Translations under genes and position numbers: made by a program
Part shown: piece after piece, positions 1-27,296 of the stretch
How positions within the stretch are numbered: the first letter of the stretch is position 1
How the letters are laid out: each line of letters opens with the position of its first letter
Notes under the pieces: model-generated
The model's database searches: none
What the model was told of the DNA's origin: nothing
What the model saw: the letters and a program-made list of their open reading frames with translations, nothing else
IMG/VR virus record: IMGVR_UViG_3300007354_000014
Span: 1-27,296 of that record
Length of the DNA stretch: 27,296 bases
From: a virus
Reading direction: 5' to 3' (one strand)

Positions 1-206
1 TATAAGTTTACACCTTTTTGAGAAAAAAATAAAATAAAATGAAGAAATATAATTTGACGGTAAATATTGTCCCGTATTTTTTTTGTCCTAAAAGTCGCAA
101 ATAGTATGTCACAAAACTTTCCTAAAATCAACCCCCCGCATTGTTCGCGAGGGGTTTTTTCTTAGTTTATCCGCTATACAAACCTCATTCGAAGCCTCCT
201 GAAAGG
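1..206. other. AT-rich non-coding left flank
   Basis: No convincing gene is visible. The first 120 bases are strongly AT-rich with homopolymer runs, unlike the gene-dense phage sequence to the right. The stretch also holds one intrinsic terminator (listed separately). It follows the last gene of the late operon, so it may be the end of the phage or its junction with the host. No direct repeat or att-like sequence could be identified. Confidence 0.5.
130..160 (+). terminator. Intrinsic terminator, possibly bidirectional
   Basis: An AACCCC...GGGGTT stem with an inner GC/GC pair is followed by six T on the plus strand. On the minus strand the stem is followed by the weaker tract GATTTT, so it may also stop the late phage transcript, whose last gene ends at 207. 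No plus-strand gene is visible upstream within the window. Confidence 0.6.
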
Positions 207-1085
207 TCAGTAGTTGAGTACTAAAAGCTCATCCACTTGCTTGCCCTTTTCGATACCGAGGGCGCTGTAACGGGTGCTGATCGTCTCGATCCTGAAATCC
301 CGATAGAGTTCCCGGATCGCCGGGTGGTCGTTATAACTGAGCGCCCATTTCCCGGAGAACCCGCGCAGGAGATCGCGCAGTTTCTCATGATCGTCCGGTG
401 TGATCGTCACATCGTACAGGTCTTCACAGCCGTAGTACGGCGGATCGAGATAAAGAAACACGTTCGGGCGGTTGTACCTGCGAATGATCTGTTCATAGCT
501 CTCGTTCGTGATCGAGACCTTGTTCAGCCGACGGGCGAGCGCGATAATCTTCCGCTGAAGCACCGTCATCGAATTCGGCTTGAACGCGTAGGTATCGCCA
601 CGGGCCGAAAACGAATGGGCGTACTTGATATAGCACGCCGCCGCGCGTTGGACATCCGTTATAGGCTTGTTCGTTTTGAAATGCTCGAACATCGCCTCGC
701 TGTCCGGCATCAAGCGGAATTCCTTCCAAAGCTCGCGCGGGTGGTACTTCATCACATTGAACAGGTTGACCAGTTCGCCGTTCGCGTCGTTATAAATCTC
801 ATACTCGAACCAGCGCGGCTTCGATAAAAGCATCCACGCGACTCCGCCGAAAACCTCGACGAAGTACTTGATCTCGCGGGACTTGAGCGGTTTGTCCTGT
901 TCCGGGACGAACTCGCCGATACGGTCGCGCAAAAGGCGTTTCCCGCCGATCCATCCGAAGATAGCGGCAGTCGATCCTTTGATTTCCTCGGTACAATTAC
1001 CGTCTTGGGCGGACGGCCCAAAAGCCGTCCCTCCCTCTCCCGCATTCATTTGCGGGGTGTTTCTGTCGACATCCTTGTCTTTCAT
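207..1085 (-). CDS. D12-class DNA adenine (N6) methyltransferase
   Basis: Predicted S-adenosylmethionine-dependent N6-adenine DNA methyltransferase of the Dam/D12 class, 292 residues. The N-terminal AdoMet-binding segment is IFGWIGGKR (residues 42-50), equivalent to the family's KWAGGK motif, and the catalytic motif DPPY is at 214-217 in VFLYLDPPYYG. The start at 1085 has a strong AAGGAGG about ten bases upstream. Residues about 14-32 (GEGGTAFGPSAQDG region) are encoded by a short inverted repeat (GGACGGC at 1011-1017 with GCCGTCC at 1024-1030). They precede the enzyme fold, so the repeat seems to have extended the N-terminus in frame. It is the last gene of the late operon, the position of the Mu DNA-modification gene mom, which suggests protection of progeny DNA from restriction. 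The recognition sequence cannot be predicted. Confidence 0.9.
   Translation of the reverse strand: MKDKDVDRNTPQMNAGEGGTAFGPSAQDGNCTEEIKGSTAAIFGWIGGKRLLRDRIGEFVPEQDKPLKSREIKYFVEVFGGVAWMLLSKPRWFEYEIYNDANGELVNLFNVMKYHPRELWKEFRLMPDSEAMFEHFKTNKPITDVQRAAACYIKYAHSFSARGDTYAFKPNSMTVLQRKIIALARRLNKVSITNESYEQIIRRYNRPNVFLYLDPPYYGCEDLYDVTITPDDHEKLRDLLRGFSGKWALSYNDHPAIRELYRDFRIETISTRYSALGIEKGKQVDELLVLNY
1011..1030. repeat. Short inverted repeat inside methylase N-terminus
   Basis: GGACGGC and GCCGTCC are separated by six bases. The repeat lies in frame in the non-conserved N-terminal extension of the methyltransferase. It is not a member of the R1-R12 family. Confidence 0.5.
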
Positions 1086-1115
1086 AACTCTATTCCTCCT
1101 TGAATAGTTATTGAC

Positions 1116-1349
1116 TTAAATCTGTCTCCCTCCGACTCCCACGATGGGAGAAGTCCCGCGGGAACATGGATGTTCAGGAGCGGGGCTTGGCTTTTTTTCT
1201 ATCGCCGCCGGGGTTACCGAAGTGTCATATTTATTCCTCTCCGCGTATTCCTGTTTCTTCCCCTCATTCCAGCACTGCACCGGACGGTAGTATCCGACTA
1301 TCCTGCTGTATACCTCCGTCGGCATTACGAGCTTTCCGCGACACTTCAT
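1116..1349 (-). CDS. Stand-alone NrdD-type glycyl-radical domain protein
   Basis: A 77-residue protein that resembles only the C-terminal end of class III anaerobic ribonucleotide reductase (NrdD). The block EVYSRIVGYYRPVQCWNEGK (12-31) continues into KQEYAER, and RIVGY (16-20) would carry the glycyl radical at Gly19. The catalytic barrel of NrdD (usually 600-700 residues) is absent. Small free-standing proteins of this kind are known in anaerobes and are usually annotated as anaerobic ribonucleoside-triphosphate reductase. By analogy with GrcA/YfiD, the spare glycyl-radical part for pyruvate formate-lyase, it could repair or replace the radical domain of host NrdD; that role is inference. 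It starts seven bases after the tail-fibre stop with a weak ribosome-binding site, and an alternative start is Met9. The last ~20 residues (PEHPCSRGTSPIVGVGG) are encoded by repeat R1, so the original C-terminus was replaced or extended. Confidence 0.65.
   Translation of the reverse strand: MKCRGKLVMPTEVYSRIVGYYRPVQCWNEGKKQEYAERNKYDTSVTPAAIEKKPSPAPEHPCSRGTSPIVGVGGRQI
1130..1187 (-). repeat. Palindromic repeat R1 (family R)
   Basis: Plus-strand order: CTCCGAC, stem CTCCCA/TGGGAG, then an outer stem CCCGC/GCGGG enclosing GAACAT/ATGTTC. It lies in frame in the 3' end of the glycyl-radical gene. In the gene's direction it ends GTCGGAGG, but no start codon follows at ribosome-binding distance. 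Confidence 0.85.
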
Positions 1350-1355
1350 ATCGTT

Positions 1356-2690
1356 CTACGTCTTGATAATATAATTCACGTTGACGTTCTTCGGACGGCT
1401 TTCGCTCGACGTTCTCGGCGTGCCGTTCGTACCATCGGTCACCGGCGTCGAACTCGGAACGTTTGCGACCAGCGTCGTTTCCGTAACACCGTACATTTTA
1501 TCACGCGCGCCGCTGGCGGCTCCGAAATAAGCAGGCGTCGTGTGCTTGTGACCCTGAAACGCGTCAGCTTCGTAAGAACCGACATTGTCGCCGGTCGCGC
1601 CGCCGGTCTTGAGCGCGGTACGTGTTCCGGCATTCGGATCGACCCCGGCGCCCCCATCTTTCCCGCGAAGGAACTGCCCGCGAAGGTCGGGAACGTTGAA
1701 ATGCGTGCCGTCAGCCGCTCCGAAACTCGTCCCGATCACCGCGAAAAGATCGGTATAATCCGCCCGGAGATACGAAGTACCGTTACAGAGCAGATACCCG
1801 GTAGGTGCGGCGGCTCCTCCGAACGGCAGGATCGTCCCGGACGGCACGAGAAACGCCGAACTTTTACCGCCGAGCATAATGGAGTTGATCGCGTCGAACT
1901 CCTCCGAAAGCGGAATATCGTCGCCGGAATAGGCGAACACAGTCTTGCATTCCCTGACAGCCGTGTATTGGTAAGTCCCGTTACTCCGCCGTTGGGAAAC
2001 AATGATGAAGACGTTAGTAGCGTATTCGACCCAATCTCCGGGATTTGCCGGAAACTCCGCTTCGAAAATAATGAAATCCGACAGCGAACGGTATTTCCTA
2101 TCCGCCATCGCTTTCAGGTTATCTTCGATCAGCGACGGGTAAACCCGAGTTCGGGCGATAAAGTTTCGGAAACTCCCGGCGGGGATGGTCTCACCGTCGA
2201 ATAGAGCCGAATTCTTGAATTGACGGCTATTGCCGATGATCTGTCCGCGGTCGATTTTCCCGCGCCTCGTTCCACCGGTACTGTCCGGGATCAGGAGCGT
2301 CATTCCCTCATCGGTGTAGACCGTAAACCAGAACGGAGTACCGTAAAGTTCGGAAATACTCTCTACCTTCCAATAGAACGTATCGCTCGTGCTGAAATTG
2401 AGGGTGAGAGCGATCCCGGCGAATACCGCGAACTCGGCGGCTGTTTTTAACACGGCCGGAAACTGGAAAAAGTCCAGGTAACGGATCACGGCCGCCTTTG
2501 CGTAAAGGTGCTCCTCGATTGTCCCGCTTTTCTTGATCGTCGAGAAAAAAAGTTCTTCAGTTCCATTGGGAGTTTGCACAACGGTATTATTTGCGTTCTC
2601 ATAGCTTGAGAATAGGCGTTCGAGGATCAGCCGCGACGCGTCGTTCGGTATCCGCGCCCCTTCCGCCTCCGGGCATACGAATTTCATCAT
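1356..2690 (-). CDS. Tail fibre with phage tail-collar domain
   Basis: Predicted distal tail fibre of 444 residues. The C-terminal third is a classic phage tail-collar domain: SGTILPFGGAAAPTGYLLCN, then DLFAVIGTSFG, then FNVPDLRGQFLRG. A variable segment follows with GHKH and the usual terminal NVNYIIKT. The first ~280 residues are not recognised and should connect to the tail. Two consecutive ATG codons open the frame; the second (2687) gives MKFVCPEAEG. The upstream purine stretch GGGGG is a modest ribosome-binding site. It sits downstream of the tail spike and upstream of the cargo genes. Host-receptor binding is the expected role. Confidence 0.85.
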   Translation of the reverse strand: MMKFVCPEAEGARIPNDASRLILERLFSSYENANNTVVQTPNGTEELFFSTIKKSGTIEEHLYAKAAVIRYLDFFQFPAVLKTAAEFAVFAGIALTLNFSTSDTFYWKVESISELYGTPFWFTVYTDEGMTLLIPDSTGGTRRGKIDRGQIIGNSRQFKNSALFDGETIPAGSFRNFIARTRVYPSLIEDNLKAMADRKYRSLSDFIIFEAEFPANPGDWVEYATNVFIIVSQRRSNGTYQYTAVRECKTVFAYSGDDIPLSEEFDAINSIMLGGKSSAFLVPSGTILPFGGAAAPTGYLLCNGTSYLRADYTDLFAVIGTSFGAADGTHFNVPDLRGQFLRGKDGGAGVDPNAGTRTALKTGGATGDNVGSYEADAFQGHKHTTPAYFGAASGARDKMYGVTETTLVANVPSSTPVTDGTNGTPRTSSESRPKNVNVNYIIKT

Positions 2691-2724
2691 AAAAATCCCC
2701 CGTCATGGTGAGCTCGCCGAACCA

Positions 2725-4347
2725 TCATAGTACTATCACCTTGCTCGTCTTGTCCTGATAGGTCAGGCTCCCAACCATTTCCGAATCGTCCCATGCGTCG
2801 TAATTCCGCACTTCCACGTCGTCCGGCGTCTCGAATATCTGGAAGCAGAACGTGATTTCGTATTCTTTCCCGTTCCAGTAGTCGCCGAAGATGGTCGGAT
2901 AAAGACGGTTGTTATGCCATGCGAAGACTGTCTTTTCGGTTGCATCGAGGACATTCTCCGCGACGATTAAAAACGACGTGTCTTTCCGGTAATCATATTC
3001 GGTTTCGCCGTCATACAAACGGAGGTCGATGATCGTTTTCCCGACCAAAACCGCTTCTTCCTCCGTCCGGCGGATCACGAGGCAGTCGTCCATGTCGAAA
3101 TGCTTGTGTGCGTCGTCTACCGGATGGAATTCGACGAAATCGACCTTGTAGTATTTCCGGGTGATGCTTCCACGGACTCCACGGATCGTCTTGCGGATCG
3201 GCGTGAAAATGGCGGCGAGGTTAGAATAAAGCGCCGTATTCGTGATCTTAGCGAGATCGAGTTCCGGCCACGTAACGAGCGGGTCGAACACATCAAACAC
3301 CAGTGGGAAGGGTATAAGTTTGTAATTAGAAATATAATTAATGTATATTTCTACCCCTTTTGCATAGATTGGAATATTATTATTATTTAAAGGTGCAAAA
3401 CCAACTAATAAATTTTCGAGATAACAGTTTTGGAAATTTATAAATGTACCCGCCACACCCCCTTGAAATTGTATGTGCGCTTTGTCCGCATTATTACATA
3501 TAAAATAACAATTTTTATAAAGTCGTTCTTGGGCTGGGGCGGCCTGAAATTGACAATAATACGTTTCGCCCGTATCGATAATGAGCATGTTGTTTTCAAA
3601 GACGAATCCATCTGTACTGTACGTGAATTCTATACCGCAATAAGCCACTGACGATGAGGTTATTCGGAATATACACTGTTGTGCTAATTGAATATCCACA
3701 CCTACAGAATTACCTATCGTAATATCGCAAAACTGAAAACTTTGGCGTTTCGGCGGCGGTGAATAGGCAGTCGAAGTTAAAACGTAAATCGCATTAACAA
3801 CTATAAGTTTATCATAAAAAACATTGTGATTATATCGTAAGGTACCAAGATCGAGATGATCACTGGTTATCTCATTGTATACGTTAAGTTTAATTCCCAT
3901 AATGACGACAGCCGTATGGGCGCCCGTTTTGGTCGTATTCGCCGTAATATAAAACGGTCCCGTCGGATCGTTCGTTTTCCACACGACGAGGTATTTCCCG
4001 TTCGCGAGTGCCGAAAGGTCTATTTCCCCGCTCGCGGGCGCGTCCACAATCACATATCCTTCGCCGATGAGGCGAGTGTACTCCGCCTGCACATCGATAA
4101 AGCGGTTTGTAATTGTATCCGTCCAGAAATCGCGCTTTCTGAGGTTCTGGACTAAAAAATCTCTTGGATTATATTCCGGCATGACTATACCCTCCTTATT
4201 ATTCTGAAAACCCGTCACTCCGCAGTCGTCGAGCGCATCCGAGACGCCGCATCCGCCCAGCACCGCGATCAGCCCGAAGAATGCGGCCGCGCAAACCATC
4301 CATAAAACGATCCCTAAAATACCGCTCAAACATCCTTTTCTTTCCAT
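2725..4347 (-). CDS. Lipoprotein leader fused in frame to a tail-spike/beta-helix protein
   Basis: One continuous frame holds two apparent units. From MERKGCL (4347, preceded by GGGGAG) there is a basic N-terminus, a hydrophobic core and a lipobox LGGC with Cys33, so this would be a Gram-negative-type lipoprotein leader of 55 residues. The frame has no stop and runs into MPEYNPRDFLVQNL, which has its own strong AAGGAGGG and is the more likely start of the virion protein (4182). The main body has asparagine- and aromatic-rich rungs (KNCYFICNNADKAHIQFQGG, FINFQNCYLEN) typical of a right-handed beta-helix tail spike. The central part (about 3300-3900) is visibly AT-rich compared with both ends, as expected of an exchanged receptor-binding module. 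It lies between tape measure and collar fibre. A start at 4377 is also open but adds only ten residues without a better ribosome-binding site. A lost stop codon between two former genes is an alternative to a true fusion. Confidence 0.7.
   Translation of the reverse strand: MERKGCLSGILGIVLWMVCAAAFFGLIAVLGGCGVSDALDDCGVTGFQNNKEGIVMPEYNPRDFLVQNLRKRDFWTDTITNRFIDVQAEYTRLIGEGYVIVDAPASGEIDLSALANGKYLVVWKTNDPTGPFYITANTTKTGAHTAVVIMGIKLNVYNEITSDHLDLGTLRYNHNVFYDKLIVVNAIYVLTSTAYSPPPKRQSFQFCDITIGNSVGVDIQLAQQCIFRITSSSVAYCGIEFTYSTDGFVFENNMLIIDTGETYYCQFQAAPAQERLYKNCYFICNNADKAHIQFQGGVAGTFINFQNCYLENLLVGFAPLNNNNIPIYAKGVEIYINYISNYKLIPFPLVFDVFDPLVTWPELDLAKITNTALYSNLAAIFTPIRKTIRGVRGSITRKYYKVDFVEFHPVDDAHKHFDMDDCLVIRRTEEEAVLVGKTIIDLRLYDGETEYDYRKDTSFLIVAENVLDATEKTVFAWHNNRLYPTIFGDYWNGKEYEITFCFQIFETPDDVEVRNYDAWDDSEMVGSLTYQDKTSKVIVL
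4180..4193 (-). promoter_or_regulatory. Internal ribosome-binding site and second start of the tail spike
   Basis: In the gene's direction AAGGAGGG is followed by TATAGTC and ATG (4182-4180), an ideal spacing, inside the open frame of the lipoprotein-spike gene. It would give a 485-residue spike without the lipoprotein leader. Confidence 0.7.
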
Positions 4348-4390
4348 TTTAATAACTCCCCGGACACCAAACGTCACAGTGAGCGCTTGT

Positions 4391-4408
4391 CCCGACTTCC
4401 CTGTCGGG
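4391..4408. repeat. Short hairpin between tape measure and spike genes
   Basis: CCCGAC and GTCGGG are separated by TTCCCT. No T-run follows on either strand, so it is not a clear terminator. It lies in the gap between spike and tape measure and is not an R-family copy. Confidence 0.4.
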
Positions 4409-4429
4409 ATGTCTAACTGCGAGGTGCCC

Positions 4430-7400
4430 TTATAAATTATTCGTCTTATTCAATACCGCAGGCGCGTCCATATCCTCGCCGAATGCCTCGTTGAACGTCA
4501 GATGAATCCCGCCGTAAACGTTGCGCGTACTCCCAATCAACTGTTCCCTCACCCCCAACTGCGCCAATTCCGCCGCCGCCTGCGCCTGATTGTATCCCCG
4601 CTGTTCATACTCCGTCATCGCCCGGCGGATCTGATACAAGTTTTCGGTGTCGAAACTCGCGCCGTCGATCAATTTCCGCAGTTCCTCGGTAAGCGTGATC
4701 TGGTTCTGAATTTCCTCGGAGATGGATTTGTTCATATCGAGACGTTCCGCTTCGAGGTTCGCGATCTCGGTCTGCAGGCCGATCCAGTCGAGCGAACCTT
4801 CCTCCGCGAGCGCGAGAAGTTCCCGCGTCGCTTCGATCTGCGCGGCAATGTTTTCAAGCTGTGCCTGGTGATTTGCGAGGTACGCGTCCGACCCCTCTTC
4901 GAGCGACGCTTCCTGCGCCTGCAGGAGCGTCATCCGGGCGTCGAGGACGTTCAACGCGGTTTGCGGGTCGTAGGTCGAAATGTCTTCCCCGTACTGTTCG
5001 AGCGTCGCTATCGCGTCCGATATTTCACCCGACGCGTCTTTCAATGCGCCGAACTGATCGATCAGCGAGTCGATGCTTGTCCCGGCGGCGTCCATCCGCT
5101 CGTTGAACATATCCATCGCCTCTTTCATTCTTCCGCCGGTCATTTCCGACATCATCACGTTCCAGTCGTCCTGCGTGATAAATCCCCAGTCCCGCGCCTG
5201 CGAGACTGCTTTCTTAAAATTCTCACGGTCTTCGTCCCGCACCCACGAATTGAAAATCCCCTGATCCACGTCCACGCCGGACATCAGGTTCGAAATATCG
5301 GTGACGGATTTTTTCTTTTCCGCGAGATTGTCGATAGCCGCGTCCACGTCGTTCAGGTTCTGCACGATCCCGTCGGTATTGATCTCGACCTGATTCAGCC
5401 CCAGTCCCGCGAGAATCGTGTTCAGCCCGGCGACCGTTTCCTCGACATCGGTCTGCATGATTTCAAGGTTCGCTTCGAGCTGTACTTGTTCCGCTTCCAG
5501 CTCGTTCTTCGTCGTCTCGCCGTCATTGCTGTGAATCCGCTGGATCAGCGCGAGCGTGTCAGCGACAGCGCCCAATATCGTGTTGTACCTCTCGGTGATC
5601 GCGTTGAGCTTCTCGACCTGAGCTACGACACTTTCCCACCCCGACGACATCTTTAAGGGCGGAGTGAGCGCGGCGATTAACGCACCGCCGAGTTCGAGTA
5701 CGATTGCGATGATCGCGCCGATCGGGCCCAGAGCCGCCGCGCCTTCGACTTTCAGCATCGTCAGGATCACCGACAGGATTTCGCCCGTCTGCGCGATGCC
5801 GGACGCGACTTTTGATACTCCTTCCGGCACTTCCGCGCCGAAAAGTTCGGTCAGGCTTTTAACCTTGCCGAGCAGTTCCTCGACCTGTTCGAGGGTCACT
5901 GCCTGTTCGTCATTCACGGTTCTAATCATTCCCTTATGATCTGATACCCGTTCGATGATACGTCCTTCGATATTAAGGAGGGATTCTGCTGTTTTTCCGA
6001 TTTCAGCTTCGAGTTTGGCTTGTTTTTCCTTGTTCTCAAGGATTGCCTGTTCGTTTTTGTAGTATTCCGTCGTATCGACAGTCAGTCCCGCGCGAATTTT
6101 CAGAAGAACTGCTTCCTGATCTTTCAGGTTTTGGATCAGTTCGATATTCCAGACATTCTGGGTTTTCAGGTACTCGTATTGCGCTTTAAGGCGTTCGAGT
6201 TCCATTTCTTCTGGCGTTTTTCCTTTATTATCATCCGTCGGATATGTAGTTTTTGGTGGAGTTGTACCCTTAGTATCTTTTAAGTTTTTTACTGTGTCTT
6301 GGAGTTTCTTTAAGAATTCTTCTTTACCGGCCATCGGACCGAGTTGCTCTGAAATTGCATCGATAGTAAACATTCCATCTTTAATAGCCACTGCGAACTG
6401 AGTATAAAACTGGTTGAGATCGCCAAGCATCTTAGATTCATTTTCGCCCATTTTCACTTTCATGGCAGTCATGTTTTTCATCGACATGTCATAAAAGTTT
6501 TTGAATTTGAATCCGGGCTTATCGGAAAATGTTTTCTCGGCAAGAACCTGATAAGTCATATTATCGAATACAAACTGGGTTGAAATATCTTTTACACCCT
6601 TGTCGTATTGTTTCTTCATATCTACAAGTTTTTTCTGATAGGCCTCGAAATATTTTTTAGCCTTATCGAAAACTGCGTCCGGTTTTCCAGATAACTCATA
6701 GACACCATATCCTTGACGCGGATCGTAAGGAACCTGAACTTTCGCGATTTCAGAATATGTTTTCTCGTACATTGCCTTAAAATCGACGAGAGCATTTTCG
6801 AGCTGGCCTTCGAGCAGGTATTTCGTAGCTTCGAGGGTTGTTTTTTGGGATTCGGTCAGCTTACCGTGTGATTTTGCCAGTTCATCGACCACATCTTTAT
6901 ATTTGATGTAAGTAGAAATCAAAGTTCCTGTCACTGTGTTTAAGGATTTCTCTTCTCCGAATGTTTCGTTTATCCGCGATATGATCCCGCCGAAAATCGG
7001 CATCAGCTTTTGCCCGAGCTCGACCTTCATATCCTCGAGATGTGCGTTTAGGATTTTCTGTTGATTTGCGAAACTGTCTTCCGTCCTCTCGAAATCGCCC
7101 ATCGCTTTCGCGCTCTGCTCCATAATCAGCTTCAGCGTCACCTGTGCCTGCGTCTGCTTGTCGAGGCCGTCCTTTCCGACCTTGTACCCGAGCGCGAGCG
7201 CCTTCTGTTTCAGGTCCGTTTCGCTGATTTTAACACCTAAGCTGACGAGCGCGTCACGTTCGCCGAGCATCGCCTTGGTGATAATTTCCGATGCGTGCGC
7301 GGCTCCGCCCTGCAGGTTCTGGAAGCTGGCGAGATCGGCGGAAAGCTTCTGCACTTCCATCGATAGATCGAGCGCGGAATCCTCCGAGAATTGAAATCCT

Positions 7401-7783
7401 ACCAGCAGGTCGCCGGTCGCGGCGAGGAGCTTTTCCGCTTCCATCGCGGACATCCCGTAGCCGTTCTTGAGTTCGGTTGCCATTGCTTGCGCGGCGGACT
7501 CGATGCTCGAGAACACCGTGAGAAACTTCGAGTGCGTTTCCTCGAACTGGCTCGCTTTGTTGACCGCGTCGACAATCACTTCGCTTGCGTTGCGGAACGC
7601 TTCGCCGATCATCTGCCCGGCCATCACCGCCCCGGCCTGCAGGTTCATAATCCCGCCGAGCGCTTCATTTTCAGCCGCCTCACCAAGTCCGCCGGTCATA
7701 TCCCGCACTTTCCCCATCGCCTGCTCGTACTGTCCGCTTTCAAGAAGTAACCTGATTTCGACAATTCTACTGTCTAACACCAT
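4430..7783 (-). CDS. Tail tape measure protein
   Basis: The longest gene in the window (1117 residues), following the chaperone-type gene, as tape measures do. Its length sets tail length and it is expected to thread the tail tube. The N-terminal third has the alpha-helical tape-measure core: FEETHSKFLTVFSS, a GMSAMEAEKLLAATGDLL segment, then LGVKISETDLKQKALALGY and KLMPIFGGII. The middle and C-terminal parts are long heptad-rich coiled coils (EELLGKVKSL, NLEAERLDMNKSISEEIQNQ). A hydrophobic stretch near residues 675-705 (LGPIGAIIAIVLELGGALIA) could insert in the host membrane. The start overlaps the previous gene by 17 bases and has GCGGGGG upstream. The part from about 5920 to 6960 is more AT-rich than the flanks, suggesting an exchanged segment. 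Confidence 0.9.
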   Translation of the reverse strand: MVLDSRIVEIRLLLESGQYEQAMGKVRDMTGGLGEAAENEALGGIMNLQAGAVMAGQMIGEAFRNASEVIVDAVNKASQFEETHSKFLTVFSSIESAAQAMATELKNGYGMSAMEAEKLLAATGDLLVGFQFSEDSALDLSMEVQKLSADLASFQNLQGGAAHASEIITKAMLGERDALVSLGVKISETDLKQKALALGYKVGKDGLDKQTQAQVTLKLIMEQSAKAMGDFERTEDSFANQQKILNAHLEDMKVELGQKLMPIFGGIISRINETFGEEKSLNTVTGTLISTYIKYKDVVDELAKSHGKLTESQKTTLEATKYLLEGQLENALVDFKAMYEKTYSEIAKVQVPYDPRQGYGVYELSGKPDAVFDKAKKYFEAYQKKLVDMKKQYDKGVKDISTQFVFDNMTYQVLAEKTFSDKPGFKFKNFYDMSMKNMTAMKVKMGENESKMLGDLNQFYTQFAVAIKDGMFTIDAISEQLGPMAGKEEFLKKLQDTVKNLKDTKGTTPPKTTYPTDDNKGKTPEEMELERLKAQYEYLKTQNVWNIELIQNLKDQEAVLLKIRAGLTVDTTEYYKNEQAILENKEKQAKLEAEIGKTAESLLNIEGRIIERVSDHKGMIRTVNDEQAVTLEQVEELLGKVKSLTELFGAEVPEGVSKVASGIAQTGEILSVILTMLKVEGAAALGPIGAIIAIVLELGGALIAALTPPLKMSSGWESVVAQVEKLNAITERYNTILGAVADTLALIQRIHSNDGETTKNELEAEQVQLEANLEIMQTDVEETVAGLNTILAGLGLNQVEINTDGIVQNLNDVDAAIDNLAEKKKSVTDISNLMSGVDVDQGIFNSWVRDEDRENFKKAVSQARDWGFITQDDWNVMMSEMTGGRMKEAMDMFNERMDAAGTSIDSLIDQFGALKDASGEISDAIATLEQYGEDISTYDPQTALNVLDARMTLLQAQEASLEEGSDAYLANHQAQLENIAAQIEATRELLALAEEGSLDWIGLQTEIANLEAERLDMNKSISEEIQNQITLTEELRKLIDGASFDTENLYQIRRAMTEYEQRGYNQAQAAAELAQLGVREQLIGSTRNVYGGIHLTFNEAFGEDMDAPAVLNKTNNL

Positions 7784-8423
7784 AATTACCCCCGCAGTAC
7801 TTTTCTTCGAGCCGCTTTCGTTCTTTTGCGGAAATATTTTTTTGTCGAGCCGTCACCTTGCCGGTGTTGCTGTCGCTGTCGAATTCCTCGAGCCGGTCGA
7901 TAATCGTCTGCGGCGAGTGCTGCACCGCCGCCATGTCGGCCATTTGAATCAGGTCGCGGCGGGAAAACGAACGGATCATCGTCTGGATTTCTCCGGGATA
8001 CATCGCGAGCACGTCCGATTTTTTATACCCGTGCTCGGCGAATAACGCATAAAGGTTCTGGAGCCAATCCTCGTCATATTTCTTTTCCGGTGTTTCATTA
8101 TCCTCTTTTGTCTGCCGCCGGTTCATTTCATCCGCGGCGGCGTATATCGTCTCGTAGTCCGCTTCGGTAATTTCGAGAGTTTTCAGATTCCATACGACGA
8201 GTTCGGAGATATGGATAAGCGTTTTTCTCCGTTCCGCCAACGTATCTCCAATTCTGTAAAGAACGTTTACAAGCGGTTTTTTCGCGGTTTCAAGAATCTT
8301 TAAATACCCCGATAATACGTCGAAATCGAGCAGTTCGCCAAGCGTCAGCTTTTTTATGCGCGCCGTCTTGCCGTTTTCCAGCGCGATCTCTTTGTAAATA
8401 TCCATCGAATCATAAATACTCAT
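7767..8423 (-). CDS. Probable tail assembly chaperone
   Basis: A 218-residue acidic, mostly helical protein between tail tube and tape measure, the slot of tail assembly chaperones in siphovirus-like tails. The N-terminus (IALENGKTARIKKLTLGELL) is an initial beta unit feeding a helical domain. The C-terminal half includes YALFAEHGYKKSDVLAMYPG followed by helices and a basic tail. No slippery heptamer in the proper frame was found, so a classical G/GT-type frameshift product is not supported. Its ribosome-binding site GGAGG is the end of repeat R2, eight bases before ATG. The call rests on gene order and general character; the family was not recognised by sequence. Confidence 0.6.
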   Translation of the reverse strand: MSIYDSMDIYKEIALENGKTARIKKLTLGELLDFDVLSGYLKILETAKKPLVNVLYRIGDTLAERRKTLIHISELVVWNLKTLEITEADYETIYAAADEMNRRQTKEDNETPEKKYDEDWLQNLYALFAEHGYKKSDVLAMYPGEIQTMIRSFSRRDLIQMADMAAVQHSPQTIIDRLEEFDSDSNTGKVTARQKNISAKERKRLEEKYCGGNYGVRQ

Positions 8424-8431
8424 AAAACCTG

Positions 8432-8489
8432 CCTCCGACCCCCAAGGAGGGGGGAAGTGCCGCGCGAAGGCATGGATGCCGAAGCCGGC
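8432..8489 (-). repeat. Palindromic repeat R2 (family R)
   Basis: CTCCGAC, a C-rich/G-rich first stem, then outer stem GCCG/CGGC enclosing GGCAT/ATGCC. In transcription direction it ends GTCGGAGG, and that GGAGG is the Shine-Dalgarno of the chaperone gene at 8423. Confidence 0.85.
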
Positions 8490-8492
8490 CTC

Positions 8493-8516
8493 TGCCGCCG
8501 GGGGAGTCGAACCCCC
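8493..8516 (-). other. tRNA T-arm-like hairpin (no complete tRNA)
   Basis: On the minus strand GGGGG-TTCGACT-CCCCC forms a five-pair stem with a canonical T-loop, followed by GGCGGCA where a tRNA acceptor strand would be. The matching TGCCGCC is not found in the preceding ~100 bases, and no D-arm or anticodon arm is visible. It may be a tRNA 3' remnant, a mimic or coincidence. Confidence 0.35.
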
Positions 8517-8536
8517 GTTATTACCGTCGCGGCCGC

Positions 8537-8562
8537 GTGACAGTTTTTTCCTGTCACTTTTT
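8537..8562 (+). terminator. Plus-strand intrinsic terminator
   Basis: GTGACAG, loop TTTTTTC, CTGTCAC, then five T on the plus strand. It is in the gap between tail tube and chaperone genes, where all genes are on the minus strand. It would block antisense transcription or end a short plus-strand RNA. No clear promoter was found upstream. Confidence 0.55.
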
Positions 8563-8587
8563 ACTCGGTAGCCGAGCGTAGCCGAGG

Positions 8588-9541
8588 CTATGCCGCCACC
8601 GTAAACTTGCGCTGGGTAATCCCCGCCATCGCGTTTCCGCTGATGTCCTGGATTCCGCCGACAAGCACCTGGTATGCCGCGGCCGCCGTTAACGGCGCGG
8701 TCGGGGTGAACGTGATCTTCGACGTATTCGGCACGCCCGCGACTACGGTATGCACATACGCCCCGGCGACGACGGTCTTATCTGCGTCTTTGATCACCGT
8801 AACGTATTTCTGGACGGCCATCCAGCTCTTGCACTCCTCGCCGAGAATCACTTCGATCACCGACGTCCCGTCCACATCCGCGAGTCCGGCGGCGTCGGCG
8901 GGAATAAGCGTCAATACGTCCGACACCTCCGCCTTGATCGACGAGACCGCAGGCGGGGTGACGTCGATATCCGCGATATCGGGATCGCCGCGAAGGACGA
9001 CGTTATGAAGCGTCGGCTTGCTGTTGTCAATAAACGTCGCGAGTTCGCACGGAAACGAATGTTCTTCGGCGGGTTTGAACGTGATATTCAAATCCTTGAT
9101 CGACGCGACTTTCCAGAACGTATAGTCGTCGTCGAGGAATAACGGATCGTCGTCCCCGCTGCCGTCCGCCGCGAGTTTGTTGATCGGGTGGATACGGAGC
9201 TTGACCGTCTTGTCCGTAATCCCTTCGTTGATTCGCGCGCCGAACCCGACCGCCTGATCCGCCCCGTCGGTGTAGAGTGTGGCTTGCGGCATACAGAGTA
9301 TCAGGTTGTCGATTGTGGTTTCGGCGATATCGAATTTGATACTTCCGTCGAGGCCCGTCATCTTGTGATCGACCGGCGTATCCCCGAACTGGTGGAACTT
9401 CTGTTCCCTGTACTTGGGGACGAGATTGACTTCCACGTTGCCGAGCGTGAGGCCGACATTGCGTTCGCCGGTTCCGTTGTCGACATACAGCAGACACGGC
9501 CCCTGAATTACGTTTGCGATATTCCCGTAATTTGTTGGCAT
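8588..9541 (-). CDS. Major tail tube protein with C-terminal Ig-like domain
   Basis: 317 residues. The N-terminal ~200 (MPTNYGNIANVIQGPCLLYV, then VPKYREQKFHQFGDTPVDHK) fit a phage tail tube protein: a mostly beta fold placed before chaperone and tape measure. The last ~110 residues begin with VTPPAVSSIKAEVSD and end with FTPTAPLTAAAAYQVLVGG and DISGNAMAG, the pattern of bacterial Ig-like (SbsA/Big-type) domains often displayed on tail tubes. No sheath gene lies beside it, which argues for a non-contractile tail. Its ribosome-binding site GGAGG (eight bases before ATG) is supplied by repeat R3. The stop of the 31-codon ORF upstream touches the start codon. Confidence 0.75.
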   Translation of the reverse strand: MPTNYGNIANVIQGPCLLYVDNGTGERNVGLTLGNVEVNLVPKYREQKFHQFGDTPVDHKMTGLDGSIKFDIAETTIDNLILCMPQATLYTDGADQAVGFGARINEGITDKTVKLRIHPINKLAADGSGDDDPLFLDDDYTFWKVASIKDLNITFKPAEEHSFPCELATFIDNSKPTLHNVVLRGDPDIADIDVTPPAVSSIKAEVSDVLTLIPADAAGLADVDGTSVIEVILGEECKSWMAVQKYVTVIKDADKTVVAGAYVHTVVAGVPNTSKITFTPTAPLTAAAAYQVLVGGIQDISGNAMAGITQRKFTVAA

Positions 9542-9637
9542 TTAGATACCCTCCGACCCGCACGATGCGGGGAGTCCCGTGATAACAGGGATGTCATTGA
9601 GCGGGACGACTTTCTCGAACGTCACTTTTACTTTCAT
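9542..9637 (-). CDS. Small protein (31 residues) running into repeat R3
   Basis: A short frame beginning MKVKVTFEKVVPLND with a good ribosome-binding site (CGGAGGG, about six bases before ATG). Its last 18 or so residues (IPVITGLPASCGSEGI) are encoded by repeat R3, and its stop codon immediately abuts the tail-tube ATG. It may be a real small head-tail protein or a gene truncated by the repeat. Position between the gp38-like gene and the tube fits the small Mu gp38-type slot, but the sequence was not recognised. Confidence 0.45.
   Translation of the reverse strand: MKVKVTFEKVVPLNDIPVITGLPASCGSEGI
9550..9607 (-). repeat. Palindromic repeat R3 (family R)
   Basis: First stem CCCGCA/TGCGGG, outer stem GTCCCG/CGGGAC enclosing TGATAACA/TGTCATTG-like arms. 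In transcription direction it ends GTCGGAGG, which supplies the tail-tube Shine-Dalgarno. Its reading frame in the small gene differs from the GTSPI frame seen in most coding copies. Confidence 0.8.
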
Positions 9638-9653
9638 TTTTCCCTCCGTTTGA

Positions 9654-9932
9654 TTACTCAAATATCACATCGATCACGCCGTTCGACCGGAACGCCTTAA
9701 GCCTGAGTTCGTCGTCCGGCGTTACCCACGCTTCGATCGGGCCGTCCTTCCAGTAGTGCAGAGTTTTCCCGAACAGTTCGTCGAGACCCATCTTCCGCAG
9801 GTTCAGCATGACCTTCTTCTTGACCGTCACTACGGCCTTCCGTTTTCGACCCCCATAGATGGGGGGAGTGCCGGGATTCGACATGGATGTCGAATCCGGC
9901 GCCCGTGATTCTTTTTTCTTTACAATATCCAT
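9654..9932 (-). CDS. Small head-tail protein with in-frame repeat (gp38-like position)
   Basis: A 92-residue basic protein in the slot of Mu gp38-like small proteins, between the gp37-like protein and the tube. The start has GGGAGG seven bases upstream. Residues about 10-28 (DSTSMSNPGTPPIYGG) are encoded by repeat R4 inserted in frame after the first few codons. The conserved body is probably KKKVMLNLRKMGLDELFGKT through WVTPDDELRLKAFRSNGVID. The function is not recognised. The repeat sits at the N-terminal edge, where it should disturb the fold least. Confidence 0.7.
   Translation of the reverse strand: MDIVKKKESRAPDSTSMSNPGTPPIYGGRKRKAVVTVKKKVMLNLRKMGLDELFGKTLHYWKDGPIEAWVTPDDELRLKAFRSNGVIDVIFE
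9845..9900 (-). repeat. Palindromic repeat R4, inside a coding sequence
   Basis: First stem CCCCCAT/ATGGGGG, outer stem GCCGG/CCGGC enclosing ATTCGACAT/ATGTCGAAT. It is in frame in the small protein gene and encodes the GTPPI variant of the GTSPI motif. At its transcription-downstream end it reads GTCG without GGAGG. Confidence 0.85.
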
Positions 9933-9950
9933 ATATTTCCTCCCATTGTT

Positions 9951-10430
9951 TTATACTACCGGCGGAATGTACGCCTCGAGGTCGTCCACGGCGCAGAACA
10001 CGCTGAATTGGAATTCCAGTTCGACATCCGCGACTGCGTTCCCCCTGATGATCGTCGACGTGTCCGAGTACTCGATCATGCCGGGATTGATTCCGCAATG
10101 CTGGAGTCCGGTCGAATGCTCCAGCACGGCGTACGGCGCGAGAGCATCGAGTATCGCGTTCATCCACCCGTCCGCTTCCGCTTCCGTTTTCCCGCAGACT
10201 GCGAGCACGATAGGCTGGAACACGTCGTACTTCCGTATCCGCATTTCCTTCTGGAAATTCGGTTCTTTTTTCATCACCGGTACGATCCGCGCGTTCTGCG
10301 ACAGGATACTTGCCCACGGCGCGAGCTTGTAAACCCCTTCCTCTTTCACATTGAGGTAGATTTTCCCGTCCGGGATCGTTGTCTGCGCGAGCACCAGCGT
10401 CTTCAGGTAATCCTTGAATATTGAAATCAT
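9951..10430 (-). CDS. Mu gp37-like head-tail/tail terminator protein (DUF1834-like)
   Basis: 159 residues, placed between the gpG-like and tube genes as Mu gp37 is. Features include MISIFKDYLKTLVL at the start, a central beta segment RKYDVFQPIVLAV, then EAEADGWMNAILDALAPY, and C-terminal VADVELEFQFSVFC, which fits DUF1834-type tail completion proteins. GGGAGG of repeat R5 is seven bases before ATG. It probably acts at the head-tail joint or tail terminus; this rests on gene order plus general similarity. Confidence 0.65.
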   Translation of the reverse strand: MISIFKDYLKTLVLAQTTIPDGKIYLNVKEEGVYKLAPWASILSQNARIVPVMKKEPNFQKEMRIRKYDVFQPIVLAVCGKTEAEADGWMNAILDALAPYAVLEHSTGLQHCGINPGMIEYSDTSTIIRGNAVADVELEFQFSVFCAVDDLEAYIPPVV

Positions 10431-10437
10431 ACTTTTT

Positions 10438-10496
10438 CCTCCCGACCCCCACGGATGGGGGGAGTGCCGAGATTCGACATGGATGTCGAAACCGGC
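10438..10496 (-). repeat. Palindromic repeat R5 (family R)
   Basis: First stem CCCCCA/TGGGGG, outer GCCG/CGGC enclosing TTCGACAT/ATGTCGAA. The transcription-downstream end is GTCGGGAGG, the Shine-Dalgarno of the gp37-like gene. Confidence 0.85.
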
Positions 10497-10499
10497 GTT

Positions 10500-10536
10500 T
10501 CGTCACCCCGAGTTTATCGAGGGGTTGTCGAGGTAC
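10500..10536. repeat. Short CCCCGAG...CTCGGGG-type dispersed repeat
   Basis: TCACCCCGAGTTTATCGAGGGG followed by TGTCGAGG belongs to the widespread class of short genomic repeats that translate as HPEFIEG or similar. It encodes the last residues (RTSTTPR) and stop codon of the gpG-like gene, so it has replaced that gene's natural end. Confidence 0.5.
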
Positions 10537-11023
10537 GACTCACGAGCCAATCGCCGATCATGTCTTTTATTCCGTCGATATCCTGTTCGCTCCACCCAAG
10601 GTACGGCCGCGCGGGCATCTTGACCTCTTTGACGAATACGTCCTTCCCGTCCGCGCCGACGAAATGCAGGTATCCACCGTCCTTCGCTTTGATCGTTCCT
10701 CCGTACTGGTGGATCGCGCTGTACCGTTTATTCGACAGCACCGCGACCTCTCTGGCGGACGGACTGATCCGGTGAGTGACGCTTGCCGCGAGCTGGCCTT
10801 TATCCGTCAACGTTTTCCCGCCGGTTCGCTTAGCCCGTTCCGACGGTTTCCACGGTTTCCCCTGCGGATCGACCTGATCCTGAAACCGCGCCTGCGTCTG
10901 CGATACCTCGAAGACCCCGATTGCGTCGAGAACCCGCGAGAAATCCTCTTTATCGAGTTCCGCGATGATCTGATCGAGGTTCTCGAACCCTTCGAGCCGG
11001 ACGGTTTCGCTTGCGGTGGACAT
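10514..11023 (-). CDS. Phage virion morphogenesis protein (Mu gpG-like)
   Basis: 169 residues matching the tail completion/virion morphogenesis family. The diagnostic order is visible: RFQDQVDPQGKPWKPSER (about 46-63), LTDKGQLAASVTHRIS, then YSAIHQYGGTIKAK. These correspond to the family's W-x-P-L, G-x-L-x-x-S and Y-A-x-I-H-Q-x-G signatures. It is expected to act at the head-tail connector or in tail completion. The start at 11023 follows the previous stop with no gap and only a weak ribosome-binding site (CGGGG), so translation is probably coupled. The C-terminal seven residues come from a dispersed repeat. Confidence 0.85.
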   Translation of the reverse strand: MSTASETVRLEGFENLDQIIAELDKEDFSRVLDAIGVFEVSQTQARFQDQVDPQGKPWKPSERAKRTGGKTLTDKGQLAASVTHRISPSAREVAVLSNKRYSAIHQYGGTIKAKDGGYLHFVGADGKDVFVKEVKMPARPYLGWSEQDIDGIKDMIGDWLVSRTSTTPR

Positions 11024-11024
11024 T

Positions 11025-11240
11025 TCAAACCCCGACGGAATGTGCGTGAATCGGTAAATCCCGATGCGCCCGGTACTTTAATCGCTTGAGGTTTCTTCCG
11101 AAATACTTGTTGCCGGAAGCTCCCGCCGGAGCGGTTTTGCTTCCTTTCCTGATGCGGCTCCAGTCGGTATTGAATATCGCGTAGTTATGTTCCCAGTGGC
11201 TGGATTGTCCCCACAATAAATCGAATAATGACGTGCTCAT
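11025..11240 (-). CDS. Small hypothetical protein in the head-tail module
   Basis: 71 residues, tryptophan-rich at the N-terminus (LFDLLWGQSSHWEHNY) and strongly basic in the C-terminal half (RNLKRLKYRAHRDLPIHAHS). The start has CGGAGG five to six bases upstream and the stop abuts the gpG-like start, so it is translated with it. It is not recognised. It lies directly beyond the plus-strand transcription unit, whose -35 element is 17 bases upstream of its start codon, so plus- and minus-strand initiation share this spot. Confidence 0.6.
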   Translation of the reverse strand: MSTSLFDLLWGQSSHWEHNYAIFNTDWSRIRKGSKTAPAGASGNKYFGRNLKRLKYRAHRDLPIHAHSVGV

Positions 11241-11256
11241 AAATCCTCCGATTTTC

Positions 11257-11285
11257 TTGACTTTCCCGCTGTTTGATGCGATAAT
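11257..11285 (+). promoter_or_regulatory. Near-consensus plus-strand promoter
   Basis: TTGACT (11257-11262), a 17-base spacer, then GATAAT (11280-11285): each hexamer has five of six bases of the sigma-70 consensus at the optimal spacing. It points away from every protein gene nearby and towards the terminator at 11358-11390. Confidence 0.7.
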
Positions 11286-11291
11286 ATTAAT

Positions 11292-11390
11292 GCCAGCGGA
11301 GAACGTTTACTTACCTGAGTTTTTCGCGGAAGTCCCTCGTGGCGAGTGGGACAATCCATAACGCTCCAATTTCAGGGGCGTTATTTTTTT
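11292..11390 (+). ncRNA. Candidate ~100-nt phage small RNA, antisense orientation
   Basis: The unit is bounded by a near-consensus promoter and a perfect intrinsic terminator. It contains no plausible reading frame with a ribosome-binding site. Predicted structure: an unpaired 5' part, a bulged hairpin GTCC-CTCG-TGG-CGAG-GGAC at about 11332-11352, and the terminator hairpin. Apart from the overlap with the stop codon of the metalloprotease-like gene it lies between genes, so it is a trans-acting candidate or an antisense to the 5' leader of the next gene. No known RNA family was recognised. The single GTCCC-type hairpin with a short 3' handle is loosely like a lone CRISPR repeat, which is speculation. 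Expression is not proven. Confidence 0.6.
11358..11390 (+). terminator. Strong plus-strand intrinsic terminator
   Basis: Ten-pair stem ATAACGCTCC/GGGGCGTTAT (one G-T pair), loop AATTTCA, then six T. The T-run overlaps the stop codon of the minus-strand gene ending at 11381. Confidence 0.8.
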
Positions 11391-11785
11391 AACCCCTCTA
11401 TAAATCTCCAGAACTCCGCGACCAGCATTCCGGCCGTTTCAGCGAGAGCTTCTTCGCGCGCCTTTTGACGCTTGCTCTGCTTCCCGAGCTTGTACCCGAA
11501 ATTCAGCTTGCCGGTATTGATCTCGATGTACAGCAGCGCGGCGTGCAGGCATTCGTGCGTCAGGCTGTTCATCGTATCCCCTTCGAGATGCAGGTAAATG
11601 GTCCCGATGTAGGGATGAGTGAGCGCACCCTTTCGTTTTATATCAGAAGTAAAGAAAGCCTCGTACTCGGAATACTCCCCCTTCAGACGCTGATCTAAAA
11701 GTCTCTGCATCCGGCGCCGCGTATCGCAGACGCACAGGTGAAACCGGAAATGCCCGTCCAGCGTGATATGTGTCCTGCGGATCAT
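11381..11785 (-). CDS. Small HExxH putative metalloprotease-like protein
   Basis: 134 residues with the zinc-protease signature HECLH inside NSLTHECLHAALLYIE (about residues 73-88), and a downstream acidic helix REEALAETAGMLVAEFW that could supply the third ligand as in gluzincins. The preceding strand GTIYLHLEGDTM fits the edge-strand plus helix arrangement of minimal metalloprotease folds. It overlaps the gp36-like stop by ATGA, so expression is coupled to head-tail genes. Members of this kind are usually uncharacterised phage proteins. Possible roles are virion protein processing or attack on a host protein; neither is shown. There is no signal peptide. Confidence 0.6.
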   Translation of the reverse strand: MIRRTHITLDGHFRFHLCVCDTRRRMQRLLDQRLKGEYSEYEAFFTSDIKRKGALTHPYIGTIYLHLEGDTMNSLTHECLHAALLYIEINTGKLNFGYKLGKQSKRQKAREEALAETAGMLVAEFWRFIEGLKK

Positions 11786-12219
11786 ACGAAACCGTCCAGA
11801 TCGAACGGGGATTCCGGGGTGATATAGCTCGCTCTTGACGGCGGGGTGACCGCGCCGGTATCCGATGTTACCCCGATATCCGCCTTCTTGTCGGCAACCC
11901 GTTCGAGAAAGCGCACTGCGTCCTTGTACTTCTCGAGGATCGCTTTTTCGCTCGAACCCTCGACCATACCCTTTCGGGTTACGACGTAATAAATCGCCAT
12001 ATCCACCGCGAGGTCGGTCAGGATTGCGGGCACCGGATCGAGAGGGAGGGCGTAACGTCCCCCGATATATCCGTCGATCCGCGACCCGGCCTTCGCGATC
12101 ATCGCGTCGATCCTCGCCTCGATATCGGCATCCTCGTCCGTATCCGCGTCTGTCGCGTAGCTCTTCGCGGTGTCTTCGCCCATCGCGTCGTAAATATCCT
12201 CTTTCGTGCAGTAAGGCAT
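11782..12219 (-). CDS. Mu gp36-like head-tail adaptor (DUF1320-like)
   Basis: 145 residues matching the gp36/DUF1320 type: MPYCTKEDIYDAMG at the start, then ARIDAMIAKAGSRIDGYIGG, RYALPLDPVPAILTDLAVDM and AIYYVVTRKG. This is an all-helical adaptor that sits at the connector after the major capsid gene. A strong AAGGAG is seven bases upstream of ATG. The C-terminal part (VTPPSRASYITPESPF) is low complexity. Neighbours on both sides fit the Mu head-tail order. Confidence 0.85.
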   Translation of the reverse strand: MPYCTKEDIYDAMGEDTAKSYATDADTDEDADIEARIDAMIAKAGSRIDGYIGGRYALPLDPVPAILTDLAVDMAIYYVVTRKGMVEGSSEKAILEKYKDAVRFLERVADKKADIGVTSDTGAVTPPSRASYITPESPFDLDGFV

Positions 12220-12246
12220 AATTTCTCCTTATTTACAGCCTGCCTC

Positions 12247-12305
12247 ATCAGCGACCGCATGGATGCGGAAGTCCCGCGCGGACAGGGATGTCCAAGAGCG
12301 GGACG
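12247..12305 (-). repeat. Palindromic repeat R6 (degenerate left end)
   Basis: First stem CCGCAT/ATGCGG, outer GTCCCGC/GCGGGAC enclosing GGACA/TGTCC. Unlike most copies it reads GTCGCTGATGAGG at the transcription-downstream end, and the next gene uses a separate AAGGAG. It lies in the gap between the gp36-like gene and the 91-residue gene. Confidence 0.75.
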
Positions 12306-12357
12306 GCGGGGGGCTAATCCCGTCGTACGCCCAGTCTTTCGACTGGACGTTTCGGCT

Positions 12358-12633
12358 TTACTTTTTCGTCACACCGAGCGGGGTTTCCGCCTTTTCAGCC
12401 GGGGCTTTCTTGGCTTCAAGCTCCGCCTTCATTCTGGCGTTCTCCGCGAGTATCGCGGCCATGTTCTCCGCCGTTGCGGGAGCGTCAACCTTCTGGTATA
12501 CCGGCTTTCCGCCGACCCGTTTCGCGAGGTACTTATCCGCGAGATCGGGCGGTACCGCGAACGGTTTACCCGGCCCTACGCGGCCGCTCAAGCTGAGCAC
12601 GGAAATCTTCTTGATCCAGATTCTATTATCCAT
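12358..12633 (-). CDS. Small capsid-region protein (HI1506/gp35-like position)
   Basis: 91 residues from MDNRIWIKKISVLS. ATG at 12633 is preferred because AGGAGG (end of repeat R7) lies six bases upstream; a longer frame starting in the repeat has no ribosome-binding site. The order of features is a short beta/basic segment, PPDLADKYLAKRVGGKPVYQ, and a charged C-terminal coiled coil (ENMAAILAENARMKAELEAK). Mu-like phages carry a small protein at this site after the major capsid gene. The LADKYLAKRVGG part is similar in style to that family, but the assignment is from position. Confidence 0.6.
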   Translation of the reverse strand: MDNRIWIKKISVLSLSGRVGPGKPFAVPPDLADKYLAKRVGGKPVYQKVDAPATAENMAAILAENARMKAELEAKKAPAEKAETPLGVTKK

Positions 12634-12639
12634 TTTTAT

Positions 12640-12698
12640 CCTCCTGACCCCCATGGATGGGGGGAATGCCGAGATTCGACACGGATGTCGAAACCGGC
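12640..12698 (-). repeat. Palindromic repeat R7 (family R)
   Basis: First stem CCCCCAT/ATGGGGG, outer GCCG/CGGC enclosing TTCGACA/TGTCGAA. It fills the gap between the major capsid stop and the next gene, and its end GTCAGGAGG is that gene's Shine-Dalgarno. Confidence 0.85.
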
Positions 12699-13592
12699 TT
12701 ATGCGTTCACGACTTTCGCCATCAATTGAGGGAACCCGAACCCGGCGTTACCCTCGGAGTCCACGCCGACGTCCACGGACTTGTCGGTGAACGTATTGTC
12801 GCGGGTGGCGACCGTGGGGCCCTGCGATTCGACGAACAGAAGGGGCTTCATACCCTGTTTTGTGCTGGAGAAGTACCAATCTCCCGCGTCGGCGAGACGT
12901 GCGTCGGATATCACTTCATAACGGCCGTACGCGGGGTTGTTCGATCCCGAGCGCATAGCGATTCCGACCGCTTCCTCGAACTTTCCGAGAGCTTCAGGCG
13001 GGCAGAGGATCAGGTCAGGGATGATGTTCAGTGCGCGTCCCTGATCGTTGGGGTAACGCGCCATCGCGGGGCGAAGAGTGGCGATATCGGTCAGGATATG
13101 TTCGGCCGTATCCACGCCGGAACCCGTAAATAGGTTCTTGAACAGTCTGACACCGGAGATGTCGCTGAAGAACGGGATACCGTCGAACGCGAGTTCGGAC
13201 TCGCCGAGTTCGAGGAGGTCGAAAACGACGTTAGCCGGATATTGGGAACGGAAGCCGGTCCCGACTTCGTTCACGCGTTGTTTCAGCATCTGCGACAGCT
13301 TTGTTCCCGAACGGTCGAATGCCTTTTTGTACAGCACCTTGATCCCTATCGACCACGCGCGCTTGCGGATCGTATAGTCGTAGCTCTTGAGCGATTCGAT
13401 GGTGCGGGGCCCGATCCATTCCATCAGCGAAGGAATCTGACCGATCCACTCGAACACCGTCAGGTTCTCGCTGTCCTGTATTTCGGACGTGAAAAGCTGG
13501 TAGGTGGTCGGTGTGTCGCGGAAAACGTTATTGAACTCGTCGCGCACCATCTTTTCGATACGGTTGAGTTCGTCGATTGAAATTCTCGGCAT
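12699..13592 (-). CDS. Major capsid protein (Mu gpT-like)
   Basis: 297 residues, typical for Mu gpT-type HK97-fold capsid proteins. The N-terminus resembles Mu T: FNNVFRDTPTTYQLFTSEIQ, then FEWIGQIPSLMEWIGPR (about 48-64), the hallmark W-x-G-x-x-P-x-x-x-x-W-x-G motif. A second conserved region is FDLLELGESELAFDGIPFFS, and the last part has LFVESQGPTVATRDN. GGAGG of repeat R8 is nine bases before ATG. It follows the decoration protein and precedes the joining genes, as expected. Confidence 0.92.
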   Translation of the reverse strand: MPRISIDELNRIEKMVRDEFNNVFRDTPTTYQLFTSEIQDSENLTVFEWIGQIPSLMEWIGPRTIESLKSYDYTIRKRAWSIGIKVLYKKAFDRSGTKLSQMLKQRVNEVGTGFRSQYPANVVFDLLELGESELAFDGIPFFSDISGVRLFKNLFTGSGVDTAEHILTDIATLRPAMARYPNDQGRALNIIPDLILCPPEALGKFEEAVGIAMRSGSNNPAYGRYEVISDARLADAGDWYFSSTKQGMKPLLFVESQGPTVATRDNTFTDKSVDVGVDSEGNAGFGFPQLMAKVVNA

Positions 13593-13601
13593 TTAATTTA
13601 C

Positions 13602-13660
13602 CCTCCGACTCGCACGAGGCGAGAAGCCCCACGAATACATGGATGTAATAGAGTGGGGCG
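13602..13660 (-). repeat. Palindromic repeat R8 (family R)
   Basis: First stem CTCGC/GCGAG, outer GCCCCAC/GTGGGGC enclosing ATTACATCCATGTATT-like arms. In transcription direction it ends GTCGGAGG, which is the Shine-Dalgarno of the major capsid gene. Confidence 0.85.
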
Positions 13661-13673
13661 ATAACGACACTTT

Positions 13674-14603
13674 TTATAACGAGAACACGAACAGGTTGAC
13701 CTTCTTCGAGGCTAACGCCGCTCTGGCCGCGCCGGTAGTCGCGTACACTGTTACCTTACCGGCCTCGCAGATGACATCCGAGATCGCTTTGTTCGAACCC
13801 GGGTCTTCCGCGAACGTCGCGAACACGACACCGTCGGCGGTCATATCCGCCACCGCGATTTCTCCCGACGCGTCGGTCGTTTCCTGAGCGATCAGTACCG
13901 CGCAGGTGACGATCCGTTTACCTCCGGCCTTCGGTATCCCGGCGCCTTTTGCCTGCAGGTCGAGGTCGACATCCGCGCCCGCGCCTTCGGCGTAAACTTT
14001 TCCGCCGTACACATCGACCGATTCGGTCCCTTTCGGTTTCAACGCGAGCGGGATATTGGCGTCGGTACCCTTCGCCTCCATGATGTTATCGTTGAGTTCC
14101 ATCGCCTGCGCGACAACAGCGGGATCGTCGGTCTGGATCGCGTCGCCCGCGGTAGTAGGACGAACCGCTAAATCGACGGCGTCGCGGCTCATATCGCCGG
14201 ATATCGTCTGAGGTCCGGTTACCACGGGATCAATCAGCCAGCTCACGCCTACCACGACGTCGATAATTTCACCGGCGATGATACCGTTTCCGACCGTTTT
14301 CGACAGCGCGGAAGAACCGGAAAAATACACCATGTTCCCGATATCTGTCTGCGCGGCGGCGGCTGTCGGGTACTCGAACGGTTTACCGGCCTCGAGCTCG
14401 ACATGCGAGTCTTCGCCCGTAGCTCCGGCGTTGTGCTTCGCGATACCCGCGAACCGGTATCCGGCCACATTGTCGCCCTTGCGGGTGTAACCGTCGGTAT
14501 CGAAACAGGCGATTTCGTCGGTATCGATACTCTGGTCGGTTGCCATTATTCCCTGGCGTATTTTCGATACGCCGTTCTCACGGTACCGTAAAATCTGCGC
14601 CAT
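13674..14603 (-). CDS. Capsid decoration-like protein (DUF2190-like N-terminus)
   Basis: 309 residues between protease/scaffold and major capsid, the slot of head decoration proteins. The N-terminal ~110 residues (VAGYRFAGIAKHNAG, FEYPTAAAAQTDIGNMVYFS, GNGIIAGEIIDVVVGVSWLI) look like the small beta-rich DUF2190-type decoration domain. The C-terminal two-thirds is a separate repetitive beta region rich in Ala, Gly and Asp (LALKPKGTESVDVYGGKV, DLDLQAKGAG) ending ALASKKVNLFVFSL, which could be a projecting domain. Start and protease stop overlap as TAATG, and AAGGAGG is just upstream, so the two are co-translated. Confidence 0.65.
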   Translation of the reverse strand: MAQILRYRENGVSKIRQGIMATDQSIDTDEIACFDTDGYTRKGDNVAGYRFAGIAKHNAGATGEDSHVELEAGKPFEYPTAAAAQTDIGNMVYFSGSSALSKTVGNGIIAGEIIDVVVGVSWLIDPVVTGPQTISGDMSRDAVDLAVRPTTAGDAIQTDDPAVVAQAMELNDNIMEAKGTDANIPLALKPKGTESVDVYGGKVYAEGAGADVDLDLQAKGAGIPKAGGKRIVTCAVLIAQETTDASGEIAVADMTADGVVFATFAEDPGSNKAISDVICEAGKVTVYATTGAARAALASKKVNLFVFSL

Positions 14604-15037
14604 TACTTACCTCCTTCGACCGGGGACGAGGGATGGTCGAGAGCGGAGACGGTCTCTTCTTCCTCGGAGAAATCCGCCGGTTCCCCGGGTTTCGCGTTCT
14701 TCTTCGTGAACTTTGGCTCGCCGCTTAAATTCACGACGGAATTCTCCGGGATCATTTCGGCGAAATCCGCGAGCATTTCGTCGACATCCTTCTCGGAAAA
14801 GTCGGCGGTCGCCTGACGTTCGAGTGTGATGTTCCGCAACATCATTTTAACCCAATCGTCTTTTTTCGCGGATGAGAGACGACCTTTCCCGATCATTTCG
14901 CTTTCGGCGAAACTCGCGATTTTACCGGCGAGAGCGGCGGCATCCTGTTCCGCGATCCGGTCTTTCAGCCCGGTATTCTCGGTTTGAAGGGCAGCCTTAT
15001 CGCTTTCGAGTTTCGCGATTTTTTCAGCATCAGTCAT
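14603..15037 (-). CDS. Nested scaffold protein (Mu Z-like) from internal start
   Basis: Within the protease gene, AAGGAGG lies seven bases before an in-frame ATG (15037-15035) that begins MTDAEKIAKLESDK. This would give a 144-residue coiled-coil scaffold sharing its C-terminus with the protease. The same nested arrangement is known for Mu I/Z and lambda C/Nu3. The ribosome-binding site is one of the best in the window, so separate expression is likely. Confidence 0.75.
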   Translation of the reverse strand: MTDAEKIAKLESDKAALQTENTGLKDRIAEQDAAALAGKIASFAESEMIGKGRLSSAKKDDWVKMMLRNITLERQATADFSEKDVDEMLADFAEMIPENSVVNLSGEPKFTKKNAKPGEPADFSEEEETVSALDHPSSPVEGGK

Positions 15038-15715
15038 GGTATTATCCTCCTTAATCTTATCTTCATCTTGTACTGCGTCAGGTTCCGGGTCGCTGAACGA
15101 CACTGACGGTTCGCGGGGAATGAATTCCCGTTTCAGGAATTCGAGGTCGTAATCATTAATCAGGAACTGTCCTTTTTCCGCGCCCTCCTTTTCGATCAGA
15201 TAATCCCGCAGACGGCGGAACATATCTCCGACAGTCCACAGACGCGACTGCACCGGATCGAGTTCCGAGAACTCGGCTGTCAGCTCGTCCTCGAAATCCG
15301 CGCACTCGGCGTTCTCCGAGAAATTTACCGCCGCCAGTCCCTTGATCGCGGGAGCCTGAGCGCCGAGAAGTCCCACATGCCGGAGATACCATTTCCCCGG
15401 AGCGGGTGAATTCTGGATATCCGGCGTGTAGAGCGATGCGGATACTTTCTTGTACATACCTTTCCGCACCTGATCCTCGACCTCCGGGACGATATCATCT
15501 AATACGCCGAACAGCTTTTTCCCCGTGACTTCCAGTTTGCCGAACCAGCCGAATGCCGGATCGGCCGTTTTCGGGTGACCGTAAACCAGCGGGGCTTCGA
15601 ACACTTTTGGATCGTACTCCGCGAGTTCAGCGAGAACGTCGTCCGTAATCTCGTATTCCTTCCCGTTCATAGCAGTAAACTTTCCAGTCTTAAGAATTTC
15701 TATTCTCTTGGACAT
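14603..15715 (-). CDS. Mu I-like head maturation protease with C-terminal scaffold
   Basis: 370 residues of the Mu-like prophage I protein type. The N-terminal ~180 residues form the protease half: FTAMNGKEYEITDDVLAELA, then EAPLVYGHPKTADPAFGWFG, KKVSASLYTPDIQNSPAPG and LRHVGLLGAQAPAIKGL. YGHPK and VSASLY should include the catalytic His and Ser. The C-terminal half is a helical scaffold (EKIAKLESDKAALQTEN) ending in acidic residues. It is the first gene after the non-coding gap following the portal, with GGAGG eight bases before ATG. A nested in-frame start for the scaffold is listed separately. Confidence 0.88.
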   Translation of the reverse strand: MSKRIEILKTGKFTAMNGKEYEITDDVLAELAEYDPKVFEAPLVYGHPKTADPAFGWFGKLEVTGKKLFGVLDDIVPEVEDQVRKGMYKKVSASLYTPDIQNSPAPGKWYLRHVGLLGAQAPAIKGLAAVNFSENAECADFEDELTAEFSELDPVQSRLWTVGDMFRRLRDYLIEKEGAEKGQFLINDYDLEFLKREFIPREPSVSFSDPEPDAVQDEDKIKEDNTMTDAEKIAKLESDKAALQTENTGLKDRIAEQDAAALAGKIASFAESEMIGKGRLSSAKKDDWVKMMLRNITLERQATADFSEKDVDEMLADFAEMIPENSVVNLSGEPKFTKKNAKPGEPADFSEEEETVSALDHPSSPVEGGK

Positions 15716-15937
15716 TTATAAAACCTCCCTTCGGACGCCGAGTCATGGTATCAAGGCGTTCCTTTTCACTTTTTTTTTATTTCTTCACCTTTCCTATTGA
15801 CTTTCCGATAGTCTTGTAGTAGACTATTTGTAGAGCGATTAAGCGATTCGTTTTTCGGGAGAAGGGCCTTGTACCCCGATGATCCCCGGAATTGGCGGGT
15901 GGAGACAGGCTCCCCATGACTGCCCTCAACGATAAAC
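15716..15937. other. Non-coding gap between portal fusion and protease, with inverted repeat
   Basis: It contains a perfect seven-base inverted repeat ATAGTCT-TGTAGT-AGACTAT (15808-15827) without a T-run, a tandem GCGATTAAGCGATT, poly-T/poly-A tracts, and a GC-rich part (about 15850-15930) able to form several short stems such as GGAG-ACAGG-CTCC. One uncertain 46-codon frame is listed separately. The inverted repeat may be an operator. No clear promoter was found. Confidence 0.45.
15777..15917 (-). CDS. Uncertain 46-codon ORF
   Basis: A frame starting MGSLSPPANSGDHRG with GAGGG six to seven bases upstream, ending in a lysine-rich tail (KTIGKSIGKVKK). It fills the only sizeable gap of the head module. 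The amino-acid composition is unlike the neighbouring proteins and the region looks structured at the nucleotide level, so it may equally be a non-coding element. Confidence 0.25.
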   Translation of the reverse strand: MGSLSPPANSGDHRGTRPFSRKTNRLIALQIVYYKTIGKSIGKVKK

Positions 15938-18802
15938 TTAACCGCTCTTTTTATTTATCTTGTCCATCGCTCCTTTCTTGAAAATCAAATATCCCATCCT
16001 GTCGTTATCGATACTTTTGTTAGGGTAAATTGTCTTCACCGCCGGAATACCTTTGTACTGGTGCACAATGACTTCAACCTGTTTCCCGTTGATCATTTTC
16101 ATGTATTCGTAGCTTAAGACCGTCTTCTTCTCCTTCGCGATAAACTGGATATTCATCCAGATTTCGTCCGGGTCATCTAAAATGTTCTCCAATCCGTCGA
16201 GCAGTCCCAGACGGTTCTTATCCTTTTCAATATGGCTGACGAACTCTTTAGGATCAAGGTATACAGGCTTTCCGAGCGCGTTCTCAAAATACGATTTCAC
16301 CGCAAGTTTCTCCGCGAGCATTTTTTCACCTGAATTCGCGTCGTACTTTCCAAGTTTCATTTCCGATTCGTAACCTGAGTCCGCGAACTTTTTCAAACCC
16401 TTCGCATGCCAGTTCTCCGTTTCCAAAGGTATCCGCTTAGGTTCGCTTTCCGGTCTGAGTTCTTTCAGCGCTTTCAGCTTCTCCTGTATCCACGCGTCCG
16501 ATTTCACTTCCGCCGGGTTGTGATCGAAACCTTCGTCCGGCATCAGGGGCTTCGACGGATCGATATTGCCCGGTACGATCCCCATCTCGGTCAACGTGTC
16601 GAGGCGTTCGGCATAGGACGGTATCCCCGTTCCGAGATTATCCGGGTCGAACCCGAGAGCTTTCACCTGCGACTTTGTCAACGCCCGCACGAAGCACCGG
16701 CACCGGAACCCGTTAGGCGGATACCAAGTCTGCCAGAATACGTCGTCGTGCCTGCGGATCACGCCGTGCATCGCCGCGTGTCCCGGACGGACTCTGTCGT
16801 CGCCGACCGTGAACAATCCCCAGTACGGCAGAAAGTCCGCGACCTTTTTCATCTGCTCGTAACGCCCGACCGAGTAGGCGGTCTGCAGGTTCTGCAGGTA
16901 GGTCAACCGCAGGTTGTTCTTCGCGAGGATCGCCGGGTCTATTCCGGCTTTGAATTCCTCGTAAGTCTGGCCTTCGGAAAGCGCGACGGAAAGCCGGTCG
17001 AGGATTCCCTGCGCGGTTTCCGCAGACGAAATCCCGCTGACGGCGAACGCGTAGTTCTTCTGTTCCGCAGACAGCAACGCGAAATCGTCAGCAGACATCG
17101 CGATCTTGGAAGTCATGAACTTCTTCGCGCCGGAGTATTCCATCATCCCGGAGAAACCTGCCCCGAGCGGAGCCGAGGGGTCGGCGAAATCCGCCGTGTT
17201 ATACCCCGTCACCTGCCAGCGTCCCAGCGCGTTCATCGTAATGAGCGACCGCGCGAGAAAATCTGACGCCCCGCTGTCATTCTGAGCCTGCCGAAGAATG
17301 TCCTTTGTCGTATTACCGACCCCCACGATGGGGGAAGTGCCGTCGATGCCATGGATGGCATGAAGACGGCCGGTTTTTACTATTTTTTCCGCCGCTTCGT
17401 CGAAATTCGACGAGCTTTCGATTGCTTCTTTCAGTCCGTTTACGAAACCGTCGAAGTACCCGTAATAATCTTCAAATCCCTTTTCCGCGAGGTCTTCGGC
17501 TTCCTGTGCATCGCGTTCCGCCTCAGCCTCCAGTTCCTGAAATAATGTCAGATTATCCTGTTTACCGGGCTTTTTTTTTTCGGCTCCTACCTGACTTCCT
17601 TCGGCGAAGCTCGCTGTTTTTTCTACCGGCGGAACTACGGATCGTTTGAGTACATCACCCTTCACAAACCCGTATTCGCGCTGGAGATACTCCTCGGACA
17701 GATCGTATCCCATCTGGTATATTTTCAGGTCGCGTTCCGCGCGCTCCGTCTGGACATTAGCTTCCTCGAAAAATTCGAAGACCGGATAATTCCCGACTTG
17801 GAAATTCAGGTCTACCAAACGCCGGATCAGGCTGTTCATCGTTCCCGAGATCAGGCGTTTATCGCTTTCCTGAATATCCCCCCTGACGGTCTCGGCCATG
17901 TTTTCATTGCCGAGTTTTCCCGGTGTGGAGTCCGCGGTCGCGGAATGTCCGGTGAGAGTTTTCGAGATTGACGCATCCGCCCAATTCACCAGTTCGATAA
18001 ACATATCCGAGGACGCTTTTTTATCGACCCCGAGAGTTTCCGGTTTTTCTTCGCCCTCGAACACTCCCGCGCCGGAAGACTGGATTTCGTACAGCATATC
18101 GAGCAACTGCCCGCGTTCGGTATCGCTGAGCGATCTCTGCGAACGGATAATAAGCGGGTCGGTACCGAATTTTTCGATGAACGCGATCCAGAATTTCAAA
18201 TCGCCCTTTTTAAAATGTACCGGCCAGAAACAGCGGGCGAGTTCGCCTTCGCCGTAAGGGTTTCGGTAGCTCGCGCGGTACTGTACCAGTTCGACCTCCC
18301 GGTTTAATCCCGTTGTCACGACAAGATCGCCGTCGGTCGGATTGTTTTCCGATAAGAAACGGAGCCGGTTTTGATTATCGAAGATAAAATTCTCGGCTGG
18401 CCGTCCTTCTATAATCCCGTAAACAATCCGTTCGCCGTCGCGGGCGAGCACGGTTTCGATGGGAGAATACCCCATCCACACCGCTTCGAGGATGTCGCGG
18501 TATAATCTTTCTATATTGAGCGCGTTCCATTGCTCGGTAATAAAGTCCATCGCGCGGCGGTCTGCGCCCCGGTTGTTTTTAGCGGGGACGATCCGGTATT
18601 CGCACGACATCACCCCGGCCTCGCGGGACACGATACAGGAATTGACCTGGCTGTCATACGCGAGCTCGCGGAACAGCGATACGTCGGCGCCCTTCGACTC
18701 GAGGATTTTATCCGGGTTCGGGAGCTGGGCGGTCAATTTTAGGAAACCCTGCCAGCTCCTGTCGCGGGTGTAAAGGGATGTAAATTTGTTTTTATCCGCC
18801 AT
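15938..18802 (-). CDS. Portal (Mu gp29-like) - MuF (gp30-like) - nuclease-like fusion protein
   Basis: 954 residues from MADKNKFTSLYTRDRSWQGF. This ATG has GAGGA upstream, whereas a TTG 48 bases earlier has none. Residues about 1-400 are a DUF935/gp29-type portal: SCIVSREAGVMSCEYRIVPA, LEAVWMGYSPIE, FIEKFGTDPLIIR, ISKTLTGHSATAD. Residues about 560-705 are the MuF minor head domain with RPGHAAMHGVIRRHDDVFW and YPPNGFRCRC. The last ~160 residues (796-954; VLSYEYMKMINGKQVEVIVH, GIPAVKTIYPN) resemble the barnase/EndoU/colicin/RelE-like (PBECR) RNase domains that terminate many MuF proteins; this last call is moderate. In Mu, portal and F are two genes. Repeat R9 and a second repeat encode about residues 477-510 (GTSPIVGVG and DILRQAQND) in the linker between portal and MuF. 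Confidence 0.85.
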   Translation of the reverse strand: MADKNKFTSLYTRDRSWQGFLKLTAQLPNPDKILESKGADVSLFRELAYDSQVNSCIVSREAGVMSCEYRIVPAKNNRGADRRAMDFITEQWNALNIERLYRDILEAVWMGYSPIETVLARDGERIVYGIIEGRPAENFIFDNQNRLRFLSENNPTDGDLVVTTGLNREVELVQYRASYRNPYGEGELARCFWPVHFKKGDLKFWIAFIEKFGTDPLIIRSQRSLSDTERGQLLDMLYEIQSSGAGVFEGEEKPETLGVDKKASSDMFIELVNWADASISKTLTGHSATADSTPGKLGNENMAETVRGDIQESDKRLISGTMNSLIRRLVDLNFQVGNYPVFEFFEEANVQTERAERDLKIYQMGYDLSEEYLQREYGFVKGDVLKRSVVPPVEKTASFAEGSQVGAEKKKPGKQDNLTLFQELEAEAERDAQEAEDLAEKGFEDYYGYFDGFVNGLKEAIESSSNFDEAAEKIVKTGRLHAIHGIDGTSPIVGVGNTTKDILRQAQNDSGASDFLARSLITMNALGRWQVTGYNTADFADPSAPLGAGFSGMMEYSGAKKFMTSKIAMSADDFALLSAEQKNYAFAVSGISSAETAQGILDRLSVALSEGQTYEEFKAGIDPAILAKNNLRLTYLQNLQTAYSVGRYEQMKKVADFLPYWGLFTVGDDRVRPGHAAMHGVIRRHDDVFWQTWYPPNGFRCRCFVRALTKSQVKALGFDPDNLGTGIPSYAERLDTLTEMGIVPGNIDPSKPLMPDEGFDHNPAEVKSDAWIQEKLKALKELRPESEPKRIPLETENWHAKGLKKFADSGYESEMKLGKYDANSGEKMLAEKLAVKSYFENALGKPVYLDPKEFVSHIEKDKNRLGLLDGLENILDDPDEIWMNIQFIAKEKKTVLSYEYMKMINGKQVEVIVHQYKGIPAVKTIYPNKSIDNDRMGYLIFKKGAMDKINKKSG
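17161..17182. repeat. Short CCGAGCGGAGCCGAGG-type repeat in portal fusion
   Basis: CCCCGAGCGGAGCCGAGGGG encodes SAPLGA in the fusion protein. Similar sequences occur at about 8570-8589 (intergenic) and 25548-25564 (end of the radical SAM gene), so this is a second small dispersed repeat family. Confidence 0.55.
17277..17304. repeat. Dispersed repeat encoding DILRQAQND
   Basis: TCATTCTGAGCCTGCCGAAG and the following AATGTC match a short palindromic repeat type seen in many bacterial genomes, which translates as ILRQAQND. It lies next to R9 inside the portal-MuF linker. Confidence 0.5.
17317..17370 (-). repeat. Palindromic repeat R9, inside the portal fusion
   Basis: First stem CCCCCA/TGGGGG, outer GCCGTC/GACGGC enclosing ATGCCAT/ATGGCAT. 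It is in frame and encodes the GTSPIVGVG peptide. Its transcription-downstream end reads GTCGG without GAGG. Confidence 0.85.
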
Positions 18803-18958
18803 TTTTCCGGTTCCTCGTGTTTTCCGTTTTGTATTTTTCGCGGTATTCAATTATTCGTGTCGTAATTCTTTATCCTATCGTTAGTTAAACTATATTTAAA
18901 CCGCTTTTAAAGGCTCTTAAATTACTACCGCATATCTTTATCCTGTATAGCTTTTATC

Positions 18959-18988
18959 ATCATAATGTGTTATCTGTATATACTGTAA
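18959..18988 (-). promoter_or_regulatory. Weak promoter candidate for the head operon
   Basis: In the gene direction TTACAG, 18 bases, TATGAT (five of six matches to the -10 consensus). The -35 match is poor. It lies about 160 bases upstream of the portal start. Confidence 0.3.
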
Positions 18989-19030
18989 TTATTTATATGC
19001 GTTTTTCAGCACATTTCTGTTTAACGCCGT

Positions 19031-19114
19031 TTAATTCGTCTTCGAGATTTTTATTTCGTACTTTCTACCATTCCTGCCTTTAAATAACGCCTTGTTTTCC
19101 TGATTATTTACCAT
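19031..19114 (-). CDS. Uncertain 27-codon ORF
   Basis: The frame starts MVNNQENKALFKGRNGRKYE, with AAGGA about eight bases upstream, and lies downstream of the terminase stop. It is lysine- and asparagine-rich. It could be a very small protein or a chance frame in AT-rich sequence. Confidence 0.25.
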   Translation of the reverse strand: MVNNQENKALFKGRNGRKYEIKISKTN

Positions 19115-19159
19115 ATCTCTTTATCCTTCAATGATATACGCCGTCTTGTTTTGCGGGGC

Positions 19160-20737
19160 TTAAAAACGGCCCTTTTTTGTGTCGAAATCCGCGTGCTCCG
19201 GCCCGTCATATCCCCGGAGCATCTTCCGGCTTTCCCGGCATTTTCCCTGAGTGAAATGAGGCTTCACATTACCAGTATCCAAAAGAGAATTCGCACCCGC
19301 AAGCGCGTCAGGTCCGTCGTCATGCTCTGCCTTCGGAAAAAAGAGTATCTGTTCGATCAGAAGGGGAGAGTCATCCCCATTATCTCGCGCGAAAAGCATC
19401 TTGCCGCGCTCTATCCATGGGGACAAACTTTCAATTCTATCCGTTTTTGCGTTCAAGTTGTCGACCAGTTTCAGCGGAAGAATTTCACCCATCTCCTTCG
19501 CGAGGTGATCGTATACGTCTTCGAGCAGGCTCTGAAACCCATTGGCTTCAACACCGATCCGCGTCATATGAAAACCTCTATATATAAGCGAACGGTGCAT
19601 CCGATACGTCGCACGGAGCAGTTGATCTATCGATCCTTTCTTGATCCAGACATCGACGACATACCGTTTCAACGTTTCGAGATCGACCGCGATTGCGACA
19701 AGCGCCTTATAATCGTTATGTGCTTGGTTTCGCGCAGACGGGTCAACCCACATCGCGACCCGCATTTTACGCGGATCAATCTCGTCCGGGTGGTAGTAAC
19801 GTATCCACTCTTCACGGAAAACCGCGTCATCTTCGTCGAGCGGATTATTTTGGTACTCCTTTTCGAACGCCCGCGACCCGATTGTTTCCCGGATCGCTTC
19901 GAGTTTAGCAAGGGGCCAGTACGACGGCCATAGACTTACGTCTTCGCCTTTATTATTTTTCATTACCGCGCGGTAAACCTTGCGGTTCCAATTCCGGTAC
20001 GGCTCTTTTTCTTCATCCGAGTAAAGCGCTATCGCGAGCGCGGACTTTCTCCGCATCACGGTCCCAATCCAGATCAGCGTGGCGTAGCTGTTCCGCAGGG
20101 ACGGGTAAATTCCCTCTTTGATAATCTCGAGGAGTTCCGCGACAATTCGCGGTGACTGCGTTTCTTTATCTTTTTCAAGGTCGTCGAGAATAATCAAGTC
20201 TGGGCGGTGGTTGCGTTCGCGGAATCCGCGAATACCCTGATGCCACGACCTGCTGAATACACGCACCCCGTTCGCGCGGAAATCGTTCTTCTCCGCCTCG
20301 GACACCAGTTTTCCGAAATCCTGTTCAATTCGGCGGTTGTGCCGGAACTCCACGAGAACGAAGTTCACAAGGTCACTGGCGAGGTCGTCGTTCGCCGAAA
20401 CCACCACGATAAAGTGGCGCTTCTTAAAACATATCGACCAGAGAACGTAAGCAAAACTGACTACTGTCGATTTAGCGAACCCCCGGGGAGCCGCGCGAAC
20501 TATTGGTACTGCGGTTTCCGTTCTGCGCTCCATTTCCTCGACAAGTTCCCGGTGAAACGGTGCGCTCTCGCTATCCGCGTAATGCGGAAGATAAAGTTTC
20601 ATAAACTCGAACATATCGGTTTTCGATTTCGCGACCCGTTCCGGTTTTTCTTCCGGCGGCAGGGGCTGGACATCCTCACCCAGTATCTGGATAATTTCTT
20701 CGAGTTCTTTTTTTACGATTGCCCTTGTCACCGGCAT
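19160..20737 (-). CDS. Terminase large subunit
   Basis: 525 residues, ATPase plus nuclease of the DNA-packaging motor. Walker A-like APRGFAKST is at 83-91, Walker B LIILDDLE at 181-188. In the C-terminal nuclease domain MWVDPSARNQAHNDYKALV supplies the first acidic residue, IGVEANGFQSLLEDV a second, and DDGPDALAGA the last, as in the RNase H-like TIGR01630/psiM2-type terminases. It lies four bases downstream of the small-subunit-like gene with GGAG before ATG. It precedes the AT-rich gap and the portal fusion. Confidence 0.92.
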   Translation of the reverse strand: MPVTRAIVKKELEEIIQILGEDVQPLPPEEKPERVAKSKTDMFEFMKLYLPHYADSESAPFHRELVEEMERRTETAVPIVRAAPRGFAKSTVVSFAYVLWSICFKKRHFIVVVSANDDLASDLVNFVLVEFRHNRRIEQDFGKLVSEAEKNDFRANGVRVFSRSWHQGIRGFRERNHRPDLIILDDLEKDKETQSPRIVAELLEIIKEGIYPSLRNSYATLIWIGTVMRRKSALAIALYSDEEKEPYRNWNRKVYRAVMKNNKGEDVSLWPSYWPLAKLEAIRETIGSRAFEKEYQNNPLDEDDAVFREEWIRYYHPDEIDPRKMRVAMWVDPSARNQAHNDYKALVAIAVDLETLKRYVVDVWIKKGSIDQLLRATYRMHRSLIYRGFHMTRIGVEANGFQSLLEDVYDHLAKEMGEILPLKLVDNLNAKTDRIESLSPWIERGKMLFARDNGDDSPLLIEQILFFPKAEHDDGPDALAGANSLLDTGNVKPHFTQGKCRESRKMLRGYDGPEHADFDTKKGRF

Positions 20738-20740
20738 CGT

Positions 20741-21172
20741 TTAACGCTCCTTTTCAAGCTGGGTGAAAAAGTCGCGGATTATAGCCGCTACAATTTCGCT
20801 TTTCTCGCTGAAACGTTCTTTCACAAATTGCGCGAAACGCTTCATCACGGCAAGCGCCATTCCCAACATATCCCGTTCTTTTTCCAGCCCGCGCAGGCTC
20901 TTGATCAGCTTCGTCAACGTATCCGCGCTTTCGGCGGTAACCGCGCCTTCTTCCATCTTGTTTATAAAATCGATGATTTTCCGTTCGAGGATTTCGACTC
21001 CGCCCGATCCTTCGAGACGGTAGCGGCGGCGTTTTTCCTCCCATTCGTTTTCCTGTTTCCAGATCGACAGGGAACGGATCGAAACGGGGATGATCTTCGA
21101 AATCTCTTCGAGAGTCTTTCCTTCGAGGTAGAGGTTCATCGCGTCCTGGTGATAGACTTCGTACTTCGCCAT
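20741..21172 (-). CDS. Terminase small subunit-like DNA-binding protein
   Basis: 143 residues. The N-terminal helix-turn-helix (YLEGKTLEEISKIIPVSIRS, then LSIWKQENEWEEKRRR) is of the DUF1804/small-terminase type, which recognises packaging sites. The rest is helical and suited to oligomerisation (AESADTLTKLIKSLRGLEKE), and the end FTQLEKER is charged. The start overlaps the previous stop. It lies directly before the large subunit, supporting the role. Confidence 0.75.
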   Translation of the reverse strand: MAKYEVYHQDAMNLYLEGKTLEEISKIIPVSIRSLSIWKQENEWEEKRRRYRLEGSGGVEILERKIIDFINKMEEGAVTAESADTLTKLIKSLRGLEKERDMLGMALAVMKRFAQFVKERFSEKSEIVAAIIRDFFTQLEKER

Positions 21173-21429
21173 CAGGCAATCTCCGCTTTGATTTTATCTA
21201 TCTCGTCCACAAGCGCTTTCCGTTCTTCGAGTCTGTTTTTCATTTCGAGGATCGCTGAAACCGCGTAATCGATCTGAATCTCTCCGATGATCGATTCGAT
21301 TGGGAGATACGGCTGGAGATACGTCGATACGTCTTTCCGGCACCGGTCGATAACGATATCGAGCTGTTTTAGCGACTCGTTTTTTTCGTCCAAGAGTCCG
21401 CGAAGGTATCGCTTTTGATCCTGATTCAT
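21172..21429 (-). CDS. Small coiled-coil protein (Mu gp26-like position)
   Basis: 85 residues, almost wholly helical with two charged coiled-coil segments (YLRGLLDEKNESLKQLDIVI and AILEMKNRLEERKALVDEI). No motif identifies a function. It overlaps the small-terminase gene by ATGA. Mu-like phages have small helical genes at this place between lysis and terminase genes. Confidence 0.65.
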   Translation of the reverse strand: MNQDQKRYLRGLLDEKNESLKQLDIVIDRCRKDVSTYLQPYLPIESIIGEIQIDYAVSAILEMKNRLEERKALVDEIDKIKAEIA

Positions 21430-21436
21430 CCGTACC

Positions 21437-21802
21437 TCACTTTGTTATCAGTTTTACGACAAGCGCGGTCAAACCGCTCGTGACCACCGCCGCGATAATC
21501 GCAATCCAAACTTGCGACGCGGCGTTTTTCTGTTTAATCGAATCGATCTCTTCCCCTTGTTCTTTTTGGGTTTTATCCAGACGGTCGATTTTTTCCAGAA
21601 TATTCTGGCGGTGAGTGTAGCACTGCTCTTTCCCGTCACCGAAACCCTGTTTCATCATTGTCTCGATATTCTTAACCGAACCGGAAAGAAGCGTCAGATT
21701 TTTGATAAACTCGTTCTGTATCTTGTTCACCGTTTCGGTCAAACCGTTGACCTGCTTTTTCAGTTCATCGAACTGTTCTGCGGTGATTGATTTCGGCGGC
21801 AT
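21437..21802 (-). CDS. Membrane-anchored coiled-coil protein (Mu gp25-like position)
   Basis: 121 residues. The ATG at 21802 is preferred (AAGGAG seven bases upstream); a TTG codon directly before it is the alternative. Residues 1-90 are a helical coiled coil (DELKKQVNGLTETVNKIQ, RLDKTQKEQGEEIDSIKQ). A C-terminal membrane segment is WIAIIAAVVTSGLTALVVKL. This topology (long cytoplasmic or periplasmic coil with one anchor) occurs in spanin-like or DUF2730-like lysis-region proteins of Mu relatives. A part in lysis is plausible but not shown. Confidence 0.65.
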   Translation of the reverse strand: MPPKSITAEQFDELKKQVNGLTETVNKIQNEFIKNLTLLSGSVKNIETMMKQGFGDGKEQCYTHRQNILEKIDRLDKTQKEQGEEIDSIKQKNAASQVWIAIIAAVVTSGLTALVVKLITK

Positions 21803-21812
21803 CAATTTCTCC

Positions 21813-22316
21813 TTAATCTATTAAGACGTTTAAACCGATTTGAAGCCCTTTAAAATCGCTCCCTAACATCACCGAAATTCTGTCCCAGATACGGTAACCG
21901 ACAGAAACCCCGAGCGAGTTTTGGAACGGATCGTAACTCAATCCAACCTGCCAGCGAGGGAACGAAAGAGGCAGGGTGTAATGATTTTTGTAAACGTCGA
22001 ACGTTAACACTTCCAAAGACTGACCTGTCGAGACCGGCGCGGCGGTCACGAAATTCGAGAGTTCGCGGTAAACGTACACGATCTGCGTGACCGCGGACTG
22101 GTTCGTCACGAACCGGACGATGCTTTCGATCTTGCCGACCGCTTCGATAGTCGTAACGTCAGGGATCACCGTGCCGGTGTTTGTCACATCTGCTGCGCTC
22201 GGTGTCCGGTCTGTTTCGTAACGCGCCGGTGCGGACACAAGGTATCCGAAAATCGCGCCGAGCAGGAAGAAAAATAACGCCGAAAGCTCGGTTGTCTTTT
22301 TATCTTTCTTTTTCAT
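21813..22316 (-). CDS. Membrane-anchored protein of the lysis region
   Basis: 167 residues with one N-terminal membrane segment (LSALFFFLLGAIFGYLVSA, about 11-29) and a predominantly beta outer part ending GVSVGYRIWDRISVMLGSD and GLQIGLNVLID. It overlaps the endolysin stop by ATGA. A short dispersed-repeat piece (TPSAAD region, CTGCGCTCGGTGTCCG type) follows the anchor. Given its place after holin and endolysin it could be a spanin-like protein, but no lipobox is present and the family is not recognised. Confidence 0.6.
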   Translation of the reverse strand: MKKKDKKTTELSALFFFLLGAIFGYLVSAPARYETDRTPSAADVTNTGTVIPDVTTIEAVGKIESIVRFVTNQSAVTQIVYVYRELSNFVTAAPVSTGQSLEVLTFDVYKNHYTLPLSFPRWQVGLSYDPFQNSLGVSVGYRIWDRISVMLGSDFKGLQIGLNVLID

Positions 22317-22816
22317 TTCGGTTTACCGAAAAGCTTCTTCGCGTGCGCGAGAGCCAGATCGAACGAGACTTCCTTCTTTCCGATAAAACCCCAACGCGCC
22401 CTATAACCGCGTACGTCAAAATGGTGTCCGGGATTCTGCCAATTGGGGTAAATCCCGTATCCGCACGAGTCCTGGAGATTAGCATCGCGGTAGTATTCGC
22501 GGATCAGGCCAACAGACTGAATGTACGGGCAGAACAGAATATGGAAATCGACCGCGCAGGCGAGTTTTGTCTTACCGTCATCCACCCGCACGTAATGATA
22601 GGATTTCCCGACATGCCCCTTCGGATCGTAAAGGCAATGGATCACGACCTTGAAGCGGTTATCCTGATGAAGCAGGAATTCCTGAATATCGTCGATAGCC
22701 CGAACGATAGCGAGATCGGTATTCGCGATCACGCTGTCGGTCATCAGTTTTTCGCCGCGATGGTTTACGAGGAAAATCTCCGGGTGTTTCACCGTGTCCA
22801 ATTGGGATTTAATCAT
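22313..22816 (-). CDS. Endolysin, peptidase M15-like
   Basis: 167 residues from MIKSQLDTVK. ATG at 22816 has GGAGG six bases upstream; a GTG six bases earlier is weaker. Zinc ligands of the M15 (D-Ala-D-Ala carboxypeptidase/L-Ala-D-Glu endopeptidase) fold are visible: H74 in KSYHY, D90 in ACAVDF and H131/H132 in GHHFDVRG, with GYGIYPNWQNPG preceding. It would cut peptidoglycan stem peptides at lysis. No signal peptide is present, so it depends on the holin. It starts within the end of the holin gene (8-base overlap), so the two are coupled. Confidence 0.85.
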   Translation of the reverse strand: MIKSQLDTVKHPEIFLVNHRGEKLMTDSVIANTDLAIVRAIDDIQEFLLHQDNRFKVVIHCLYDPKGHVGKSYHYVRVDDGKTKLACAVDFHILFCPYIQSVGLIREYYRDANLQDSCGYGIYPNWQNPGHHFDVRGYRARWGFIGKKEVSFDLALAHAKKLFGKPK

Positions 22817-23054
22817 GATCACCCTCCTTTTTGGGAGTATCAGTTTCCGGGAGTCCTTTGATGTTCCTGATCAGGAGGGAAAGATCGACAGGGGAAAAGA
22901 TAGCGGCGAGAAAAAGACCGATTTGGATGATAGACGTGGATTCGCCCGGGGTGATAGTTCCCCGTGCGATCAGGTAATAGATGGAACATGCGAGCACGAA
23001 AAGAATCGCTAAAACTTTCGAGACCAGTGTGAGCGGTTTCCCCTTAATCTGCAA
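22809..23054 (-). CDS. Two-segment phage holin-like protein
   Basis: 81 residues, two predicted membrane helices (VSKVLAILFVLACSIYYLI, about 11-29, and SIIQIGLFLAAIFSPVDLSL, about 41-60) and a charged C-terminus (DTPKKEGDHD): a typical small holin. Start choice: TTG at 23054 has GGAGG five bases upstream, the end of repeat R10. An in-frame ATG at 23072 lies inside the repeat's stem, and the frame also extends to 23123 through the repeat. It overlaps the endolysin gene and lies downstream of the late-promoter candidate. Confidence 0.75.
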   Translation of the reverse strand: MQIKGKPLTLVSKVLAILFVLACSIYYLIARGTITPGESTSIIQIGLFLAAIFSPVDLSLLIRNIKGLPETDTPKKEGDHD

Positions 23055-23059
23055 ATTCC

Positions 23060-23117
23060 CCTCCGACGGCATGGATGCCGAAGCCCCGCGATCACAAGGA
23101 TGTGATAGAGCGGGGCG
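23060..23117 (-). repeat. Palindromic repeat R10 (family R)
   Basis: First stem CGGCAT/ATGCCG, outer GCCCCGC/GCGGGGC enclosing ATCACA/TGTGAT. In transcription direction it ends GTCGGAGG, forming the holin's Shine-Dalgarno. Confidence 0.85.
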
Positions 23118-23184
23118 ACTCATCCTGCCGTTTTCTGCTTCTTGAAACTCCCAATTCTAAAAACAAACCCTTGATGTTAGCTTT

Positions 23185-23193
23185 ATTCTATCA
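23185..23193 (-). promoter_or_regulatory. Candidate late (Mor/C-type) promoter
   Basis: In the gene direction TGATAGAAT, an extended -10 (TG-N-TAGAAT, five of six matches to TATAAT), with no good -35, as expected for activator-dependent Mu-type late promoters. It lies in the ~100-base gap between the Mor/C-like gene and the holin. AT-rich sequence with short symmetric parts (AATA...TATT) precedes it. Confidence 0.45.
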
Positions 23194-23226
23194 TGCCCTG
23201 AATTTGCGTTGGTCATAAATACGCCA

Positions 23227-23514
23227 TTATTTTTCGATTTTCTTATTTTCGAATAAACCGTCGTCATCCTGCGATTTCATGCGCTTGATCAGTTTGCGAA
23301 TCCAACTGTCGTCGAGGCCGTATTTCAGGGACAATTCCTTGAACTGAGTTCCCGCACGGTAGTCACGGACTATCATGTCGTCCCGCTTCGTTCGGCGAAG
23401 GGATTTCTCCTTCGGGACATGGATATGCTCACCGGAAAAGAGAAAGATCAGTCCCAGGGTCTTTTTTTCTCCGAGCCGCTTCTTTACGCGCTCGATCTTT
23501 TCGTATCGCTTCAT
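23227..23514 (-). CDS. Mor/C-family transcription activator
   Basis: 95 residues. GEHIHVPKEKSLRR (28-41) matches the beta-strand GGxxIYVPK segment of the Mu Mor/C family, and IVRDYRAGTQFKELSLKYGL plus DDSWIRKLIKRM (48-79) is its C-terminal helix-turn-helix. It probably activates transcription of the lysis and morphogenesis genes downstream. The usual N-terminal dimerisation half is short here. The gene overlaps the preceding ORF by 86 bases in another frame (see that entry). ATG at 23514 has GGGAG seven bases upstream. Confidence 0.75.
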   Translation of the reverse strand: MKRYEKIERVKKRLGEKKTLGLIFLFSGEHIHVPKEKSLRRTKRDDMIVRDYRAGTQFKELSLKYGLDDSWIRKLIKRMKSQDDDGLFENKKIEK

Positions 23515-23686
23515 CGCAAATCTCCCTGATGATTGCGCGGCGGGATTCGTCGTCGATTCCCATCCGCCGGACGAAAATGTCGAAAACCGGGAAACGTGTA
23601 TCCCCGTCCCCCAGTTCTTCCAATACGATCTCTATCTCGTCGTCGTCTAAAATCTTGCGGGTTTCGCGAATAAAACCGCTACTCAC
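23429..23686 (-). CDS. Small acidic protein overlapping the Mor/C gene
   Basis: 85 residues from a GTG start (AAGGA upstream), overlapping the previous stop as GTGAGTAG. The segment VLEELGDGDTRFPVFDIFVR, then RRMGIDDESRRAII, resembles the N-terminal half of Mor (the DTSRFP-type region). The last 29 codons overlap the Mor/C-like gene in a different frame and hold a run of seven A. It may be an independent partner of the activator, or the two may be halves of one gene split by a frameshift. The C-terminal stretch RKDRARKEAARRKKD is highly basic. Confidence 0.55.
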   Translation of the reverse strand: MSSGFIRETRKILDDDEIEIVLEELGDGDTRFPVFDIFVRRMGIDDESRRAIIREICDEAIRKDRARKEAARRKKDPGTDLSLFR

Positions 23687-23930
23687 CTTTATCCTTCCTC
23701 GCAGCTTCCCGTTTCAGATCAGCCTTATACTGCGCCGACTTGGCGGCTTCCAGCACGGCGATCAGCACACCCGCGTCGATCCAGTCGATATCGCGGATAC
23801 CTTTTTTGCAGAACAAGCTGGACAAAATTCCCAGCTTGTCTACTCCATGCGATTCTAAATACGCATCGCGATAGAGAACATCATCCGCGAGAGCGTGAAT
23901 GTATTTATCCTGCTTTTCGGTGATACTCAT
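23679..23930 (-). CDS. Small hypothetical protein upstream of Mor/C
   Basis: 83 residues, helical (KQDKYIHALADDVLYRDAYL) with a basic C-terminal tail (ADLKREAARKDKGE). No family recognised. GGAGG of repeat R11 lies eight bases before ATG. It overlaps the neighbouring genes at both ends (ATGA and GTGAGTAG), so it belongs to one translationally coupled series. Confidence 0.6.
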   Translation of the reverse strand: MSITEKQDKYIHALADDVLYRDAYLESHGVDKLGILSSLFCKKGIRDIDWIDAGVLIAVLEAAKSAQYKADLKREAARKDKGE

Positions 23931-24169
23931 GCGGCTTTCCTCCGACTCCCACGGATGGGAGAAGTCCCGCGACGACAGGATGTCGAAGAGCGGGACGATT
24001 TTACATTACTGATCGCGATTCCTACCGCGAGGAGTATCCCCGCGACCGTGTAGTAGACACAGAACACGATCCGCGTCATTTCCGTCCACCCACTGCAGAG
24101 ACAGAAAAAGCCCATTCCGAACATCAGTATGTTCTGGACACGGCAGACGATTTTCCAATAGTCTTTCAT
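23927..24169 (-). CDS. Small two-span membrane protein ending in repeat R11
   Basis: 80 residues. Two hydrophobic segments (IVCRVQNILMFGMGFFCLC and RIVFCVYYTVAGILLAVGIA) are followed by a basic C-terminal tail (SSTSCRRGTSPIRGSRRKAA) encoded by repeat R11. It overlaps both neighbours by ATGA. It may be a superinfection or lysis-related membrane protein; no homologue is recognised. The natural C-terminus probably ended near the second segment. Confidence 0.6.
   Translation of the reverse strand: MKDYWKIVCRVQNILMFGMGFFCLCSGWTEMTRIVFCVYYTVAGILLAVGIAISNVKSSRSSTSCRRGTSPIRGSRRKAA
23939..23997 (-). repeat. Palindromic repeat R11 (family R)
   Basis: First stem CTCCCA/TGGGAG, outer GTCCCGC/GCGGGAC enclosing CGACA/TGTCG. 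It encodes the tail of the upstream membrane protein in the GTSPI frame, and its end GTCGGAGG is the Shine-Dalgarno of the next gene: one copy serving both roles. Confidence 0.85.
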
Positions 24170-24417
24170 TCCGAATCCTTAGGTTCTTCTATTTTCATCC
24201 AATGAGTAAGTCTATCATATTTATCATTCATCAAGGCTTTTATAGTTTGGATTGTTCCAAGATCAAAATTGATTCGTAAATCCATCGACCCTTCTGCAGG
24301 CGGTATAAAAAATCCTTTCTTTGTATAGTTAATTCTTCTTTTTACATTTCTGAATAAAACCAGAATTGACTTGTTAAAATCCATTCCAGATAAATCTGTA
24401 ATCTTTTTCCATTCCAT
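24166..24417 (-). CDS. DUF551-like small protein
   Basis: 83 residues with the DUF551 layout: WKKITDLSG at the N-terminus, a central beta part (KSILVLFRNVKRRINYTKKG) and the C-terminal signature DRLTHWMKIEEP. Such genes are common accessory genes of phages, with unknown function. The gene is visibly more AT-rich than those around it, which suggests recent acquisition. CGGAGG precedes the ATG at 24417, and the stop overlaps the next start by ATGA. Confidence 0.65.
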   Translation of the reverse strand: MEWKKITDLSGMDFNKSILVLFRNVKRRINYTKKGFFIPPAEGSMDLRINFDLGTIQTIKALMNDKYDRLTHWMKIEEPKDSE

Positions 24418-24429
24418 TATTGCCTCCGT

Positions 24430-24501
24430 TTAGGATCGGGAATATTTGATCACCGCCAATACGATCAGCGCGGCGACAAGCAATCCTACCGCGATCCACA
24501 T
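24430..24501 (-). CDS. Candidate 23-residue single-span membrane peptide
   Basis: The frame MWIAVGLLVAALIVLAV followed by IKYSRS overlaps the end of the deoxyribosyltransferase-like gene. It is one hydrophobic span with a short positive tail. There is no clear ribosome-binding site, so translation would be coupled. The composition is more membrane-like than chance would give. Confidence 0.4.
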   Translation of the reverse strand: MWIAVGLLVAALIVLAVIKYSRS

Positions 24502-25064
24502 TTGAAATAGTCCTTGAAGTACTCGAACGCCTGAAAACGGGTATCGAGCATCATATCCGTCTCGGCGAGAATGAACGCGTGACGGTACGGGCTATCCAGT
24601 CCCGCCGCGATCACGATCCGTTTCCCCCATTCGCGCGCCCATGCGATTTCGTGATCGCACCCGATTGAAACCGGCACGTCAGCGGTAAGGTCGGCAAACA
24701 GTACGTCGCACATTCGGACACCGTTCCTGCAGGACGCGTAGATTTCGGAGTTAAGCTCGTGAAGGTTCGCGGGAATAGGCACTCCGGGAGTCTGTGCGCC
24801 CGTGATCTGAGGGATGATCGCCTCGTAGCCGAGCCGGTTCAGGTAGCTCGCCACGACCGCGATGTGATTCGTCACGTCCTCCGGCAACCTCCCGGACATC
24901 GGGATAGAGACGTAGACCCTGATTTTTTCGTTAGTATGCCTGTGTTGTTTATACGCCGGTTTCATAACTGCACTTCCAGAGCGTATAATATAGTTTTCTT
25001 TCTGTTCTTCAATTTCTGCTTTCCTTTCAGCTATTTCTATTAATCTTTTCGCTTCTTCAGTCAT
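24486..25064 (-). CDS. Nucleoside 2-deoxyribosyltransferase-like protein (DUF4406 type)
   Basis: 192 residues. After a charged helical leader, the Rossmann-like domain begins IRVYVSIPMSGRLPEDV (about 48-64), the YIxxPMSG signature of DUF4406, followed by VVASYLNRLGYEAIIPQ, then CDVLFADLT and SIGCDHEIAWAREWGKRIVI. These are the acidic and Ser-x-Gly...Glu elements of nucleoside deoxyribosyltransferase-like folds. It would act on nucleosides or nucleotides. GGGGG precedes the ATG, and it abuts the small membrane gene upstream. Confidence 0.7.
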   Translation of the reverse strand: MTEEAKRLIEIAERKAEIEEQKENYIIRSGSAVMKPAYKQHRHTNEKIRVYVSIPMSGRLPEDVTNHIAVVASYLNRLGYEAIIPQITGAQTPGVPIPANLHELNSEIYASCRNGVRMCDVLFADLTADVPVSIGCDHEIAWAREWGKRIVIAAGLDSPYRHAFILAETDMMLDTRFQAFEYFKDYFKCGSR

Positions 25065-25066
25065 AC

Positions 25067-25219
25067 TTACCCCCTTTTACTTGCTTCGAATATCATCTCA
25101 GCGAGGTCGTCGTCGATGCCGCCGAATACGCAGGCGTTTTCGACAAAGAACCTCGCGATCCAATAAACATACCCTGCCGTCAGGATGATTAGCAGGGAAT
25201 ACCAGAACCAGTCATGCAT
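25067..25219 (-). CDS. Small membrane protein (50 residues)
   Basis: The frame starts MHDWFWYSLLIILTAGYVYW, a clear membrane segment, followed by an acidic tail (GGIDDDLAEMIFEASKRG). GGAAGGAAAG lies just before ATG, and its start overlaps the previous stop as TAATG. Strong ribosome-binding site and tight packing make it a likely real gene. Function unknown. Confidence 0.65.
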   Translation of the reverse strand: MHDWFWYSLLIILTAGYVYWIARFFVENACVFGGIDDDLAEMIFEASKRG

Positions 25220-25530
25220 TACTTTCCTTCCTTATCGTCCGCCTCATTGCCATCCATGGCATCGGCGGAACTAACTCGTCCCTGCGTGTCGCATACCGTG
25301 GCAATGAATTTCACGGCCATCGCGGCGACCTGAATTGCCTCATCCCTCATCCGGCGGATCGAGCCTACGGACTTGTTATTCTTGATTTCATGCCATAGCT
25401 CGTCCAATTCCTCGAGGATCACACCGTACCCCTCGTGCGCGGACGCGAATCCGCCGAACTTCTTTTCCGCCCAAGAAAGCTCATTCTTAATTCGCGCGAA
25501 TATCTCTTCTAAATGCTTATCTTGCGTCAT
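25219..25530 (-). CDS. MazG-like all-alpha NTP pyrophosphohydrolase family protein
   Basis: 103 residues from MTQDKHLEEIF. ATG at 25530 has GGAGG three bases upstream and overlaps the radical SAM stop as ATGA; the frame is open for another 15 codons upstream without a better site. ILEELDELWHEI (about 37-48) supplies the acidic EExxE metal-site helix, and RMRDEAIQVAAMAVKFI a second helix with ExxQ. This is the pattern of MazG-like phage pyrophosphatases, which act on nucleotides. A family match is likely but the substrate is unknown. Confidence 0.6.
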   Translation of the reverse strand: MTQDKHLEEIFARIKNELSWAEKKFGGFASAHEGYGVILEELDELWHEIKNNKSVGSIRRMRDEAIQVAAMAVKFIATVCDTQGRVSSADAMDGNEADDKEGK

Positions 25531-26417
25531 ATTCCCTCCAATCGGTTGCCGAGCGGAGCCGAGGTGACCATCCACGCGTCCGGGTCGAAATGGATCGGGT
25601 CGATATCCAGACCCTCGGCGTAAGGCTGTAAGTCCTTCTTGATGTAGTACCCTGTGTGTTCGGCATCCCGAAACGTATCAACTATATCTCTGAGCATTCC
25701 GCGATAATCCAACGGAGCGGTTTTCCCTTCATGGTTGAGTTTCCCGATCTTGAATACATCTACTAATCCGGCATAAAGGCAATCGTAGATGATATTCACT
25801 GTGATATACGGATCGATCACCGGCTCCATCGACGCCCACGTGTGAATACGATTCATTTTCAGCGTTTTGAATACTTCCATGCGCTCTTGATATGGAGCCG
25901 CTTCAGGTTCGTTCTTCGTGATCCATCCAGAATCGAAACTCGTCAGCGTCTGGCCGACCATGATTCGACCCCCAAGGATGGGGGAAGTGCCGTGCGAAGG
26001 CACGGATGCCGCCCGCCTTCCACCTTCGGTAGAAGGTGGACAGGAAGCCGGCCTGTCTCCGAACTTGCGGAACAGGTCGAGGTCGCGCAGGAGACGATTT
26101 CCGCCCTTGGTCAATACCGCTACCGGCGTGTTCGACTCGAGAAGGAGCTTGAGGGCGGCGCGGGTGTGCCAAGTCTGGGCGTCGCGGCGGCAGTACGGGT
26201 CGCACGCGAAACTGAGCAAGACCTGTTTGTCGGCCTTGAGCGTCTTAGGAAGCGTCCGCATCCGGGGAACGGCGTACTCCTCACGGGTCAACCGCATCGA
26301 CGCGGGACCGTAGCAGTACACGCAACCGTGGTCGCACCCGATGTAATGATTGAGCGCGTAAGGGGAATACTCTCTCGCCCGGCCTTTCGGCTCGTAGATT
26401 TTAGCGATGGTACTCAT
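25527..26417 (-). CDS. Radical SAM protein, spore photoproduct lyase-like (SPL) family
   Basis: 296 residues. The cluster motif CDHGCVYC (28-35; Cys28, 32, 35) follows YALNHYIG, as in the SPL-like/Rv2578c radical SAM group. SFACDPYCRRD, PVAVLTKGG and MEPVIDP mark later strands of the barrel. It should bind a 4Fe-4S cluster and S-adenosylmethionine; the substrate is unknown. Between KFGDRP and MVGQTLTSFD, a loop of about 35 residues is encoded by repeat R12 (GTSPILGG frame), apparently tolerated. The last residues (SAPLGNRLEG) come from a second dispersed repeat. It overlaps both neighbours by ATGA. Confidence 0.8.
   Translation of the reverse strand: MSTIAKIYEPKGRAREYSPYALNHYIGCDHGCVYCYGPASMRLTREEYAVPRMRTLPKTLKADKQVLLSFACDPYCRRDAQTWHTRAALKLLLESNTPVAVLTKGGNRLLRDLDLFRKFGDRPASCPPSTEGGRRAASVPSHGTSPILGGRIMVGQTLTSFDSGWITKNEPEAAPYQERMEVFKTLKMNRIHTWASMEPVIDPYITVNIIYDCLYAGLVDVFKIGKLNHEGKTAPLDYRGMLRDIVDTFRDAEHTGYYIKKDLQPYAEGLDIDPIHFDPDAWMVTSAPLGNRLEGI
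25548..25564. repeat. Short repeat at the end of the radical SAM gene
   Basis: GCCGAGCGGAGCCGAGG encodes SAPLGN near the C-terminus, and the gene stops shortly after. It is the same type as 17161-17182 and 8570-8589. Confidence 0.5.
25965..26060 (-). repeat. Palindromic repeat R12 with a nested hairpin
   Basis: R2-like copy: CCCCCA...TGGGGG stem, GTGCCG, inner GGCAC/GATGCC part, and the terminal AAGCCGGC. Between the inner and outer arms is an extra perfect inverted repeat CCACCTTC-GGTA-GAAGGTGG. It is in frame in the radical SAM gene. Confidence 0.75.
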
Positions 26418-26617
26418 TTAGCCCCCTGTTCCCGAAGTTCTTTTAATCTCTTCCATTTACACATAGCGCAGTTATCTGGGCTTTTATCGTTCCCCTGCTC
26501 AAACTCACCCTTTCCAAGCAATGCGAATTTTCCACAGAGAGACTTTTTATTTCTGAAATAATGCCACTTTTTTGAGTTGAATAACCAAGTCCAACCTTCG
26601 TTAATAGTTTCGTTCAT
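26414..26617 (-). CDS. Small zinc-ribbon-like protein
   Basis: 67 residues from MNETINEGWTWL. ATG at 26617 has AAGGAG six bases upstream; a longer frame upstream has no ribosome-binding site. Potential zinc ligands are WHYF...LCGK and NCAMCKWKR. Such small Cys-rich proteins are common in phage early clusters. It overlaps the radical SAM start by ATGA. Function unknown. Confidence 0.6.
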   Translation of the reverse strand: MNETINEGWTWLFNSKKWHYFRNKKSLCGKFALLGKGEFEQGNDKSPDNCAMCKWKRLKELREQGAK

Positions 26618-26633
26618 ACTAACTCCTTTGAAC

Positions 26634-27056
26634 TTACTCCCTCGACAACACCTCGACTGCGCTCGGTGTCCGGCTCGGGGGGACGGATAGTGTCCGCATT
26701 CTTTCAATCACTTCTTCCGGTATCCCCTGGTCGGGAACGACACCGAGTTTCCGGGCGACATACCCGGCGATCCGGCGGAGTTCTTCCAGTTCCCGGTTCT
26801 CCTTCCGGTGGCGCGAGTGACGCGAACGGTCGAGGATGAGGTGACAACGCTGGCAGACCGCCGCGAGGTTTACCCTGTCGCAGTTCGAAGGGTCGCCGTC
26901 GAGGTGCGCGGTCGAGATCACGACCGGGCTTCCCGTGAACTGATGCGGTTTCCCGTGCTCCGCGCCGCAGAACTCGCAACGCCATCCGGCGTCGTTCTTC
27001 ACCTCGCGGGAAAGATCGTCCCAGTTCGCGGGATAATCCCGCCGGTTAAACGGCAT
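26634..27056 (-). CDS. HNH endonuclease
   Basis: 140 residues with a typical HNH layout: CEFCG (27-31) zinc pair, AHLDGDPSNCDRVNLAAVCQ containing the His and Asn of the motif, and CHLILDRSRH with the second zinc pair and terminal His. It could act in packaging or as a homing-type nuclease; the usual packaging-associated HNH lies beside the terminase, which is not the case here. C-terminal residues (SRTPSAVEVLSRE) are encoded by a dispersed repeat. The start has only a weak ribosome-binding site and overlaps the preceding gene. Confidence 0.85.
   Translation of the reverse strand: MPFNRRDYPANWDDLSREVKNDAGWRCEFCGAEHGKPHQFTGSPVVISTAHLDGDPSNCDRVNLAAVCQRCHLILDRSRHSRHRKENRELEELRRIAGYVARKLGVVPDQGIPEEVIERMRTLSVPPSRTPSAVEVLSRE
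26636..26682. repeat. Dispersed short repeat at the 3' end of the HNH gene
   Basis: CTCGACTGCGCTCGGTGTCC with flanking CCTCG and GGCTCGGGG. Related sequences lie at about 22185-22210 (lysis-region membrane protein) and 27062-27095. It supplies the C-terminus of the HNH protein. Confidence 0.5.
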
Positions 27057-27273
27057 TGCCGTCTCGGCTACGCTCGACGTCCGAGCGAGGTGTCGCTTCG
27101 TTACACGTATAATTGTGCCCGATCTTGTTCTCCTTCCGGCACCCGAGGCCGATCAGGAAACAACGCCACTGCATCCCGAATGACTGCAATTTCCAGCCGA
27201 GTATCTGCATAAACCGTGAGAACTCGCAGGACTGGCAGCGTATTTCTCCCTCTTCGGCGGGGCGGTAATTCAT
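27046..27273 (-). CDS. Small cysteine-rich protein at the right edge
   Basis: 75 residues. CQSCEFSRF, then GMQWRCFLIGLGCRKE and YTCNE contain several Cys that could bind zinc. The start has AAGGCGGAG directly upstream. The C-terminal residues (PRSDVERSRDGNAV) are encoded by a dispersed repeat (27062-27095). It overlaps the HNH gene by 11 bases. No family recognised; the neighbourhood suggests an early or accessory gene. Confidence 0.55.
   Translation of the reverse strand: MNYRPAEEGEIRCQSCEFSRFMQILGWKLQSFGMQWRCFLIGLGCRKENKIGHNYTCNEATPRSDVERSRDGNAV
27062..27095. repeat. Dispersed ERSRG-type repeat
   Basis: TCTCGGCTACGCTCGACGTC, then CGAGCGAGG. It is a member of the short CTCGG...CCGAG repeat class and encodes DVERSRDG at the end of the preceding gene. 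Confidence 0.45.
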
Positions 27274-27296
27274 CTCCGCCTTTTTCTCGACGGCGG

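Follow-up and report, generated by a model that had tools for sequence, protein, structure and literature searches.

One minus-strand reading frame of the window (the whole stretch of DNA analysed here, a virus record of 27,296 bases) carries, as far as can be read from its letters, two starts with a ribosome site before each, and a diverged relative has the same arrangement. We lean slightly towards the reading that two products are made from this one frame and that one of them is targeted to the envelope. The frame (4377..2725) comprises 550 aa from a GTG and 540 aa from ATG 4347. It runs from a lipoprotein-type leader into a putative tail spike without a stop codon, which confirms the description of a lipobox leader read in frame into the spike in the earlier note. 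The leader sequence is MERKGCLSGILGIVLWMVCAAAFFGLIAVLGGC continued by GVSDALDDCGVTGFQNNKEGIV, after which comes the spike start MPEYNPRDF...; the parts of the locus are collected in Table 1.

Table 1. Positions of the leader, the spike and the neighbouring features in the window; Shine-Dalgarno energies are given for the window and the relative.
Feature	Position	Strand	Remarks
Tape measure protein gene	4430..7783	(-)	upstream of the leader
GC hairpin	4390..4409	(-)	between the tape-measure stop and the leader; seen in the sequence
Leader Shine-Dalgarno GGGGAG	4356..4361	(-)	8 nt 5' of the leader ATG; energy -7.6 (relative, -9.4)
Leader	4183..4347	(-)	55 codons, ATG 4347-4345; lipoprotein-type signal peptide, in frame with the spike
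Lipobox cysteine codon	4251-4249	(-)	residue 33 (Cys33) in VLGGC; retained in the relative
REP-like repeat core	4220..4248	(-)	encodes GVSDALDDCG (last codon partial), directly 3' of the Cys codon
Internal Shine-Dalgarno AAGGAGG	4191..4197	(-)	within the leader frame, NNKE codons; energy -12.7 (relative, -9.3)
Putative tail spike	2725..4182	(-)	internal ATG 4182-4180 is codon 56; 485 aa; stop at 2725
Collar-domain tail fibre gene	1356..2690	(-)	downstream of the spike

The label "tail spike" is taken from gene position, between the tape measure and the collar-domain fibre. Searches with the fused protein and with the spike alone gave no match of the spike to a Pfam, PHROG or NCBIfam family, and the AlphaFold model, which was built from two sequences, had a mean pLDDT of 32.6 and was unusable. 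The terminator scan found no terminator at the GC hairpin 4390..4409. The promoter scan of 4100-4800 returned one match per strand, with 0.4 expected, and the minus-strand match lies within the tape measure.

The relative was reached through its terminase. A search with this protein led to a contig of IMG/VR (G002) whose terminase is 64% identical (L043); in the tape measure, identity reaches 42% within the first 777 residues and 36% over the full length. At the end of this contig the same leader stands in frame with the first 28 spike codons. The same phage is found in JAGVBZ010000048.1, a contig of the Brevinematales bacterium DeMMO6_14 MAG (L051). The two records are 99.99% identical over 13,460 bases and are counted here as one phage; both may trace to the same site or reads. 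In the MAG contig the whole fusion can be read, 627 aa from leader to spike without a stop. When the leader of the window was compared with that at L051:13204-13374, 29 of the 54 aligned residues were identical, and leader and spike start together were 51% identical over 79 residues. The spikes are 43% identical over the last 289 residues and 37% over the first 68, and their middle barely aligns. Both phages have the same leader start, the lipobox Cys and the internal AATAATAAGGAG...ATGCCGGA.

It had been proposed in the earlier note that related phages be searched for a stop between leader and spike. Such a stop is absent from the one other distinct phage that bears the leader, so that the frame is open in 2/2 distinct phages with the leader, which is known from these two only. 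The alternative offered there, that a stop codon had been lost between two neighbouring genes or that the sequence was in error, thus fails this check, as far as one other phage allows, since the diverged relative is also without a stop. The window's own junction is present in one assembly only, as the overlapping contig G001, identical to the window across the shared 19.6 kb, ends within the tape measure. However, the junction of the relative is likewise open, both in the IMG/VR contig and in the MAG contig, and an error of sequencing or assembly at this place can practically be dismissed.

Shine-Dalgarno strength was taken as the duplex energy with the 16S end. The strong internal start noticed earlier was borne out by this measure: at -12.7, its AAGGAGG is the second strongest among the 29 listed starts. 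Over all 645 ATGs of the window, on both strands, the median duplex energy is -3.3 and 5.7% reach -9; the energies of all four starts of the two phages are well beyond that of the median ATG. In the relative, the internal Shine-Dalgarno (-9.3) is not stronger than that of the leader (-9.4). The lipobox was judged by a rule of the PROSITE PS51257 type, coded for this analysis, which we take to require K or R in the first 7 residues, an uncharged stretch, a lipobox, and Cys at 15-35. The leader satisfies this rule in the window and in the relative, with Cys33 in both. Among the 738 start codons of the window that are followed by 40 open codons, the rule picks out only one, the leader itself; in the relative's record G002 it picks out 9 of 860 starts, some of them nested and one of them the leader. 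By itself the lipobox rule is not rare everywhere. Nor is an open frame 5' of a gene start rare when taken alone, at least 54 open codons being present upstream in 2 of the 27 other gene starts of the window. The arrangement stands above chance on account of the diverged relative, which shares the leader, the Cys, the internal Shine-Dalgarno and the open frame.

The two fusions were combined into a profile, with which 13 genomes of the MAG's order and 392 genomes of its phylum were scanned. Both scans hit the same four genomes, at five spike loci: the fusion in G004, which is the relative's MAG, and a single leaderless spike in each of G004, G010, G011 and G012 (L062-L065). G004 thus contains both kinds of spike, fused and leaderless; a third match in this genome was weak (C8, E 0.076). 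Among 6 spike loci, with that of the window, the leader is present in 2 and absent in 4. The leaderless spikes belong to the same protein family as the fused ones and occupy the same place, after a tape-measure-like gene and before a gene starting MRFIC, but they have no leader. In 4/4 a Shine-Dalgarno is visible before the start, and the only 5-13 open codons upstream of that start contain no start codon. The proteins used to align these starts had been pre-cut at their start codons, and the distance to a shared Asp was counted on the sequences instead. L062-L065 start 44, 44, 44 and 46 residues before this Asp, and the internal ATG lies 47 residues before it in both fused phages. Because all four leaderless spikes begin at most 3 residues from the place matching the internal ATG, this ATG is probably the original start of the spike.

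Directly behind the lipobox Cys codon lies the core of a REP-like repeat, in which 26 of 29 bases are common to window and relative. The corresponding stretch of the relative matches dispersed sequences in G010, G011 and G001, and members of this repeat family are scattered through genomes of the relative's order. With up to 2 mismatches, the core GGCATCTCGGCTNCGCTCGA has 2, 10, 9, 0, 2 and 1 copies in G004, G010, G011, G012, G001 and G002, respectively, counts that include the leader itself at one G004 place and at the G002 place; the reversed control gave 0 in all six. A shorter core with up to 3 mismatches has 7 copies in the window, against 1.84 expected, and 2 of 100 shuffles reach 7. In the relative, the codons that follow match a second repeat type (ACCTCGACAAGCTCGGGATGACA and similar), which forms a tandem array elsewhere in G004. 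Going by these sequences, a host-type REP-like repeat probably made the fusion: through its arrival in the phage ancestral to both, a small lipoprotein signal would have become linked to the spike gene, and the joined gene would have been retained since its origin.

The leader does not evolve evenly along its length. In a comparison of the two phages, in which the counts are small, the sequences short and dS near saturation, dN/dS is 0.57 for the whole leader and 0.15 for codons 1-18, where 13/18 residues are identical. Over codons 1-32 there are 15 identical residues, a figure matched by 0.065% of random placements of an equal number of changes, and the in-frame ratio is 0.36 as against 0.89 and 2.77 in frame-shifted controls. 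For the hydrophobic core (codons 19-32) dN/dS is 0.98; residues change there and hydrophobicity stays. In the hydrophobic cores of signal peptides residues are free to change. The part comprising the Cys and the REP-like repeat has a dN/dS of 2.16. Synonymous change in codons 33-45 amounts to 1.3/9.8 sites, compared with 7.5/10.8 in codons 1-18; since it is nearly absent, codons 33-45 are conserved as DNA, and the repeat rather than the protein may explain conservation after the Cys. Differences by codon position (22, 13 and 27) are weakly uneven. Under neutral drift, the leader frame would be open with a probability of 0.10 at distance 0.82 and of 0.18 at 0.41. Judged from these substitutions, clear protein constraint is limited to the first 18 leader codons.

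If both starts are used, as we infer, the internal ATG (4182) would give an ordinary cytoplasmic spike that goes into virions, and translation from the upstream ATG (4347) would add a lipoprotein signal peptide to the N-terminus of this protein. By way of the long form, a share of the spike would pass through Sec, be lipidated at Cys33 and be held in the host envelope. The anchored spike might then cover the phage's own receptor late in infection and so spare the progeny re-adsorption to the dying cell or to debris. Such receptor blocking is suggested by analogy, and we consider it rather unlikely. Since the gene sits among late structural genes, it would probably have no role in a resting lysogen. 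The scheme in its entirety, with two starts giving a virion spike and a lipid-anchored copy that occupies the phage's own receptor, and with a host-type REP-like repeat as the creator of the second form, is tentative and unlikely to hold in all its parts.

Two products, which the earlier note had thought possible, are the reading best supported by the comparison, as the relative keeps all parts and 4/4 leaderless starts agree. They account both for the constraint on the leader and for the internal Shine-Dalgarno. If the internal start alone were used, nothing would explain why codons 1-18 are constrained and why the leader start was kept. Against two products it must be said that the leader-bearing phages are two, and that common ancestry alone could explain their shared open frame. 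The number of phages speaks also for a relic, in which the repeat removed the end and the stop of a small lipoprotein gene, the leader is tolerated with little or no translation, and the internal ATG makes the only relevant spike. A REP-like repeat between signal and spike, the existence of related spikes without a leader, and a core and post-Cys part free of protein constraint are all in keeping with such a relic. Nevertheless, codons 1-18 are under protein constraint between the two fused phages (dN/dS 0.15), and the start, the ribosome site, the hydrophobic core, the lipobox and the open frame were retained in both, so that we regard a mere relic as possible, though unlikely.

The conserved leader and the open frame would also suit a spike made in the long form only, that is, an envelope or virion lipoprotein of this clade in which the internal Shine-Dalgarno is a leftover. 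This would leave unexplained a site of that strength (-12.7, rank 2 of 29 listed starts) which is retained in the relative and matches the starts of the leaderless spikes, each of them at most 3 residues from the internal ATG; we judge it improbable. The leader might, on the other hand, matter as a small peptide in itself, as a membrane or lysis protein or a translation-control leader, with the read-through into the spike as a by-product. It is short and has a conserved n-region, and no lysis gene was recognised in a scan that covered some of the phage's proteins. However, a stop of its own is absent in both phages, and neither the 392 Spirochaetota genomes (L067-L075 compared) nor the viral scan yielded a convincing leader-like gene with a stop; a small peptide is, in our opinion, a poor candidate. 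Two products thus remain the reading that we prefer.

Further searches returned no second relative with the leader. Direct searches with the fused protein or the tape measure found none in the viral-contig collection, and those with the fused protein of the window or of the relative found none in the phages collection. Scans with tape-measure, fused and leader alignments gave the same relative only, the viral scan for the leader using two short peptide patterns. The leader alone matched 18 records of the phages collection at E 3-4, in one stretch mostly annotated SbcD, which was put down to chance. In a collar-domain search 38 loci with fibre relatives were obtained, some of which also match a tape measure or a methyltransferase distantly; at E 0.1, neither leader nor spike was matched at any of the 38. 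The leader profile matched 99 of the 392 Spirochaetota genomes at E <= 0.5, with 1.2e-37 for the known locus and 0.0026 for the next; on comparison, the weak loci L067-L075 were judged to be chance matches of hydrophobic sequence. Matches of the leaders to Pfam KxYKxGKxW_sig (E 0.33) and to an NCBIfam CobD family (E 0.027) were far below the cut-offs. It was also asked whether the leader goes with the tape measure rather than with the spike. Of 14 tape-measure matches, the 12 other than G004, the relative, and G105 were compared, and neither leader nor spike was matched in any of these 12. The lipobox test at these loci was applied to the first start of each ORF of at least 45 aa. One 55-aa ORF, about 870 bases past the tape measure (L119), passes the lipobox rule and was rejected, as it is not hydrophobic like the leader.

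Among the top literature matches, no phage spike with an in-frame lipoprotein leader was found. In the lambda holin gene S (S105/S107), a single frame yields two products because it has two starts; their N-termini differ by two residues, and this tunes lysis. Two N-terminally different products from one frame are likewise predicted here, but the two forms of a structural protein would differ by an entire signal peptide, not by two residues. The T5 Llp / Cor family consists of superinfection-exclusion lipoproteins; Llp, a small protein in its own right that is coded beside the gene of the receptor-binding protein, binds FhuA and is described as early, and the benefit ascribed to exclusion is that adsorption is not wasted on infected cells and debris (PMC9586334). 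The likeness lies in a small phage lipoprotein that is placed next to a receptor-binding gene and blocks the phage's own receptor, the blocking being supposed here by analogy. In contrast to Llp/Cor, there is no small separate lipoprotein gene: in window and relative the lipoprotein signal and the putative spike (485 aa in the window) form one continuous frame, among late genes. A further parallel is provided by retroelement-diversified surface lipoproteins, binding proteins that are surface-displayed via a lipoprotein signal; the phage targets are without the signal peptides of the bacterial ones (PMC6199706). Here, the gene concerned is a phage structural gene. Should the scheme hold, an added signal peptide would let a phage block its own receptor with the spike itself, in place of evolving a separate blocking protein, and a host-type repeat would act as the joint of a new gene. 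For annotation it is a warning that a gene caller would choose one of the two starts and miss the other.

The window phage is, on its gene content, Mu-like (Mu transposase, Mu-type portal and F protein) and probably temperate, because Portal_Mu and Phage_Mu_F domains are present in the window, and the overlapping contig G001 codes for DDE_2 and Mu-transpos_C (a Mu-type transposase), an AAA protein and an HTH_3 protein. Its host is probably a Brevinematales spirochaete, since the relative lies in such a MAG, to which its contig was assigned by binning, spike relatives occur in the same order, and G001 has a P13-type gene. This gene (L042:11257-11811), whose product is a membrane protein of the Borrelia P13 type, follows the HTH_3 repressor-like gene directly and is a candidate lysogenic-conversion gene. 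In G002 a 172-aa protein without a Pfam match stands behind the HTH_3 gene.

Several other features were observed. A single gene of the window (15938-18850) combines a Mu-type portal, a Mu F-like head protein and a PBECR2 nuclease-like domain, and a radical-SAM-like protein at 25527-26417 falls slightly below the Pfam cut-off. Downstream of the collar-domain fibre lie a 77-aa protein and a D12 methyltransferase. The 77-aa protein (1116-1349) resembles the extreme end of anaerobic ribonucleotide reductase (NRDD, residues 2-41); its residues 54-74 come from a copy of a repeat family and lie outside the match to L051. Members of this family, 27-64 nt long and with hairpin-like parts, occur at 1126, 8426, 9547, 9837, 10433 and 12244 and further at 12635, 13599, 17316, 23056, 23936 and 25966, and are probably REP-like elements or regulatory hairpins. 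Those at 8426, 9547, 13599 and 23936 end just before a minus-strand gene start, with the Shine-Dalgarno within the repeat. On contig 31 of G004, the relative's MAG, a REP-type unit of 22 nt, ACCTCGACAAGCTCGGGATGAC, is repeated in tandem at about 113255-113502 (L132).
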